52,140 bases of DNA from a virus: positions 94,509-146,648 of the IMG/VR virus record IMGVR_UViG_3300023181_000001; one strand, given 5' to 3'. Numbering within the stretch: position 1 is the first letter of the stretch; every line of letters starts with the position of its first letter. A program made the position numbers and the translations under genes. Positions 1 to 52,140 of this stretch are shown piece after piece. Below the pieces are notes generated by a model. It was not told the origin of the DNA and ran no database searches. It saw only the letters and a program-made list of their open reading frames with translations.

Positions 1-131
1 TAAGACCAGCCATTTTTGGATTTTACTTCTTTGCCGTCTTTTAAGTACTTGTTCTCATACTTCAAGTAGAAATCGTTTGTTGTAATTTCTATCGAGTAAT
101 TTTCGTCTAATTGTAGTGTTTTGTCTTTCAT
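1..131 (-). CDS. Unknown protein, N-terminal fragment cut by window edge
   Basis: An ATG at 131 opens a frame that runs without a stop to the left edge of the window, giving 43 residues beginning MKDKTLQLDENYSIEITTN. The visible part is hydrophilic and lysine-rich, with no signal peptide or recognisable motif. It lies 9 bases after the stop of the preceding gene, so it is probably in the same transcription unit. The product is unknown. Confidence 0.55.
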   Translation of the reverse strand, partial: MKDKTLQLDENYSIEITTNDFYLKYENKYLKDGKEVKSKNGWS

Positions 132-140
132 ATAGTGTTT

Positions 141-371
141 CTAATCTGTTAATTCTAAATAAATTTTCCAATCTTTTTTATTCCAATTTTGAATTACTTT
201 ATCCGAAAGATATGTATCCAAACTTCTTAATTTTTCTGTTACTTCTTTCAAAGGTTTTAAGGGCTCTATTGGCTTTGAGATTCTTTGATAATATTCTTTG
301 GCTAGTTCTCTACTTCTTTCTCTGTTCTTAGCGTGCCAATTACGACAATATTCTTTATTATTTTGTCGCAT
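141..371 (-). CDS. Small basic protein of unknown function
   Basis: This is a 76-aa protein with an ATG start. The first 30 residues are rich in Arg, Lys, Asn and Glu (NWHAKNRERSRELAKEYYQR), a charged helix resembling the basic linkers of phage HNH or zinc-finger proteins, but no metal ligands or catalytic motif are present. The rest is a plain amphipathic stretch ending KIYLELTD. It overlaps the end of the upstream gene by 14 bases, which points to coupled translation. I do not recognise the family. Confidence 0.65.
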   Translation of the reverse strand: MRQNNKEYCRNWHAKNRERSRELAKEYYQRISKPIEPLKPLKEVTEKLRSLDTYLSDKVIQNWNKKDWKIYLELTD

Positions 372-645
372 TTTTGTAAATTTCTTCTCTTTCTTTCCAG
401 CTTGAATTATGAAATTTGTCTATTATTTCATCAAGCATCACTCCGTCTTTGTAATCTAAATTTTCTTCAGTTGAACCTAGCCACCTAACTTCATACCCAC
501 TTTCTTCTAAAGAACTAATCATATCTTCATCGTCTATTGAGTCTTGTGGAAAATCAAAGCCTCTCTCTATAAGCTCTTGATATAATTCTTCATTATCAAA
601 ATCACTTAAATTTATATCAACCTCTATTGTTTTTCTACTTCCCAT
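358..645 (-). CDS. Acidic small protein of unknown function
   Basis: This is a 95-aa acidic protein (MGSRKTIEVDINLSDF...). I chose the ATG at 645 because it has an A/T-rich leader (AATAAAAAT) typical of Bacteroidota starts. An in-frame TTG at 714 would add a basic, low-complexity segment and is less likely. A helix rich in Asp and Glu (residues 18-45) and the absence of hydrophobic segments suggest a soluble protein. The stop overlaps the next gene by 14 bases. The function is unknown. Confidence 0.65.
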   Translation of the reverse strand: MGSRKTIEVDINLSDFDNEELYQELIERGFDFPQDSIDDEDMISSLEESGYEVRWLGSTEENLDYKDGVMLDEIIDKFHNSSWKEREEIYKNATK

Positions 646-744
646 ATTTTTATTCTTTTTGTGCGATTTTCTTTCTCGCGGAATTTTTCTATTTTTAAAA
701 CGCTGTCTCTGCAATATAGAAAATACTTTTGTTTAAAATCTTTT

Positions 745-1656
745 TTATACATTGTCAAAAGGTATTGGTGCCATCATTCCTCTTCTCATCATTTCTCTGC
801 TAGTTTTTTGATAGCCTCGAATATTTTTTTGTAGATATTCGTTGGATTCTATTAAATCATCCATAAGCTCTTCTGCATCGGATTGAGATATTAGGTTAAA
901 TCCTATCCAACCTCCAAGCAAAGTGTTTATTGAGAGAAGTTGGGTGTGTCCGTCAGAATCAATCCTATTTATAAGAAAAGTAATCTTATCTTTCACCTTG
1001 TTAGTACTCTCTTCTGTTATATTTTCATTAGGTTCAAAATCACTTTCATAAGTCTTAAAACAATTAATTTTATTCCCTCTGATTGACCACTCTTCCGCAT
1101 CTTCTCTTATTAAAATATCTCTATCGTAGGAAAGAAAAAGGGGTAAGCAAGCATTGTAGTTTGCGGAATCAAACCCTTCGTATTTTGATAGATAATAAGC
1201 CAAGCCACAATAATATTCTTTATAGTTTTCTATACTTTTGGGTGTTTTTGAACGAATTAATAATTTTAACCCTCTTCCTGACGGACTTATCCAAGCCGCT
1301 ATAACACATTTCAAATTATTAAAGAGTCTTTCTTTTAATTCCGTAGCGTGGTCAATCTTGTCAAACTCGCATAAAATGATAGGATTAAATGCCAAAATAT
1401 TTGAATACCCTCTGCCTAATCCATCTAAGATTACTGAAGGTACGAACGAATATAAATTATTTTGCTTTAGACTGTCTTTAAGCTTTAAATCATTCTTTTT
1501 CGCGGCATCTTTAATCTGCTCAATTATAGAGACAGTGGATTCTTTTGGATTCTTATGTACGTCTAAAAATTGTCTTAGGGTTAATTCTCCAAGAGGCTGG
1601 GCTTCGTAAATTTTTGCTGGAAAAAATTGGAACTTAATACTATCTAAATAACTCAT
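745..1656 (-). CDS. BT4734/VirE-N-like primase-associated protein
   Basis: This 303-aa protein resembles the BT4734-like/VirE N-terminal domain found at the front of many Bacteroidota phage and mobile-element primase-helicases. Residues about 65-200 show the expected order: a FVPSV strand, an ILCEFD strand in the place of the usual LDID, a WISPSGRGLKLLIR strand-loop, and FLSYD near the end of the domain. It probably acts in priming or replication initiation with the DNA polymerase at 8.0-10.4 kb. It is odd that no helicase or D5-like domain follows: the protein stops about 100 residues after the core. The CEFD variant may weaken metal binding. Its start overlaps the upstream stop as ATGA. The family assignment is fairly likely; catalytic activity is inference. 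Confidence 0.6.
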   Translation of the reverse strand: MSYLDSIKFQFFPAKIYEAQPLGELTLRQFLDVHKNPKESTVSIIEQIKDAAKKNDLKLKDSLKQNNLYSFVPSVILDGLGRGYSNILAFNPIILCEFDKIDHATELKERLFNNLKCVIAAWISPSGRGLKLLIRSKTPKSIENYKEYYCGLAYYLSKYEGFDSANYNACLPLFLSYDRDILIREDAEEWSIRGNKINCFKTYESDFEPNENITEESTNKVKDKITFLINRIDSDGHTQLLSINTLLGGWIGFNLISQSDAEELMDDLIESNEYLQKNIRGYQKTSREMMRRGMMAPIPFDNV

Positions 1657-1853
1657 AGGCTTTTTAAAAGTTCTTCTTTTGTTTTAAATATTGTATTCTC
1701 GTCAGACCAATTATGATGGTATACTCCTCCTATCTCACCCAATTCTATATAATATCTTAAATCTTCTCCGAAATACTGTACACCTAAAACTTGTGAAGTC
1801 GTTACTTTATTATTACATAAAAAATATACAGTTTCTTTTAATTGAAATTTCAT
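1653..1853 (-). CDS. Small beta-rich protein of unknown function
   Basis: This is a 66-aa protein with alternating hydrophobic residues (VYFLCNNKVTTSQVLGVQYF, then YYIELG), which suggests a small SH3-like beta barrel of the kind common among short phage proteins. It is joined by ATGA overlaps to both the preceding and following genes, so it is translated within a coupled chain that ends in the primase-like gene. No specific family is recognised. Confidence 0.7.
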   Translation of the reverse strand: MKFQLKETVYFLCNNKVTTSQVLGVQYFGEDLRYYIELGEIGGVYHHNWSDENTIFKTKEELLKSL

Positions 1854-2056
1854 TTCCCCAATCTTTTTAACTCGTTAATAACTCTAATGTTGGCTTGCTT
1901 CTCACATTCTGTCTCGCACTTTTCTTGTAGATCTTCAAGTTCTGAAATTCTTAGATTCAAGAAATAATCAAAACTTTCCTCTACTTGATATAATGCCAGC
2001 ATCAAGTGTTCATTGCTCCACTCTTTGAATGTTTTGTATTTTTTATATTCTTGCAT
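1850..2056 (-). CDS. Small helical protein of unknown function
   Basis: This 68-aa, highly charged, probably all-helical protein (ELEDLQEKCETECEKQ in the middle) could form a short coiled coil. The ATG at 2056 follows an A-rich leader, and a GC-rich TTCGCGCGA motif lies about 20 bases upstream, inside the end of the previous gene. It overlaps the next gene as ATGA. The function is unknown. Confidence 0.7.
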   Translation of the reverse strand: MQEYKKYKTFKEWSNEHLMLALYQVEESFDYFLNLRISELEDLQEKCETECEKQANIRVINELKRLGK

Positions 2057-2072
2057 TATTTTAAGTTTTAAT

Positions 2073-2315
2073 TTATTTCGCGCGAAAAACAGATAAATCC
2101 ACTTCTTTGAATCTTATTGGATTTTCTTGTTCAAGTATAAAAGAATAATAATCTATGTTGGACTGTATCATTACTTTCATTCTCTTTTCTAGTTCTTGTA
2201 AACTTTTAGCCTCGCAAACTAGTTTTAGATTAGTTGCTCTACCAATATAAGTGCCTCCCTCTTTTACATAGTCTACATTTTCGAAATGATCTACGTTTTT
2301 ATTAATCCCTTCCAT
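2073..2315 (-). CDS. Small protein, possibly HicB-like fold
   Basis: This is an 80-aa protein. The ATG at 2315 lies one base after the upstream stop and is preferred over an in-frame TTG at 2324. The central part (a strand ATNLKLVCEA followed by a helix SLQELEKRMKVMIQ) has the strand-helix rhythm of HicB/DUF1902-type small proteins, but similarity is too weak for a firm call and there is no neighbouring HicA-like toxin. It is better treated as unknown. Confidence 0.65.
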   Translation of the reverse strand: MEGINKNVDHFENVDYVKEGGTYIGRATNLKLVCEAKSLQELEKRMKVMIQSNIDYYSFILEQENPIRFKEVDLSVFRAK

Positions 2316-2316
2316 A

Positions 2317-2787
2317 TTATTCAAACCATTTTTCCACTTCTTCGGTAGAGTTAATTTTTTCCATCATTTCTGTAAAGGTACTGAAAAGTTTTCTTTCTTC
2401 AACTGTTCCAAAAACATTTCTTCTAAGTTGACAAGTATAATCCTTAGTATTATACCCAAAAGAAATTTGACAATTCTCTACAAATCTTTGACTTACCCCA
2501 ACATCAACTGTTATATCTTCATACCCATAAAGCTGTTTAAGTAGTTCTTCATTCTCTAAAGGCACTTCTAAATCCACCCAAGCATAGTAAAATTCTAATT
2601 CTGTATTTTCTACTTTTGTTGCCCCGAAAACACTAATTCCAAAATCTTCTAGAATATAAGTCAATGCTTCCAAAGATGCTAAGTTTGCACCTAGTCCTTT
2701 TTTCTTTTTATTCTTTAATAGTGATAAATCTGTAAGATTATTATTTCTAAAAATTCCTTGGTATTGATAATCTGAATATTTTTTCAT
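2317..2787 (-). CDS. Unknown soluble protein, 156 aa
   Basis: This soluble 156-aa protein has mixed alpha/beta character. It opens with a Lys/Asn-rich tail containing KNKKKKG (residues 25-31), followed by a helix (LASLEALTYILEDFGI) and acidic strands. No catalytic motif, signal peptide or membrane segment is seen. It sits one base before the next coding start in a chain of tightly packed genes. I do not recognise the family. Confidence 0.7.
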   Translation of the reverse strand: MKKYSDYQYQGIFRNNNLTDLSLLKNKKKKGLGANLASLEALTYILEDFGISVFGATKVENTELEFYYAWVDLEVPLENEELLKQLYGYEDITVDVGVSQRFVENCQISFGYNTKDYTCQLRRNVFGTVEERKLFSTFTEMMEKINSTEEVEKWFE

Positions 2788-2788
2788 T

Positions 2789-2986
2789 TTAAATAAACTG
2801 TTTTAAGCGGTTAATTAAATATACATTCTCAGGGTTTGTTGTTTTTAAAAGGTTAACGGTTTCTCTTAATACTTTATTTAGGGCTACTGAAGCGTTCTCT
2901 AGAGGTTTTAAGTCTCCTGTCTGGTCAAAATACTCAAAGCACTCAGGGAGGCTTAGCGAGTCAAATACTAAGTTTTCTTTTTTCAT
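2789..2986 (-). CDS. Small helical protein of unknown function
   Basis: This is a 65-aa protein whose ATG directly abuts the upstream TAA (TAAATG). It is predicted mostly helical (SVALNKVLRETVNLLK) with no cysteines or membrane segments. The function is unknown; position alone groups it with the early accessory genes. Confidence 0.68.
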   Translation of the reverse strand: MKKENLVFDSLSLPECFEYFDQTGDLKPLENASVALNKVLRETVNLLKTTNPENVYLINRLKQFI

Positions 2987-3253
2987 TTACATTTCTGTTT
3001 TATAAGCGTTATGACCTTTATATTCTGGAAAAGACTTGTAGTATTTTATTAGCCTATAAGTTTTTCCACAAACAAGTGTAGTTTTAAATTCTCCCCAATT
3101 CATAGGCTCTATTAAATAACTACCTGTAAAAATTTCAATATTTTCTGTGTTGCAAGCTCTTATCTTAATTCTATCCTTTGCTTTTTCTATAAAATCCTCA
3201 GGAAAATAATCTGAAGTAATATATTCGAACTCTTCTTTTGAAAACTCTAGCAT
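2987..3253 (-). CDS. Unknown small protein, 88 aa
   Basis: This 88-aa protein has an acidic N-terminus and a beta-rich second half (FTGSYLIEPMNWGEFKTTLV, then KTYRLIKYY). It has two cysteines (residues 34 and 62) but no paired metal motif. The start codon overlaps the preceding stop by seven bases. The family is not recognised. Confidence 0.7.
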   Translation of the reverse strand: MLEFSKEEFEYITSDYFPEDFIEKAKDRIKIRACNTENIEIFTGSYLIEPMNWGEFKTTLVCGKTYRLIKYYKSFPEYKGHNAYKTEM

Positions 3254-3609
3254 AATATCAGTCTTTTAGCGTTATAAACAAAATTATCATAAGCTGAATA
3301 AACATAGCCGTCTTCTACATCCCTTTCAATTGGTTTTGTGAGAAGTTCAGGATTTTCTTGTGCAAATTTTCTCAAATCTTTTAGTCTTAAGCTGTCCTCT
3401 GTTTGTCCGCCGAAAGTATAATCAATCATAGAACAACCTTCTTTATAAATTCCTCCGATTTGATTAAAATTATCTGTGTTAACCCTTTCCACAGTGTGAT
3501 TTTCTGTGTAACAGCTGTCTAGAACTAGAACATCGTCTGATAAACCTTCCGTTTCTTCTATAAGCTCACCTAGAGTGAAATCTTCTTTTGTAAATAATAT
3601 TGGTTTCAT
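3247..3609 (-). CDS. Unknown protein, 120 aa
   Basis: This 120-aa protein begins MKPILFTKEDFTLGELIEE and has an alternating strand pattern through DDVLVLDSCY, followed by an acidic central loop and a C-terminal helix. No transmembrane segment or known motif is visible. ATGA-type coupling links it to the upstream 75-aa gene. The function is unknown. Confidence 0.7.
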   Translation of the reverse strand: MKPILFTKEDFTLGELIEETEGLSDDVLVLDSCYTENHTVERVNTDNFNQIGGIYKEGCSMIDYTFGGQTEDSLRLKDLRKFAQENPELLTKPIERDVEDGYVYSAYDNFVYNAKRLILC

Positions 3610-3833
3610 TTGTGAAATTTATGTGTTTGGTAATCAATCCAAGTATTCCAACTTTCCCATTCTTTATGATAAACTTTCCTAACAGCATTTGCATACGCCT
3701 TCTTTTGTTCATCTAATGTTCCTATTGTCTTATTAAATAAGAATGGGGCAGGAGCTAAAACTATCCAGTAAAATTCTTGAAGTAGCCCCTTTTCTTCAAA
3801 TTTATCTCTTAAGTGTTTGTAAGTTATTTCCAT
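3606..3833 (-). CDS. Small protein with Trp-rich tail, unknown function
   Basis: This 75-aa protein has a hydrophobic centre (FYWIVLAPAPFLF, residues 21-33) too short and too proline-containing for a confident membrane helix. Its tail is Trp/His-rich (KEWESWNTWIDYQTHKFHK). The ATG is preceded by only five bases after a TATCTTTG promoter-like box, so its message may be leaderless. It is probably the first gene of the unit running leftward from here. Confidence 0.68.
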   Translation of the reverse strand: MEITYKHLRDKFEEKGLLQEFYWIVLAPAPFLFNKTIGTLDEQKKAYANAVRKVYHKEWESWNTWIDYQTHKFHK

Positions 3834-3837
3834 AATT

Positions 3838-3845
3838 CAAAGATA
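3838..3845 (-). promoter_or_regulatory. Candidate Bacteroidota -7 promoter box (TATCTTTG)
   Basis: On the minus strand, TATCTTTG matches the TAnnTTTG -7 consensus of the Bacteroidota primary sigma factor. It lies five bases before the ATG at 3833, so initiation would occur at or next to the start codon. The surrounding ATTTTTGACTATCTTTG recurs exactly upstream of the gene starting at 13312. A clear -33 TTG at the usual distance is not seen. Confidence 0.45.
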
Positions 3846-3887
3846 GTCAAAAATCGCCGAATAAAAGTTAAGGAAATAATAAAGTTT

Positions 3888-4235
3888 TCAATTGACTGAA
3901 TTTAGTTTTTTCAAGGCGTCCTCCAATCCTACTTCTAAAGCTGTTTCGTAAGACTTAGAGACCGATGGTATTTGCTCTTCGCACGAAATAAAAATTAAAA
4001 CAGGTGTCCAGTAATCATATTCTCTAATTACGTTAACCTGTATATCCCATTCATTTCTAAGCCAAGTTTGTAGCTGAGATTGTGTTGCAACATCTTCTTT
4101 ATCCTGATAGGCTGTAGGGTTATAATCTTTTTTACTATAACTTAAACCATCTCTCCAAAAAGCATCGGACTCGCAAGTGAACCCTTTTTCTCTGGCCATT
4201 TCTGCTGTTTTATGTAGTATGTTCTTTTCTTTCAT
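3888..4235 (-). CDS. Conserved Bacteroidota phage small protein (WLR family)
   Basis: This is a 115-aa protein. The ATG at 4235 forms an ATGA overlap with the upstream stop and is preferred over TTG at 4250. It has the layout of a small protein I believe recurs in Bacteroidota phages: an N-terminal helix with AREKGF, an SQLQTWLRNEWDIQVNV block, an aromatic strand, and a C-terminal YETALEVGLEDALK helix. The gene at 15027-15398 has the same layout, so the window carries two paralogues. The function is not known. Confidence 0.72.
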   Translation of the reverse strand: MKEKNILHKTAEMAREKGFTCESDAFWRDGLSYSKKDYNPTAYQDKEDVATQSQLQTWLRNEWDIQVNVIREYDYWTPVLIFISCEEQIPSVSKSYETALEVGLEDALKKLNSVN

Positions 4236-4561
4236 GTTTTGTTTATCCAAATGTGAGGTAAAGTTTTCATAGGTTTACAAATATCCATACCATTGCCCTC
4301 TAAATAAAGGCTGGCATTTGATTTTGCTGTTTTTGTTGAGTAGGATTCTCTTATCGTTTCTCTAAGTTCTTCAAATGTTTCTTTTTTGGCGGATTTTAAA
4401 TCTTTTATATCACGCCAATTATAAGCTAATATATAATCTTTAAAGTCTTTACCAAAAACATTTTCAAATTTATATACCCACTTTCCATCTAAAAATAATT
4501 CTGTATTATCTTTGGTTAGATAATAAAATTCTATAAAGTGCGGTGTTATTATTGCTGTCAT
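4232..4561 (-). CDS. Unknown conserved-looking small protein, 109 aa
   Basis: This 109-aa protein has strand-rich beginnings (FIEFYYL, GKWVYKF), a helix with FEELRETIRES, and a distinctive end, LEGNGMDICKPMKTLPHIWI. No enzyme motif is evident. Both ends join neighbours by ATGA overlaps, which indicates a strictly coupled operon from 5141 to 3888. The function is unknown. Confidence 0.7.
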   Translation of the reverse strand: MTAIITPHFIEFYYLTKDNTELFLDGKWVYKFENVFGKDFKDYILAYNWRDIKDLKSAKKETFEELRETIRESYSTKTAKSNASLYLEGNGMDICKPMKTLPHIWINKT

Positions 4562-4827
4562 AAATTAAATATTTTTAAAATATTCTCTAGCTTACCTACT
4601 GTTAATTGCTTATCATAGTCCCAATTATGAAGATTAATCAAATCTGTTACCTCTTTTGGATTTTCTTTTGAACGCTCACATAAGTAAAGCATGCAGTTAC
4701 AATTATCCAGATCCGATAAACTTAGATACCTATTTCTACCTACATCTAGAGTGAGGTTGTTACCTATTGTAAAATGAGGTACTTCTTGAAATCCGAAGTT
4801 TTTAGCTATATCTCTTGTTACTCTCAT
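4558..4827 (-). CDS. Unknown small protein, 89 aa
   Basis: The start is placed at ATG 4827, which overlaps the upstream TGA as ATGA. An upstream TTG at 4848 would lie inside the previous gene. The protein has a strand-rich first half and a possible helix at CNCMLYLCERSKENPKEV. It has three cysteines close together (CNCMLYLC), which could bind metal but lack a partner set. The function is unknown. Confidence 0.68.
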   Translation of the reverse strand: MRVTRDIAKNFGFQEVPHFTIGNNLTLDVGRNRYLSLSDLDNCNCMLYLCERSKENPKEVTDLINLHNWDYDKQLTVGKLENILKIFNL

Positions 4828-5141
4828 TTGAATATTAATTTTATCCAATTAGGGATTTTAGTTAAATCAGTTTTTAAATTCTCTATTTCCAGTTGTCTTT
4901 CTTCTAGGGAACTTATCTGAAATCTTATATCTTCCTTAAAGTTTTCTAAATAAATTTTTAAACTCTCTGGAACTTCATCATCAATCAGCATTTCAAAATC
5001 TTTAATGCCGTAATGTCTTCTGTCTAGAGTGATGTGGAATTTTATAAACCTAGTCTTATCTTTCTTATATTTTAACCACGAGTCTGAATTCTCTTTCAAG
5101 TAATTAAAATCATCTTCTTGTAATATAATTTCTTTTTTCAT
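4824..5141 (-). CDS. Unknown small protein with helical C-terminus
   Basis: This 105-aa protein has a basic first half (KYKKDKTRFIKFHITLDRRHYG) and a helical second half (FQISSLEERQLEIENLKTDL) likely to form a coiled coil. A GC-rich TTCCGCGC motif sits 12-20 bases before its ATG in an otherwise AT-rich leader. It is the first of four coupled genes running to 3888. The function is unknown. Confidence 0.7.
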   Translation of the reverse strand: MKKEIILQEDDFNYLKENSDSWLKYKKDKTRFIKFHITLDRRHYGIKDFEMLIDDEVPESLKIYLENFKEDIRFQISSLEERQLEIENLKTDLTKIPNWIKLIFK

Positions 5142-5171
5142 TCTTTAAGTTTTTTGGCGCGGAAAAAAGAA

Positions 5172-5327
5172 TTAAAACGAACGGTTCTTTCTCCACAAAA
5201 TCATATAATCCCTACTTAACCCTTTACGGTAGTGCATAATCAAAATTTCACTCTCCTCAATCCATTCAATGTCAGGCTTAAAATATTTATAAGCAATGAA
5301 CAGAAGTATTAATATTATTAGTGTCAT
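5172..5327 (-). CDS. Small single-pass membrane protein, 51 aa
   Basis: Found by translating the gap by hand: ATG at 5327, stop at 5172. The first 16 residues (MTLIILILLFIAYKYF) form a hydrophobic membrane anchor, followed by a charged 35-residue tail ending WRKNRSF, probably cytoplasmic by the positive-inside rule. It overlaps the end of the upstream gene by 41 bases in another frame, which is long for this region, so the call is moderate. It could be a small host-membrane effector or holin-like peptide; nothing decides between these. Confidence 0.55.
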   Translation of the reverse strand: MTLIILILLFIAYKYFKPDIEWIEESEILIMHYRKGLSRDYMILWRKNRSF

Positions 5328-5514
5328 AAGTTACTTGATTGATTAAAAATTGTTTATACTCCTTATTTGTATATCCTAATAAATACCAAAGTTTCTGACT
5401 CAAGTCAAGAGAAGGAAATTGATTTAGTATTTTCTTATGTTTTTTCTTGAACTTTCTAGGAATTCTTTTACAGTTGTAATATGGACTTATTTTTTTTGGT
5501 GGTGTGAATTTCAT
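5287..5514 (-). CDS. Small basic protein of unknown function
   Basis: This is a 75-aa protein from ATG 5514, which overlaps the upstream stop as TAATG; the in-frame TTG at 5553 lies inside the previous gene. The N-terminal 35 residues are strongly basic (KRIPRKFKKKHKKILNQF), suggesting nucleic-acid or membrane-surface binding. The rest is helical (LWYLLGYTNKEYKQFLINQ). No known family is recognised. Confidence 0.65.
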   Translation of the reverse strand: MKFTPPKKISPYYNCKRIPRKFKKKHKKILNQFPSLDLSQKLWYLLGYTNKEYKQFLINQVTYDTNNINTSVHCL

Positions 5515-5780
5515 TATTCTAATGCTATATCTACTATTTGTTCTAAATCCCAATGATAGAGTTTATAGAAGCCTACTGGATTTTCAGGGTACACTTGTAA
5601 CTCTATGATAGTGTTTAACTCAATCATTTTATCATAGACTTCTATATCTGTGTCTTCTAGTGAATTTTGATGCCAATCGGAACTCAAATATTCCTCTACT
5701 GTTTCATAACCTCCTTTATGATTATTAACTTCTAGAGATACCATGTGAGATTTGCTTACTAATTCTTGTAATTTATTCAT
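5514..5780 (-). CDS. Unknown acidic small protein, 88 aa
   Basis: This is an 88-aa acidic protein with the rhythm of a small alpha/beta phage protein: an N-terminal helix, an acidic middle (SLEDTDIEVYDKMIELN) and a strand-helix end (VGFYKLYHWDLEQIVDIALE). No catalytic motif is seen. It is coupled to both neighbours by overlapping start and stop codons. Confidence 0.68.
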   Translation of the reverse strand: MNKLQELVSKSHMVSLEVNNHKGGYETVEEYLSSDWHQNSLEDTDIEVYDKMIELNTIIELQVYPENPVGFYKLYHWDLEQIVDIALE

Positions 5781-5895
5781 AAGTTTCTAATAGCCATTGG
5801 TTAAATTTTTTAGTGTTCTCCTCTTGTGTTAAAAGTGGGCTTACAATTAAGCTACCCACAACTACTTTAATTTTTAACATATCTTCTTCTTTCAT
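5773..5895 (-). CDS. Small protein, 40 aa
   Basis: Found by translating the gap by hand: ATG at 5895 to TAA at 5773, overlapping the next start by eight bases. It reads MKEEDMLKIKVVVGSLIVSP then a charged helix. The overlap pattern and lack of other coding capacity in this interval support it as a real gene. The function is unknown. Confidence 0.55.
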   Translation of the reverse strand: MKEEDMLKIKVVVGSLIVSPLLTQEENTKKFNQWLLETYE

Positions 5896-5896
5896 A

Positions 5897-6070
5897 TTAG
5901 TAATATGGTAAATTTACTTGTTCTCCTGTCTCAATATTTTCTGCTAAAGGGTAAGTTCCCCATTCATAACCTAAGAATTTATAAACTATATCATCATATT
6001 CAATATAGTCCCCCTCTTTGATATCACTATCTATTCCAAATTGTTTTACTTTTATTTTAACTTCTTTCAT
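5897..6070 (-). CDS. Small beta-barrel-like protein, 57 aa
   Basis: Found by hand: ATG at 6070 forms TAATG with the upstream stop, and it ends at 5897. It has a KEGDYIEYDDIVYKFLGYEW core with the strand-turn-strand spacing of the small SH3/KOW-like proteins common in phages of Bacteroidota. No active site is visible. The function is unknown. Confidence 0.62.
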   Translation of the reverse strand: MKEVKIKVKQFGIDSDIKEGDYIEYDDIVYKFLGYEWGTYPLAENIETGEQVNLPYY

Positions 6071-6300
6071 TATTTCGACCAGTTTGAGTTATCTTTAAGC
6101 ATTCTTAAAATCGCGGGAAAAAGATGAATCAAATCATTAGCCGTTAAACCGTTCTTCTCAGCCACGATAGCTAGAGAATTAGCCAAAACTGCTTGGTCTT
6201 CTGTTTCCTCTGAAAATAACCAACTTTCAACCATTGGATGAGCTGGTTTTACTTCCCTTACTCCTTTTCTATAATTGTAATTTAATACTTGATTCTCCAT
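6070..6300 (-). CDS. Unknown helical protein, 76 aa
   Basis: This is a 76-aa protein. Residues 30-65 form helices (QAVLANSLAIVAEKNGLTAN, then LFPAILRMLK) that resemble the small helical-bundle proteins of early phage regions. There are no cysteines or membrane segments. It is coupled downstream by TAATG. The family is not recognised. Confidence 0.68.
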   Translation of the reverse strand: MENQVLNYNYRKGVREVKPAHPMVESWLFSEETEDQAVLANSLAIVAEKNGLTANDLIHLFPAILRMLKDNSNWSK

Positions 6301-6302
6301 TT

Positions 6303-6605
6303 TTATTTTACTGTTTCTAATTTTTCAACTTCCGTTTCCACTTCTCTCTCACTCTCTTTTAATGCCCTGAACCTCCAAGAAGCGAAAGCAGGCTCTATAA
6401 TTTTGTTCACCACTTTAAAATACTTTAAATCGTTTCTGACTTCCTCTAAAAGAATGCCTAAAACAAAATCGAAATCGTGCAAGGCTCTGATCGTGTATTT
6501 CTTATCTTTTTTGATCCAATTTGGCATGTCTTTTTCAATTTCGTCTTTTGTGTGCGTTTGCATAGAGGAATCTATACATACGATTGTTTGTCCTATTTCG
6601 AACAT
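6303..6605 (-). CDS. SH3-like conserved phage small protein
   Basis: This 100-aa protein has a layout seen in many short phage proteins: GQTIVCID at the start, WIKKDKKYTIRAL in the middle, an ILLEEVRN strand, and a SWRFRAL strand near the end, followed by a charged tail. The pattern suggests a small beta barrel (SH3-like). The molecular role is unknown. Confidence 0.68.
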   Translation of the reverse strand: MFEIGQTIVCIDSSMQTHTKDEIEKDMPNWIKKDKKYTIRALHDFDFVLGILLEEVRNDLKYFKVVNKIIEPAFASWRFRALKESEREVETEVEKLETVK

Positions 6606-6607
6606 AA

Positions 6608-6880
6608 CTAATAACTTTGAATTATTTCCGCATTGTTTAATCTTCTATCTTTATCGGCTATCGCTCTAAGTTGGAAGTACCCTCCCGTATCATCTGTTAA
6701 ATGATGACCAATATAAAACAACTTACCTGACCACTCCTTAAGCCTAATCCATTTATACATATAATAATGCTTTTTTCCTCGACCTTGTTCATTCGTTCCT
6801 GTAAAATGATAAATCTTTAACAAAGCAAATTCTTTTATTTCTCTTCCCCTTTTATCAAAATATGGTTTTTCTTTCTCCAT
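6608..6880 (-). CDS. Small conserved-looking phage protein, beta-rich
   Basis: This is a 90-aa basic, aromatic-rich protein: DKRGREIKEFALLKIYHF, then HYYMYKWIRL and a GGYFQLRAI strand, compatible with a compact beta barrel. It is the first gene after a 103-base gap containing a TATATTTG promoter-like box at 6947-6954, and it has a long, A-rich leader carrying a TTCGGCGA motif about 14 bases before the ATG. It therefore probably heads the unit reading left. The function is unknown. Confidence 0.68.
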   Translation of the reverse strand: MEKEKPYFDKRGREIKEFALLKIYHFTGTNEQGRGKKHYYMYKWIRLKEWSGKLFYIGHHLTDDTGGYFQLRAIADKDRRLNNAEIIQSY

Positions 6881-6946
6881 TTTATTTAATTTTCGCCGAA
6901 AAAGATTTAAAATACGAAGTTTCTAAGTTCTTTCAGCATTTCTCCC

Positions 6947-6954
6947 ACAAATAT
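6947..6954 (-). promoter_or_regulatory. Candidate -7 promoter box (TATATTTG)
   Basis: The minus strand reads TATATTTG, an exact TAnnTTTG match, in the gap between the GIY-YIG gene (stop 6984) and the gene starting at 6880. The leader would be about 60 bases. No -33 TTG at the expected distance is evident. The same octamer occurs in the gaps at 8004, 18508 and 30305. Confidence 0.4.
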
Positions 6955-6983
6955 AATGATTAGTTTTCTTTGTTGTTTTTAAT

Positions 6984-7877
6984 TTAAGTATTTTTTAACT
7001 TTTCTATGATTTCTTCTATCTTATCCTGCTCTTTTAAAAAGAACAGTCCTTTATAAGGTACTTTATTATTTACTGCTTTTATTATACAAACGGCCAGAAG
7101 TTTGTTTAAGGCTACCCCCATTCTTTCTTTTTTAAACCTCGAAGTTATTGGAAAATTATTTTCTTGAGTCTGTGACCAATCTTCAATATCTGGGGCACTT
7201 CTAAACTCTCTTAAAAAGTTACCTTCTAAATCATACACAAATATATTAGGGCATTTTTCTCTCGCCCTTTCAGAATTATCTTTTCTTGCTTGCAAAGATT
7301 TTTCAGTTACTGTTTTTGGTACGCCTTTTAAATAACTATAATCTACTTCGGTAAAATTCTTACCTTTATTCCAAGGAATAGTCCTTAATCTATAGTTTAC
7401 AATTTTTATATATTTTTCAGGTACTTCTTCTATACTGATTTCACCATTCTTAACTTTAAAATAATATTCTATACCCTTATTAGTTGTTTTAGTGAAAGTC
7501 GCCGTTCTTTTCTCAATTGTTTCTTTAGACATATTGGGTGTGCCAGATGCTAAAGGATTTATATTGTAACAATCCTCACATTTATCTAAATAAACTTGTT
7601 CTACTTCAAGAGTGCAACATTTGTCAACAACTTCTAGAATATTAAACTCAAAGTTATCTTCTCCATACTTGTTCCACGCTCTTTGTAAGTGTGCATTTTT
7701 ATGTGTGTTACTTTTTAATAAGCACCTATGATGCTCAATCCTTTTTGTAAAAGACATAGTAGTAGAACCTATATATTTTTTACCATCAACTTTGTTTCTA
7801 ATTTCGTAAACTCCTGAGTCTTTAAATTCCTCTGTGTAAATGTTTTGCATAATATTTTTAAATGCGAAAACCCACAT
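6984..7877 (-). CDS. GIY-YIG homing endonuclease
   Basis: This is probably a free-standing GIY-YIG nuclease of the kind that spreads by cutting unoccupied alleles. Near the N-terminus are GVYEIRNK, ten residues on KYIGS, the expected Arg/His helix (TKRIEHHR), a KNAHLQRAWNKYG segment and the catalytic-Glu region LEVEQVYLD. A NUMOD-like MSKETIEKRTATF and a long DNA-binding C-terminal half follow. The ATG at 7877 has AAGGA just upstream; an alternative ATG at 7850 with an A/T-rich leader would drop nine residues that the fold does not need. It lies just after the polymerase gene with its own promoter-like box and a structured leader. DNA pol genes are common homing targets. The protein looks intact (297 aa). 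Confidence 0.85.
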   Translation of the reverse strand: MWVFAFKNIMQNIYTEEFKDSGVYEIRNKVDGKKYIGSTTMSFTKRIEHHRCLLKSNTHKNAHLQRAWNKYGEDNFEFNILEVVDKCCTLEVEQVYLDKCEDCYNINPLASGTPNMSKETIEKRTATFTKTTNKGIEYYFKVKNGEISIEEVPEKYIKIVNYRLRTIPWNKGKNFTEVDYSYLKGVPKTVTEKSLQARKDNSERAREKCPNIFVYDLEGNFLREFRSAPDIEDWSQTQENNFPITSRFKKERMGVALNKLLAVCIIKAVNNKVPYKGLFFLKEQDKIEEIIEKLKNT

Positions 7878-7963
7878 CTAATCCTTAACAAGCATCCGAC
7901 CTCTTGTTAATTCATTAAATATGGGTTTAAGTATATTTTTAGTTTTTGTTAATTATGGTCGGA
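7868..7963 (-). promoter_or_regulatory. Predicted pseudoknot leader of the homing endonuclease mRNA
   Basis: In the minus-strand transcript a perfect 8-bp hairpin (TTAACAAG / CTTGTTAA, positions 7910-7903 and 7892-7885) has the loop AGGTCGGATG. Seven loop bases are complementary to TCCGACC at 7963-7957. Separately, AAACCCA (7928-7922) can pair with TGGGTTT (7874-7868), the bases right after the ATG at 7877. The two long-range pairings cross, giving a pseudoknot that would enclose the AAGGA and start codon. This is inferred by eye, without energy calculation. Confidence 0.4.
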
Positions 7964-8003
7964 ATAATTATTTAACAAACTTACAAAAAGTATTTTATAA
8001 AAG

Positions 8004-8011
8004 CAAATATA
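8004..8011 (-). promoter_or_regulatory. Candidate -7 promoter box (TATATTTG)
   Basis: An exact TAnnTTTG match 20 bases after the DNA polymerase stop would give the homing endonuclease gene its own transcript, about 120 bases before its ATG, and would place the pseudoknot leader entirely inside that transcript. Confidence 0.42.
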
Positions 8012-8030
8012 TTAAGTAAAAATTAACTTG

Positions 8031-10442
8031 TTAATGACATTCATACCAATTTCGACCTACAATCCATTCATACCCTAAAGGTACATTAAGCTTTAAAAGT
8101 TCCTCTGTCTTTCTCATACCATATTCAATAGCTAAAGATACAATATTAGGCGGACAAACATACCAAACTCTCCCTTCTCCTACAGCACTTAACTGCCCCT
8201 CTCCTTTCCAGTTCTTTATAAAATCTTGTGCTTGCTCCTTGCTTTCAAACATTTCAAATTTAACTAAATCTTTTTTAACATATAATTGGCACTCGTCATG
8301 ATAAGCAATCATCTCACACACAGAGGGTTGAGCTACAAAAGGGTCGATATTATACCCCAACTCTTCTATATATTGCATAGAAAAAACATTAACGTATTTT
8401 GCACAAATCACACCACCGCTTTGAAAGATATTGTTCAAAAGACTGTGACGACTTCTTGTTTTAATAAGTCTGCCATCAATTCCTGGCACTGAGTCTTGTC
8501 CATTTGCATCCCAATATTTCTCCACTCCTTCTTTTAATTCTTTCAGTGCTAAAAGGGAATCCCAAAAACCTTCAAAAATTTCTGTGGCTCTCTCTTGTGT
8601 AACACCTAACATTTTCTTCACTTTAGGTATTTTTCCACCGTATACGAGCATGTAATTTGTACTCTTTGCGGAATCTCTATCTAGTCCTAATTTAATTCCT
8701 GTCAAGGTATGGATGTCATTTGGCTTAGATGCTAGCAATGTTTCCGCTAACTCTTGCCCTCCTGTATATTTCCAGCAATAGTGGCCTTGAATTCGGGCTT
8801 CTAAACTACTAAAATCATAGGCTTGCTGTAGTACTCCCTCTCCACATCCAAACAAACTTCTCATTTCTTTTCCGTAAATTGAACTCGCCCGCGCTATATT
8901 GGCAATTCCGATATGTCGATAGCGATTACTTGAAGCTCCTATTTCAATAGCTGGTGTTGGTACCCTACCGTCAACTTCTCTGTACATAGAAAGAAACCCT
9001 GATTCAGGAAAATCGGTATCAAAGTCCATTTCTTCTACATCACCTCCTGCAATTGAAGACTTCCTATGCTTATAAGTTAAGAACATTGCAAAGTCATTTG
9101 CAAACTCTACTTTCTCTCCTAGTTTTATCAAGTTTGGACATAAATCCTTCTCGATCCCAACTTTTACCTTGGGAGATGTGGGTAATCTTACAGGGAAATC
9201 TTCTTTTAAGCGGTCAAAAACTTTCTTTTTTAAATCTTCTATGTTCTTTGCTTTGAAGTTCTCATAAGCTATCTTAAGTCTGAGTTTTTTATATTTACCC
9301 TCGCTAGTTTCTTTTAACCACCTTTCTACTGCTGTTTCTCTTTTTTCTATTGAAAGGCTCTGCTTTTTACTGTCTTTTGTAAAATCTCTTTCCGCCCATT
9401 CTATTGGTTCCCAATTATAAACATCAATCAAAGTGCTCTTAACATGGTCGAGATTACTGATATCTGCTTCCATGTGAGTTTTTAGGGGGAGGGTGTAAGG
9501 TAATTCATGTCTTTTACCCTCAAAATTTATATAGTATTTCTTATCTTCTTCTGAAACTGTTTCTTCTATTATTGCCCCGATTCTTTGTGTAAACTTTACA
9601 ATATGTGTTGAAGGCTTACCACTTTTTAAAAATTGCGTTGCTGGTGGAGTAAAATGACCTAAATCTGTCTTACCCATAGGTTTTGGCGGTAAGATCGGAT
9701 TAACTTTGTTTTGAAGCTCTTCCATTTTCTGAGTTAAGTCTTCAACGCACTTAATGGCCAGGTCTTTGTCGAACCAAAAGCCTAAAGATTCTCTTCTTAC
9801 TGCTTGGTCAGCTAATTTATTTTCAAGTTTTATTGCTTGTGACCAGCCTTTATAATCCCCCATTTCTTCTACAAGAGCAAAAAATGTATCTTTATTTACA
9901 TTTGTATCTTGGATGCAATATGTCAGAGTTTCTGGAAAATAACATTTGAATTCCGCTCCTTTTGGAGAATTTTTATCGATATAACCTTTTTCAATACAGA
10001 TTCCTCTGAAATCACTTTTGAAATTGGACGTTCTTTGTCCCCAACTTTCGAGAGAGTGGTTTCCAAACCTATCTGGATTTAGAAGTCGTGACACTATCAA
10101 AGTATCTACAAAAATAACTTCCTTTCCAAATAAAGTATCAGGTTGATTCAAGTAACCAATAGTGTAATCTAATAATCCAAACAAACGTAAAACAATGAAA
10201 TCGAACTTAATCCCATTATGGGCTATTAGATGAGTGCAATTCTTTAAAGCGTCTCTAAGGTTATTTTTTGTGAGTTTGTCCTTGTCAAGCGTTATAATTT
10301 CGTTTGTGTGGATGTTACGTAATACAATACACCAAAGTCTTGCATCGGCTTTTAATTTATATGGAAATTGACTGAAATCTAACATATTTGATAGCAAGTC
10401 GTTCGACTCCAAATCCAAAACCCAACCTTCCATATTCTCCAT
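8031..10442 (-). CDS. DNA polymerase I (family A) with 3'-5' exonuclease
   Basis: This 803-aa replicative DNA polymerase is of the T7-like phage type. The proofreading domain has DLE at residues 10-12 (Exo I), AHNGIKFD with D81 (Exo II) and YCIQD with D179 (Exo III). The polymerase domain has motif A DFSSLEAR near residue 540, motif B RDSAKSTNYMLVYGG near 587 and motif C HDE near 714, so both activities look intact. The C-terminus ends GRNWYECH, the usual end of this family, so the gene is complete and not interrupted by the neighbouring homing gene. There is no 5'-3' exonuclease domain. The start is ATG 10442; a second in-frame ATG lies at 10433. It follows a 57-aa gene by one base and should copy the phage genome. 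Confidence 0.95.
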   Translation of the reverse strand: MENMEGWVLDLESNDLLSNMLDFSQFPYKLKADARLWCIVLRNIHTNEIITLDKDKLTKNNLRDALKNCTHLIAHNGIKFDFIVLRLFGLLDYTIGYLNQPDTLFGKEVIFVDTLIVSRLLNPDRFGNHSLESWGQRTSNFKSDFRGICIEKGYIDKNSPKGAEFKCYFPETLTYCIQDTNVNKDTFFALVEEMGDYKGWSQAIKLENKLADQAVRRESLGFWFDKDLAIKCVEDLTQKMEELQNKVNPILPPKPMGKTDLGHFTPPATQFLKSGKPSTHIVKFTQRIGAIIEETVSEEDKKYYINFEGKRHELPYTLPLKTHMEADISNLDHVKSTLIDVYNWEPIEWAERDFTKDSKKQSLSIEKRETAVERWLKETSEGKYKKLRLKIAYENFKAKNIEDLKKKVFDRLKEDFPVRLPTSPKVKVGIEKDLCPNLIKLGEKVEFANDFAMFLTYKHRKSSIAGGDVEEMDFDTDFPESGFLSMYREVDGRVPTPAIEIGASSNRYRHIGIANIARASSIYGKEMRSLFGCGEGVLQQAYDFSSLEARIQGHYCWKYTGGQELAETLLASKPNDIHTLTGIKLGLDRDSAKSTNYMLVYGGKIPKVKKMLGVTQERATEIFEGFWDSLLALKELKEGVEKYWDANGQDSVPGIDGRLIKTRSRHSLLNNIFQSGGVICAKYVNVFSMQYIEELGYNIDPFVAQPSVCEMIAYHDECQLYVKKDLVKFEMFESKEQAQDFIKNWKGEGQLSAVGEGRVWYVCPPNIVSLAIEYGMRKTEELLKLNVPLGYEWIVGRNWYECH

Positions 10443-10443
10443 A

Positions 10444-10617
10444 CTACTCTACCTCCCTAAATAATTTAAAAAATTCTGACTCTTCTCTTACAAATTTTAA
10501 CCCAGTCTCTATCTGCCTATATAAAACCGCTTTATGCCACTCTCTTGTTTCTGGGTTTTTAAGCTCTAGTTCTTTGTCTAGGATTTCGTATTGTTTTTGT
10601 TTGTAAACGTAGTTCAT
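10444..10617 (-). CDS. Small protein upstream of polA, 57 aa
   Basis: Found by hand: ATG 10617 to TAG 10444, one base before the polymerase start. It is charged and helical (NPETREWHKAVLYRQIETGL, then VREESEFFKLFREVE). The W..AV.Y....TG..FVRE..EFF.LF layout looks like a conserved short family. Tight coupling to polA suggests a replication accessory role, but that is inference from position only. Confidence 0.65.
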   Translation of the reverse strand: MNYVYKQKQYEILDKELELKNPETREWHKAVLYRQIETGLKFVREESEFFKLFREVE

Positions 10618-10649
10618 TTTTTACTGTTTTTATCTCTTTTTCGCCGCCT

Positions 10650-10958
10650 TTAACTTTTATTTAATAGCCCTTTCATATTTTCTGATATTTTATCCATCAT
10701 AATTTGATACATTAGATTTTCAGCTTCTTTTTTAGCTACTGAGTAAAAATCATAGTTGTTGAAATTATTAGGCTCTCTTTCAGTATTTCCATAAGTACTT
10801 TCAAAAATAGGTTCTTCACCTTTGAAAGCAATTAAATAGGGTAAATTCTTTTCTTCTCTATCACTACTTCTTGTTTCAGGATAAATATGTTTTACATCTA
10901 CTGTCTTAATTGTATATCCTAAAGTTTCTAAAAAGTTTCTTTGTTGTTCTATATTCAT
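10650..10958 (-). CDS. Unknown protein, 102 aa
   Basis: This 102-aa protein has an N-terminal helix, a strand TIKTVDV, a polar middle and a C-terminal helix (KKEAENLMYQIMMDKISENM) that may mediate oligomerisation. No known motif is seen. Its ATG overlaps the upstream TGA as ATGA. The function is unknown. Confidence 0.7.
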   Translation of the reverse strand: MNIEQQRNFLETLGYTIKTVDVKHIYPETRSSDREEKNLPYLIAFKGEEPIFESTYGNTEREPNNFNNYDFYSVAKKEAENLMYQIMMDKISENMKGLLNKS

Positions 10959-11155
10959 TCATTCGGATTTTTTATTTCGTAGAATTCAGGGTTTAGGTCG
11001 GGATATGTTTTAGTGAACCAATTATATAAGTTTTCAGGATGGTCTTTAGGCAAACCCTCTCTTAATAGACCCCTATAGTCTCCTACCCAATAAGTGCTTA
11101 TGTTTAATTCTTTTGGTGAATCTGCTTGTGACTTATAATTATTTTTTAGTTTCAT
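10955..11155 (-). CDS. Small protein of unknown function, 66 aa
   Basis: This is a 66-aa hydrophilic protein containing WVGDYRGLLREGLPKDHP and a Trp/Tyr-rich end (NWFTKTYPDLNPEFYEIKN). It has no cysteines or membrane segment. It overlaps the 56-aa gene upstream by 17 bases and the next gene by an ATGA. The function is unknown. Confidence 0.65.
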   Translation of the reverse strand: MKLKNNYKSQADSPKELNISTYWVGDYRGLLREGLPKDHPENLYNWFTKTYPDLNPEFYEIKNPNE

Positions 11156-11309
11156 ATCTTACAGTTGTGTTTTGTCTATCCATAAGTTCCCTCTCTTGTC
11201 TGTCCCACTCTTTAGAAAAGTTATCATAAATTTCTTGTTCTTCTTTTTCAGTGAGATTTCTTCTTTGGAGATTACCCATCATTATCTTAATCCATTTATC
11301 TTTATTCAT
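11139..11309 (-). CDS. Small helical protein, 56 aa
   Basis: Found by hand: ATG 11309 to TAA 11139. It is strongly charged and predicted all-helical (NLTEKEEQEIYDNFSKEWDR), the kind of short helix-turn-helix seen in phage anti-host proteins, although no DNA-binding pattern can be assigned. It overlaps both neighbours slightly, consistent with coupled translation. Confidence 0.6.
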   Translation of the reverse strand: MNKDKWIKIMMGNLQRRNLTEKEEQEIYDNFSKEWDRQERELMDRQNTTVRYETKK

Positions 11310-11448
11310 TTTTATCCGTGATTTTTAAATACTCTCTAAAATCCTCTAACGACTTTTCAAACCCTTTCTGACAGCAAAAGTTATGTCCATTTGTAGCTAT
11401 GGGGTTGTTATCACATTCTGATTCTTTACACACTTTTACTATTTTCAT
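11302..11448 (-). CDS. Small Cys/His protein, possible zinc knuckle
   Basis: Found by hand: ATG 11448 to TAA 11302, 48 aa. The ligand-like set is C7, C12, H22, C25 and C26 (CKESEC...GHNFCC), which could bind one zinc ion, followed by a helix SLEDFREYL. Small zinc-binding proteins of this type are frequent in phage early regions. It overlaps the YopX-like gene by 23 bases. The function is unknown. Confidence 0.6.
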   Translation of the reverse strand: MKIVKVCKESECDNNPIATNGHNFCCQKGFEKSLEDFREYLKITDKNE

Positions 11449-11779
11449 GCTCGTAAATATTACCTATTACTTTTCTCCACTCTCTTAAGTCACTCTTACT
11501 TCCACATAAGTCCCAATCCCCTATAATATACTCTGATAAAATAGTTTCAGGCTTAAATTCACCGCCCCATTCACGCTCATCGAAGTCTAATTTATCTCCG
11601 TGGTAAATTTTATTACCTTCCTTATCTCTTAAGTTTAAGTACTGGCCTACTGTTTTTGGATGTACTGGATATATTGTATGCCCTGAATGAATTTTATTCA
11701 CTCCTTCATCTATAAAATAGTGTCCATAAACCCAATTTCCATTTATTGTACTTTTCCCGCGAAATTCTATTTCAAACAT
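11426..11779 (-). CDS. YopX family phage protein
   Basis: This 117-aa protein has the full YopX signature: an EFRGKS start, GNWVYGHYF, then TVGQYLNLRDKEGNKIYHGD and a C-terminal WRKVIGNIYEHENS. YopX proteins are short beta-rich proteins widespread in phages and prophages of Firmicutes and Bacteroidota; their role is not established. The length matches the family. It starts two bases after the upstream membrane-protein gene. Confidence 0.88.
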   Translation of the reverse strand: MFEIEFRGKSTINGNWVYGHYFIDEGVNKIHSGHTIYPVHPKTVGQYLNLRDKEGNKIYHGDKLDFDEREWGGEFKPETILSEYIIGDWDLCGSKSDLREWRKVIGNIYEHENSKSV

Positions 11780-11781
11780 AT

Positions 11782-12288
11782 CTAATATACTTCGAATTTG
11801 TTAATAACTGTTCCTTTAGGTACTACTATTTTATATTCTTCTGAGGGTTGATCTCTATAAGATTTTACAATACCTGTTATTGATACCCTTTTTATGTATT
11901 TCCTTTCTATGTGTGGTGTTCCTTCTCTTTCTTCAATAACTGTATTTTCTACTTGTTTTTTGCCGCGCCTGAAATATCCATTGATATCTTTAAAGTAATA
12001 ATAGTAGTATTCGACTTGCTCCACGGAACCTGTGCCTAGAACAAAACTGCCTTCCACATCATTAGAATTTTTAAGAGATTGTATCTTACAATAATAATCA
12101 TAATTTATGCTCTGCTCTTTTACATCCAAATATAAAGTGCCAAACATTATAAAAACTGATAAAATTAAATTAAGAAAAATACTGAAAAGCCAATCTATAG
12201 CTTCATCGCAAGCTTTTCCCCATAAAATCACAAGTGTTCCCCAATAAAACAATATCAGTCCTATTATAAATTGTCCTTCTGTTATCAT
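11782..12288 (-). CDS. Inner-membrane protein, two N-terminal helices
   Basis: This 168-aa protein has hydrophobic segments at residues about 5-24 and 33-54 (IIGLILFYWGTLVILW; LFSIFLNLILSVFIMFGTLYL), then a soluble, tyrosine-rich domain (VEYYYYYFKD) with beta character. It should sit in the cytoplasmic membrane with the C-terminal domain on one face. Its ATG overlaps the lipoprotein gene's stop as ATGA, so the two are made together. It could act in envelope modification or superinfection control, but that is inferred from the neighbouring exported proteins. A holin role is less likely given the large tail. Confidence 0.72.
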   Translation of the reverse strand: MITEGQFIIGLILFYWGTLVILWGKACDEAIDWLFSIFLNLILSVFIMFGTLYLDVKEQSINYDYYCKIQSLKNSNDVEGSFVLGTGSVEQVEYYYYYFKDINGYFRRGKKQVENTVIEEREGTPHIERKYIKRVSITGIVKSYRDQPSEEYKIVVPKGTVINKFEVY

Positions 12289-12611
12289 TTGATGCTATTA
12301 AAATATTGTTTAATTTTTAAATCCTCTTTTCTGATACGGATATCTAGGTCATCTCTGTGTTTATTATAGTCTAATTGTAGGCTGTCTAATCTTTCCTTTT
12401 TTGTGAGTTCGCACAGAGTATCTCCCTCGTGATATTTTGCATAATATCTCGGCATTGTTAAGGTGTAGTATTTTCTGTCTTTTAATACTTCTAGTTCTAC
12501 ATTTCCCCAAGAATAATTACTTGAAACTACTAAGGCTCCACAATAATCTTGTTCCAGATCATTCCCGCAACTTAAAAATAAGAGCGGTATAAATAATAAT
12601 AGTTTTTTCAT
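12285..12611 (-). CDS. Phage-encoded lipoprotein
   Basis: This 108-aa protein begins with a lipoprotein signal peptide (MKKLLLFIPLLFLSC) with Cys15 in a lipobox, so it should be lipidated and anchored in an envelope membrane. The residues just after the cysteine (GNDLEQD) are acidic, as in some Bacteroidota surface-export signals. The mature part has two further cysteines, which may form a disulfide, and a charged helical tail. Phage lipoproteins often block later infection by masking a receptor or entry pore; that role here is inference. It is coupled to the downstream membrane-protein gene. Confidence 0.75.
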   Translation of the reverse strand: MKKLLLFIPLLFLSCGNDLEQDYCGALVVSSNYSWGNVELEVLKDRKYYTLTMPRYYAKYHEGDTLCELTKKERLDSLQLDYNKHRDDLDIRIRKEDLKIKQYFNSIK

Positions 12612-12814
12612 CCTTTTATATTTTTAAATTCTACTTCCCCTAAATTTAACTCAACTATATTGTCTACTACCTTATAATCCTTTTTTAAATAGTCTAGAAA
12701 ACTTAAGAAATTATTCCTAGATCTTTCTACATTCGAAGTATAAATTACACAAGGTAGAAAATTATGATTACATCTATCTATGATTTGGAGATATGAAAGT
12801 TTTTGTTTATTCAT
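12608..12814 (-). CDS. Unknown small protein, 68 aa
   Basis: This 68-aa protein has a strand-helix pattern (LPCVIYTSNVERSRNNFLSF) and an acidic end (VDNIVELNLGEVEF). It has no signal peptide, although it precedes the lipoprotein gene with an ATGA overlap. The family is not recognised. Confidence 0.65.
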   Translation of the reverse strand: MNKQKLSYLQIIDRCNHNFLPCVIYTSNVERSRNNFLSFLDYLKKDYKVVDNIVELNLGEVEFKNIKG

Positions 12815-13019
12815 CTTTTTCTAAATTTAATAGTGAAAATCTTTTAACTCTCTCCTCAATTGTCCAAGGTATGTTTTCTACCATAAGCGGTTCAGATATT
12901 TTAACGAGACTATCTTTCCACTCTTCGATTCTGCCTTCTACCCACCAAAAACTTTCAGCGTTACCTAAAACATTATATAATTCTTCTAGATCTTCTTCTG
13001 TAAATATGTATTTTACCAT
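12807..13019 (-). CDS. Unknown acidic protein, 70 aa
   Basis: This 70-aa acidic protein is rich in Glu and Trp (ESFWWVEGRIEEWKDSLV). It overlaps the neighbour on each side by seven or eight bases. No motif or known family is seen. Confidence 0.65.
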   Translation of the reverse strand: MVKYIFTEEDLEELYNVLGNAESFWWVEGRIEEWKDSLVKISEPLMVENIPWTIEERVKRFSLLNLEKDE

Positions 13020-13312
13020 AAGTCTTCACTGAATAATGTCTTTTTTAATTCTTTTGTCTGCCCCGCCTCAAAAGCTATTCTACCACCTTCTTCTCTATCC
13101 ACAAACCTGTTAGTGTTAGTCAGGAAGCCTTGTATATCATCTAAAGCTTTATATTCAAGATTTGGTTGTAGTATTTGACCTAATACGGCAAAACAATTAT
13201 GATGCCTTCTTCCAGCTATAACAAAACCTGTTTTAATATTAGATGGGTTGTGAACGTATTCTTTTCCATCATCAAACCAAATCGCCGAGCATAAAATATA
13301 TTCTTTTTCCAT
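13013..13312 (-). CDS. Conserved phage protein with GRRHHNC motif
   Basis: This 99-aa protein has the pattern of a small family widely shared by tailed phages: SAIWFDDGKEYVHNP, GFVIAGRRHHNCF, QGFLTNTNRFVDREEGGRIA and a C-terminal SEDLW. The paired histidines and cysteine in GRRHHNC could bind a metal or nucleotide, but the function is not known. It is the first gene behind a promoter-like box that ends five bases before its ATG, a possible leaderless start matching the one at 3833. Confidence 0.78.
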   Translation of the reverse strand: MEKEYILCSAIWFDDGKEYVHNPSNIKTGFVIAGRRHHNCFAVLGQILQPNLEYKALDDIQGFLTNTNRFVDREEGGRIAFEAGQTKELKKTLFSEDLW

Positions 13313-13316
13313 AGTC

Positions 13317-13324
13317 CAAAGATA
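13317..13324 (-). promoter_or_regulatory. Candidate -7 promoter box (TATCTTTG), leaderless-type
   Basis: The minus strand reads ATTTTTGACTATCTTTG and then GGACT before ATG 13312. The first 17 bases are identical to those before the gene at 3833. The TAnnTTTG element is exact. A TTG lies 10 bases upstream, which is too close for a standard -33 element. Confidence 0.45.
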
Positions 13325-13362
13325 GTCAAAAATTCAATTAGTTTTTTGTTTTTAACGTTTTA

Positions 13363-13596
13363 TTAGATATACTCTCTAATATCCTCTCTTAGAAATTTAT
13401 CGGCATATTCACCTACAGTTTTTACTGATCCTTCATAACTCTCTTTACTCCTTGATACGTATTGTACCTCTTCAATTAAATCTGTTATTAAATTACACAT
13501 CACTTTCAAGTTTTCTAATCTTTGTGGATCTCTTGAAGCGCATCCTAGAGGATTTATTTCTCCTACTAATTTATTTACTATTTCTCTTAGTTCCAT
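13363..13596 (-). CDS. Small conserved-looking phage protein, 77 aa
   Basis: This 77-aa protein reads IVNKLVGEINPLGCASRDPQ, then LENLKVMCNLITDLIEEV and a C-terminal VKTVGEYADKFL helix. This helical-bundle layout looks like short proteins often carried by Bacteroidota phages. No catalytic residues are evident. The function is unknown. It is the last gene before the promoter-bearing gap at 13313-13362. Confidence 0.7.
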   Translation of the reverse strand: MELREIVNKLVGEINPLGCASRDPQRLENLKVMCNLITDLIEEVQYVSRSKESYEGSVKTVGEYADKFLREDIREYI

Positions 13597-13597
13597 A

Positions 13598-13747
13598 TTA
13601 AATCTCTTTTATTTTGTTATTTTCCCTCTGCCACCAAAATTTTGAAAATTCTTGTTTATCCTTTTCATAGACTCCTGTGAATTTAGGAAAAAATTCATAC
13701 ATCATCCCACTCTTTCTTAACTCAACGTATTCTTCTTGTATTGTCAT
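13598..13747 (-). CDS. Small protein, 49 aa (SGM-FF family)
   Basis: Found by hand: ATG 13747 to TAA 13598. It reads YVELRKSGMMYEFFPKFTG, then YEKDKQEFSKFWWQR. The ELRKSGM-EFFP-TG-YE-DK-F spacing looks like a short conserved phage family. One base separates it from the following ATG. The function is unknown. Confidence 0.62.
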   Translation of the reverse strand: MTIQEEYVELRKSGMMYEFFPKFTGVYEKDKQEFSKFWWQRENNKIKEI

Positions 13748-13750
13748 AAT

Positions 13751-14014
13751 TTATATTACTTTATCAAACCAATTTAAAAACTGTTCTATTTCTTTTCTGT
13801 CTATGAATAAAAATCCGTGAATTTCAATTTCTTGTGTTTCAATACTTTTCCCGCCGATTTTAAAAGAGCTGTCTAACCTTAGAACTTTTTCAATTTCTCC
13901 TAGAAAACTTTCTTTAAGTGGAATTTTTTCATCGTATCTGTAATTGTGTACTTCAATGCTTCCATCCTCAGCAGAGAAACTGCCATAAGTTAATTCAATT
14001 TTGTTTGTTGTCAT
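13751..14014 (-). CDS. Unknown beta-rich protein, 87 aa
   Basis: This 87-aa protein is strand-rich (KIELTYGSFS, EIEIHGFLFIDRKEIEQF) and has no cysteines or signal peptide. It is separated from its neighbours by only a few bases. The family is not recognised. Confidence 0.68.
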   Translation of the reverse strand: MTTNKIELTYGSFSAEDGSIEVHNYRYDEKIPLKESFLGEIEKVLRLDSSFKIGGKSIETQEIEIHGFLFIDRKEIEQFLNWFDKVI

Positions 14015-14019
14015 AATCT

Positions 14020-14175
14020 CTAAGCGTCTTTTAATTCAGACCATTTATTATAAAAGTTAACTTCTAGATTTCTTAGTTCAATATCCTCCATTTCAGATAA
14101 GCCAAATAAACTTTTCTGATTTTTTAATTCTTCTAATTTATCGTGGATTTTCCACACTTCTTCCTTTGTTACCAT
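14020..14175 (-). CDS. Small helical protein, 51 aa
   Basis: Found by hand: ATG 14175 to TAG 14020. It is predicted helical (EEVWKIHDKLEELKNQKSL, then EDIELRNLEVNFYNKW) with coiled-coil potential. Its first 38 bases overlap the end of the signal-peptide gene in another frame, so confidence is moderate. The function is unknown. Confidence 0.55.
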   Translation of the reverse strand: MVTKEEVWKIHDKLEELKNQKSLFGLSEMEDIELRNLEVNFYNKWSELKDA

Positions 14176-14419
14176 CTTCTGTATAATTAATTGGTTCTAT
14201 GTCTTGTTCGTTTTTCTTTTCTATGATTACTTCGGGGATTAAGTTTCTAATGCCTAACTCATTCGTTTTATAGATTTCTGTTTTGTACTCTGTCTCTATA
14301 ACTATTTGGCTTGGTACTAACTGTTGTATCCCTATTTCGTTTGTTTGGAATATTTCTAATTCTTTTTCTTGTGCCGAAATTAAAATTGGAAAGAGTAAAA
14401 ATAGTATTAAGTTTTTCAT
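14138..14419 (-). CDS. Secreted or periplasmic small protein with tandem repeat
   Basis: This 93-aa protein begins with a Sec signal peptide (MKNLILFLLFPILISAQ, cleavage likely after SA or SAQ). The mature part is two imperfect copies of about 20 residues, EIFQTNEIGIQQLVPSQIVI and EIYKTNELGIRNLIPEVIIE, then a polar tail. It should leave the cytoplasm. The repeat looks like a strand-turn motif that could stack or bind a surface partner. It is coupled (ATGA) to the upstream methyltransferase-like gene and belongs to a group of exported products here. No family is recognised. Confidence 0.7.
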   Translation of the reverse strand: MKNLILFLLFPILISAQEKELEIFQTNEIGIQQLVPSQIVIETEYKTEIYKTNELGIRNLIPEVIIEKKNEQDIEPINYTEDGNKGRSVENPR

Positions 14420-15030
14420 TTGTTTATTTTATAAAATTCTTCTGCAAATCCTTGACTGCATAAACTCCTAAAGTCTGAATCATTTTTTATATTTTCTTTG
14501 AAAGGATAAAACTCATCTAAGTAATTTATTGCACTTTTATGTAGGAATGCTAAAGACGGTTTATGTCTTCCTGGCCTCACATATAAATTTTCATTCTTCG
14601 AAACGTCTTCCCACTTTTTAAACTTCTTTTCGGGCATTTTAAAATCTCCCCACAAAGCTGTCTTTTTAGTGTAAGGGCTTCCAAATTCCCAAGGCTGGTA
14701 AACATCTTTAGGCTTACCTAGAATATCTTTGAGCTTTCCATTATAAGGGTTTTCTAGGAGCCACCATTCAGGTTTCACTTCTTCGATTATTCTTAGGCAG
14801 TGGTTGACTAAAAACATTCCTTTTTCTAAATCATTTTCTTTGTGAAAGCCTTTGGCCGTTGAAAACTCTTTGCATACTGGATTGCATATTACTCCATGTA
14901 TTTTTAAATCTGTTTTGAAGTTTTCTACACCGATTTTCTCGCCAATTAAGATAACATTATAATCAGAGTCTTTTTGGTAGAAATAACTGTCCGAGCCTAT
15001 ATCAGCACAAAGGTGTAGAATATTTTTCAT
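14416..15030 (-). CDS. C5-cytosine methyltransferase-like protein
   Basis: This 204-aa protein looks like a compact phage relative of C5-cytosine DNA methyltransferases. The SAM-binding loop is CADIGSDSY (residues 8-16). The catalytic-loop equivalent is NPVCKEFSTA with Cys53, in place of the canonical PPCQ. The ENP motif is at residues 93-95, and SPYTKKTALWGDF and RPGRHKPSLAFLHKSA follow. The usual target-recognition region and motif IX-X end are reduced, so it may modify DNA or RNA with limited specificity, or act on nucleotides. It is one of two such enzymes in the window; the other, at 25072-26013, is canonical. The fold is likely; the substrate is not known. Confidence 0.72.
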   Translation of the reverse strand: MKNILHLCADIGSDSYFYQKDSDYNVILIGEKIGVENFKTDLKIHGVICNPVCKEFSTAKGFHKENDLEKGMFLVNHCLRIIEEVKPEWWLLENPYNGKLKDILGKPKDVYQPWEFGSPYTKKTALWGDFKMPEKKFKKWEDVSKNENLYVRPGRHKPSLAFLHKSAINYLDEFYPFKENIKNDSDFRSLCSQGFAEEFYKINK

Positions 15031-15398
15031 TTGACTAATTTTAATCCTTCATTAATCCCGAATTCTAAAGCATCTTCATATACTTTCCAATTATTACGTT
15101 CATCATACGTCCAGCTAGCCTCCCATGTGGCGTCGAATTTTATACCTCCGTCCTTTGGATCATAATCTCTATGAACTCCTATATAAATATCATGAACTTC
15201 TCTTAACCACTTTTTTATTAACTCTAAGCTTGGTGCGGGATATCTTGAATATTGAGTAACACTTTCTTGGTAGCCTTGAAATGTATAATCTAGTTCACCA
15301 AAACAATCATAAAACTTATCATCTGATTCTATCCAATTAAATCCCTTTTCAACAGCTAATTTTACTGTTTCAAAACTTGCTATTTTAAGTTCTTTCAT
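15027..15398 (-). CDS. Conserved Bacteroidota phage small protein (WLR family)
   Basis: This is a 123-aa protein from ATG 15398; an in-frame TTG at 15416 is less likely. It shares the layout of the gene at 3888-4235: VEKGF near the start, LELIKKWLREVHDIYIGVHR in the centre, an aromatic WEASW strand, and a YEDALEFGINEGLK end. The copies are diverged, which suggests an old duplication or two separate acquisitions. It lies 14 bases after a TAGATTTG promoter-like box. The function is unknown. Confidence 0.72.
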   Translation of the reverse strand: MKELKIASFETVKLAVEKGFNWIESDDKFYDCFGELDYTFQGYQESVTQYSRYPAPSLELIKKWLREVHDIYIGVHRDYDPKDGGIKFDATWEASWTYDERNNWKVYEDALEFGINEGLKLVK

Positions 15399-15413
15399 TA
15401 TCTTATTTTTCTT

Positions 15414-15421
15414 CAAATCTA
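15414..15421 (-). promoter_or_regulatory. Candidate -7 promoter box (TAGATTTG)
   Basis: A TAnnTTTG match lies in the 56-base gap between the T9SS-type gene and the gene starting at 15398, giving a leader of about 15 bases. Sequence context is A/T-rich with no clear -33 element. Confidence 0.35.
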
Positions 15422-15454
15422 CGCAATATTTTTGAGTCTAATTATTTTTTAACT

Positions 15455-17506
15455 TTATTTTAGCAAAATCTTTTTTGAGAATGTCTTTCCATCAACATCC
15501 AATTTCACTATTACACAATCAGCTTCGATTCTTTCCGTTTTGAAGTTAGTGTTATTGGCAGTCTGATTATATAGCAATTTTCCCGATAAATCATAAACTT
15601 CTATTGATTTTACTGTTTCTTTACTATTTACTGTAATTATGTTATTTGAAGCATAGATATTACATTCTAGTTTGCTTTCTTTTACGGTCAAACTACTATT
15701 TAAGTATTTTAAAACAAACCTCTCTTTAAAATTTCCCACCGAAGTACTGAAAGCGTAAGAAGAGTTTTTTAAGTTGTGAACTAAGTTTAAAACTTTGTCT
15801 TCCAAGTAAATATCTTGATTATCAAAAACTCCTTCAAAACTACCTAAAGAAATATTGAAACCTCCTTGTGTTGCAGCCGAATATCCTAATTTAACTTCGT
15901 CTGTGTCTTGAAAAACAGCCTTTCCTTGGATTGCCAATTCCTTATTGTCTAAAATAGAGTATAAATAACTTCCTGAACTTTTTGTTTTTCCGTCATACAA
16001 GTTGTCAAACCCGTCATTTGCTTCTGCTAGATACCCTAAAAGAATTTGAGAGAATCTAGTATTTTCAGAGTTTACAAGATTCAGCCATAATCTTCCTTCT
16101 TGACCATTCCTAAAAAACTGCGTGTTTGTACTGCCTAAAGTTCTCATTGAATTATTAAAAACGATTTCTGAACTTGTAGCAGTCTCTACAAAGAATCCCT
16201 GTCCTGAACCAATATATCCATTAGGCGTTTCTCCTGCTCCTGTAGCTGTTCCTCCTGTCAGATTAAAACAAGCATAGTCTGCACTATTATAACTGTAATT
16301 GCCCTCTGAATTAGGAATACTGCTCACTGGAGTGTTGTGCGTCCAAAAATATAAAGTTCCCACAGAATTTTGCAAGATAAATTTTCTAGCGTCTAAAGAA
16401 CTCGGATAAGGATTTCCTAAAAGTGCCAAACCTGTAGATGTTGTTACTTTTGCCACGCCATTATTTAAGACTCCCGAGAAAGTGGCTGAAAATACTTCGG
16501 GCGTTCCTGAAATTGTAAAGGTCTGAGGGGCTCTTACTATATATCCCAAGGCTTTCTGCATTACTTCATTACCTGACGGAATTACCTGCCAGCTTTGATT
16601 GGCGGAGTTCCATTTAAAATACTTATCTGATAAAGTTAGAGGCGATAGATTGAAAAGAGTCTGATTTGCAACAGGAGAAGACCAATAAGTGTAATCATAT
16701 CTTGTCATAGGTTTTGCTGTTCTTTTTACTATGGCATTGCCTAAATTAATGGAATAGTCGTTCACTTGAATAAGATTTCCTCCGTTATTGACTGTTAGAC
16801 TGCCGTAGTTTTTAACAGAGTTTGTAACTGAAATTGTAATGCCTGTATTCACAGTTAATGATTTTCCCGTATTGATCGTTAGGGAACAGCATCTGAATCC
16901 TAAACCTGAAAAGTCCTCTGCTATGATAGCTGTCTTGTCTGTTGGTGTAGTAGGGTTCTGTCCGTTATACCAGCCTAAAACTCCATTTACTGTCTTCCAA
17001 GTGGCTGTGTTGTTTTGATCTGTAGAACATTGGTTTCCGCAGTTTATTGTATTTGGACTGACACAAGGGTTTGTAATTTGCTGGCTGGCACAGATTGACT
17101 GTGGGATATTATTCAAGCCATTAATATTTCCCCCACTGCTGATATAGTTACCAGAGTTATTTGAAGTAACATCGCCTGATTGAATATTGATATTGGAAGA
17201 AGAATATATACAACAGTTACCATTCATTTCAAATTTGATCCCGCTGTTTATATTCCCATTTACAATGAGTTTGTTATTGCCCATCATAATGATTCTACCA
17301 TTATTACCTAACCTAGAAAGATTGCCGTTTATTGTAAGGTTTGCTCCTTCTACTAAGGTTAGTGTGTTGTCTAGTTTAAGCTCACTAGGATGCGTGTAAG
17401 TGTTGGAAAGTGTTGTGGGTTGGCTTACAGTGTTTTGTTGTGGTGTGGGATTAAATTGCCCGAAAGAAAGTGTCGTAATAAGTAATGCTCCTAATAGTGT
17501 TTTCAT
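15455..17506 (-). CDS. T9SS-exported surface protein (host-like adhesin)
   Basis: This 683-aa protein should cross the inner membrane by Sec and then the outer membrane by the type IX secretion system of Bacteroidota. Residues 1-16 are a signal peptide (MKTLLGALLITTLSFG). The middle has a parallel-beta-helix-like run of short NG/GN strands (about 35-130, 195-250) and a flavobacterial surface-protein segment containing YTYWSSPVANQT and LLGNPYPSSLDA. The last 76 residues (about 608-683) form a type A sorting domain, ending in IEVYDLSGKLLYNQT and GKTFSKKILLK. Such cargo is attached to or released from the host surface. It is not a virion-type protein and looks acquired from a host. Receptor masking or superinfection exclusion is plausible but unproven. 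It starts one base before the next gene's stop. Confidence 0.85.
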   Translation of the reverse strand: MKTLLGALLITTLSFGQFNPTPQQNTVSQPTTLSNTYTHPSELKLDNTLTLVEGANLTINGNLSRLGNNGRIIMMGNNKLIVNGNINSGIKFEMNGNCCIYSSSNINIQSGDVTSNNSGNYISSGGNINGLNNIPQSICASQQITNPCVSPNTINCGNQCSTDQNNTATWKTVNGVLGWYNGQNPTTPTDKTAIIAEDFSGLGFRCCSLTINTGKSLTVNTGITISVTNSVKNYGSLTVNNGGNLIQVNDYSINLGNAIVKRTAKPMTRYDYTYWSSPVANQTLFNLSPLTLSDKYFKWNSANQSWQVIPSGNEVMQKALGYIVRAPQTFTISGTPEVFSATFSGVLNNGVAKVTTSTGLALLGNPYPSSLDARKFILQNSVGTLYFWTHNTPVSSIPNSEGNYSYNSADYACFNLTGGTATGAGETPNGYIGSGQGFFVETATSSEIVFNNSMRTLGSTNTQFFRNGQEGRLWLNLVNSENTRFSQILLGYLAEANDGFDNLYDGKTKSSGSYLYSILDNKELAIQGKAVFQDTDEVKLGYSAATQGGFNISLGSFEGVFDNQDIYLEDKVLNLVHNLKNSSYAFSTSVGNFKERFVLKYLNSSLTVKESKLECNIYASNNIITVNSKETVKSIEVYDLSGKLLYNQTANNTNFKTERIEADCVIVKLDVDGKTFSKKILLK

Positions 17507-17752
17507 TTATTTTATGTTTGTTAGTGGGTAAGCTGTTAGTATTGATTCTTTGTCTATGTCATAATCTTCTTGTCCTTCTCCCGTGAATATTATTTCGGCC
17601 GATTCACTAGCGCATTTTAGAGCTTGCTCTACATGGTATTTGGCGAATTCAATGATTGAATCTAATATATCTTGGTCTTCAATGTTATCAATTACATCTC
17701 TCAATGGATACCCTTCTACACCTTCTTTTAAAAAGTATTCTGCTGTTTTCAT
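17507..17752 (-). CDS. Small conserved Bacteroidota protein, 81 aa
   Basis: This 81-aa acidic protein reads EYFLKEGVEGYPLRDVIDN and FAKYHVEQALKCASESAE, ending ILTAYPLTNIK. The FAKYHVEQALK and YPLTNIK blocks resemble a short family common in Bacteroidota phages and prophages. Its stop abuts the start of the T9SS-type gene, so the two are probably on one message. The function is unknown. Confidence 0.72.
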   Translation of the reverse strand: MKTAEYFLKEGVEGYPLRDVIDNIEDQDILDSIIEFAKYHVEQALKCASESAEIIFTGEGQEDYDIDKESILTAYPLTNIK

Positions 17753-17766
17753 TTGTTTCTTTTGTG

Positions 17767-17949
17767 TTAATTATTTAAAATGTCGAAATTTTCTAAGTCT
17801 GTGGATTCTATAATAAATTTTCCAAACCCCATATCAACTTTGAAATATATTTTTGACTTTGTGATTTTTGTATATTCAAATTCATATCCAATATAAGGTT
17901 CTAACCAAGTATCATAAGCGTTATTATTTACTTTTGCCAAATTCATCAT
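17767..17949 (-). CDS. Small protein, 60 aa, beta-rich
   Basis: This 60-aa protein begins with two adjacent methionine codons; either could start it. It has alternating aromatic and hydrophobic residues (YEFEYTKITKSKIYFKVDM), consistent with a small beta barrel. Spacing of a few bases to each neighbour supports it as a real gene. The function is unknown. Confidence 0.62.
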   Translation of the reverse strand: MMNLAKVNNNAYDTWLEPYIGYEFEYTKITKSKIYFKVDMGFGKFIIESTDLENFDILNN

Positions 17950-17953
17950 AGCT

Positions 17954-18484
17954 TTAAATTTTTGATTTATCTATTGCCAAACCTCTTTCAATTAATCCGT
18001 GTACGTCGAAATGCCATTCGTAAAGCTTTTCAAACATCTGTAATTGATTTTTTACTGAATACGTTGTTACTGGTTTAAATTCATAATCACAAACATTTAC
18101 AGTAAAACTTTTTTGTAGTTCGTCAAATCTAAAAACGATGTATTTGGCTTTCTCGAAAAATGGTGTTGAATGCATTGAAAGGGTTTCGAATTTATCATCA
18201 TTTATAACTGTTAAATGATTTTTTTCGTAATTATCTCCTAAAGAAATCTTCGCTAACTCAATAATCGGAATTATCTCTTTTCCATTATGCTCAATTTCTT
18301 GTGTAAGCATTGATAATGGATAAAGCAAAGGTTTGTAAGCAGGTTCATCTAAAACATACATAATGTCTATATGTTCATCATCTGTTTTATTCGCAGTCAT
18401 TATAGGATGACTGATTTTGCCGCATCTTATTTTTAAATCGTAAGACAAATACCCCGATATTTCTTTTAATGATAACTGTTCCAT
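17954..18484 (-). CDS. Conserved Bacteroidota phage protein, 176 aa
   Basis: This 176-aa protein has a layout seen in Bacteroidota phage proteins of unknown role: YLSYDLKIRC at the start, a KPLLYPLSMLTQEIEHNGK segment, and an EWHFDVHGLIERGLAIDK end. No signal peptide or catalytic motif is seen. It is first behind a TATATTTG promoter-like box and directly after a hairpin terminator, so it should head a separate unit covering the T9SS-type gene. Confidence 0.75.
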   Translation of the reverse strand: MEQLSLKEISGYLSYDLKIRCGKISHPIMTANKTDDEHIDIMYVLDEPAYKPLLYPLSMLTQEIEHNGKEIIPIIELAKISLGDNYEKNHLTVINDDKFETLSMHSTPFFEKAKYIVFRFDELQKSFTVNVCDYEFKPVTTYSVKNQLQMFEKLYEWHFDVHGLIERGLAIDKSKI

Positions 18485-18507
18485 TTTTTATTTTAATTTT
18501 GTTGAGG

Positions 18508-18515
18508 CAAATATA
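18508..18515 (-). promoter_or_regulatory. Candidate -7 promoter box (TATATTTG)
   Basis: An exact TAnnTTTG match lies 23 bases before the ATG at 18484 and about 40 bases after the terminator hairpin. TTTG sequences lie 12 and 24 bases upstream, neither at the ideal spacing. The terminator-promoter-gene order makes a real transcription boundary here likely. Confidence 0.48.
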
Positions 18516-18556
18516 TGAAGTTTAATTCAAAATAAAAGCCAAAGGTTTGTTAAATT

Positions 18557-18591
18557 AAAAAATCCCTTTGATATTTAGTCTCGGGGATTTT
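18557..18591 (-). terminator. Hairpin terminator after the 51-aa gene
   Basis: On the minus-strand transcript AAAATCCC (18591-18584) and GGGATTTT (18566-18559) form a perfect 8-bp stem with a 17-base loop. The descending arm runs straight into two more T, giving six in a row, the usual rho-independent layout. It begins five bases after the 51-aa gene's stop at 18596 and would close the long virion transcript. Confidence 0.62.
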
Positions 18592-18595
18592 CGTT

Positions 18596-18751
18596 TTAGG
18601 CGTTTAGTTCATTAATTTGGGCTTGTAATTTTGCAAACATTGTGGCTACGTCTTCGCCGTCTTTGATAGGTTCGGCTAGCTGGTCTTTAGGTAGTGTTAG
18701 AGCGTTTAATTGTGCTACTAAGTTAAACCAATAAAATTTAATCTTGTTCAT
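18596..18751 (-). CDS. Small protein, 51 aa
   Basis: Found by hand: ATG 18751 to TAA 18596. It reads MNKIKFYWFNLVAQLNALTL, then a polar loop and a helix TMFAKLQAQINELNA. It is the last gene before the terminator and has no recognisable family. The codon use is somewhat less AT-biased (GCC, GAC, GGC) than in neighbouring small genes. Confidence 0.6.
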   Translation of the reverse strand: MNKIKFYWFNLVAQLNALTLPKDQLAEPIKDGEDVATMFAKLQAQINELNA

Positions 18752-18775
18752 TTTTGTTTATTTAAGTGTTTGTGG

Positions 18776-19522
18776 TTAATCTGTTATTTCTACCTTGTAA
18801 TTGTAAAGGGCTTCGTAGACTCTTGGGTCAATCAAATCTTTCCATTTGTCGGCAAGATTTTTGATGTGTGTTTCTTTAATTTTCTTATACGTTTCCCAAG
18901 CTTCTTCAGGAGTGTCAAAATATCCTGGAAAATCTTGATTTATTTTTAGGGGATAGCTTATTTGAAACCTTCTTTTCTTTGTGTTTTTGTAAACGCCCGT
19001 AGGATATAATCTACCTCTCTTTTGTATTTTTCTAAAAATCATATTTATTTCATGAGGTACAAATGCACAAGTTTCAGGAGAATAAATCTTATTTCCTTTA
19101 ATTAAAATATCTTTGTCTATTTCAAATCCTTGAACGTTGTTATCCTCAAACCATTGTGCAAAGTTTTGAAAGTTATGCCATTCTTCACAAACGGATACGT
19201 TATTGTATGTTGGAAATTCAAAAGACTCCTTTTTACCGTAGCATCTTTTAATTATACCCTTCCACGTTTGACTAATATTTAGATTCTTGGTAAACCCATA
19301 TTTACCTACCCCTTGAAACCCTACTCCCGCTATACTTCTAAAATTAGGGTTTTTTATACTTCCATTTTTAATATGCACAAAGTGTATATTCTTTAAAATT
19401 GTACCGTCATCAAATCTGACATCACAATCTTTACTTGTGCTATAGGCTATGATTTCTAAGTCACCTTGATTTGTAGTATACCTTTGACCGACCCTATCAG
19501 TCCTTCTTTCATTACTCCTCAT
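18776..19522 (-). CDS. Homing-endonuclease-like protein with AP2-type end
   Basis: This 248-aa protein has the architecture of a family scattered through phages: an N-terminal segment (GQRYTTNQGDLEIIAY, VRFDDGTILKNIH), then ISQTWKGIIKRCYG, VSVCEEWHNFQNFAQWFEDN, the LDKDIL-type block EIDKDILIKGNKIYSPETC and FVPHEINMIFRK, and a C-terminal AP2-like unit (PTGVYKNTKKRRFQISYP, then GYFDTPEEAWETYKK). The central part is HNH-like in layout, but a canonical HNH triad is not clear. It is likely a mobile homing gene. It overlaps the end of the 1852-aa gene by 11 bases, so insertion was precise or the C-terminus of that gene was re-formed. It looks intact. Confidence 0.68.
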   Translation of the reverse strand: MRSNERRTDRVGQRYTTNQGDLEIIAYSTSKDCDVRFDDGTILKNIHFVHIKNGSIKNPNFRSIAGVGFQGVGKYGFTKNLNISQTWKGIIKRCYGKKESFEFPTYNNVSVCEEWHNFQNFAQWFEDNNVQGFEIDKDILIKGNKIYSPETCAFVPHEINMIFRKIQKRGRLYPTGVYKNTKKRRFQISYPLKINQDFPGYFDTPEEAWETYKKIKETHIKNLADKWKDLIDPRVYEALYNYKVEITD

Positions 19523-22500
19523 TTTCTACTAAATTAGTTGCCCATGCCCACCCAAATATATTTTTCTTATCTGGACTGAGGTTAAAATAAGCATATGTAT
19601 TTCTCGCCTCTTCAAAGTTTTTAAATCTGTTGTAGTCTTTTATAAATGGTAAATTTTTAGAAGCCCATCTATACTGTTTTGAATCACCTGCAAAACTTCC
19701 TTGTGAAATAATATCTGTACTAAATAAATCGGTATTTAATAAGTCTTCTAACTTTCTTTTTGCAATAAGTGGGTCTGCTGACATCTCCTGTAACTGTAAA
19801 GGAAGAGCTACTGTACTTGATACTTGTTCAACCGCTGTTCTAGTTAAAAAATAATTAGCCATTGTCAAAATGTATGCTGGATCGTCATCGTCGTCGACTG
19901 CATTTGCTAATAATATCGCAGCTAATGCTAAAATATTGGCTATCGACAATTCAACAATAGTTCTTCTCAAATTTCTTTTTGAAACTTCATCCGTCATGTA
20001 TTCTTGCCAAATTCTCTTAATATCTTTAGGTTTTAATATATTCTTAGCAAGGTCATTTATCATATTGGCTGTAGTTCGCCAGTTGCCCTCCTGAAAACTG
20101 CCCTCAGAAATATTGTAATGGCGATTTTTGGTTTTCAGCTGTATAGAAATCAAAAACCAGTTAGCATGAAGTAGTAGAAAATTCGATCTAGCATCACGGC
20201 TTGCTATACTGCGTTGCTGGGATGGTATTTGACTGTCTACACGTTGCATTGCAGATGCAGTTCTAGTTGATATTGCCTCCAAAATCAAGTCTGTCTTGGC
20301 AACCGCTTCCTCTTCGCTAATATTTAACTGCTCAGAAATCCTAGTATAATTTGGTGCAATCACCCCATCTTTTACAGGAATTAAGTCTTTGAATAAAGGT
20401 TGTTTCTCCCAAAGTAATCTGTCATCTTTTCCATTATTAATTTCTTTGAATTGTCTGTATGTGACTACCTCGTTTCCATACACTCTGTAATCGTACATGA
20501 CTGACAACAGGACAGTCGTTGTTACTGGATAGTTGCCAATCGAATGGAGTCCCGAAGATGCTTTCAAAAGTCCTCTCCCTGCCCTACCTATGTAAGAGTT
20601 TTCAAACCTTTCTGTAAGGTTATATAAACCAAATCTTTCTCCGTAAACTCCTATCTCGGATTTTCCATTGTATTTCATCACCTCGCCAATCATTTGGGAA
20701 CCTTTCCTCGCAAATTCTTTCTGTGCCTCCTTGTAAGCCGTTCTGTCCAAAACTTCCCCCACAGCCACTTCTAAAAATTCTTGTGTCTTTCCTTGTAGGG
20801 CTGAAGTCAAAGGTACTGTCACACCCGCTAAATTTGAAAATCTTACCCAGCTGTTGAAAGTTCTTGCCAGTTTTCCTAAATCTACTTTTTTCCCTAAAAC
20901 TGTTACTTCTTGGCTGAATGTTTCTTTTACGCCATAGAAATTTGATTTTAGAAACGAGTTGAACATTTTATAGGTGTTTGTTGCCTCCGCTTTTTTGCCT
21001 GGATAATCTCTTTCTTTTGACAATATGAAATCTTCCAATACCAGCATATCTGAGATATTTTCTCTTCTTGCTTTGTATAATGCTGACTGTTGGTTGAACA
21101 TTGAGTAAGACAATAAAAGTTCGTCTGTTACATCTGTTTGGTCTTTTAGTTTTCTTACCCCGTAAGTCGGTACTGATAAAAGTGAATCTCCTTTTTTGGC
21201 GAGATTTCCTGATACATCCTGTCCTAAATCTGCTTCATCTTCTCTGATACCTGTCATATCTGAGGCGATTTCTTTTAGGGATTTTAGTTTATTTGAGCCG
21301 TCTGTTAATCTTCTTGTCGCGCTCCTTAAAAACTGCGGTAATTGGTATCTGTCATGTGTTGCTTGGATGCCATAATTTTCCAAGCTTTGATCGTTGTATT
21401 CTAGAAGTATTTTTCTTGCTTCGAACTCTTGAACGTTTTGCGTGGCGTTTCCTTGCTCGTCTATTCCATATCTTTGGTAGTATTCATCATTCCTTACAGA
21501 GTTTTTATAGGCTTCTGTGTATTGGTCTCTTTGCGCGTCACGATTTTCAATCCATTTAGGGTTTACATTTGCCATTGCGTCATAATAGCTCCAACTTGGT
21601 TTTACTTCTACTATACCGCTTTCAATAAAATCTAAAACTGCTCCCGATTGGTTTTCAGAGACATTTCTTTTTAGTTCTTCATAGGCTTCTGTAAATCCTT
21701 GCGGTTCTGTTCTTTTATAATACGGCAAAAGTTTTCTTCTGGCAAATTCTGATAAGACGTTATCATAGTCTGTTCTTCCATCAGTTAAGTTCCTTAAAAA
21801 ATCAGTCATTATGACAGACTCTCCTTTTTGTAACCTTTGTAAGTTTCTTCTCAGGGATTCTATACTGCTTCTGCCATTTGAAGTTACGTGTTTTAATATA
21901 AAATCAATTTCTTGGGGACTGTTTGAAGTGATTCCATTAGACTCTAAATCTTTTCTGTAGCTTTCATTAACTGTTGAAACTGATTGAATTTCCGTTGTTT
22001 CTTGTTCTTCTAGGATGTTTCTTGCCTCGGCGGTCTGAACTTCTAAAATAGATTGGGCATCCCTGACAGCTGACATTTCTATGTCATTCATATCAAATAC
22101 GTCTACCTCCGAAGGATTTGACATACTTTTATTTCCGCGAATTATTGTAGAGATTATTGACTGTTGTTCCCTAATGTTTTGTGCAAATTCTAAAGCTTCG
22201 GGCGAACCCACCTCCAAAAGTCTTGCCACCAAAGAGTTATTAGGATCAAAATTATCCCAGAAATCTTGAGTGAATGCGGTTGTTGCATTGTTATTTAAGA
22301 AGTCGAATTTTTCTTGCTCTGTACTTAAGCTATTTAATTCGTCTAAAAACTTCTGAGGGATTCCTTGTGAGTTTGAATTGGCTTTATAGAATTCTGAATT
22401 TAGAAGCATCAGGTTTTGCAATCCTACGACTTTTTGAGCTTCTGAAAAATCTAAATCCGATAAGTCTTCTGAGGCATCTAAAAAGTAAGTGAATTTCTTT

Positions 22501-25070
22501 AACTCTCTAGCATAGACTTCCAAAACTCCTTTTTTCAATTTTCCATCAGAATACCTTGGATTTGCTTCTTGGAGTTTTTGTTTTGTTAAATTTTTTATTT
22601 CCGCGATTTCACTTGAAGTGAGTTCTCCTTGTTTTTTTATTTCCCCGATTTGCGAGCGGTATAATTTATCCAACTGTAAGACATCATCTGGAATAGAAGT
22701 TCTATCAATTGTTACGCCGTTTGTTGTGATAGAAAAATTTTGAAGTTTCTCTAAGTATTTTGGATCAAAATAAGACTCAAATCTTTGAGTAAAAGTCTTT
22801 CTAAATTCTTTTTCCAAGTTGGCAAGCTGTCCTGATATTTCATCCCTATTTTGTGTTTTCTTATCAATGTCTTCTTGACTTAATTCTTTATTTGCTGTGA
22901 GATCTCTTTGCAAGGAATCATATTCGCTTTGCATAGAATCAACCTTTTCTTGAACTGTTTCTTTTGTTAGAGGCTCTCTTAAAATTACAGACAAAATTCT
23001 AGCTTTTTCTGTATTATCGACTTCTAATACTTTTTGAGGATCTGTTTCGTTTATTATCCCGCCATTATAGATAAGTTTCTTTAGTGTTGTAGGAATTTGA
23101 CTCTCTGGTAAGCCTAAAGCTTCTAAACGGTTTAAAAAAGGCTTAGTTTGGTTTTGATGTGTTGTTCTTTCTTGATATTGTGTTCTCTCTATAATTTCTC
23201 CCGCCAAATTTAAAAGTCCATCTCTTGAATTTATTAATCCTCCTAAGTGGGCATGCAACCAGCCTGTATCTGCTTCTGCTGTTCTTGAAATGTTGTCTAT
23301 ATACTCACGGTATTTATTAGCCTGTTCAGGAGTCATATTATTCTTTCTAATGACCCTCTCAACAATCAAATCTCTTGCTTTTGTGTTTGTTGCGGGAACT
23401 CTTCCTTCGATTGTAGAAATCTTTTGCAGAACATCGTCAATCTGCTTTGCAATAGCCTTGTCATTTATGCTTTCTCTGATTTGTCTCAGCATCGGAGCAA
23501 GTCTTGAAACTGTTGATTGAAATACTCCATTTTCTTCTGACGTGAAGTGTCTTGAATTTTTATCTGCAGTTTCTAAAGATTTCAAAAGTGAATTTGCTTG
23601 AGAATTTGCAACTGCTACTAATTGTAGAGTTGAATTTTTCAAGGAAGCTTCATCTGTAAGTGCAATTGTCTGTTTTAATTTATTTAAGGTGTTTTTATTC
23701 GCCGAGGAATTCCTTAGAGCATATTGCTGATTCAAGAGTGTTTCATAAGACTTCTGAATAGTTTGGGCTAAAGCTGTACGTCCTGTTGCATTATAGAGCG
23801 TATAAGACTTGTTCTCCTTGTTTCTTACATCTACGTCCAAGGAGTCATTCATAAGGTCTCTATAGACTTGTTCTGTGAATGTTTCTAGTTGGGTTTGATA
23901 ATTTGGCTGAAAGAAGTCATAAACTCTATTAAAGAAGTCTTTGAAGAAGTTTCTTAAAGTTGCAACAATACCGCCTTCCAAAGTAGTTTCACTTTCTCTT
24001 GCAAAATTATCTAAAAGTGAATTAGCTAAAACCTTTCCTAAAATTTCTTCTCTGACAGCATCTTCTAAGCCTTCTCCCTCTAAAGTTTCTGAGTAGATTT
24101 CAAAATATTGCTCGGCAAATTCCGCCCACTCTTTAGTTCTATGTACATTTCTTTTTTGGTTTGCTATCTGCTCTTGATCTAGAGTGGCAATAATAAAGTG
24201 GCTTACTTCCTCCGTTAAATCTGCTTGCGTTATGATACCGTCTTTAAAGGCTACAATGTTATTTGCCAAATCTGCTAGAGCTTTTGCCGATGGTTCATAA
24301 CCATTCTTTTGAGCATATTTTTCCGCCCACTTTTCAATGGATGTAGTCTTTACGCCTAACTTGTTTAATAGCTGTAATAGTTTCTCTTGTAGTTGATTTT
24401 CAGGGATGATTTGAATTTCTTCTAAAGCAGAATTATTTGCATTGGTTTCCAAACTTATCTCTTCTAAAGTCTTAATAAAAACGGCTGTAGACTCGTCAAA
24501 TCTTTGAGTAAGCTGGGTAAAAGTTTCTGATTTGGGAACTTCCTGTCTTTCTCTGAAAGTAATATTATTATCCTGTCCAACTAAGGCTGAAAATGCACCT
24601 TTATATCGTTTTGAAACTGTTCTGGCTACATCGGCGTAGACCGCTTTTTCCTGTTCGTTGTTTCCTGTTACTTCTAAGACTTTTGCTCCATCAACATCTA
24701 AAAAAGAATTCCCTGTAAGAATATCTTCTTTGATTAGAGAATTTACTAGTCCTGAACGGGTCTGAGGATTTATTGTAGTGTCAATTGTCATGAAAGACTT
24801 TCCGTTTGTAACTACTTGGATTTCAGAATTTGGTTTGCTGTTTTTAAGAGCCTCTTTTAAAGTTTGAAATTCTTGACCTTGGTTTTGAAAGCTGATTGGG
24901 GATTCTTCATTGTTATTATCCGCTAAAATATTTGTATATCCTTTTAGAGCTTCTTGAAAGTCTTGGATATGTGGGATATTGAGTATTTGATTGAAAACTA
25001 AAGAAGGTCTGCCATCAAGAGCGTTTACTCCAACTTGTCTACCATTCTTATAAATTATTTCGCACGCCAT
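19512..25070 (-). CDS. Giant virion cargo protein with zincin-like motif
   Basis: This is an 1852-aa protein of the crAss-like large-protein class, probably packed in the capsid and ejected. It starts MACEIIYKNG, a tag shared with the 765-aa protein. Near residue 288, LTEEVSHFII resembles the core of an HExxH metallopeptidase but with Glu in place of the first His. Residues about 700-765 are strongly coiled-coil. The C-terminal third contains ANWFLISIQLKTKNRHYN, one membrane helix near residue 1710 (SIANILALAAILLANA), a run of five Asp (VDDDDDPA), and ends WATNLVENEE. No RNA polymerase DxDGD motif is present. A role in ejection or membrane passage is inferred from the hydrophobic end and gene context. 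Confidence 0.7.
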   Translation of the reverse strand: MACEIIYKNGRQVGVNALDGRPSLVFNQILNIPHIQDFQEALKGYTNILADNNNEESPISFQNQGQEFQTLKEALKNSKPNSEIQVVTNGKSFMTIDTTINPQTRSGLVNSLIKEDILTGNSFLDVDGAKVLEVTGNNEQEKAVYADVARTVSKRYKGAFSALVGQDNNITFRERQEVPKSETFTQLTQRFDESTAVFIKTLEEISLETNANNSALEEIQIIPENQLQEKLLQLLNKLGVKTTSIEKWAEKYAQKNGYEPSAKALADLANNIVAFKDGIITQADLTEEVSHFIIATLDQEQIANQKRNVHRTKEWAEFAEQYFEIYSETLEGEGLEDAVREEILGKVLANSLLDNFARESETTLEGGIVATLRNFFKDFFNRVYDFFQPNYQTQLETFTEQVYRDLMNDSLDVDVRNKENKSYTLYNATGRTALAQTIQKSYETLLNQQYALRNSSANKNTLNKLKQTIALTDEASLKNSTLQLVAVANSQANSLLKSLETADKNSRHFTSEENGVFQSTVSRLAPMLRQIRESINDKAIAKQIDDVLQKISTIEGRVPATNTKARDLIVERVIRKNNMTPEQANKYREYIDNISRTAEADTGWLHAHLGGLINSRDGLLNLAGEIIERTQYQERTTHQNQTKPFLNRLEALGLPESQIPTTLKKLIYNGGIINETDPQKVLEVDNTEKARILSVILREPLTKETVQEKVDSMQSEYDSLQRDLTANKELSQEDIDKKTQNRDEISGQLANLEKEFRKTFTQRFESYFDPKYLEKLQNFSITTNGVTIDRTSIPDDVLQLDKLYRSQIGEIKKQGELTSSEIAEIKNLTKQKLQEANPRYSDGKLKKGVLEVYARELKKFTYFLDASEDLSDLDFSEAQKVVGLQNLMLLNSEFYKANSNSQGIPQKFLDELNSLSTEQEKFDFLNNNATTAFTQDFWDNFDPNNSLVARLLEVGSPEALEFAQNIREQQSIISTIIRGNKSMSNPSEVDVFDMNDIEMSAVRDAQSILEVQTAEARNILEEQETTEIQSVSTVNESYRKDLESNGITSNSPQEIDFILKHVTSNGRSSIESLRRNLQRLQKGESVIMTDFLRNLTDGRTDYDNVLSEFARRKLLPYYKRTEPQGFTEAYEELKRNVSENQSGAVLDFIESGIVEVKPSWSYYDAMANVNPKWIENRDAQRDQYTEAYKNSVRNDEYYQRYGIDEQGNATQNVQEFEARKILLEYNDQSLENYGIQATHDRYQLPQFLRSATRRLTDGSNKLKSLKEIASDMTGIREDEADLGQDVSGNLAKKGDSLLSVPTYGVRKLKDQTDVTDELLLSYSMFNQQSALYKARRENISDMLVLEDFILSKERDYPGKKAEATNTYKMFNSFLKSNFYGVKETFSQEVTVLGKKVDLGKLARTFNSWVRFSNLAGVTVPLTSALQGKTQEFLEVAVGEVLDRTAYKEAQKEFARKGSQMIGEVMKYNGKSEIGVYGERFGLYNLTERFENSYIGRAGRGLLKASSGLHSIGNYPVTTTVLLSVMYDYRVYGNEVVTYRQFKEINNGKDDRLLWEKQPLFKDLIPVKDGVIAPNYTRISEQLNISEEEAVAKTDLILEAISTRTASAMQRVDSQIPSQQRSIASRDARSNFLLLHANWFLISIQLKTKNRHYNISEGSFQEGNWRTTANMINDLAKNILKPKDIKRIWQEYMTDEVSKRNLRRTIVELSIANILALAAILLANAVDDDDDPAYILTMANYFLTRTAVEQVSSTVALPLQLQEMSADPLIAKRKLEDLLNTDLFSTDIISQGSFAGDSKQYRWASKNLPFIKDYNRFKNFEEARNTYAYFNLSPDKKNIFGWAWATNLVENEE

Positions 25071-25071
25071 T

Positions 25072-26013
25072 TTATTGTTTTAAGTTTTTGAATATATGGG
25101 CTATGACATCTACTGTCCAACCGTTACCGAGCATTTTATATCTTTGTGTGTCACTTACTGAATCGGTGTAGTTATCAGGGACTGTTTGTAACCGTTCACA
25201 TTCTTTAGGTGTAAATTTTCTATATGGTTGACCTATTTCAATCATATTTTTGGGAGTGACGTTTTTCCCTGTGCCGTGCGCTAATTCTGTGGTTAAGCAA
25301 GCTGATTTACCTGTTGCTTGATAATTCTTGGCATATTTTAATTGAGTAATTATAGTCTCCTTAGATAAATAGTATTTTAAGTCCACTATTAAGCCAAACT
25401 TACTTCTTTTTAACATACTTTTTACATTTTCCTTATGTATAGTTGAAAGTATTGTTTGGCTTTTCTCTTTTAGGGCACTACCTGTCTCTAATATATCATT
25501 TACAAAAATTCCTTTATCTTCAGGTTGGTCTACGTTTGGAATGTTTGTCCAGTATAATCTCTTTCTATTTTGTGCCGATAATAAGCTACTATTAATCTCA
25601 ATAGGTTCTATACCTAAATATTTAGAGATTATATCTTGAGACTCTTTTTTCATTTTCACATTCTCTAAGAGAAATTTTACATTAGGATTGACAACTTTAA
25701 TTTCGTCTAAAATCCTAACGTATTCAAAAAATAACTTACTTCTTTCGTCTTCAAAATTTAATTGCTTACCTGCAAAACTAAAGCCTTGACACGGACTTCC
25801 ACCGATTATTAAATCAATTTTTTGCTCTGACCAATTAATATTTTTAAGTTCTGTAACTGAGCCTAGTTGAATAATGTTAGAATAGTTTGCTTGTGATACC
25901 CTAATTGCATACTTATCAATTTCAGAAGCATAATAACTATCAACTTTTATTTTGGCTCTTTCTAAAGCAATCATTCCGCAAGACATCCCATCAAACAATG
26001 ATAATACGTTCAT
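25072..26013 (-). CDS. C5-cytosine DNA methyltransferase
   Basis: This 313-aa enzyme should methylate cytosine C5 in DNA using SAM. All core motifs are present: I (LFDGMSCG, residues 6-13), IV (GGSPCQGFSF, catalytic Cys75), VI (ENV, 117-119), VIII (QNRKRLYW, 148-155), IX (FTPKECERLQTVPDNY) and X (GNGWTVDVIAHIF). The target-recognition region is about residues 165-250; the recognised sequence cannot be read from it. No restriction partner is nearby, so it is an orphan enzyme, probably protecting phage DNA. It is inserted between two giant virion genes with its own TATTTTTG promoter-like box, and its stop is one base from the next start. Confidence 0.93.
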   Translation of the reverse strand: MNVLSLFDGMSCGMIALERAKIKVDSYYASEIDKYAIRVSQANYSNIIQLGSVTELKNINWSEQKIDLIIGGSPCQGFSFAGKQLNFEDERSKLFFEYVRILDEIKVVNPNVKFLLENVKMKKESQDIISKYLGIEPIEINSSLLSAQNRKRLYWTNIPNVDQPEDKGIFVNDILETGSALKEKSQTILSTIHKENVKSMLKRSKFGLIVDLKYYLSKETIITQLKYAKNYQATGKSACLTTELAHGTGKNVTPKNMIEIGQPYRKFTPKECERLQTVPDNYTDSVSDTQRYKMLGNGWTVDVIAHIFKNLKQ

Positions 26014-26029
26014 ATTTATATATTTTCAG

Positions 26030-26037
26030 CAAAAATA
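26030..26037 (-). promoter_or_regulatory. Candidate -7 promoter box (TATTTTTG)
   Basis: This TAnnTTTG match lies in the 34-base gap before the methyltransferase, 16 bases from its ATG. A TTG lies 14 bases upstream of it. It would let the methyltransferase be expressed apart from the surrounding virion genes. Confidence 0.38.
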
Positions 26038-26047
26038 GAAAAATTAA

Positions 26048-28345
26048 TTAACAATCAAAACTTTCTTTTAATATATTTTTTGCTTTTGTGGAATCTTTAA
26101 CATTTGAATTGTCTGACATACTTGCTTTCAAGTCAAAGTCATATTCATTGAATTGTGGTTTTGGATTTCCAAAGGTGTTATATTGCGACTTGTTTACCAT
26201 TTGTCTTTTAAATAAACTTTTGCCGTTTTGGGTGAATACATTTTCCCAAAAACTTCCATCTTGTCTTTTAGTAAATCTATCTTGGCTATCCGATATTAAG
26301 GTTTCTGAATCTACTATTGTGGGACTTTGCATCAGAGGTGCCGTTTGTGGGTTGTTCACGTAAAAATCTCTTTCTTTTTGAGAGATGTCTGGATTCTCAT
26401 CTAAAGTAGTTTGATTTAGATTTGGCATTTGTTTTGATATCAAAGAGTATTGTCTTAAATTTTCATCAGCTAACTCTTCTACTGTTGAAAGTGTTAAATC
26501 ATCTGTATACTTTAAATTTATCCCTTGCTCATTAATTTCAAAGTTTGAATAGAAATTGAGCCACATTGGAGAATTCTTTTTCTTTTCTCTTAGGGATTTT
26601 ATATTGAATTCTGCCACGAAATCATTTGTAAGGTATTCGTAGTTTCCTGTGAAAGCAGTTTCATTTATACCCTCACTAATTCCCTCATTTAAACCATCAA
26701 ATCCTAAAATAGTTTTAAATAAATTTATTTTTTCTGCTGTTTCTCTTTCGGATGATTCTATTCTCAGAGCCTGTCTTTGGTTTTCTTGTCGTGTTAGGTT
26801 TGCGTTGTAATAGGAAGCAATATCGTAAAGCTCTTCTAAAGTTTTATCATTAACTTGAACATAAACGTTTTCCGCTTTTTTTATCGCCCCGATTTGATTG
26901 AAAACTTCACCCTCACTCAAAGCTGTTCTTAGATATATGTAATCTCTGTCATCAGGCTGTTTTATTGCTTTTGTTTCTTGGATTTGGCTTGGAAAGAATT
27001 CTGAATAAAGCTTAGAAAATGTTGCTAAATTCTCCTGTACAGGATTTTCCATAACGCCTCCTAAAGCATTTAAGAAAGGTTTCAGAGTTGGATTATCTGC
27101 TTGGTCTTTTATACCTATTACATCTATTCCCATTTTCAAGGCTTCGTTTTCGATATTGCTCAAAGTCCTGTAAGTTTCTTGCGGATTTTCTAGAAGAGTT
27201 TCGTCTGAGATATTTGTAATCTTAACGATTGCAGAAACTGCTTTGTAAGGATTTTCTAAAATTGTAGCAGAAATTGCCAAACGGTCTCCTAAATTAGGTT
27301 CTACTATCGAACCGTCTATATCTGCTAAAACTCTTGCTTTTACAAATGATTGTGCTTCTTCTAAAGTTATAAAAGGATTTTCTTGAAACATGTCTTCCTC
27401 CACGCCAGCAATTTCCTCCATCAAATCTTGTTTTAGATGGTTTGGGTTTTCGTAAAGAGCTTTTCCAAACTTTCCTATGGTGTTTGATTTTACTAACTGT
27501 TGTTGCGGTATCTCTTGTTCTGTGACTATATCAAATTCCGTATTTTGAAATGCTTCTAAACTTTCTTTTATTTGATTTTGTAGGCTCGGTGATTTCAAGA
27601 TTCTATCAATTTCATATTGCGAATATAGAGATTGCATTTTTTGTGGAACTATTGTAAAAAAGTTTTCTTGGTCATAAAATACTTTGTTCATCTCCGCTTT
27701 TAAATCTCCTTGAAATCCTAAAGATAAGTTTTTAAGTTCTATTCTTTCCTCTGTGTCAAGTTCCCTTTGTGTGCGGTTTTGATTCCTCAGGAATTCCAAA
27801 ACGCTTTGCATTGAGGGTTCGCCGTTTGGATAGCTGTTTTGGAGTAGGAACTGATATCTGCCGTCTGGTGTCTGCTCGGCAAGATTATCCCTTACAAGAG
27901 ATTCCCAAACATTCAAATCATCTTGACTTGAAGCATTATCACTTTTTAGTTGTACTCCTCTTTGAAATAAATCTTTAGCCACTTGCCTGTAAAGACTCTT
28001 TCCATATCCTTTGCCCTTGAAAGTGTCATAAATAGTTATCATATCTACCCTGTCCCCTTTTATTCTGAGAGTTCCAATCCTTTTTCCTCTGATTGTCGGA
28101 ATATAGGAGATTGAGTTTCCATTTATTTGCCTAGAAAGTCTTACATCAGTTTGGTTCACTGAATATAATAAGGCATTCTTGGCTCTGTTTACAGTTTCAA
28201 AAGCCTCTGATTTAGAAGCCTTATAGATTTCTAAAGCTTCTTCTTGGGTGAATTTTTCTTTCAGTTCCTGGAAAAGCAATGACGGAGTATTTTGATCCGT
28301 CACTACCGTTACCTGTCCATTTTCTCTTATTATATTACAGCTCAC
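26048..28345 (-). CDS. Large virion-associated protein with GNAT-like domain
   Basis: This 765-aa protein starts with GTG at 28345, supported by the N-terminal match MSCNIIRENG to the 1852-aa protein's MACEIIYKNG. Residues about 90-150 look like a GNAT acetyltransferase core: strands IGTLRIKGDRVDMITIY, then the acetyl-CoA loop FKGKGYGKSLY, a helix and GVQLKSDNASS. The remaining 600 residues are acidic and helical, with no membrane segment. Such multi-domain phage proteins are often carried in the virion to act early on the host, and acetylation of a host target is possible, but activity and packaging are inferences. It overlaps the preceding small gene by 11 bases. Confidence 0.66.
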   Translation of the reverse strand: MSCNIIRENGQVTVVTDQNTPSLLFQELKEKFTQEEALEIYKASKSEAFETVNRAKNALLYSVNQTDVRLSRQINGNSISYIPTIRGKRIGTLRIKGDRVDMITIYDTFKGKGYGKSLYRQVAKDLFQRGVQLKSDNASSQDDLNVWESLVRDNLAEQTPDGRYQFLLQNSYPNGEPSMQSVLEFLRNQNRTQRELDTEERIELKNLSLGFQGDLKAEMNKVFYDQENFFTIVPQKMQSLYSQYEIDRILKSPSLQNQIKESLEAFQNTEFDIVTEQEIPQQQLVKSNTIGKFGKALYENPNHLKQDLMEEIAGVEEDMFQENPFITLEEAQSFVKARVLADIDGSIVEPNLGDRLAISATILENPYKAVSAIVKITNISDETLLENPQETYRTLSNIENEALKMGIDVIGIKDQADNPTLKPFLNALGGVMENPVQENLATFSKLYSEFFPSQIQETKAIKQPDDRDYIYLRTALSEGEVFNQIGAIKKAENVYVQVNDKTLEELYDIASYYNANLTRQENQRQALRIESSERETAEKINLFKTILGFDGLNEGISEGINETAFTGNYEYLTNDFVAEFNIKSLREKKKNSPMWLNFYSNFEINEQGINLKYTDDLTLSTVEELADENLRQYSLISKQMPNLNQTTLDENPDISQKERDFYVNNPQTAPLMQSPTIVDSETLISDSQDRFTKRQDGSFWENVFTQNGKSLFKRQMVNKSQYNTFGNPKPQFNEYDFDLKASMSDNSNVKDSTKAKNILKESFDC

Positions 28346-28712
28346 TATTTTTATTTATTTCAATTGCTTTATTGGCTCCGTATAAACCTTCTTGTAATAT
28401 TTTATTTAGGTTTTCTATCCTCGATTCATAAAAATTCTTAGTATGCGCAGTTACCATCTCTAATAAATATTTAAAATCATCGCCAGTATAAGTACTATAA
28501 TAACCTATCTCACCTAGTCTCATATCTATTATTCCTGTCGGTTCCGTAAAAGAATTTGCTATTTCCACACATATTGAAATTGCGCCATCTACTATATTTA
28601 TACTGTATTCACTATTAGCAACTATTAATTCAAACCCACCTTTTTTAGTTCTCAATTTTTTAAGCACCAAAAGAACTTTCGCTTTTTCCTCTTTTCGTCT
28701 TTTTAAATTCAT
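28335..28712 (-). CDS. Unknown protein, 125 aa, in structural array
   Basis: This 125-aa protein has a very basic start (MNLKRRKEEKAKVLLVLKKL), a beta-rich core (FELIVANSEYSINIVDGAIS, then GEIGYYSTYTGDDF) and a C-terminal helix. No family is recognised. It is the last of five small genes placed between the 1744-aa and 765-aa virion genes, and it overlaps the latter's GTG start. Confidence 0.7.
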   Translation of the reverse strand: MNLKRRKEEKAKVLLVLKKLRTKKGGFELIVANSEYSINIVDGAISICVEIANSFTEPTGIIDMRLGEIGYYSTYTGDDFKYLLEMVTAHTKNFYESRIENLNKILQEGLYGANKAIEINKNSEL

Positions 28713-28747
28713 CTTATATTTTTATTCATGTAATTTTTGATCCATTT

Positions 28748-28960
28748 TTATTTTTTCTTTAATAGTTTCAAGGCTACTTCTGATTCTTTTTCAAACTCAT
28801 CTTTCAAACTCAATTCTAAATCTATTTGTTTCTTGTGGATACGAGATATTTCTTTTATATCACCCTTACCATCTTCGAGCCAATTTTTAACTAGCTTCGT
28901 ACATTCTTTTTCAGAGTCTATACAATCTTGTAAGTTTTGTGGAATTTTATAATTAATCAT
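28748..28960 (-). CDS. Small helical protein, 70 aa
   Basis: This is a 70-aa charged, all-helical protein (EISRIHKKQIDLELSLKDEF, ending LKLLKKK) with coiled-coil potential. It contains CIDSEKEC near the start but no further metal ligands. The plus strand here also has an open frame, but neighbours and codon use favour this strand. The function is unknown. Confidence 0.62.
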   Translation of the reverse strand: MINYKIPQNLQDCIDSEKECTKLVKNWLEDGKGDIKEISRIHKKQIDLELSLKDEFEKESEVALKLLKKK

Positions 28961-28974
28961 TTTTTTTCTATTAG

Positions 28975-29343
28975 TTAGTAAGTTGCGTAAAAATCTTCTT
29001 TATCTATTACTATGGCGACCTCGCCTGCCTTAAAGTCTTTAAAATCTAAACTCCATATTTTATCTATGACTTGTTTTAATGCTTTTTCGGTTATTCCGTA
29101 ATTGTGGTTAATTATAAAAGTCATTAATGTTGACCTTAATTCCTCATCTAAAATATTATCTCCTACAAAATGAACTCTTTTGCACGTCTTGTCTGCTTCA
29201 TATATTGATATAAATTCTATCAGGGGTACTGTACTCCTTTTATTTATTTCTTTTTTATGCCAGTTTTTACATTCAACAGATTCTAAGATACAACCAGCTT
29301 CAGTATATTTTATTGGTGAGTATTTTTCTAAAAAGTCATTCAT
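28975..29343 (-). CDS. Unknown protein, 122 aa
   Basis: This 122-aa protein has a mixed alpha/beta layout: CILESVECKNWHKKE at residues 18-32, a helix LRSTLMTFIINHNYGITEKA, and a strand EVAIVIDKEDFYATY at the end. There are three cysteines and no clear active site. It is coupled by ATGA to the preceding gene. The function is unknown. Confidence 0.68.
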   Translation of the reverse strand: MNDFLEKYSPIKYTEAGCILESVECKNWHKKEINKRSTVPLIEFISIYEADKTCKRVHFVGDNILDEELRSTLMTFIINHNYGITEKALKQVIDKIWSLDFKDFKAGEVAIVIDKEDFYATY

Positions 29344-29603
29344 AGTTTTTGCCCTGGTTGTAGTGTAAATCTATACGTCAATTCCCCTTTTTCTTGTGCC
29401 TCTTTCATGCCTTTGTATAAATCTGTTGATTTGTCCATAGACTCCAAATTCTGAATTTCTACACCTGCTGTTACTAATACTTTTAAGTTATAGAAATTAT
29501 TCAAACCTACCTCTTCTAATAATTTTCTTACTTCTTCTTCTGTATAAAGCCTAGTTGGTAAAAGTACAGGGATTATATGATTTGGATATTTTTCTTTTTT
29601 CAT
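29340..29603 (-). CDS. Unknown protein, 87 aa
   Basis: This 87-aa protein begins with a proline-rich strand (NHIIPVLLPTRLYTEEEVRK) and a helix, and ends with beta character (ELTYRFTLQPGQKL). No family is recognised. It is one base after the upstream stop and is linked by ATGA to the following gene. Confidence 0.68.
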   Translation of the reverse strand: MKKEKYPNHIIPVLLPTRLYTEEEVRKLLEEVGLNNFYNLKVLVTAGVEIQNLESMDKSTDLYKGMKEAQEKGELTYRFTLQPGQKL

Positions 29604-29604
29604 A

Positions 29605-30279
29605 TTATTGTGATAATGGCATTCCTGTTAGTAAATATTCTCCTTTTAATACGGACTCCTTTTGTTGTTTATCGTAGATATCAAAAATAATTACATCTCC
29701 GTTTTCTTCTACTCTTGTAACTATATAAGTGATCCCATCTTGTTCAAGGGTGCAGTTTGACTTTAAATATTCTGTTGCTTTTTCTAAATTAAGATGTTGT
29801 TTTACATACTTTTCAGTAATATTATTATCTAATTCCTCATATGTTACCCTAGTTTGTTCCAATTGTTTATATTCTTCGCTTTTGGAATCCAATAGTGACA
29901 TTGCAGTCGTCAAACCGCTTATATTCCCTTGATAAAACATACTTTTATCATTATCTTTGTAGGAATAAATGACTTTAACAGAATTCATAGGAAGTTTTCT
30001 TAAATAGTCTTCTGTTACTCTTCCGCTCAGTGCTAAATAGTAGTTTTCCAATTCTTGTAAATCCTCCATATCCGCAATGTCTTTATTTATCCACCCTTCT
30101 GGAAATTCTTGCAGACCTGTGATTGGGAACCAAGTTAAAGTATTATTTAGTTTCTCTCTTATGTTACGATTCTCAACATGATCCTGATTTTTGCAGGCAA
30201 TAGAATAAAAATTTTTAAATTCCTTAAAATCTTCTAATCGTGTTAAATCTAATTTTTCAATTCTACTTTTAAAATTCAT
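29605..30279 (-). CDS. Unknown protein, 224 aa, heads accessory block
   Basis: This soluble 224-aa protein has an N-terminal helical part (LDLTRLEDFKEFKNFYSIAC), a middle with SMFYQGNISGLTTAMSLLD, and a C-terminal beta region (DGITYIVTRVEENGDVIIFD). No signal peptide, membrane segment or catalytic motif is seen. It lies 25 bases after a TATATTTG box, so it should lead the five-gene block inserted among virion genes. The function is unknown. Confidence 0.72.
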   Translation of the reverse strand: MNFKSRIEKLDLTRLEDFKEFKNFYSIACKNQDHVENRNIREKLNNTLTWFPITGLQEFPEGWINKDIADMEDLQELENYYLALSGRVTEDYLRKLPMNSVKVIYSYKDNDKSMFYQGNISGLTTAMSLLDSKSEEYKQLEQTRVTYEELDNNITEKYVKQHLNLEKATEYLKSNCTLEQDGITYIVTRVEENGDVIIFDIYDKQQKESVLKGEYLLTGMPLSQ

Positions 30280-30304
30280 TTTTATATAATTTAATGGTAG
30301 GAAG

Positions 30305-30312
30305 CAAATATA
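30305..30312 (-). promoter_or_regulatory. Candidate -7 promoter box (TATATTTG)
   Basis: An exact TAnnTTTG match lies in the 61-base gap between the 1744-aa virion gene and the small-gene block, 25 bases before ATG 30279. It suggests the block can be expressed independently of the late genes. No good -33 TTG is seen. Confidence 0.42.
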
Positions 30313-30340
30313 ATCTAAATATACTTAACTTCCTAATATT

Positions 30341-33300
30341 TTAACATTTAGTGTTGTTATTGCCTGATTTCAGAATATCTTCTTTAGGTTTTACTTGTTT
30401 GTTGATGTTATCTAAAATACCGAAAAGAATCTTAATCCTTTCAATCTTATCGTTTCCTACAGCATCCCTCAAAATCTTATTTTTAGAGAAATCCACTTTG
30501 AAAGCTTCTCTTAAAATTCGTATGTTGTGAAGTTTATCAAGGTGCGAATTACTTTCCAGCATACTTTCTTCGTCAAAAGCATCCGTATAGGAATTTTCTA
30601 TGATATCTCCTTTGGAATTTACATAAGTTGTGGAAGCATTTCTTATGAAGTCATTATAAAGGTCTTTTGCTAAAGTATCTAATTCATTTTCCACCGAAGT
30701 TTTGACATCTGATGTATCAAAGGTTGCTTCTTGATTGAAAAGCATATTTTGAATATCTATTCTTACTTTTGGAGCATTGATTACCTGTTCTAGATTATCT
30801 GCGTCAATATACATTTGAGCGTCAACTAAGAGATTTGCTTTATTATAATCTTGTGAGGCTATTTCATCTGCTGTTGTGAAAATTAAATGTTCTTGAAAAA
30901 CTGTTCTGATTCTTTCAAGATTTTCATCTGTAACTTCTTGCGGTAATATCTTCTCGGTTCTGACTCCCTCTTGGTTAATCAGGGCGTTTAAATTCTTTGC
31001 AATCTCTATCGGACTTGTTGCTGTCTCTAAAGCATTCTCCACCATATCTAATCCTCTCTGACCTAAAGGCGACTTATTCAAAAATATTGGTAAAGCTACG
31101 TAATTTTCGCCTCTTTTTACAACCACCAAGGGCATTTTTCTTTGAGGGTATTTTCTTGAAATTTTAGATACGTAAGAAGTATTTACTTGTGGTAGGTCTT
31201 CTGATGTTACGATTTCGCCATTTAAAATATATCCTTTAGTCAAAACTTTATCCAATGAAGTTTCTGTAAACGGTCTTGATTCTAACTGCCCGTCTTCTGA
31301 AATGAAAAATTGAGGACTCCCTAAAAATACTGCCGAAACTGTAGAAGTTGCTTCCAAATCTACTTCATAGCTGTCTTGGATAGCTAATTCAAAAGCTTTT
31401 TCTCTTAGAAGCTTGAAATTATCAGGTGATGCGCCTCTTTCTCCTTTTAAGGTAGAAATTCTCTTACCTTTAGATACTAAATAAATTTTAATACCGTCTG
31501 TTAAAGCTTTTCGATTTTCTTCATTAGGGGATTTCTTGTATTTATCTAGAAGCTGTTTTGTATAGCTGTCCTGCCTATCAATTTCAAATCTTATAGGTGC
31601 GCCTTGTTCAAGATTATAAATTTCATCTGCTTGAATATCTTCAAAAAAGTCTGAAGGTTTCTTTACATACTCTGAACCATTAAAATAGTATAAATCAGCA
31701 TATGTCCAGCTTGTAGAGGCACTCCTCACCACCAAAAGAGGGATGTTATCAAATGCTTCACTCCTCATTTTCAAGATGTTTCCTGGCTCTATTGAAAACA
31801 TTAATCCGCTTTCTGTCGTAACTATATCGCCTATTGCGATTTGCGATATGTCAATAGGTTTGTCTTTTCTTGTAGCTTGGAAAGGCTCCCCTATGATATT
31901 TACCAGAGATTGTGCTGATATGTGATGCAAAGTCACAGAGCCGTCTTTATTTCTCTTTATTGTAGCATTTCCTGTGACATTTTGCGCCAGAGTATAATCA
32001 TCAAGTTTTTCTCCTGCTTGGGATTCTTGAGTCATAGCATAGGAATCATCTTCTGTGATTTCAGTTATGGTTTCTTGCTCTGAAATATTCTGCTGTTGCT
32101 GTTGAATCAATTCTGCAAGGTCAGCCATTGTCAGTCCTTCCTCATTTATGAAACTGTCTAAAACTTTCCAATTTGATAGTTTTTCTCTTAGTAGTTCTAA
32201 TCTATCTACGTTTACTACCGAAGGTTGGGTAAAAATTTCTACAAGTCTTGGATTTGCAGTTAATGTTCCTTTTTGGTCTAAATCGATAGTTACTAGTTCC
32301 CCTTCAATTGAAGTAACCGTTCCTCGGTCGGTCAGAGTACTTACCCTTTGGCCTACTATTAATTCAGAAGAGTTTTCCACTTCTCTTCTTTTCGGACTTC
32401 TCTGTCTTAAAAGATTTCTTTCTTCCTCTGTTAGCGATTCTAAAGCTAGTCTTTCTGCTTCTGATTCACTGTTTCCATTGGCTAAAAGTGTTTCATATAA
32501 GTTGTCAAGTTTTTGATAGAGTGTTGCTTTTTCTCCCGTTTCTCCTCTTAATAGATTTTGATACTCTTCTACTTCTGCTTGTGTTGGTTTTTCTAAAAGA
32601 AACTCATCTGTTGAAGTTCCAATAAAAGTCAAGGAGTTATTAGACCTAGAAACTAAATTAGCAAGTCTTTCTCTTAAGTATTGAAGTTTAGTTTTAGCTG
32701 TTGGTAAAGGTACAACTGGAAGCATAGGTTCTCTTTTCATAAAAGTATCTATCTCCGTCTTATTTTCGTTGTAGTACGTTTGCTCCTCCTCTGATAAAGT
32801 ATCTCCTCTTCTTCTCTTATCTACTATAGATTCGTTTGAAATAACAGTAGTTCTATTGTTAATTTTAGTTAACTCATTTAAAGCATCTACAGCTTGTTTT
32901 GAGTAATTTCCTAAAATTTCTGACAGCCATTCTTTTGTTGCCGAGTCTAAGTTTTTGTTCTTTTTTAAGACTTTGCGTCCAACTAAAGTATTGATGTTAT
33001 CAATGTTTACTTTTCCATCCCTAAAAGCTAATACAGTTGATTGATAAGCTCCAAATGTTTTTCTAGAGTTCTTGTACTCTTCTAAAATTGCTTCAAGTCT
33101 GGCAGAATTTTCAGGATTAGAAGCTTTTATAGCATCCATTACAGACCCTAAATTTTTAGTATTTGAATCAAGATTTTTTAAGTCCTCTACGCTGATATTC
33201 TGAATATCTAAACCTTGATTTAGGTTTACGCCTGTAGTCTGTTCTAGAGTTTTGTTATTTAGATTTACTTCATCTGCAAGTTGCTGTAATTCTGTGTTAT

Positions 33301-35575
33301 TAGAATCAATCAGGTTTGTAAGTTTTGCAAGCCTGTCAGATAACCTCAAAACTTTAGTTCCTGTGTCAGTATCCCCTTGCGTGGTTTCCTGAATATTTCT
33401 TAACTGTTCTATAAGTCTTCTTCTTTGCTCCTCTAAAGAATTGCTTCTGTTTATAGCAATATTTACTTGATTTCTTTTTTCTTGAGTTACTGTTTCTAAG
33501 CTAGATATTGTATCTAAAGCCTTTACTTTTTCATAATCTAAAATCTGAGCCATTTCTTGAACAGCTTCCTTCATTGTAGTATGTGACCTCTGCCCGCCCA
33601 TCATTGTGAAAGCTAGACTTTGTATTAGAGCTTCTTGAGTGTTATTTGCCCCTAAAGAGGATAATTGATTTTCAGAATCTAATTCCTGTATTCCTGCAAC
33701 AGGGTTTCTACCTATTATGTATTCCGCAAACTGTCTGTTCTTTTTGAAAGATTTTGCAACTTCGGAGAACGCTGTTGACTGTTCTTGCTTCCAAGTGTCT
33801 AAATCAGTTTCTACTCCCATTTCTATTAGCTGGTCTTGCGTAACTGTTCCTAAAGCTTTTTCAATATCTAAACCTACGTCTGAAACAGAATCTCCTAACT
33901 GGTAACGGTTGTTTAAAAGTGAAAATATTACTCCGTCTTGTGCTATCCTAGCTTCTGTAAGATTGCCTCTTTTTTGGGCATCTTCTGACTGTTTATTAAA
34001 TCCGTTAATACGGTTCATCATCAAGAAATGCTCTGACAATGCTTTTGAAGTATAAGTTTCATTTAATTTTGAACGGTTCTCAAATTCTTGAACTTGCCTG
34101 TTTATACCTCCTCTTGTATTTCCTGTCCCAGCCTCTCCTAAAAGACCGATAATAATACCTACTCCATTCTCAACCCATCCTTCTTTTGAACCATATTGGT
34201 GAGAAATATTTTCATATAAAGCTCCTGCTAAATCAAAGGAATCTTTTGTGTTGTTTGTGTCATAGGCGTACTCTAGCCATTTTCCTGCTGTAGCTGAAGT
34301 AATTGATTGACCCCCTTCTTCATAAAGTCCCTCGGTTACTGCGTTTTGAACAAAGGGTAATATTCTTCTATTAATGGATTGGAGTCTTGAAGGCGTTGCT
34401 TTTCCTATTCCGTACAATGCTCTGTTGTACATCTCGCCAAAACCTGTTTTTACAGGTGATTTTAAATTAAATACTCTTCCTAGAGTTACTAAATTAGAAC
34501 TTCCTACCAAAGCCATGTTCACACCAAAAACTGCATTTGCAGAGGAGCTTAGATTTTCTTGGAAAGCTGTTATCTCTTCTTGGTCGGGTTGTCTTCCATT
34601 CTGTTCTTGAAAATTTCTATAAAAGTTTTCCTCCTGTTCTTTTTTATATTGCAGAGCTTCCACCGATGCTTCATATCCTGCCGAAGTCATTGTAAATCTT
34701 AAAGTGTTTAAAGCATCTCCCGCCTTACCAAAAGCTACAGCTCTTCCCACGTTTATAGAATCATCTACCAATCCCGTACCTACTCTTGCTATATCTTCTC
34801 CTACTGTGAGTGAATTTTTTAAAAGTCTTGAAAACTTTGAAGTGCCGCTAGCTATTCTTGCCATACCTGCTGTTCTTGTAGACCATCTTGCGGCAGTAGT
34901 AGCTAGAGAAGTTCCTCCTGTTGCATAAGCCCATATACCCTCTGATACAATTGCTCCTGCTGTAAAAGACAATCCTCCTAGAACTTTGTCCGCCCAAAAA
35001 TTAGAAGTGAATAATTGTCCTCCCAATCCTTTTTGCGTTTCCTGTTGCGTGTAGTAGTTAGGAAGATTGTAGTTCATTTTGGTATCTAAATCTCCTAACC
35101 AATTTGAAAAATTATTATCGTAAACAGAGTCAAATTTCCAATCTGCTATTCCTGCACCTGCGCCATAAACAACCCCTGCGGTTCCGCCTATGACTGCATT
35201 TAAAGTCTTTCCTCCAAATTTAGCTAAGCCATTAAGCCACTTTTCTCCTGTTCCTTGATTTTGTGCATGAATCTCATTATTGTTTGCTCCTTCTTTATAA
35301 GTATCATATTTTGCTATGTAAGTACCATCATTAAGTTGAGCATAAGCATCATTTATATTGTAATTTTTCGACTCTAATGCTATCTTTTGAGGGCTGTTAA
35401 TGGGAGCCTTATAAAAATAGTCATTATCGGTTTTAATATTGCTTATAATTCCATTAGTTTTAGAAGGGTCTATTTGAGGAGTACTTGCTCTAGTTCTAAT
35501 ATCTTGTTCAACTGCCTGAAGTTCTGGCGAAATAGTTTTATTATCTATAAGCGCATTTAAGTTGTTATCTGCCAT
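30341..35575 (-). CDS. Giant virion cargo/ejection protein with hydrophobic N-end
   Basis: This 1744-aa protein resembles the large internal proteins of crAss-like phages. Residues 112-147 (EKWLNGLAKFGGKTLNAVIG, then GGTAGVVYGAGAGIAD) and 186-220 (a TSNFWADKVLGGLSFTAGA motif) are glycine/alanine-rich hydrophobic stretches that could enter membranes; a third lies near 465. Long helical and coiled-coil sections occupy about 680-900. Near residue 1080-1115, VGQRVSTLTDRGTVTSIEGE is KOW/SH3-like. A role in DNA ejection or as a capsid-packed effector follows from position and hydrophobic segments, not from a known fold. No RNA polymerase active-site motif was found. Its start overlaps the 882-aa gene's end by 11 bases. 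Confidence 0.7.
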   Translation of the reverse strand: MADNNLNALIDNKTISPELQAVEQDIRTRASTPQIDPSKTNGIISNIKTDNDYFYKAPINSPQKIALESKNYNINDAYAQLNDGTYIAKYDTYKEGANNNEIHAQNQGTGEKWLNGLAKFGGKTLNAVIGGTAGVVYGAGAGIADWKFDSVYDNNFSNWLGDLDTKMNYNLPNYYTQQETQKGLGGQLFTSNFWADKVLGGLSFTAGAIVSEGIWAYATGGTSLATTAARWSTRTAGMARIASGTSKFSRLLKNSLTVGEDIARVGTGLVDDSINVGRAVAFGKAGDALNTLRFTMTSAGYEASVEALQYKKEQEENFYRNFQEQNGRQPDQEEITAFQENLSSSANAVFGVNMALVGSSNLVTLGRVFNLKSPVKTGFGEMYNRALYGIGKATPSRLQSINRRILPFVQNAVTEGLYEEGGQSITSATAGKWLEYAYDTNNTKDSFDLAGALYENISHQYGSKEGWVENGVGIIIGLLGEAGTGNTRGGINRQVQEFENRSKLNETYTSKALSEHFLMMNRINGFNKQSEDAQKRGNLTEARIAQDGVIFSLLNNRYQLGDSVSDVGLDIEKALGTVTQDQLIEMGVETDLDTWKQEQSTAFSEVAKSFKKNRQFAEYIIGRNPVAGIQELDSENQLSSLGANNTQEALIQSLAFTMMGGQRSHTTMKEAVQEMAQILDYEKVKALDTISSLETVTQEKRNQVNIAINRSNSLEEQRRRLIEQLRNIQETTQGDTDTGTKVLRLSDRLAKLTNLIDSNNTELQQLADEVNLNNKTLEQTTGVNLNQGLDIQNISVEDLKNLDSNTKNLGSVMDAIKASNPENSARLEAILEEYKNSRKTFGAYQSTVLAFRDGKVNIDNINTLVGRKVLKKNKNLDSATKEWLSEILGNYSKQAVDALNELTKINNRTTVISNESIVDKRRRGDTLSEEEQTYYNENKTEIDTFMKREPMLPVVPLPTAKTKLQYLRERLANLVSRSNNSLTFIGTSTDEFLLEKPTQAEVEEYQNLLRGETGEKATLYQKLDNLYETLLANGNSESEAERLALESLTEEERNLLRQRSPKRREVENSSELIVGQRVSTLTDRGTVTSIEGELVTIDLDQKGTLTANPRLVEIFTQPSVVNVDRLELLREKLSNWKVLDSFINEEGLTMADLAELIQQQQQNISEQETITEITEDDSYAMTQESQAGEKLDDYTLAQNVTGNATIKRNKDGSVTLHHISAQSLVNIIGEPFQATRKDKPIDISQIAIGDIVTTESGLMFSIEPGNILKMRSEAFDNIPLLVVRSASTSWTYADLYYFNGSEYVKKPSDFFEDIQADEIYNLEQGAPIRFEIDRQDSYTKQLLDKYKKSPNEENRKALTDGIKIYLVSKGKRISTLKGERGASPDNFKLLREKAFELAIQDSYEVDLEATSTVSAVFLGSPQFFISEDGQLESRPFTETSLDKVLTKGYILNGEIVTSEDLPQVNTSYVSKISRKYPQRKMPLVVVKRGENYVALPIFLNKSPLGQRGLDMVENALETATSPIEIAKNLNALINQEGVRTEKILPQEVTDENLERIRTVFQEHLIFTTADEIASQDYNKANLLVDAQMYIDADNLEQVINAPKVRIDIQNMLFNQEATFDTSDVKTSVENELDTLAKDLYNDFIRNASTTYVNSKGDIIENSYTDAFDEESMLESNSHLDKLHNIRILREAFKVDFSKNKILRDAVGNDKIERIKILFGILDNINKQVKPKEDILKSGNNNTKC

Positions 35576-38213
35576 TATTCATAATTCTATTAAATGCGTT
35601 TTTATTATTTGTAGCCAAGTCTCTTAAAAAGAAATCTAGGACTATTGTATGGGGATAATTTTGAGCAATATTTAAAAATTGGGTTTCTAAATTTTTCTGC
35701 CCTAATTTTCCACCTCTGTAATCCGCACCTGTCTCTTTATCTTCTAGAGACATATACCATTCACCATCTAAAGGTTCCAAATCAATTTTATATTGAGATA
35801 GACGGCTTGAAATATGTTCTGTAACTTGCTGTATTTGTTCGGGAGTAAAGTTATTTCTTAAAACATTTGAATAAGCCTCTTCCGTATTAGTTTTAGTCAA
35901 GTAATTTGCTGGGTTTGCGAAAAATGCTTTTCCTATATAGTTAGGAGGAGTGTTTTTTAATAGGTAATCTGCAATTTTAGGCGCGTACTTTCCGTCATCT
36001 TTTATATACGCTGGATTTTTTGCAATACTTATTTTTTCTTTTGCTACTTCTGCACTGAGTCCTCTTGAAGATTCATTCATATCTAAGCTTTGTCTTAGGA
36101 ATTCATATCCTGCCATTTTAGGAGTCAGTACAGCTGTTGCTTTTTTAATCTGTCCCATTTTCTCATTAAAACCGACATTTTGCTCTACTACAAATGAAGG
36201 GCTTCCATCTACAATTCTTTGATATACTGTTATTTTTTTCTTTGGGTCAAATGGTCTACTCTCTTCCGTTGTAGGAATCATTGATATAAGTCTTTGATTT
36301 TGACTTTCATTACTAAGAGTTGCTTGATTGGCACTTCCATAAGAAGTCATCACTCCTGTAGATTTAAGAAGTTCTCCTGCTTTTGCCTCCACATCTCTAG
36401 CGAACGTCATATTCCCTAATCTAAAATTCAGATTATATTCTTTTTCTTGCGAAAGTTTACCATAAAGGTCTCTAAATTTTTCTAGTCTCGCATTATTGCT
36501 TCCTATACTCTTTAAATTTCTCTCTCCCCCTACTTCATTTATGAACTTTCTTGCTTCAGCTGTTAAATTCTGTACTCTTTCCGAACCTCCTCCAATACCG
36601 AATAATCCTGTTATAAATCCGTCATCTTCCATCTCCAAAGCTTTTATTTTTTCAACAAATTCACTAATGTATTTTTGGGGAGCACTGTTAAAAAGTTCTT
36701 TGGAAGCGGAGCCTATAGTGTTATTATAATCTAAGGCTGAATTATCAGCTAATGTTTTCAATCTTACAATCTCCGCTGCTTTATCAGGATTAGATAAATA
36801 CATTTTTGAGTCTTCAAAAGCTTTAGACATAGCCGTTGCCTTATCTATAGTTGGCTGTTTATTTGCATTTAACAAGTTCCCCTCTGGCGTGTATCCCATA
36901 GCATTCATAGATGCCGAGTATTGGTCTTTTATTTCACTTGCTGTAGCGTTAGATTTGTATATATCTAAGATATTTTCTGTAAGCTGTCCTTGTGTTAATT
37001 TATAGTTTTCTGTAACTTGTTCTATCGGGTCAATATTAGGGGCTGTTTCTGCTGTGAGTGGCGATTCACTAATGCCTTCCATGCCATAGAGACCTCCTGT
37101 AGTTCCAGCTTTTTGTTGTTTTAGTGCTAACTCTGCTCTTTTTATATCTAGCTCTTCTGTTTTTAACTGTAGATTTTGACGTGCAAAGTAAGCTTTGTCT
37201 TCGGATATACTTACACTCTCAGATGCTCCTGCACTTGTTGCCAATGCTTTTACATAATCATTCTTTTTGACAAAATATCCCTTCTCTTCTAAAGTTGCCG
37301 TTGCACTATTTTTCAAGAAATTCTCTTTTTCCGCTCTGAAAGCCCTTAATTGCTGTCTGGCTGTTTCTCTTTCTTCTTCCGTATTCTGCTTATTATTTAC
37401 CTTAGTCTCTAATAGATTTATACTTGAATCAAGCTGTTCTTTTTTATTTTCCGTGTATTGCGAAAATTCTGAGTCTAGTTGTTGCGGATTTTGCTTACCT
37501 GTCCACCAACCCTCTATCCTCATCTGCATATCATCTTCTGAAGTCATCATGCCTGGAACATAATCTACAATTTCTTGAGGTGTTAAACCACTTAATTTTT
37601 TAGTTATCAGTGTTCCTTCAGGATAGCCATTTAACCCATTTCCTTGTATTTGGACTTCCCTGTCGCCTCTGACATCTTTCAAAGTCTTCATCCTATCCAA
37701 AAGATTTTTATTGTAATCAGAATAATTATGGTAAGAAAAACTGCCCAAAGAATTTGTGGCTCCTTCCATATACTGATTCAATCCTGCCTTATCTAAAGCA
37801 AACTGATAGTTTATCTGATGGAATTTGTCAGGATTTTTCTTCTGTATGTCCTGCATTTGTGCTTGGAACTGCTGATATTTCACTGTGTTTGACGCGGCCT
37901 CTACTACAAATGGATCCCTCGCTACTGACTTTATAGTGGAATAGAAATTTGAAGCTACATTCGGATTAGATAGATCCTTATCCTGCATATTATCCAAAGA
38001 AGCTGTCATACCTCTAATCTTAGAATTTAAGTATTCTGTATCTTGCGGTCTTAAAAGTTTTAAGTTTTCAAGAGAAGATAATCCTGCTTGGACTTGTGCA
38101 TCCGCCTGATTGTACGTACCCTGTTTTACCTGCAATACTTGCTGTATCAGAGGCAGATTAATGCTCGTTGTTACGGGAGCTAGGGTTATGTCTTTTGATG
38201 TGTAGTTTGACAA
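35565..38213 (-). CDS. Virion internal (cargo) protein, 882 aa
   Basis: This 882-aa mainly helical protein has Q/N-rich N-terminal helices (LPLIQQVLQVKQGTYNQADA), a long central coiled-coil-like part (LQLKTEELDIKRAELALKQQ) and no membrane segments. Its place directly after the KGG-motif proteins and before the 1744-aa protein matches the cargo cluster of crAss-like phages, whose members lie inside the capsid or tail barrel. It starts behind a TAAATTTG box in a 95-base gap, the longest break in the virion operon. The function is inferred from context. Confidence 0.65.
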   Translation of the reverse strand: MSNYTSKDITLAPVTTSINLPLIQQVLQVKQGTYNQADAQVQAGLSSLENLKLLRPQDTEYLNSKIRGMTASLDNMQDKDLSNPNVASNFYSTIKSVARDPFVVEAASNTVKYQQFQAQMQDIQKKNPDKFHQINYQFALDKAGLNQYMEGATNSLGSFSYHNYSDYNKNLLDRMKTLKDVRGDREVQIQGNGLNGYPEGTLITKKLSGLTPQEIVDYVPGMMTSEDDMQMRIEGWWTGKQNPQQLDSEFSQYTENKKEQLDSSINLLETKVNNKQNTEEERETARQQLRAFRAEKENFLKNSATATLEEKGYFVKKNDYVKALATSAGASESVSISEDKAYFARQNLQLKTEELDIKRAELALKQQKAGTTGGLYGMEGISESPLTAETAPNIDPIEQVTENYKLTQGQLTENILDIYKSNATASEIKDQYSASMNAMGYTPEGNLLNANKQPTIDKATAMSKAFEDSKMYLSNPDKAAEIVRLKTLADNSALDYNNTIGSASKELFNSAPQKYISEFVEKIKALEMEDDGFITGLFGIGGGSERVQNLTAEARKFINEVGGERNLKSIGSNNARLEKFRDLYGKLSQEKEYNLNFRLGNMTFARDVEAKAGELLKSTGVMTSYGSANQATLSNESQNQRLISMIPTTEESRPFDPKKKITVYQRIVDGSPSFVVEQNVGFNEKMGQIKKATAVLTPKMAGYEFLRQSLDMNESSRGLSAEVAKEKISIAKNPAYIKDDGKYAPKIADYLLKNTPPNYIGKAFFANPANYLTKTNTEEAYSNVLRNNFTPEQIQQVTEHISSRLSQYKIDLEPLDGEWYMSLEDKETGADYRGGKLGQKNLETQFLNIAQNYPHTIVLDFFLRDLATNNKNAFNRIMNNGR

Positions 38214-38260
38214 TTGTTTAGAATTTAAATAAAAATGCCCACTTCTTGATGTAAAGCAGG

Positions 38261-38268
38261 CAAATTTA
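38261..38268 (-). promoter_or_regulatory. Candidate -7 promoter box (TAAATTTG)
   Basis: This TAnnTTTG match lies in the gap at 38214-38308, with a leader of about 47 bases to ATG 38213. A short AT-rich hairpin (AATTTG / CAAATT, 38276-38294) sits just upstream. The gap is otherwise without genes. Confidence 0.35.
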
Positions 38269-38308
38269 ATGATTTAATTTGAGTTATACAAATTCGTTAA
38301 TTGAAAAT

Positions 38309-41300
38309 TTATCGAGAAGCTATGTTTGAAGTCTTATATCCAGACTTATACTGCTTGTAGTTCTGACTTTGCTGGAATTTAACAAAATCTTGCGGTGAAA
38401 GGTATGTAAAATCTCTTCCCTCCTGTGGTTGGGCTCTTGCTGTGAAAGTTTCAGGTCTATTATTGAGCCATACTTTTTTATAGTCTCCTACGATAACTCC
38501 GCCATCAGGTGTATACCTGTTAGTTCCCGAAGTTATATCTGCAATCATATCCGTTTCAAGATTCACTCTTGGTCTTTGAGGAGCTTGCTGATATTGAGGT
38601 GTCTGATTTGCCCCTTGCTGTCTGAAATACTCTCTTGCAAAATCTTCTGTGAAACCTGTTGCTTGTGCCACTTCTCTAGCTTGCTGGTCAGTCATAGGTT
38701 GGGCACCATCTTCAAACTCATAAATATAACCACCATCTTGTTTTTTCGCAATTACACTGTTTCTGTATGCAATTTGCTCTTGAGGAGTTGCATTTCTATA
38801 CCAATTATCAAACTGTATGTCCTCTTCACTTCTAGTTGAATAGTCTCTCGGATTTGAAAAATACACATTTGATCCATCAGTTTGATAATTAGGTGTCATT
38901 GCATTTGTCAAGTTCAGATTATTTACGTCCATCCAATTCTGCTTGTTTTGCAATTGCTTGTTTACTAAATATCTGCTCCAAGCCTGCTCTTGATTATCAA
39001 TAGTCTTGAATAACCTTTGCTCATAATTTTGACCAAGATTTATATTCATCAACTGTTCTTTATCACCTACATTTGCATTATAAGTATTTGCTCTGTTAAC
39101 TGCTTCGGCATTATAAGCGTCTGTTTCTGCTATTGCTTTGTTTACAGACTGTTGTGTTGTTCCTAGATTTGTAGCTGTTAGAAAAGGTGCAAGATTTGGA
39201 TTTGACTGAAATGCCTGTTGGTTTACAAAATTAGTCTGATTATTTATTGCGGCTATTGAAGCCTCTGGTGTTCTTAAAGTAGGTTCTAGCCTATTAAATC
39301 TTACTTGGTCTGCTCTTGGAATAAGCGCGGCACTAGGAGTAAGTCCTTCAACTACGGGCAACATAGGAATTACATTTCTTCCTCTCTGTGCGGAATTCTG
39401 TTGAGTATTATTATCAGTAGCTTGGACATCCTGAGCAGTCATTACTTGCTCTTGAAATCCATTTCCGCTTGGTTGTGCCAAAGAAGCATTTATTGCTTGG
39501 GCTTGAGGAGTTATTGAAGAAAGTGAATTCGCACTTACTTGTGGAAATCTGTAGTCTACTTTACCGTCTGCAAATTGTTCTAAAATAAATTTATCATCTA
39601 AAGGAATAGCTTCTTGAATTGCTCTTTTTTCTTCTAAGGTAAAACTATTAGGACTTCTATTCGTATCTATGCCTAAGTTTTTAAGAGATGTCTTATTATT
39701 CTTCAAGAGTATTTCCATACCTTTGTTAGTAATAGGTTGCTCGTCAAAGTACCTTATTACTTCTTCTGGTGCATTTTTCACAAACCAATTTTGAAGTTCT
39801 GTCCAATTTTTTGTGATATCTCCTTTCTCTAAATCAAGTTTTGGAGGTTCCACTCCTTTTGACTGTGCTATTAAATTAGCAGATTTTAAAAAGTCGCCTA
39901 TTCTTGCTCCTGGCTCTCCTGCTACGCCCCCCTCTGCCATTTGAGGTTGTTGTTCCGATTGGGAAGCTTGAATGATTTGAGATGCTTCGTCTTCTGAGTA
40001 TCCCATTGACAAAAGATTGTTAACTATTTCTTCAATAGGAGTTCCCTGAGCAACTGCTTGCTGAACTTGAACTACTATGTCATTTGGATTTATTTCTTCT
40101 TCCTGAGCGGCTGGTGCTACAGTTTCTCCTCCCTCTTGTAAAAAGCTCCCTTTCTGAGATTCCTGCTTATCAAAAATTGTTTTGAAAGCTTCTTGTTGTT
40201 GCGTGTTCAATTCTTCTTTTTCTTGTTCTATTCTAGCTGTTTCTTGTTGAATGAAATCTAAATTTATTTGTTTAGTATCTGTTTCTTCTAGTTTTAAGGT
40301 TTCTTCTGTTTGGTTCACTAATTTTTCTCCCTCTTCTATATTTTTTTCTACGCCAATTTTCTTTGAATATTTGTCTAAAACATCTGCAAAAGTATTTTTA
40401 GCCTTCACTTTAATATCTAATTCTTTAGATAACTCTTTAGCATTTTTTGCACCGATTTTTGTATGGTCTGATAAAACTTGCGAACCTTCGGGCAGATTAG
40501 TTTTAATTCCTCCTTTTTCGTGAGTTTCTCCGATAGCTTTTTGTACTTGGCCATCTTTTGCATTCAACACAAATTCATTTTTTTCTATTTCAACATTTTG
40601 ATCCGATGAGTCAGTAATATATTTACCACTTAGAAACTTCCCTACACTTACCGACCCTCCTTTTTGCATATAATCTACAAATCCCCCTTTTTCTAGAGGT
40701 GTTGAGTTGTAAATAGGTTGATTATTCTGCTGATTCATAAGGTTTCTCTGTTCCTTCCCTGCTCCGTATGCACTAAATCCCTGCCTAGATAAGCCTAATA
40801 GTCCTTTTCCAAAACCTAGTGTGGCTTGACCTCCGTTCCCTTGCCCAGCGTTATAGAAACCGTATTGTAAGGCTGCTGATACATCTACTCCTCCAAATGG
40901 ATTGAATAGTTTAAGAGGCTGTTCTGCCTGTTGTTTATTATAATTTGTTTGTGCGTCTAAAGCTTGCCCTGCTGTTACGTCATTACCCGAAGTATTAAAT
41001 TGGTAGCCTCCTTGGGTATTCAAATTTGATATGTTTCTTTGGGGTGATTTATAATTTGAACTGATTGCCCCTAATTGAGGTGTTGAACCATCATCGTAGG
41101 CATTCAGTGGCGGTGTCTGGACTGTTGATGTATTTTGTGCTATTGGAGTCACTGGGTTTTGTGCGGATTGGATATTTTGACTCATGGTTTTAGTCAAATC
41201 CGAAAGCCAGTTTATGTCAGGTGCGGGAGCTTGGGCTGGTGCATATCCGCTATTCACACTCATCCCATAATAAGGATTTGCCTGCTGATATTGCAAATCG

Positions 41301-41470
41301 GGATTATACCCACTATAGACTGACATTCCCGAATTCGGATTTTGTTGGTTTTGTGGAAATTGGAACGGTGAAAAATAATCATATCTTGACATAGGATTAT
41401 TTGGATCAAATCCTCCGCCAAATTGCATTTTTGGTAATGTAAGGAATTTTTTTAAATTATCTAAGCTCAT
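38309..41470 (-). CDS. crAss-like virion protein with KGG motifs, 1053 aa
   Basis: This 1053-aa protein is rich in Gln and Asn. Near the N-terminus two repeat units read GMSVYSGYNP and GMSVNSGYAP. Residues about 270-345 carry the block I recognise from crAss-like virion proteins: YMQKGGSVSVGKF, VEIEKNEFVLNAKDGQVQKA, ETHEKGGIKTNLPEGSQVLS. A coiled-coil segment follows (about 375-445), then more short GG elements (LQEGGE, MAEGGV, KQDGGY). It is probably a capsid-packed or tail-associated cargo protein. It overlaps the transglycosylase gene as ATGA, so the two are made together. Confidence 0.72.
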   Translation of the reverse strand: MSLDNLKKFLTLPKMQFGGGFDPNNPMSRYDYFSPFQFPQNQQNPNSGMSVYSGYNPDLQYQQANPYYGMSVNSGYAPAQAPAPDINWLSDLTKTMSQNIQSAQNPVTPIAQNTSTVQTPPLNAYDDGSTPQLGAISSNYKSPQRNISNLNTQGGYQFNTSGNDVTAGQALDAQTNYNKQQAEQPLKLFNPFGGVDVSAALQYGFYNAGQGNGGQATLGFGKGLLGLSRQGFSAYGAGKEQRNLMNQQNNQPIYNSTPLEKGGFVDYMQKGGSVSVGKFLSGKYITDSSDQNVEIEKNEFVLNAKDGQVQKAIGETHEKGGIKTNLPEGSQVLSDHTKIGAKNAKELSKELDIKVKAKNTFADVLDKYSKKIGVEKNIEEGEKLVNQTEETLKLEETDTKQINLDFIQQETARIEQEKEELNTQQQEAFKTIFDKQESQKGSFLQEGGETVAPAAQEEEINPNDIVVQVQQAVAQGTPIEEIVNNLLSMGYSEDEASQIIQASQSEQQPQMAEGGVAGEPGARIGDFLKSANLIAQSKGVEPPKLDLEKGDITKNWTELQNWFVKNAPEEVIRYFDEQPITNKGMEILLKNNKTSLKNLGIDTNRSPNSFTLEEKRAIQEAIPLDDKFILEQFADGKVDYRFPQVSANSLSSITPQAQAINASLAQPSGNGFQEQVMTAQDVQATDNNTQQNSAQRGRNVIPMLPVVEGLTPSAALIPRADQVRFNRLEPTLRTPEASIAAINNQTNFVNQQAFQSNPNLAPFLTATNLGTTQQSVNKAIAETDAYNAEAVNRANTYNANVGDKEQLMNINLGQNYEQRLFKTIDNQEQAWSRYLVNKQLQNKQNWMDVNNLNLTNAMTPNYQTDGSNVYFSNPRDYSTRSEEDIQFDNWYRNATPQEQIAYRNSVIAKKQDGGYIYEFEDGAQPMTDQQAREVAQATGFTEDFAREYFRQQGANQTPQYQQAPQRPRVNLETDMIADITSGTNRYTPDGGVIVGDYKKVWLNNRPETFTARAQPQEGRDFTYLSPQDFVKFQQSQNYKQYKSGYKTSNIASR

Positions 41471-43893
41471 AGTCTTATGGGTTTTTCTATTACGGATGTT
41501 GTATTTTTGAAAGAATAATTCTCATTAGGTCTTAACACTACTCTTTCGCCTGTTTGTTCTGAAATTGCCTCTATAGGGTGTTTCATAAAATTCATTGTTA
41601 TGTTCCCGCTCGGTACTCTTACCATTTGATTTGGATATTGCCACATACCCAAAGGTGAGGTCGGTATTTCTCCCCCTATTTGATAGTTTGGAGTTATATT
41701 GAGATAATTTCTCAAAGTATTATACCTTTCTTGAGCCTTTGGGTTATTTTGAGCTTCGGGATTGTTGTAACGCCTTTCTATATCTTGGTTGTATTTCTCT
41801 TGATAATCCAAAGCTCTCTCAGCTTTCAGAATGTCTGCGTTTTCATCATACCTACCCGAACCATAGCCTTGAGCATTATTCATTCTCTCATTGTATTCTG
41901 ATAGGCTGAAGCTATTAGGCATTTGAGCATTTGGTAATACTTCTAAACTTGCTTGAGGTACAATGTTATTATAAACTTGGGCTACTCCTTGCTCCTCTAC
42001 TTTTGAAGCTGTATTTTGAATTTCTCTTTGTTGTTTATAGATTTCGGCCTTAGCTTGATAGCCTGCTTTATTCTTTATAACAACTGTTTGTTCTGGCTTT
42101 TTGTAATTACCTATTGAAACTTTCGTATTTATGTCAGGTCTGCCCTGTATCGGATTTTTTATGGTATTCTTAAAAGTTGTACGGGAAATTGGGTTTATGC
42201 CTGTGATTTGTCTTCCATTATCATCCTCAGTAACACTCATATCAAAAATTCTTCCGTTATTGCTATTATCAACGTCTCTTAGGCTTCCCATATATACCAA
42301 AGGTCTTTTCTGCATATCTTCTTTGGTCTGCCTGTTCTCTTCATATAAATACAAACTATCTTGATATGCTTGGTATCTAGGATCATTAGCATTATCTACA
42401 TATAACGTTCCCCCTTTTTGATAGGCACCTAAAACGGTGTTATTTAATTCATTTAAAGTTTTATATTCTCTATCTCCTCTATGGTCATATAAGTATTGAT
42501 AATTTTTAGGAGCTATTTCTTTATGTGTTTCATATTCTACGGTACCCTTTATCTCATAAGGACTTTTTCCTTGTATATAGGCGGGTATGTCGTTAGTTAA
42601 AAATTTCACAGATTGTATTAGATTATCTTGTCCCGCATGTGAAATTTCTTCAAGGTAGCTATCAGGCGAAAAATAATCTTCAGCAGTTGTTAGCCCAGGT
42701 AGGCTTATGGTATTATTAAAAGGATTATAATTTGGTCGCTTGCCAGTAAATGGTAAACCTTTGTTTTCAAAAGAAATTTCAGGATTTCCATTTCTGTACT
42801 GTAAATCTAAAAGTCTTTGGTATTCATTACCGTCTAGAATTTTTTCAGCGCTTTCAAAATACTTTTTTGTATCTCCATCGAAATTCCTTCTTTCATTATC
42901 AGAATACATTTTAGAACGAGGTTTAACTAAATTTCCTGTTCTATTTATTTCTGCCTTATCTTCTATTGTTCTTCTTACTTCTCCAAAATTTAATTTTTCT
43001 TTTTGTGGCGTAGTATCTTTTATTCCAATATTAATTTCTGTAGGTCTTCTATAACTAAAAGTACCTCCTTTTTGCATTTGTAAGAAACTGTCTATTTCAG
43101 CGTAAGTTTGATTGGGATCTACATAGTATTCTGTAGTATCTTCTTGAATAGGTTGAGACTCTTCTTGAGGTGCTTGTTGTACTATGACTTCTTTTTCTCT
43201 TATTATTTCTTTCTCCGCCTGTTTTTCTTCGAGTTTTTGTATATTTTCATCCTCGTCGGGAATATAGGAAGTTCCTGCAAAATTAGGGAGTTCTTTGGTA
43301 AATACCAAATCTGTTAATCTGCTATTAACTTCTTGAAGGTTTTGGACTGTTTCTTGTGGTGTTATTTGTTTTTCACTATTTGTATACCTTGTTACAGGCG
43401 CACTCATCTTTGCCTTGAAGTGGTTGCTTATATCTCCTAAAGTTTTTGCAGAACCGTCTTTGTTATATAAAAGGGCTCTGTTCTGCTTTAAAATTATGGG
43501 AGAGAAGAATTGATCTGTTCTTATGTTTGGGTTTTTAGTTACACCTTCAATTAGTCTTCCCGCTCCTGCCGCTCCAAACCCATGTGCCAAATAAAGTTCG
43601 TAGTCATCAGGTTGCCTACCTAATCTTTTAGAAAGCTGTTTTTTATTCTCTTCTGTGAAAAGTTTCATTACCTGTTTAGATTTTTCAGGGTCTAGTCTGT
43701 CATCTTGAGAGTAATTCAGATTATATTTTTGAGTAAGATTTCTCCAAGTAGAAGGTACAAATTGGAAAAGTCCCGCCGCACCGAAAGGGTTTTTGGCGGT
43801 TGTTGACCCTCCACTTTCTGCCGATGCCACTTTTCGGGTATACTGCTCATAAGGGTCATTCTGAAAAGACTTAATTGTCGTAATAGGTGGCAT
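41467..43893 (-). CDS. Virion lytic transglycosylase with cargo-type C-terminus
   Basis: This 808-aa protein has an SLT-type lysozyme-like domain at residues about 14-150: ASAESGGS with catalytic Glu26, PFGAAGLFQFVPSTW, and YLAHGFGAAGAGRLI. It should cut peptidoglycan locally during DNA entry. The rest resembles crAss-like cargo proteins: MQKGGTFSYR, AYQKGGTLYVDNANDPRYQA, and YQIGGE. Near residue 415, YLEEISHAGQ followed by EYETH looks like a degenerate zincin motif lacking the first His of HExxH. Its ATG lies 23 bases inside the muzzle gene's end, and it couples by ATGA to the next gene. Confidence 0.82.
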   Translation of the reverse strand: MPPITTIKSFQNDPYEQYTRKVASAESGGSTTAKNPFGAAGLFQFVPSTWRNLTQKYNLNYSQDDRLDPEKSKQVMKLFTEENKKQLSKRLGRQPDDYELYLAHGFGAAGAGRLIEGVTKNPNIRTDQFFSPIILKQNRALLYNKDGSAKTLGDISNHFKAKMSAPVTRYTNSEKQITPQETVQNLQEVNSRLTDLVFTKELPNFAGTSYIPDEDENIQKLEEKQAEKEIIREKEVIVQQAPQEESQPIQEDTTEYYVDPNQTYAEIDSFLQMQKGGTFSYRRPTEINIGIKDTTPQKEKLNFGEVRRTIEDKAEINRTGNLVKPRSKMYSDNERRNFDGDTKKYFESAEKILDGNEYQRLLDLQYRNGNPEISFENKGLPFTGKRPNYNPFNNTISLPGLTTAEDYFSPDSYLEEISHAGQDNLIQSVKFLTNDIPAYIQGKSPYEIKGTVEYETHKEIAPKNYQYLYDHRGDREYKTLNELNNTVLGAYQKGGTLYVDNANDPRYQAYQDSLYLYEENRQTKEDMQKRPLVYMGSLRDVDNSNNGRIFDMSVTEDDNGRQITGINPISRTTFKNTIKNPIQGRPDINTKVSIGNYKKPEQTVVIKNKAGYQAKAEIYKQQREIQNTASKVEEQGVAQVYNNIVPQASLEVLPNAQMPNSFSLSEYNERMNNAQGYGSGRYDENADILKAERALDYQEKYNQDIERRYNNPEAQNNPKAQERYNTLRNYLNITPNYQIGGEIPTSPLGMWQYPNQMVRVPSGNITMNFMKHPIEAISEQTGERVVLRPNENYSFKNTTSVIEKPIRL

Positions 43894-46800
43894 CGTTTTC
43901 TGTGTTTTTGTAATTAATCTTAAATCTAGACTCTAAATCATTTTCAAGTCTTATTATGAATGAATCTCCTCTCATTCTTTCTAGAAGTTTTTTATTTGCG
44001 AAATTTACCGCTCTTCTGTCAATCTCTCTGTAGATATTGTTATCATCCCAAGTCCATTGCGGAATATTTCTGTTCTCTCTTTTTACACGATTATAGAAAT
44101 AGTTTATGTGCTGTTTCTCATCTTGTTGAACAAAAAGGATATCTTGAGTGTTATCAGGATTTGTTATCGGATATTTTCTCACGTCAGAAACTGCCCTTTG
44201 TTCTTTCAAGTTTAGATTTCCTGAGTTATTGCTATTATTGTAAATAACTGTTTTGTTAAATCCTTTATTCGCCCACTCTGCATAAGACCAATTATCTTGG
44301 TATCTCAAAGCTTCTGAATTTATACTTAAGTTGTCAAAAAGCTTGCTTGAATTTTTATTTGCATAAACTGTCTCTACTATAAAAGGTTTCAATTCTCCTT
44401 GAAATACTTGAAAAGAAGCGTTCTCTAAAGTATGCGACCATAGTTTTGACTGATTTGAATTAAATCCCACTTGGAAAAAATCTTGATGGGAATTGTAGTA
44501 GTTTGGGGTTGAGCTGAAATAGCTGTTCCATCCTTTTCTTTCAAACTTATAGCTTATAGTCCAAGATCTGTCTTGAAAATATCTTGAATCTGTTATCTCG
44601 ACAGGTATTTTTATGTCCTCGTAGGTAGGTGTTTCAGTAAAGACACATGTACAGCTCCCAAAACTCTGTTCACAGCCTGTCTGACATGTCGGGTCAATTT
44701 GTTCGACACAGCCTATATTATTTACAATCGCATCTACAACATCATCGCCTATTCCTACCCCATTTTGATTATAATAATAAGTCCCTCCTGTTTTATTTGC
44801 ATAATTCTGCATAAGGTAAGTTATATTAGGTGCCAGGCCTCCATTTGGAGGTATAGGGAAGGGCTGATTACCCGCAGTCAAGAAAGGAAATATCTGAATG
44901 CCCTGTGAACTAGATTGCTCAGCCAAAGCATCTGCCTCTACCCAATCTTCTAATGTGTAACTGTCAGTTAACCCTGAAGGAGGGGCATCTGTCACTAAAA
45001 TAATAGCTTTTGCCGCATTCTCTCTGAAAGTCCCTATAGTGAATCCTCCCATGGGACTACCTTCAAAATCTATAGATACTGTGTTGTCTAAAGTGGCTTT
45101 TAAAGCTAAATCACTAGGTTCTGGTAGCCCTGCTCCTCCTGAAGCGAATATTGTATTCATAGCTGTCAAGAACGGAGTTTCATTTGCAATAGCCATAGGA
45201 GCTAATATGTCAAAAAGAGGCTGTCCTATCCCTCTTCTGTCTTTAACTGCAATTAGCCCTAGTCTGTAGTCACTTCCAAATTCTGCAATGATTGAAGGTA
45301 CTATGGAAGAACTTATTGCGTCTTTTATGCCGTTTATTGCTCCTGACTGAGAGGATGTTGCATCCAAGATGAAAACTATGTCCAATCCTTCATCGCATCC
45401 TTCTCCATCTTTCTCACATTTACCTGTTGTCGTATTATACTCAAAGCCTACTGGACATGAAGAAGTTACTGTCGCTCTTTCACATAACTGTGTTACAGGA
45501 TTATAGGTATAGCCTTCATTGCAGATAGGCTGTGGTTCTTCTCCCTCACAATTTGTCAGATTCAGTACAAACCCTGTCTCAGGATCATACTCAATACAGT
45601 CTGATATCGGAACAGCATCTAATTTTGTCAAAAAGAATCTTTTGTTTACTGCATCATACCCTCCTGAAATTCCTAATTTTAGAAACGGATTGTCTATGTC
45701 AGCGTCTTTGAAAAATCTTTTTATTTTAAATGGAAGCTGTTTCTTAAACCACCTCTGCATATTGGATATCTCTCCTGAAAAGCTGTAAGCCATGTCTTCT
45801 ATCTTATCCGCCCCATTGCTTAAGAATATAACCTGTCCTCTTTCAGAATCTATATGGATGTCTCCAAATTCAGTCTCAATTACATTATGGTGCTGAGTAC
45901 CTGTAAATCCAAGAGAACTCTTTACAAACTCCACAGGTTTTGTTGTGAATATTCCTCCTGTTCCAAGTTCTTTTGTCTGAGCTGTTATTCTTTCTGCGAG
46001 ATTGTCCACAGTATTGAAAACTTGCATCCCATCTGTGAACCTAGCAACTGCCTGATTTCTTGTAGACTCTTTTAGGCTTTTCAATTTACCCGAATCGGTA
46101 TCGAAATCATAAGAGTTCAAAGGCTTATAAACTAAGTATGGATCATAAAAGTTGTCATATTCGCTATTATCCAGTTCTGACCATATAATTTCATTAACGT
46201 TTTGCGATATTTGATTCCATTTTTTTCTGTCATAACTTGTGGGAAGATTTACAGTATTTGTGTAAATTCTAGGTAAAGAAAATACATTGCTATATAGAAT
46301 AGAATTAGGCTCTTTTATAGATATGTTCTTTTCTTGAGTGAGGAATTCCAAATTAGGCACTACTGGATAGAAGTGCGTATTTATATCTTTATTGGCATAT
46401 CTCATATTCAAGTTCATCTCCGACTCTACTAGAAAATCTACCACACTATAATAGGCTGTGTAGAATTTTGAAGGCCTGATATAAAACTTATTCCCTCCTG
46501 GCTTACAGTCAAACTCGTAGTCAGAATCAATGTCTGGCATAGGTATTAGAAATCCATCAAATTCAGTATCTGTTTCATAATCACAGTAGAATCTTGGGAA
46601 CCCTATGTTACTTGCTGTCGAATACTCGTAAGTTGTCTTATCGGGAGTTCCAAAAGCAGTTCTTCTAAAAAACGGTATTTTTCTTTTGTAGGTGAATCTT
46701 GTTATATTTATGTTTCCGCCAAATACGGGTTCACAGTTGTTGGATACTCCTATTTCAAAAATCTTTCCTGTCGTAAGCCATCTCACCGTATCGATATCTC

Positions 46801-49800
46801 CATATTGGTCAGGAACATAGTTTTTCATAGTTACATAGGGACTTGCAATATCAGGAGAAAATTCTCTCTTATCACAGCCTATAGTACTAGAAGTAGCTTT
46901 TGAAGAAGTGTTTTTTATATTGGAGTTATCTATGCTTTGGTATTGTTGAGAGTACTCCAAAAAATTATCACCTAAAGCCAGAAATACCGATCCCTCTCTT
47001 TGGAAATTGTTTATGTTGTAAGTCTCTCCCGCTTTTGTATCGACTAGAGAGAAATCCCCGTCTGGTAGATACCTTGATATGCTTAAAGGTTTGAAATAAT
47101 TTGCATCATCCCTGTTTACTATAATATTGTTATACTTTCCTAAACTGTACCCATAATAAGCAAAGTTGTAAGAAGCTCCGATATCTCTAAAAGACTTAAT
47201 CCAGTCATATCTGTATTGTCCTGACTTTACAAACCCGCTCGTGGCGTAGGCAACTCCTGCTAGTATGGCACCCACAAGTCCCAAACTTGTACCTACAACA
47301 AACCCTGCCATAAAGAACTGGCTTGAAGTAAGCTCTGCTACACTGATAGCCGTTTCTAACACAACCTCTGTAACTGCTAGAGTGGTTGCTGTATTTCTGG
47401 CTTTTCTTCCTAATATTGTCCATTTAGGATGGTCTTCTAATTCAGTGAAATTACTTTTTGCCGTTCCTTTTAAGTACCCCTGTATAGAAATTTCTGTACC
47501 AAGCTGAGTTTTTGTATGTAGCAGGTCAGGAGAAATATAAGTAAATTTATTATTTTTTTCTCCTTGATAAGGGTGCTGTATTACATTACTTGCACTCCTA
47601 TTAGGCTTATGGTACAGATCTCCTCCTAAATCATTATAAGGAAAATTAGAATAAAGATACTGTTTGTCATCCCTGTCATATTGATACATATCAAACATTA
47701 ATCCATTTGAAATAACACTCTTACTGTAAGTGTTATCCCCTCTCAAAATTTCAAATCCGAAAACATTGTCGGCTTCCTTCTGAGTCATAAGATTATTTCT
47801 AACTGCAATTTTTAACATACCTTCAACCACTCTAGCATCCAAATGCACTCCTAGAGGATATATGAAACTGTCTGTAAAAGACGGCATCTCTTGATTTGCA
47901 ATAAAAGGTGCTACTCTATTATCTGGCATTTTTGGGTGTCGTATTTTTGCACATCGAAAATCCGCACCTTCTTTAAGCGTATAGTAGTTGTCGTCGTCTA
48001 ACCCTTCTGCATAATACTGTTCAAACTTAGTTCTCAAATCAGAAGGTATATCGGAAGGCTCAATTTTTAATCCGCTACTGTCGTATAAGTCCTTATTGTC
48101 AGGATATGTCCTAGTACTTTCCCAAAAAGAAAATTCCCCTTGTTTGTAAGGTATAGGTTCGCATTCTAAATTATCGGGTAGAAAATAAGTACATGAAGTA
48201 GAGTATTTCTCAGATTTGTCAAGAATTATTGAAGTCCATGAAACTGTTGCTCTATCATAGGTTACGTCTCTTGTCACTACAGCAAAACATCCGTCTGGTG
48301 GGGCTGTTCTAAACTTTACTACGGGCGTTGCTTCTGGGTCGTATCCGTTTTCTTGGGTGTCATCTTTTGGAAGTCCCAAAGTTTGATTTACCCATGGATC
48401 TATAGCTACAAACATATCTCCCGAAGCAAAGGGATTTACTAGAGGAATTACAGTATTATTAATTATTACTATATCGTTCTGAGAAGTTCCATCCAGGTCT
48501 CCTGTCAGGTTGTCTACATTAACTGTGAGGGTTATAGCCGATCTTAAACTTATAATCCCATCTTCTATCGATATTCTTATTCCATTTTCTTCCAGCTCTG
48601 TCCCGTTTTCGAGCATAAAATTGTTAATGGTAGTGTCTATATCTGTGTCAAAAACCATAGGGTAAGACTCTAGATTTATTATGACGCTTGCAGAACCCGA
48701 AGTTCCTGTAATGACCAATCTAGAATCCGTATTTCTATAACTTTCTATTCTATATTTTAACCCTTGTGTTCTTATGGGAATAATCTCACCATAGAAGGCT
48801 TGTGTATCAGAACACTTGTGAAACAGGGAAACCCTCACTTTTTGAGTAGGATTTACTGTTGTTTCTATTATGTCGTCGTTTGCGGGAGCCTCTTGAGTCT
48901 TAGATACTTCTAATATAAATTTATTTCTATTAAGGGTATTTGCTTTAAACCATAAAGCCCCTGACTGAATTTTTTCTCCAAAACCATTTACGCCTGTAAG
49001 TTCTGTTAAGTATGCCTCTTTAGCAGTTTCCAATTCTGCTCTTGTTTCTCCGCCTCTGTAGTTTATAAAATATCTTTGGGCATTATTATTTATTGCGGAA
49101 ATGTTGATGATATCGCTGGCAGAAGAGCATCCTTCATTGGTAGAATTATAACTTCTTTTCAATACAGTCTTTCTTGTGTTGTCAGGTATTCCTAAACGCA
49201 TCATATAGAGATATTCAAAAGTGGTATCCCTTACATAACCTCCTGCCGAACTGGCTTCATAAAAGTTACAAGAGCTGCTAGGAAAATCTTCGTAGCTTTC
49301 TGGAAATGCTGATTCTTCTCTATTGACAAATTCTCCTTCAACAGTATTAATAGAAACTTTAAATTCATCTAGAGTAGGTGTATCGCATACAGTCTCTTCC
49401 ACCTCTGTTTGATTAGACCATGATACTGGCGTATTTCCAGTAGCTGTAAAGACCGTGCCTTCTGTGGTAAAACCTACATTTGAGAAATCATCTCCTGGTT
49501 GCAAATCGTAGATAATGTAATTTTTCCCTTCTGTCAAATTTCCTGAAGTGGAAACTGTTCCAAAAACAGGGATGCAATGAGATTCAGGGTAAGGATTTAA
49601 AAGATAAGGTGTTATTTCAGGGATGATTACGCTAGGATTATCCGCTATGTAATCCTTTAGGTTGTCAAACTCTGTATTTAACTCTATCTCTATTGTGTTT
49701 GCACTAATTTCATCAACTCCTCGAACTATACACACTCTAGATTCAGCTTGTATTACCTCTGTACCGCTGGTAGCTATACTGCAAGTTTTTTCTACTTTTG

Positions 49801-51250
49801 CTGTATTTATGTACTGCCACTTATAATCTCTGTCGGTTGAATCACATCCTGAGATATCCCCCATTAGGTCTGAAAATCCTGTTTCGAGATCTTCACTATT
49901 TGCTGGTCTGGATATGATAGGAAAATTATAGCTCTTGCCTCCATCCTTGAAAAGAAGCCTTAAAGAAAATGGCTGTACTTCATCTCTCATATATCCCATA
50001 TAATCGGCTGAAATAACTCCGTCTTTATATAACTCCTCGTTAGTGATTACCGTCTGCCACTTCATAAGAGAAGAGAGCAGATTTACCACAGGCTGTATAT
50101 TCACTTCTTCCCTTCTTTTTACTCCGTGTATATACTTTCTCGATCCTATAACGGCTTCACCTTCTGCCTTTTCTATTTTAGGCTTTCTAAAAAATATATC
50201 GTTTAATTGTACTTCCTTTTTAGGAGATATAAGACTGTCTCTTTGGGTATTTGTGTAAATTCTTCCCGAAGAAGTTGACAAAACAGTATCGTTTGAAGTA
50301 GAGAAAATCCCCTCTTCATAGGCAAAAATATCTGAATTTAATACGCCTCTTTCTACACATACTACCTTGTAATATCTGTATTTAGGGTCTAAGTTTAAAA
50401 TATTTAACTTTATAGAAAATGAAGTCAGGTCATCTAATTCAGTTGAGTCTAAAATTCTATCATTTTCGTTGAATATTTTTATCACTCCTGAACTTGAAGA
50501 GTACTCTGACATTTCAGCACCATTTTTGTCACAATAGCATGCAAAGTATTCGTAACTTCCCATTCTTAAGTTACCTCCTACATTTCTAGATACTGCTTGA
50601 ATTGAAAGAGGAGAATGTTCAGGAAATTGGAGAAGTTTTTTTATGTCTATGCAATTTGTAATATCATTATCCTCGCAAGGAATCTCCACTTCAAAAAGAT
50701 AGCTTGTATCTGATACGTTTAACCATCTTGGAGGATTTAAGTTATCTTCCCAATAGATAGTAGTACCTGACTGTTCATTTTTTATTACAATATGTTTTAT
50801 AGGATAGATATCTTTGAAATTCAGACCTTTTCCTATATCTAGACAATTATCATTTATAAGCTCTACGTAAATGTTCTCTGCTGTTTGTGTGGTCTGTTCC
50901 AAAGGTTCAGATAATACGTTTGCATTTCCACAGCCTACACAATTTTCTTGAGGGTCTTCATTTTCGTGAAAAGTCAAAAAGTCTTCGACATATCCTATCG
51001 AAGACTTGCTTGTTTCTCTATTGGTTAGAAAATAGTAAGTTACATTTTTTAAGGCGTTCTTTTTAAAACCTATGACTTTATAACCCTCTGGAAAGTTTAC
51101 ATTTAAGTAATTTGAAGGTTCATTGTGAGTTACCTGTCCGTTAGTGTCAGAATTAAGAGCAAAAACAAATTCTCCATCTTGGAGTCTGTCTATGTTATTT
51201 TCCCTGTTCATTCCACGAAGCGGTAAGCTTATTTCTTTTTTCTGTTGCAC
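43871..51250 (-). CDS. crAss-like muzzle/tail protein with inserted vWA domain
   Basis: This 2459-aa protein starts with GTG at 51250. The N-terminus (ISLPLRGMNRENNIDRLQDG, FVFALNSDTNGQ, NFPEGYKVIGFKK, TYYFLTNRETS) and the late part (YLVYKPLNSYDFDTDSGKL, GTGGIFTTKPVEF, DIHIDSERGQVIFLS, RSWTISYKFE) match the muzzle or stabilisation proteins that close the short tail of crAss-like phages. A hydrophobic hairpin lies at about 1308-1337. Between YDAVNKRFFLTKLD and RSWTISY sits an extra block: Cys-rich repeats (1885-1955), then a vWA domain (1955-2181) with MIDAS-like DATSS (Asp1963) and LVTDAPP (Asp2088), then another Cys cluster. The insert probably projects outward and could bind host surface glycans or proteins. 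Confidence 0.85.
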   Translation of the reverse strand: MQQKKEISLPLRGMNRENNIDRLQDGEFVFALNSDTNGQVTHNEPSNYLNVNFPEGYKVIGFKKNALKNVTYYFLTNRETSKSSIGYVEDFLTFHENEDPQENCVGCGNANVLSEPLEQTTQTAENIYVELINDNCLDIGKGLNFKDIYPIKHIVIKNEQSGTTIYWEDNLNPPRWLNVSDTSYLFEVEIPCEDNDITNCIDIKKLLQFPEHSPLSIQAVSRNVGGNLRMGSYEYFACYCDKNGAEMSEYSSSSGVIKIFNENDRILDSTELDDLTSFSIKLNILNLDPKYRYYKVVCVERGVLNSDIFAYEEGIFSTSNDTVLSTSSGRIYTNTQRDSLISPKKEVQLNDIFFRKPKIEKAEGEAVIGSRKYIHGVKRREEVNIQPVVNLLSSLMKWQTVITNEELYKDGVISADYMGYMRDEVQPFSLRLLFKDGGKSYNFPIISRPANSEDLETGFSDLMGDISGCDSTDRDYKWQYINTAKVEKTCSIATSGTEVIQAESRVCIVRGVDEISANTIEIELNTEFDNLKDYIADNPSVIIPEITPYLLNPYPESHCIPVFGTVSTSGNLTEGKNYIIYDLQPGDDFSNVGFTTEGTVFTATGNTPVSWSNQTEVEETVCDTPTLDEFKVSINTVEGEFVNREESAFPESYEDFPSSSCNFYEASSAGGYVRDTTFEYLYMMRLGIPDNTRKTVLKRSYNSTNEGCSSASDIINISAINNNAQRYFINYRGGETRAELETAKEAYLTELTGVNGFGEKIQSGALWFKANTLNRNKFILEVSKTQEAPANDDIIETTVNPTQKVRVSLFHKCSDTQAFYGEIIPIRTQGLKYRIESYRNTDSRLVITGTSGSASVIINLESYPMVFDTDIDTTINNFMLENGTELEENGIRISIEDGIISLRSAITLTVNVDNLTGDLDGTSQNDIVIINNTVIPLVNPFASGDMFVAIDPWVNQTLGLPKDDTQENGYDPEATPVVKFRTAPPDGCFAVVTRDVTYDRATVSWTSIILDKSEKYSTSCTYFLPDNLECEPIPYKQGEFSFWESTRTYPDNKDLYDSSGLKIEPSDIPSDLRTKFEQYYAEGLDDDNYYTLKEGADFRCAKIRHPKMPDNRVAPFIANQEMPSFTDSFIYPLGVHLDARVVEGMLKIAVRNNLMTQKEADNVFGFEILRGDNTYSKSVISNGLMFDMYQYDRDDKQYLYSNFPYNDLGGDLYHKPNRSASNVIQHPYQGEKNNKFTYISPDLLHTKTQLGTEISIQGYLKGTAKSNFTELEDHPKWTILGRKARNTATTLAVTEVVLETAISVAELTSSQFFMAGFVVGTSLGLVGAILAGVAYATSGFVKSGQYRYDWIKSFRDIGASYNFAYYGYSLGKYNNIIVNRDDANYFKPLSISRYLPDGDFSLVDTKAGETYNINNFQREGSVFLALGDNFLEYSQQYQSIDNSNIKNTSSKATSSTIGCDKREFSPDIASPYVTMKNYVPDQYGDIDTVRWLTTGKIFEIGVSNNCEPVFGGNINITRFTYKRKIPFFRRTAFGTPDKTTYEYSTASNIGFPRFYCDYETDTEFDGFLIPMPDIDSDYEFDCKPGGNKFYIRPSKFYTAYYSVVDFLVESEMNLNMRYANKDINTHFYPVVPNLEFLTQEKNISIKEPNSILYSNVFSLPRIYTNTVNLPTSYDRKKWNQISQNVNEIIWSELDNSEYDNFYDPYLVYKPLNSYDFDTDSGKLKSLKESTRNQAVARFTDGMQVFNTVDNLAERITAQTKELGTGGIFTTKPVEFVKSSLGFTGTQHHNVIETEFGDIHIDSERGQVIFLSNGADKIEDMAYSFSGEISNMQRWFKKQLPFKIKRFFKDADIDNPFLKLGISGGYDAVNKRFFLTKLDAVPISDCIEYDPETGFVLNLTNCEGEEPQPICNEGYTYNPVTQLCERATVTSSCPVGFEYNTTTGKCEKDGEGCDEGLDIVFILDATSSQSGAINGIKDAISSSIVPSIIAEFGSDYRLGLIAVKDRRGIGQPLFDILAPMAIANETPFLTAMNTIFASGGAGLPEPSDLALKATLDNTVSIDFEGSPMGGFTIGTFRENAAKAIILVTDAPPSGLTDSYTLEDWVEADALAEQSSSQGIQIFPFLTAGNQPFPIPPNGGLAPNITYLMQNYANKTGGTYYYNQNGVGIGDDVVDAIVNNIGCVEQIDPTCQTGCEQSFGSCTCVFTETPTYEDIKIPVEITDSRYFQDRSWTISYKFERKGWNSYFSSTPNYYNSHQDFFQVGFNSNQSKLWSHTLENASFQVFQGELKPFIVETVYANKNSSKLFDNLSINSEALRYQDNWSYAEWANKGFNKTVIYNNSNNSGNLNLKEQRAVSDVRKYPITNPDNTQDILFVQQDEKQHINYFYNRVKRENRNIPQWTWDDNNIYREIDRRAVNFANKKLLERMRGDSFIIRLENDLESRFKINYKNTENDATYYDN

Positions 51251-51261
51251 AGTTTTTAATT

Positions 51262-52128
51262 TTATTTTGGAAATCTAAAATATCCTGAGAAGTGTTTCTT
51301 GTTGTTCTCTGAAAAACTTTTACTCCAATTTTTACCCAATCCCTTAAATTTTGACTCTTTCATTGCCAAAGATTTCAATCCAACTGTTTCTTGTACTAGC
51401 TTCTGGTATAGCTGTGAAATGCCTTGCGGATTCAGATTATTATTTATCAGGTACTCTGTTATGTCAATTTTTACAAGATTCTCTATATAGTCGTAAATAG
51501 CTCCTGTAGAAAATATAGGAATTACCATGTCTCCGTTCTCATCTGTCTGTAAGGAGTAATACTGAATATAAACTTTACCTTTGTCGAAATTAGTATTTAA
51601 TATAGAGTTTGAGATGCTTGCTTTGTAAGGACTGTCCACTCTAAGTTTTTTATTAAGGCAGTCAGCCGCTAAGGAATTTGCTTCAACTGTCCCTTCTATT
51701 TCTAAAAAACGGTGTTTGTAATGGGTGTGAATTTGGGAACTCTTAATTGTTATTTTTTCCGTGACTATTTTGGTGTCACAGCTTTTCATATATTCATTCG
51801 TAAGTTCATTCCATCTAGCGGGATTCTCTATCCTTTCTCTATAAACGTAATTGTCTGTAAGATTTTCCCTGTCTCCATGTATTGTAAATCCGAGAGGTTC
51901 TAAGATATAAGCTAATTTTAAAGATTTAAAGTCTTGTGGAAGCATTGCTCTAGAATTACCTATGTCTAAAAATTCACTTTTTAGATTCTGTACATTTACT
52001 CCGAATTTTCTCAAAGCATTTATCACAGTAAATACAATAGAGGACTTGTCTATATCCCCACTCTCTGCAAGTATAGGGTATTTTGCCTCTATCTCGGCTA
52101 TAAATTCGTTTATTGATATTTCATCCAT
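51262..52128 (-). CDS. crAss-like tail ring (connector) protein
   Basis: This is a 288-aa protein. The helical start (INEFIAEIEAKYPILAESGD, IDKSSIVFTVINALRKFG), then LPQDFKSLKLAYILEP, the strand KGKVYIQYYSLQTDENGDMV and the long C-terminal helix fit the ring proteins that stack below the portal in crAss-like virions and lie directly before the muzzle gene. It starts at ATG 52128 and ends 11 bases before the muzzle's GTG. The family call rests on pattern and gene order. Confidence 0.75.
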   Translation of the reverse strand: MDEISINEFIAEIEAKYPILAESGDIDKSSIVFTVINALRKFGVNVQNLKSEFLDIGNSRAMLPQDFKSLKLAYILEPLGFTIHGDRENLTDNYVYRERIENPARWNELTNEYMKSCDTKIVTEKITIKSSQIHTHYKHRFLEIEGTVEANSLAADCLNKKLRVDSPYKASISNSILNTNFDKGKVYIQYYSLQTDENGDMVIPIFSTGAIYDYIENLVKIDITEYLINNNLNPQGISQLYQKLVQETVGLKSLAMKESKFKGLGKNWSKSFSENNKKHFSGYFRFPK

Positions 52129-52140
52129 TAAATTTGCATG

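Follow-up and report, generated by a model that had tools for sequence, protein, structure and literature searches.

Why does a crAss-like phage carry a von Willebrand A (vWA) domain inside its muzzle, the nozzle of the tail? The stretch analysed here (the window, 52,140 nucleotides) makes up the final 52 kb of a virus record of 146,648 bases. Both contig ends carry the same 127-base direct repeat, so that the record probably represents a whole genome, either circular or permuted. A 565-aa structural protein links this genome, by PHROGs search and tblastn, to Cellulophaga phage phi4:1 and to csAssE-Sib, whose homologue is annotated as the major capsid protein. The initial annotation had placed the vWA domain within positions 44640-45600, equivalent to residues 1884-2204 of the muzzle protein. 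Our preferred answer, which we hold with a probability of roughly 0.7, is that this segment is an exchangeable head that binds the host surface and is plugged into the muzzle. The parts of the gene to which we refer are as follows.

43871..51250, minus strand: muzzle gene, 2459 aa, with a GTG start that is also used in the nearest relative, L001
45596..51250, minus strand: muzzle residues 1-1885, running to ...GYDAVNKRFFLTKLDA (residues 1860-1879), a conserved segment of the propeller
45383..45595, minus strand: N-terminal Cys-rich stalk, residues 1886-1956, with C..GYTYN..C repeats and short strand elements in the model
44708..45382, minus strand: vWA domain, residues 1957-2181, from the AF2 model, Foldseek, Pfam and conserved motifs
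45350..45364, minus strand: MIDAS motif 1, DATSS (DxTxS, a conservative form of DxSxS), residues 1963-1967
45110..45139, minus strand: GGAGLPEPSD where MIDAS motif 2 would be expected, residues 2038-2047; canonical Thr absent, E2044, P2045 and D2047 conserved
44978..44995, minus strand: MIDAS motif 3, VTDAPP, residues 2086-2091, with the invariant D2088 after beta-4
44600..44707, minus strand: C-terminal Cys-rich stalk, residues 2182-2217, from sequence
43874..44599, minus strand: muzzle residues 2218-2459, where the conserved strand DRSWTISY resumes
44531..45565, minus strand: tract divergent from L001 (recombined), residues ~1896-2240, 45-85% DNA identity in 20-codon windows

The protein is firmly identified as a crAss-like muzzle, and the early reading of both its ends as such was borne out. 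It matches family phrog_37948, aligns end to end with phi4:1 gp042 (residues 1-2446, 34.5% identity), and matches the annotated csAssE-Sib muzzle over residues 2-2442 at 30% identity. An alignment of muzzles without an insert matched phiCrAss001 gp44 with an hhalign probability of 97% (E=9e-11); when gp44 was combined with four relatives, the propeller and C-terminal region reached 99.6% (E=1.5e-23). For an AF2 model of residues 1260-2459, built from 29 sequences and of modest confidence (pLDDT 69.9, pTM 0.43), the two best PDB matches were gp44 structures (7qok_A, E=2.1e-8; 7qol_P, E=4e-8), with a low global TM to gp44 of ~0.2 (0.23). The relationship was detected by hhalign and Foldseek; PDB searches by phmmer and hmmsearch matched nothing useful, whether the query was the window protein, A2, A3 or the insert.

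Recognition of the vWA domain required evidence from its fold. A Pfam VWA search of the full ORF and of its own genome gave no match; the domain is divergent. Searched alone, it matched VWA_4 (E=0.0085, 16.1 bits) and VWA (E=0.12, 13.0 bits), below the respective Pfam cut-offs of 27 and 23.8, which are thresholds of detection and not properties of a fold. An AF2 model of residues 1894-2272 contained an alternating beta/alpha, Rossmann-like fold over residues ~1956-2185, with strands and helices spanning positions 63-292 of the 379-residue segment and vWA blocks mostly at pLDDT 70-92. Foldseek placed this model with integrin beta-I (E down to 1.6e-9), CMG2 and vWF A3. At the same place in their muzzles, L009 gave a VWA match of E=5e-6, under the Pfam cut-off, and L007 and L020 matched PF00092 above it (E=6e-18 and 3e-17). 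On the strength of the predicted fold, we take the window domain to be a divergent member of the vWA superfamily; the proposed extent of ~1955-2181 becomes 1957-2181.

The claim that the domain carries metal-site motifs held for motifs 1 and 3. Six relatives whose segments are 49-65% identical all keep D1963, T1965, S1967 and D2088, which belong to DATSS and VTDAPP. At the second motif, a GGxxxPEPxD-type segment in which E2044 and D2047 are invariant replaces the canonical Thr. L007 and L020 do have that Thr; they represent the second subtype of vWA, one whose MIDAS motifs are complete (DxSxS, GSTN, DG). Because it is missing from the window's subtype, predicted metal binding is plausible, not secure. 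Relative to the vWA/integrin beta-I family (PF00092), the window domain thus has the same fold and MIDAS motifs 1 and 3, and differs in its sub-cut-off score, in the replaced motif-2 Thr and in having bacterial relatives of 29% identity at best. The search for a bacterial donor yielded only generic vWA proteins at 25-29% identity. The best full-length match (Myroides, L097) is clustered with further vWA genes and MoxR-like ones, an arrangement that we take to be Bat-operon-like. A search for the vWA domain in isolated phages gave no match.

Cys-rich segments frame the domain, in agreement with the initial annotation: 10 cysteines fall within the 107 stalk residues, versus 25 in the 2127 residues outside the stalks and vWA. 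C..GYxYN..C repeats also precede the head in many of the filled types described below (among them L007, L013 and the group with split genes), and L012 is without them. Since these repeats recur before different types of head, the stalk is common to unrelated heads.

To define the insertion, we gathered 79 viral loci with a C-terminal muzzle alignment and counted 71 non-redundant muzzles. L120, which has stop codons in frame under table 11, was left out, and the large alignment leaves out two rows from annotated records. The segment lies in a slot flanked by conserved ...GYDxxxKRxFxTKxDY and ...DxSWTISYxxxxxxWxSYxS motifs. In 41 of the 71 muzzles the slot holds a loop of 15-37 aa and nothing else; it holds an uninterrupted insert in 15/71, and the gene is split there in the other 15/71. 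Homologues without the insert define its boundaries, which sustains the view that the domain was inserted into a muzzle, and the insert (about 330 aa) accounts for part of the protein's length. We did not see the pattern that would have refuted this, namely a segment present in every close homologue with no vWA fold. Since 41/71 homologues are without an insert, the head is not essential to muzzle function.

Uninterrupted inserts are of several kinds. The window, L001 and L009-L012 carry one vWA type (vWA-T), and L007 and L020 the other (vWA-S). L013 contains a DUF5122 beta-propeller (E=9e-48), L015 a PA14-like domain to which L039 and L049 are similar by eye, and L006 a small insert. L002 and L042 have an insert of the phi4:1 type, whose fold is without assignment. 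A vWA identity for the phi4:1 type, prompted by its FDTTSM motif, was rejected: hhalign gave only 0.2%, with no detectable relation to the window vWA, and there was no Pfam match. The muzzles of Cellulophaga phages phi4:1 and phi17:2 are homologous to that of the window and carry this insert, of ~311 aa, at the same site; the phi4:1 protein is annotated as a virion protein by MS/MS. Adhesive or lectin-like folds predominate among the alternative heads. The comparison of these muzzles shows that the insert occupies a plug-in slot.

In the 15 non-redundant split muzzles, the gene is cut into two ORFs exactly at the slot. ORF1 ends in a head domain, and ORF2 starts with a Cys-rich segment followed by the conserved strand, an arrangement that implies a putative two-chain muzzle. 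Split genes were seen at L014, L017-L019, L021-L029, L031-L037, L041 and L045, for example at L026:5363-12073 and from 12687. ORF1 ends in PKD/Ig domains, with or without LRR, in L026, L032 and L041, in Fib_succ_major in L021 (E=6e-34), in DUF285/BspA LRR in L023 (E=2e-86), in a weak Lcl_C (C-lectin-like) match in L035, and in further types in others. Whether two chains close one propeller is a structural question that these muzzles pose. By sequence reading, an HNH/AP2-like endonuclease-like frame lies between the halves in L026, L028 and L031 (~12074-12686) and is a possible driver of slot exchange. Between the halves in L035 (7984-9910) and L036 (2840-5354), also by sequence reading, lies extra Cys-stalk and PKD-like coding sequence, which might be read as a store of spare head cassettes.

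The empty loops and the endonuclease-like frame in some relatives are what might be expected if a tolerant loop gathered mobile domains that have no function of their own. We consider this highly improbable. The frames are open, the stalk cysteines are conserved and the D, T, S and D residues are invariant at 49-65% identity, which indicates purifying selection, and repeated refilling with adhesive folds would not be expected by chance.

Where the slot sits was determined by comparison with phiCrAss001 gp44 (1371 aa; 7QOK/7QOL), a member of the same family that is without the vWA domain and has a short loop at the slot. In gp44, IG2 spans 318-1021 and the crass fold consists of its insertions 453-904 and 940-1012; by our reading of the published domain scheme, the propeller and ring-joining domain follow after 1021 (PMC10172136). 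The gp44 muzzle is a hexamer at the tail end, and its authors already noted length variation by insertion, which concerns the crass and IG2 regions, and described muzzle insertions and the crass domain as the likely cell contact (PMC10172136). Profile alignments place the slot at gp44 ~1185-1202, beyond the C-terminal end of the IG2/crass region and therefore in the seven-bladed beta-propeller. Placement on the tail tip, as first proposed, is thus not supported, as the slot falls in the propeller and not in the crass tip domain. Its flanks look like the second and third strands of one blade. In propellers, B-C loops share a face with the D-A links between blades, and from this general topology we infer the face from which the slot loop emerges. 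The slot is closer to the tail barrel than is the crass tip, so that reach to the cell surface is putative, and it appears to be a further site of muzzle insertion beyond crass and IG2.

Comparison with the nearest relative, L001, suggests how the slot is filled. Most virion genes of the two phages are ~95% identical and the replication genes are largely unrelated, which points to strong mosaicism. Nothing in the L001 genome matches several replication and accessory genes (window 1-30000, genome 20001-94508), among them one for an 803-aa DNA polymerase (window 8031-10442). Within the muzzle, differences over residues 1-1895 are few, scattered and almost only synonymous, the last ~60 residues are identical, and divergence is concentrated in the tract between them. 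When the 18-kb block shared with L001 was divided into sixty 300-base windows (median identity 0.973), the three lowest were 44641-44940 (0.60), 44941-45240 (0.65) and 45241-45540 (0.69). Synonymous divergence is raised within the tract, and the many synonymous sites that differ argue for recombination rather than point mutation or selection alone. Against L007, the muzzle is 84% identical upstream and 84% downstream, versus 36% in the insert; against L009-L011, the body is 36-44% identical, versus 52-57% in the insert. As inserts outpace their bodies in divergence in close pairs, an insert that is more alike than the body around it indicates lateral transfer. On a tree of the 71 muzzle cores, in which some long branches are uncertain, insert type changed at least 15 times and the slot passed between filled and empty at least 6 times. 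Head modules are thus exchanged horizontally and do not arise by drift. A diversity-generating retroelement would be an unlikely source of the variation, as the pattern seen is one of whole-module replacement and not of mutation at adenine sites.

The same pair of phages differs in other tail components. Up to residue ~377 their tail-fibre-like proteins are 97% identical, and beyond it they are unrelated; the transglycosylase cargo protein differs as well. Such differences allow for co-variation, as would be seen if the vWA domain were a module that docks fibres, cargo or adjacent muzzle subunits in the virion and varies with its partner, and vWA domains often mediate protein-protein contacts. 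Fibres are usually attached to the virion through their N-terminal part, however, and it is this part that is conserved at 97%, with only the C-terminus swapped. Docking also leaves unexplained how one slot can be empty or hold folds as unrelated as vWA, propeller, LRR and lectin-like ones, and we judge it unlikely. Less likely still is that the insert binds mucus, particles or extracellular matrix, in place of a cell receptor, and so concentrates virions near their hosts. Glycan-adhesive proteins, too, often contain PKD/Ig, PA14-like and lectin-like folds such as those found at the slot, but a joint swap with the fibre C-terminus, in virion modules that are ~95% identical elsewhere, is more in keeping with host specificity.

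We therefore return to the host-surface-binding head, for which domain-exact hypervariability and module exchange offer indirect support: a hypervariable, exchangeable domain on a conserved scaffold, a trait of receptor-binding proteins, is present. The vWA domain on its Cys-rich stalk would sit in a loop between two strands of a propeller blade, with six heads per virion if the muzzle is hexameric as in phiCrAss001. The ligand of the head would be a protein or glycan of the host envelope, with a bound divalent metal probably mediating the contact, and the head may dock the muzzle for ejection after the fibres have engaged the surface; recombination among related phages would refill the slot and retarget the tail end. 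We infer the exposed position, metal binding, receptor binding and any gate-opening link of the head. The initial annotation had left open whether the head replaces or adds to a tail fibre. Since a 1072-aa, GDSL-bearing fibre-like protein is kept in the genome, replacement can be set aside and the head would supplement the fibres. A broader reading, which we advance tentatively and rate somewhat below an even chance, is that the propeller slot is universal in this crAss-like group and swaps unrelated adhesive folds on a Cys-rich stalk, that many lineages have two chains (the head being the free C-terminus of the first, with the second completing the propeller), and that receptor binding could act on the DNA/cargo gate.

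The integrin beta-I domain emerges from a loop of a beta-rich domain, close to Cys-rich modules, and the window vWA is likewise carried on a loop of such a domain and lies beside Cys-rich segments. Phage tail fibres are known to have swappable receptor-binding heads, as in T-even gp37/gp38, where a conserved scaffold similarly carries a hypervariable, recombining head. Unlike in T-even fibres, the window's head lies within a nozzle/gatekeeper protein, and unrelated folds use one slot. phiCrAss001 gp52 is vWA-like and is a stand-alone protein from a separate 255-aa gene, not a muzzle domain. Among open-licence PMC papers we found no vWA domain or exchangeable head slot in crAss-like tails or muzzles (subscription papers or preprints could describe one), and the viral vWA proteins found in the literature were CobT/AAA-partner types, not muzzle domains. 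What appears to be new here is a vWA domain and a swappable head slot in a crAss-like gatekeeper; swappable phage receptor-binding heads as such are known. For recognition of the cell surface by crAss-like phages once past the capsule, tail fibres have been credited with receptor roles, as has, by inference, the crass domain. A domain-exact, hypervariable muzzle slot is a candidate second receptor-binding site, and it supplies about 30 natural variants with which a receptor role can be tested. Slot content also provides a sequence feature for predicting host range in phages that are mostly uncultured.

Other variable genes were seen in this phage. The transglycosylase cargo gene (41467-43893) contains about 640 bases (42420-43060, ~213 aa) that L001 lacks (808 vs 590 aa), and the extra segment had no Pfam match. 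The 1072-aa fibre-like protein, with its GDSL/SGNH esterase domain, is encoded at L098:8308-11526 (genome positions 8308-11526), and its C-terminus is replaced in the L001 genome. Adjoining it, at L098:6932-8278, is another variable tail gene: only 56% of its 448-aa protein aligns with the version in the L001 genome, at 61% identity.
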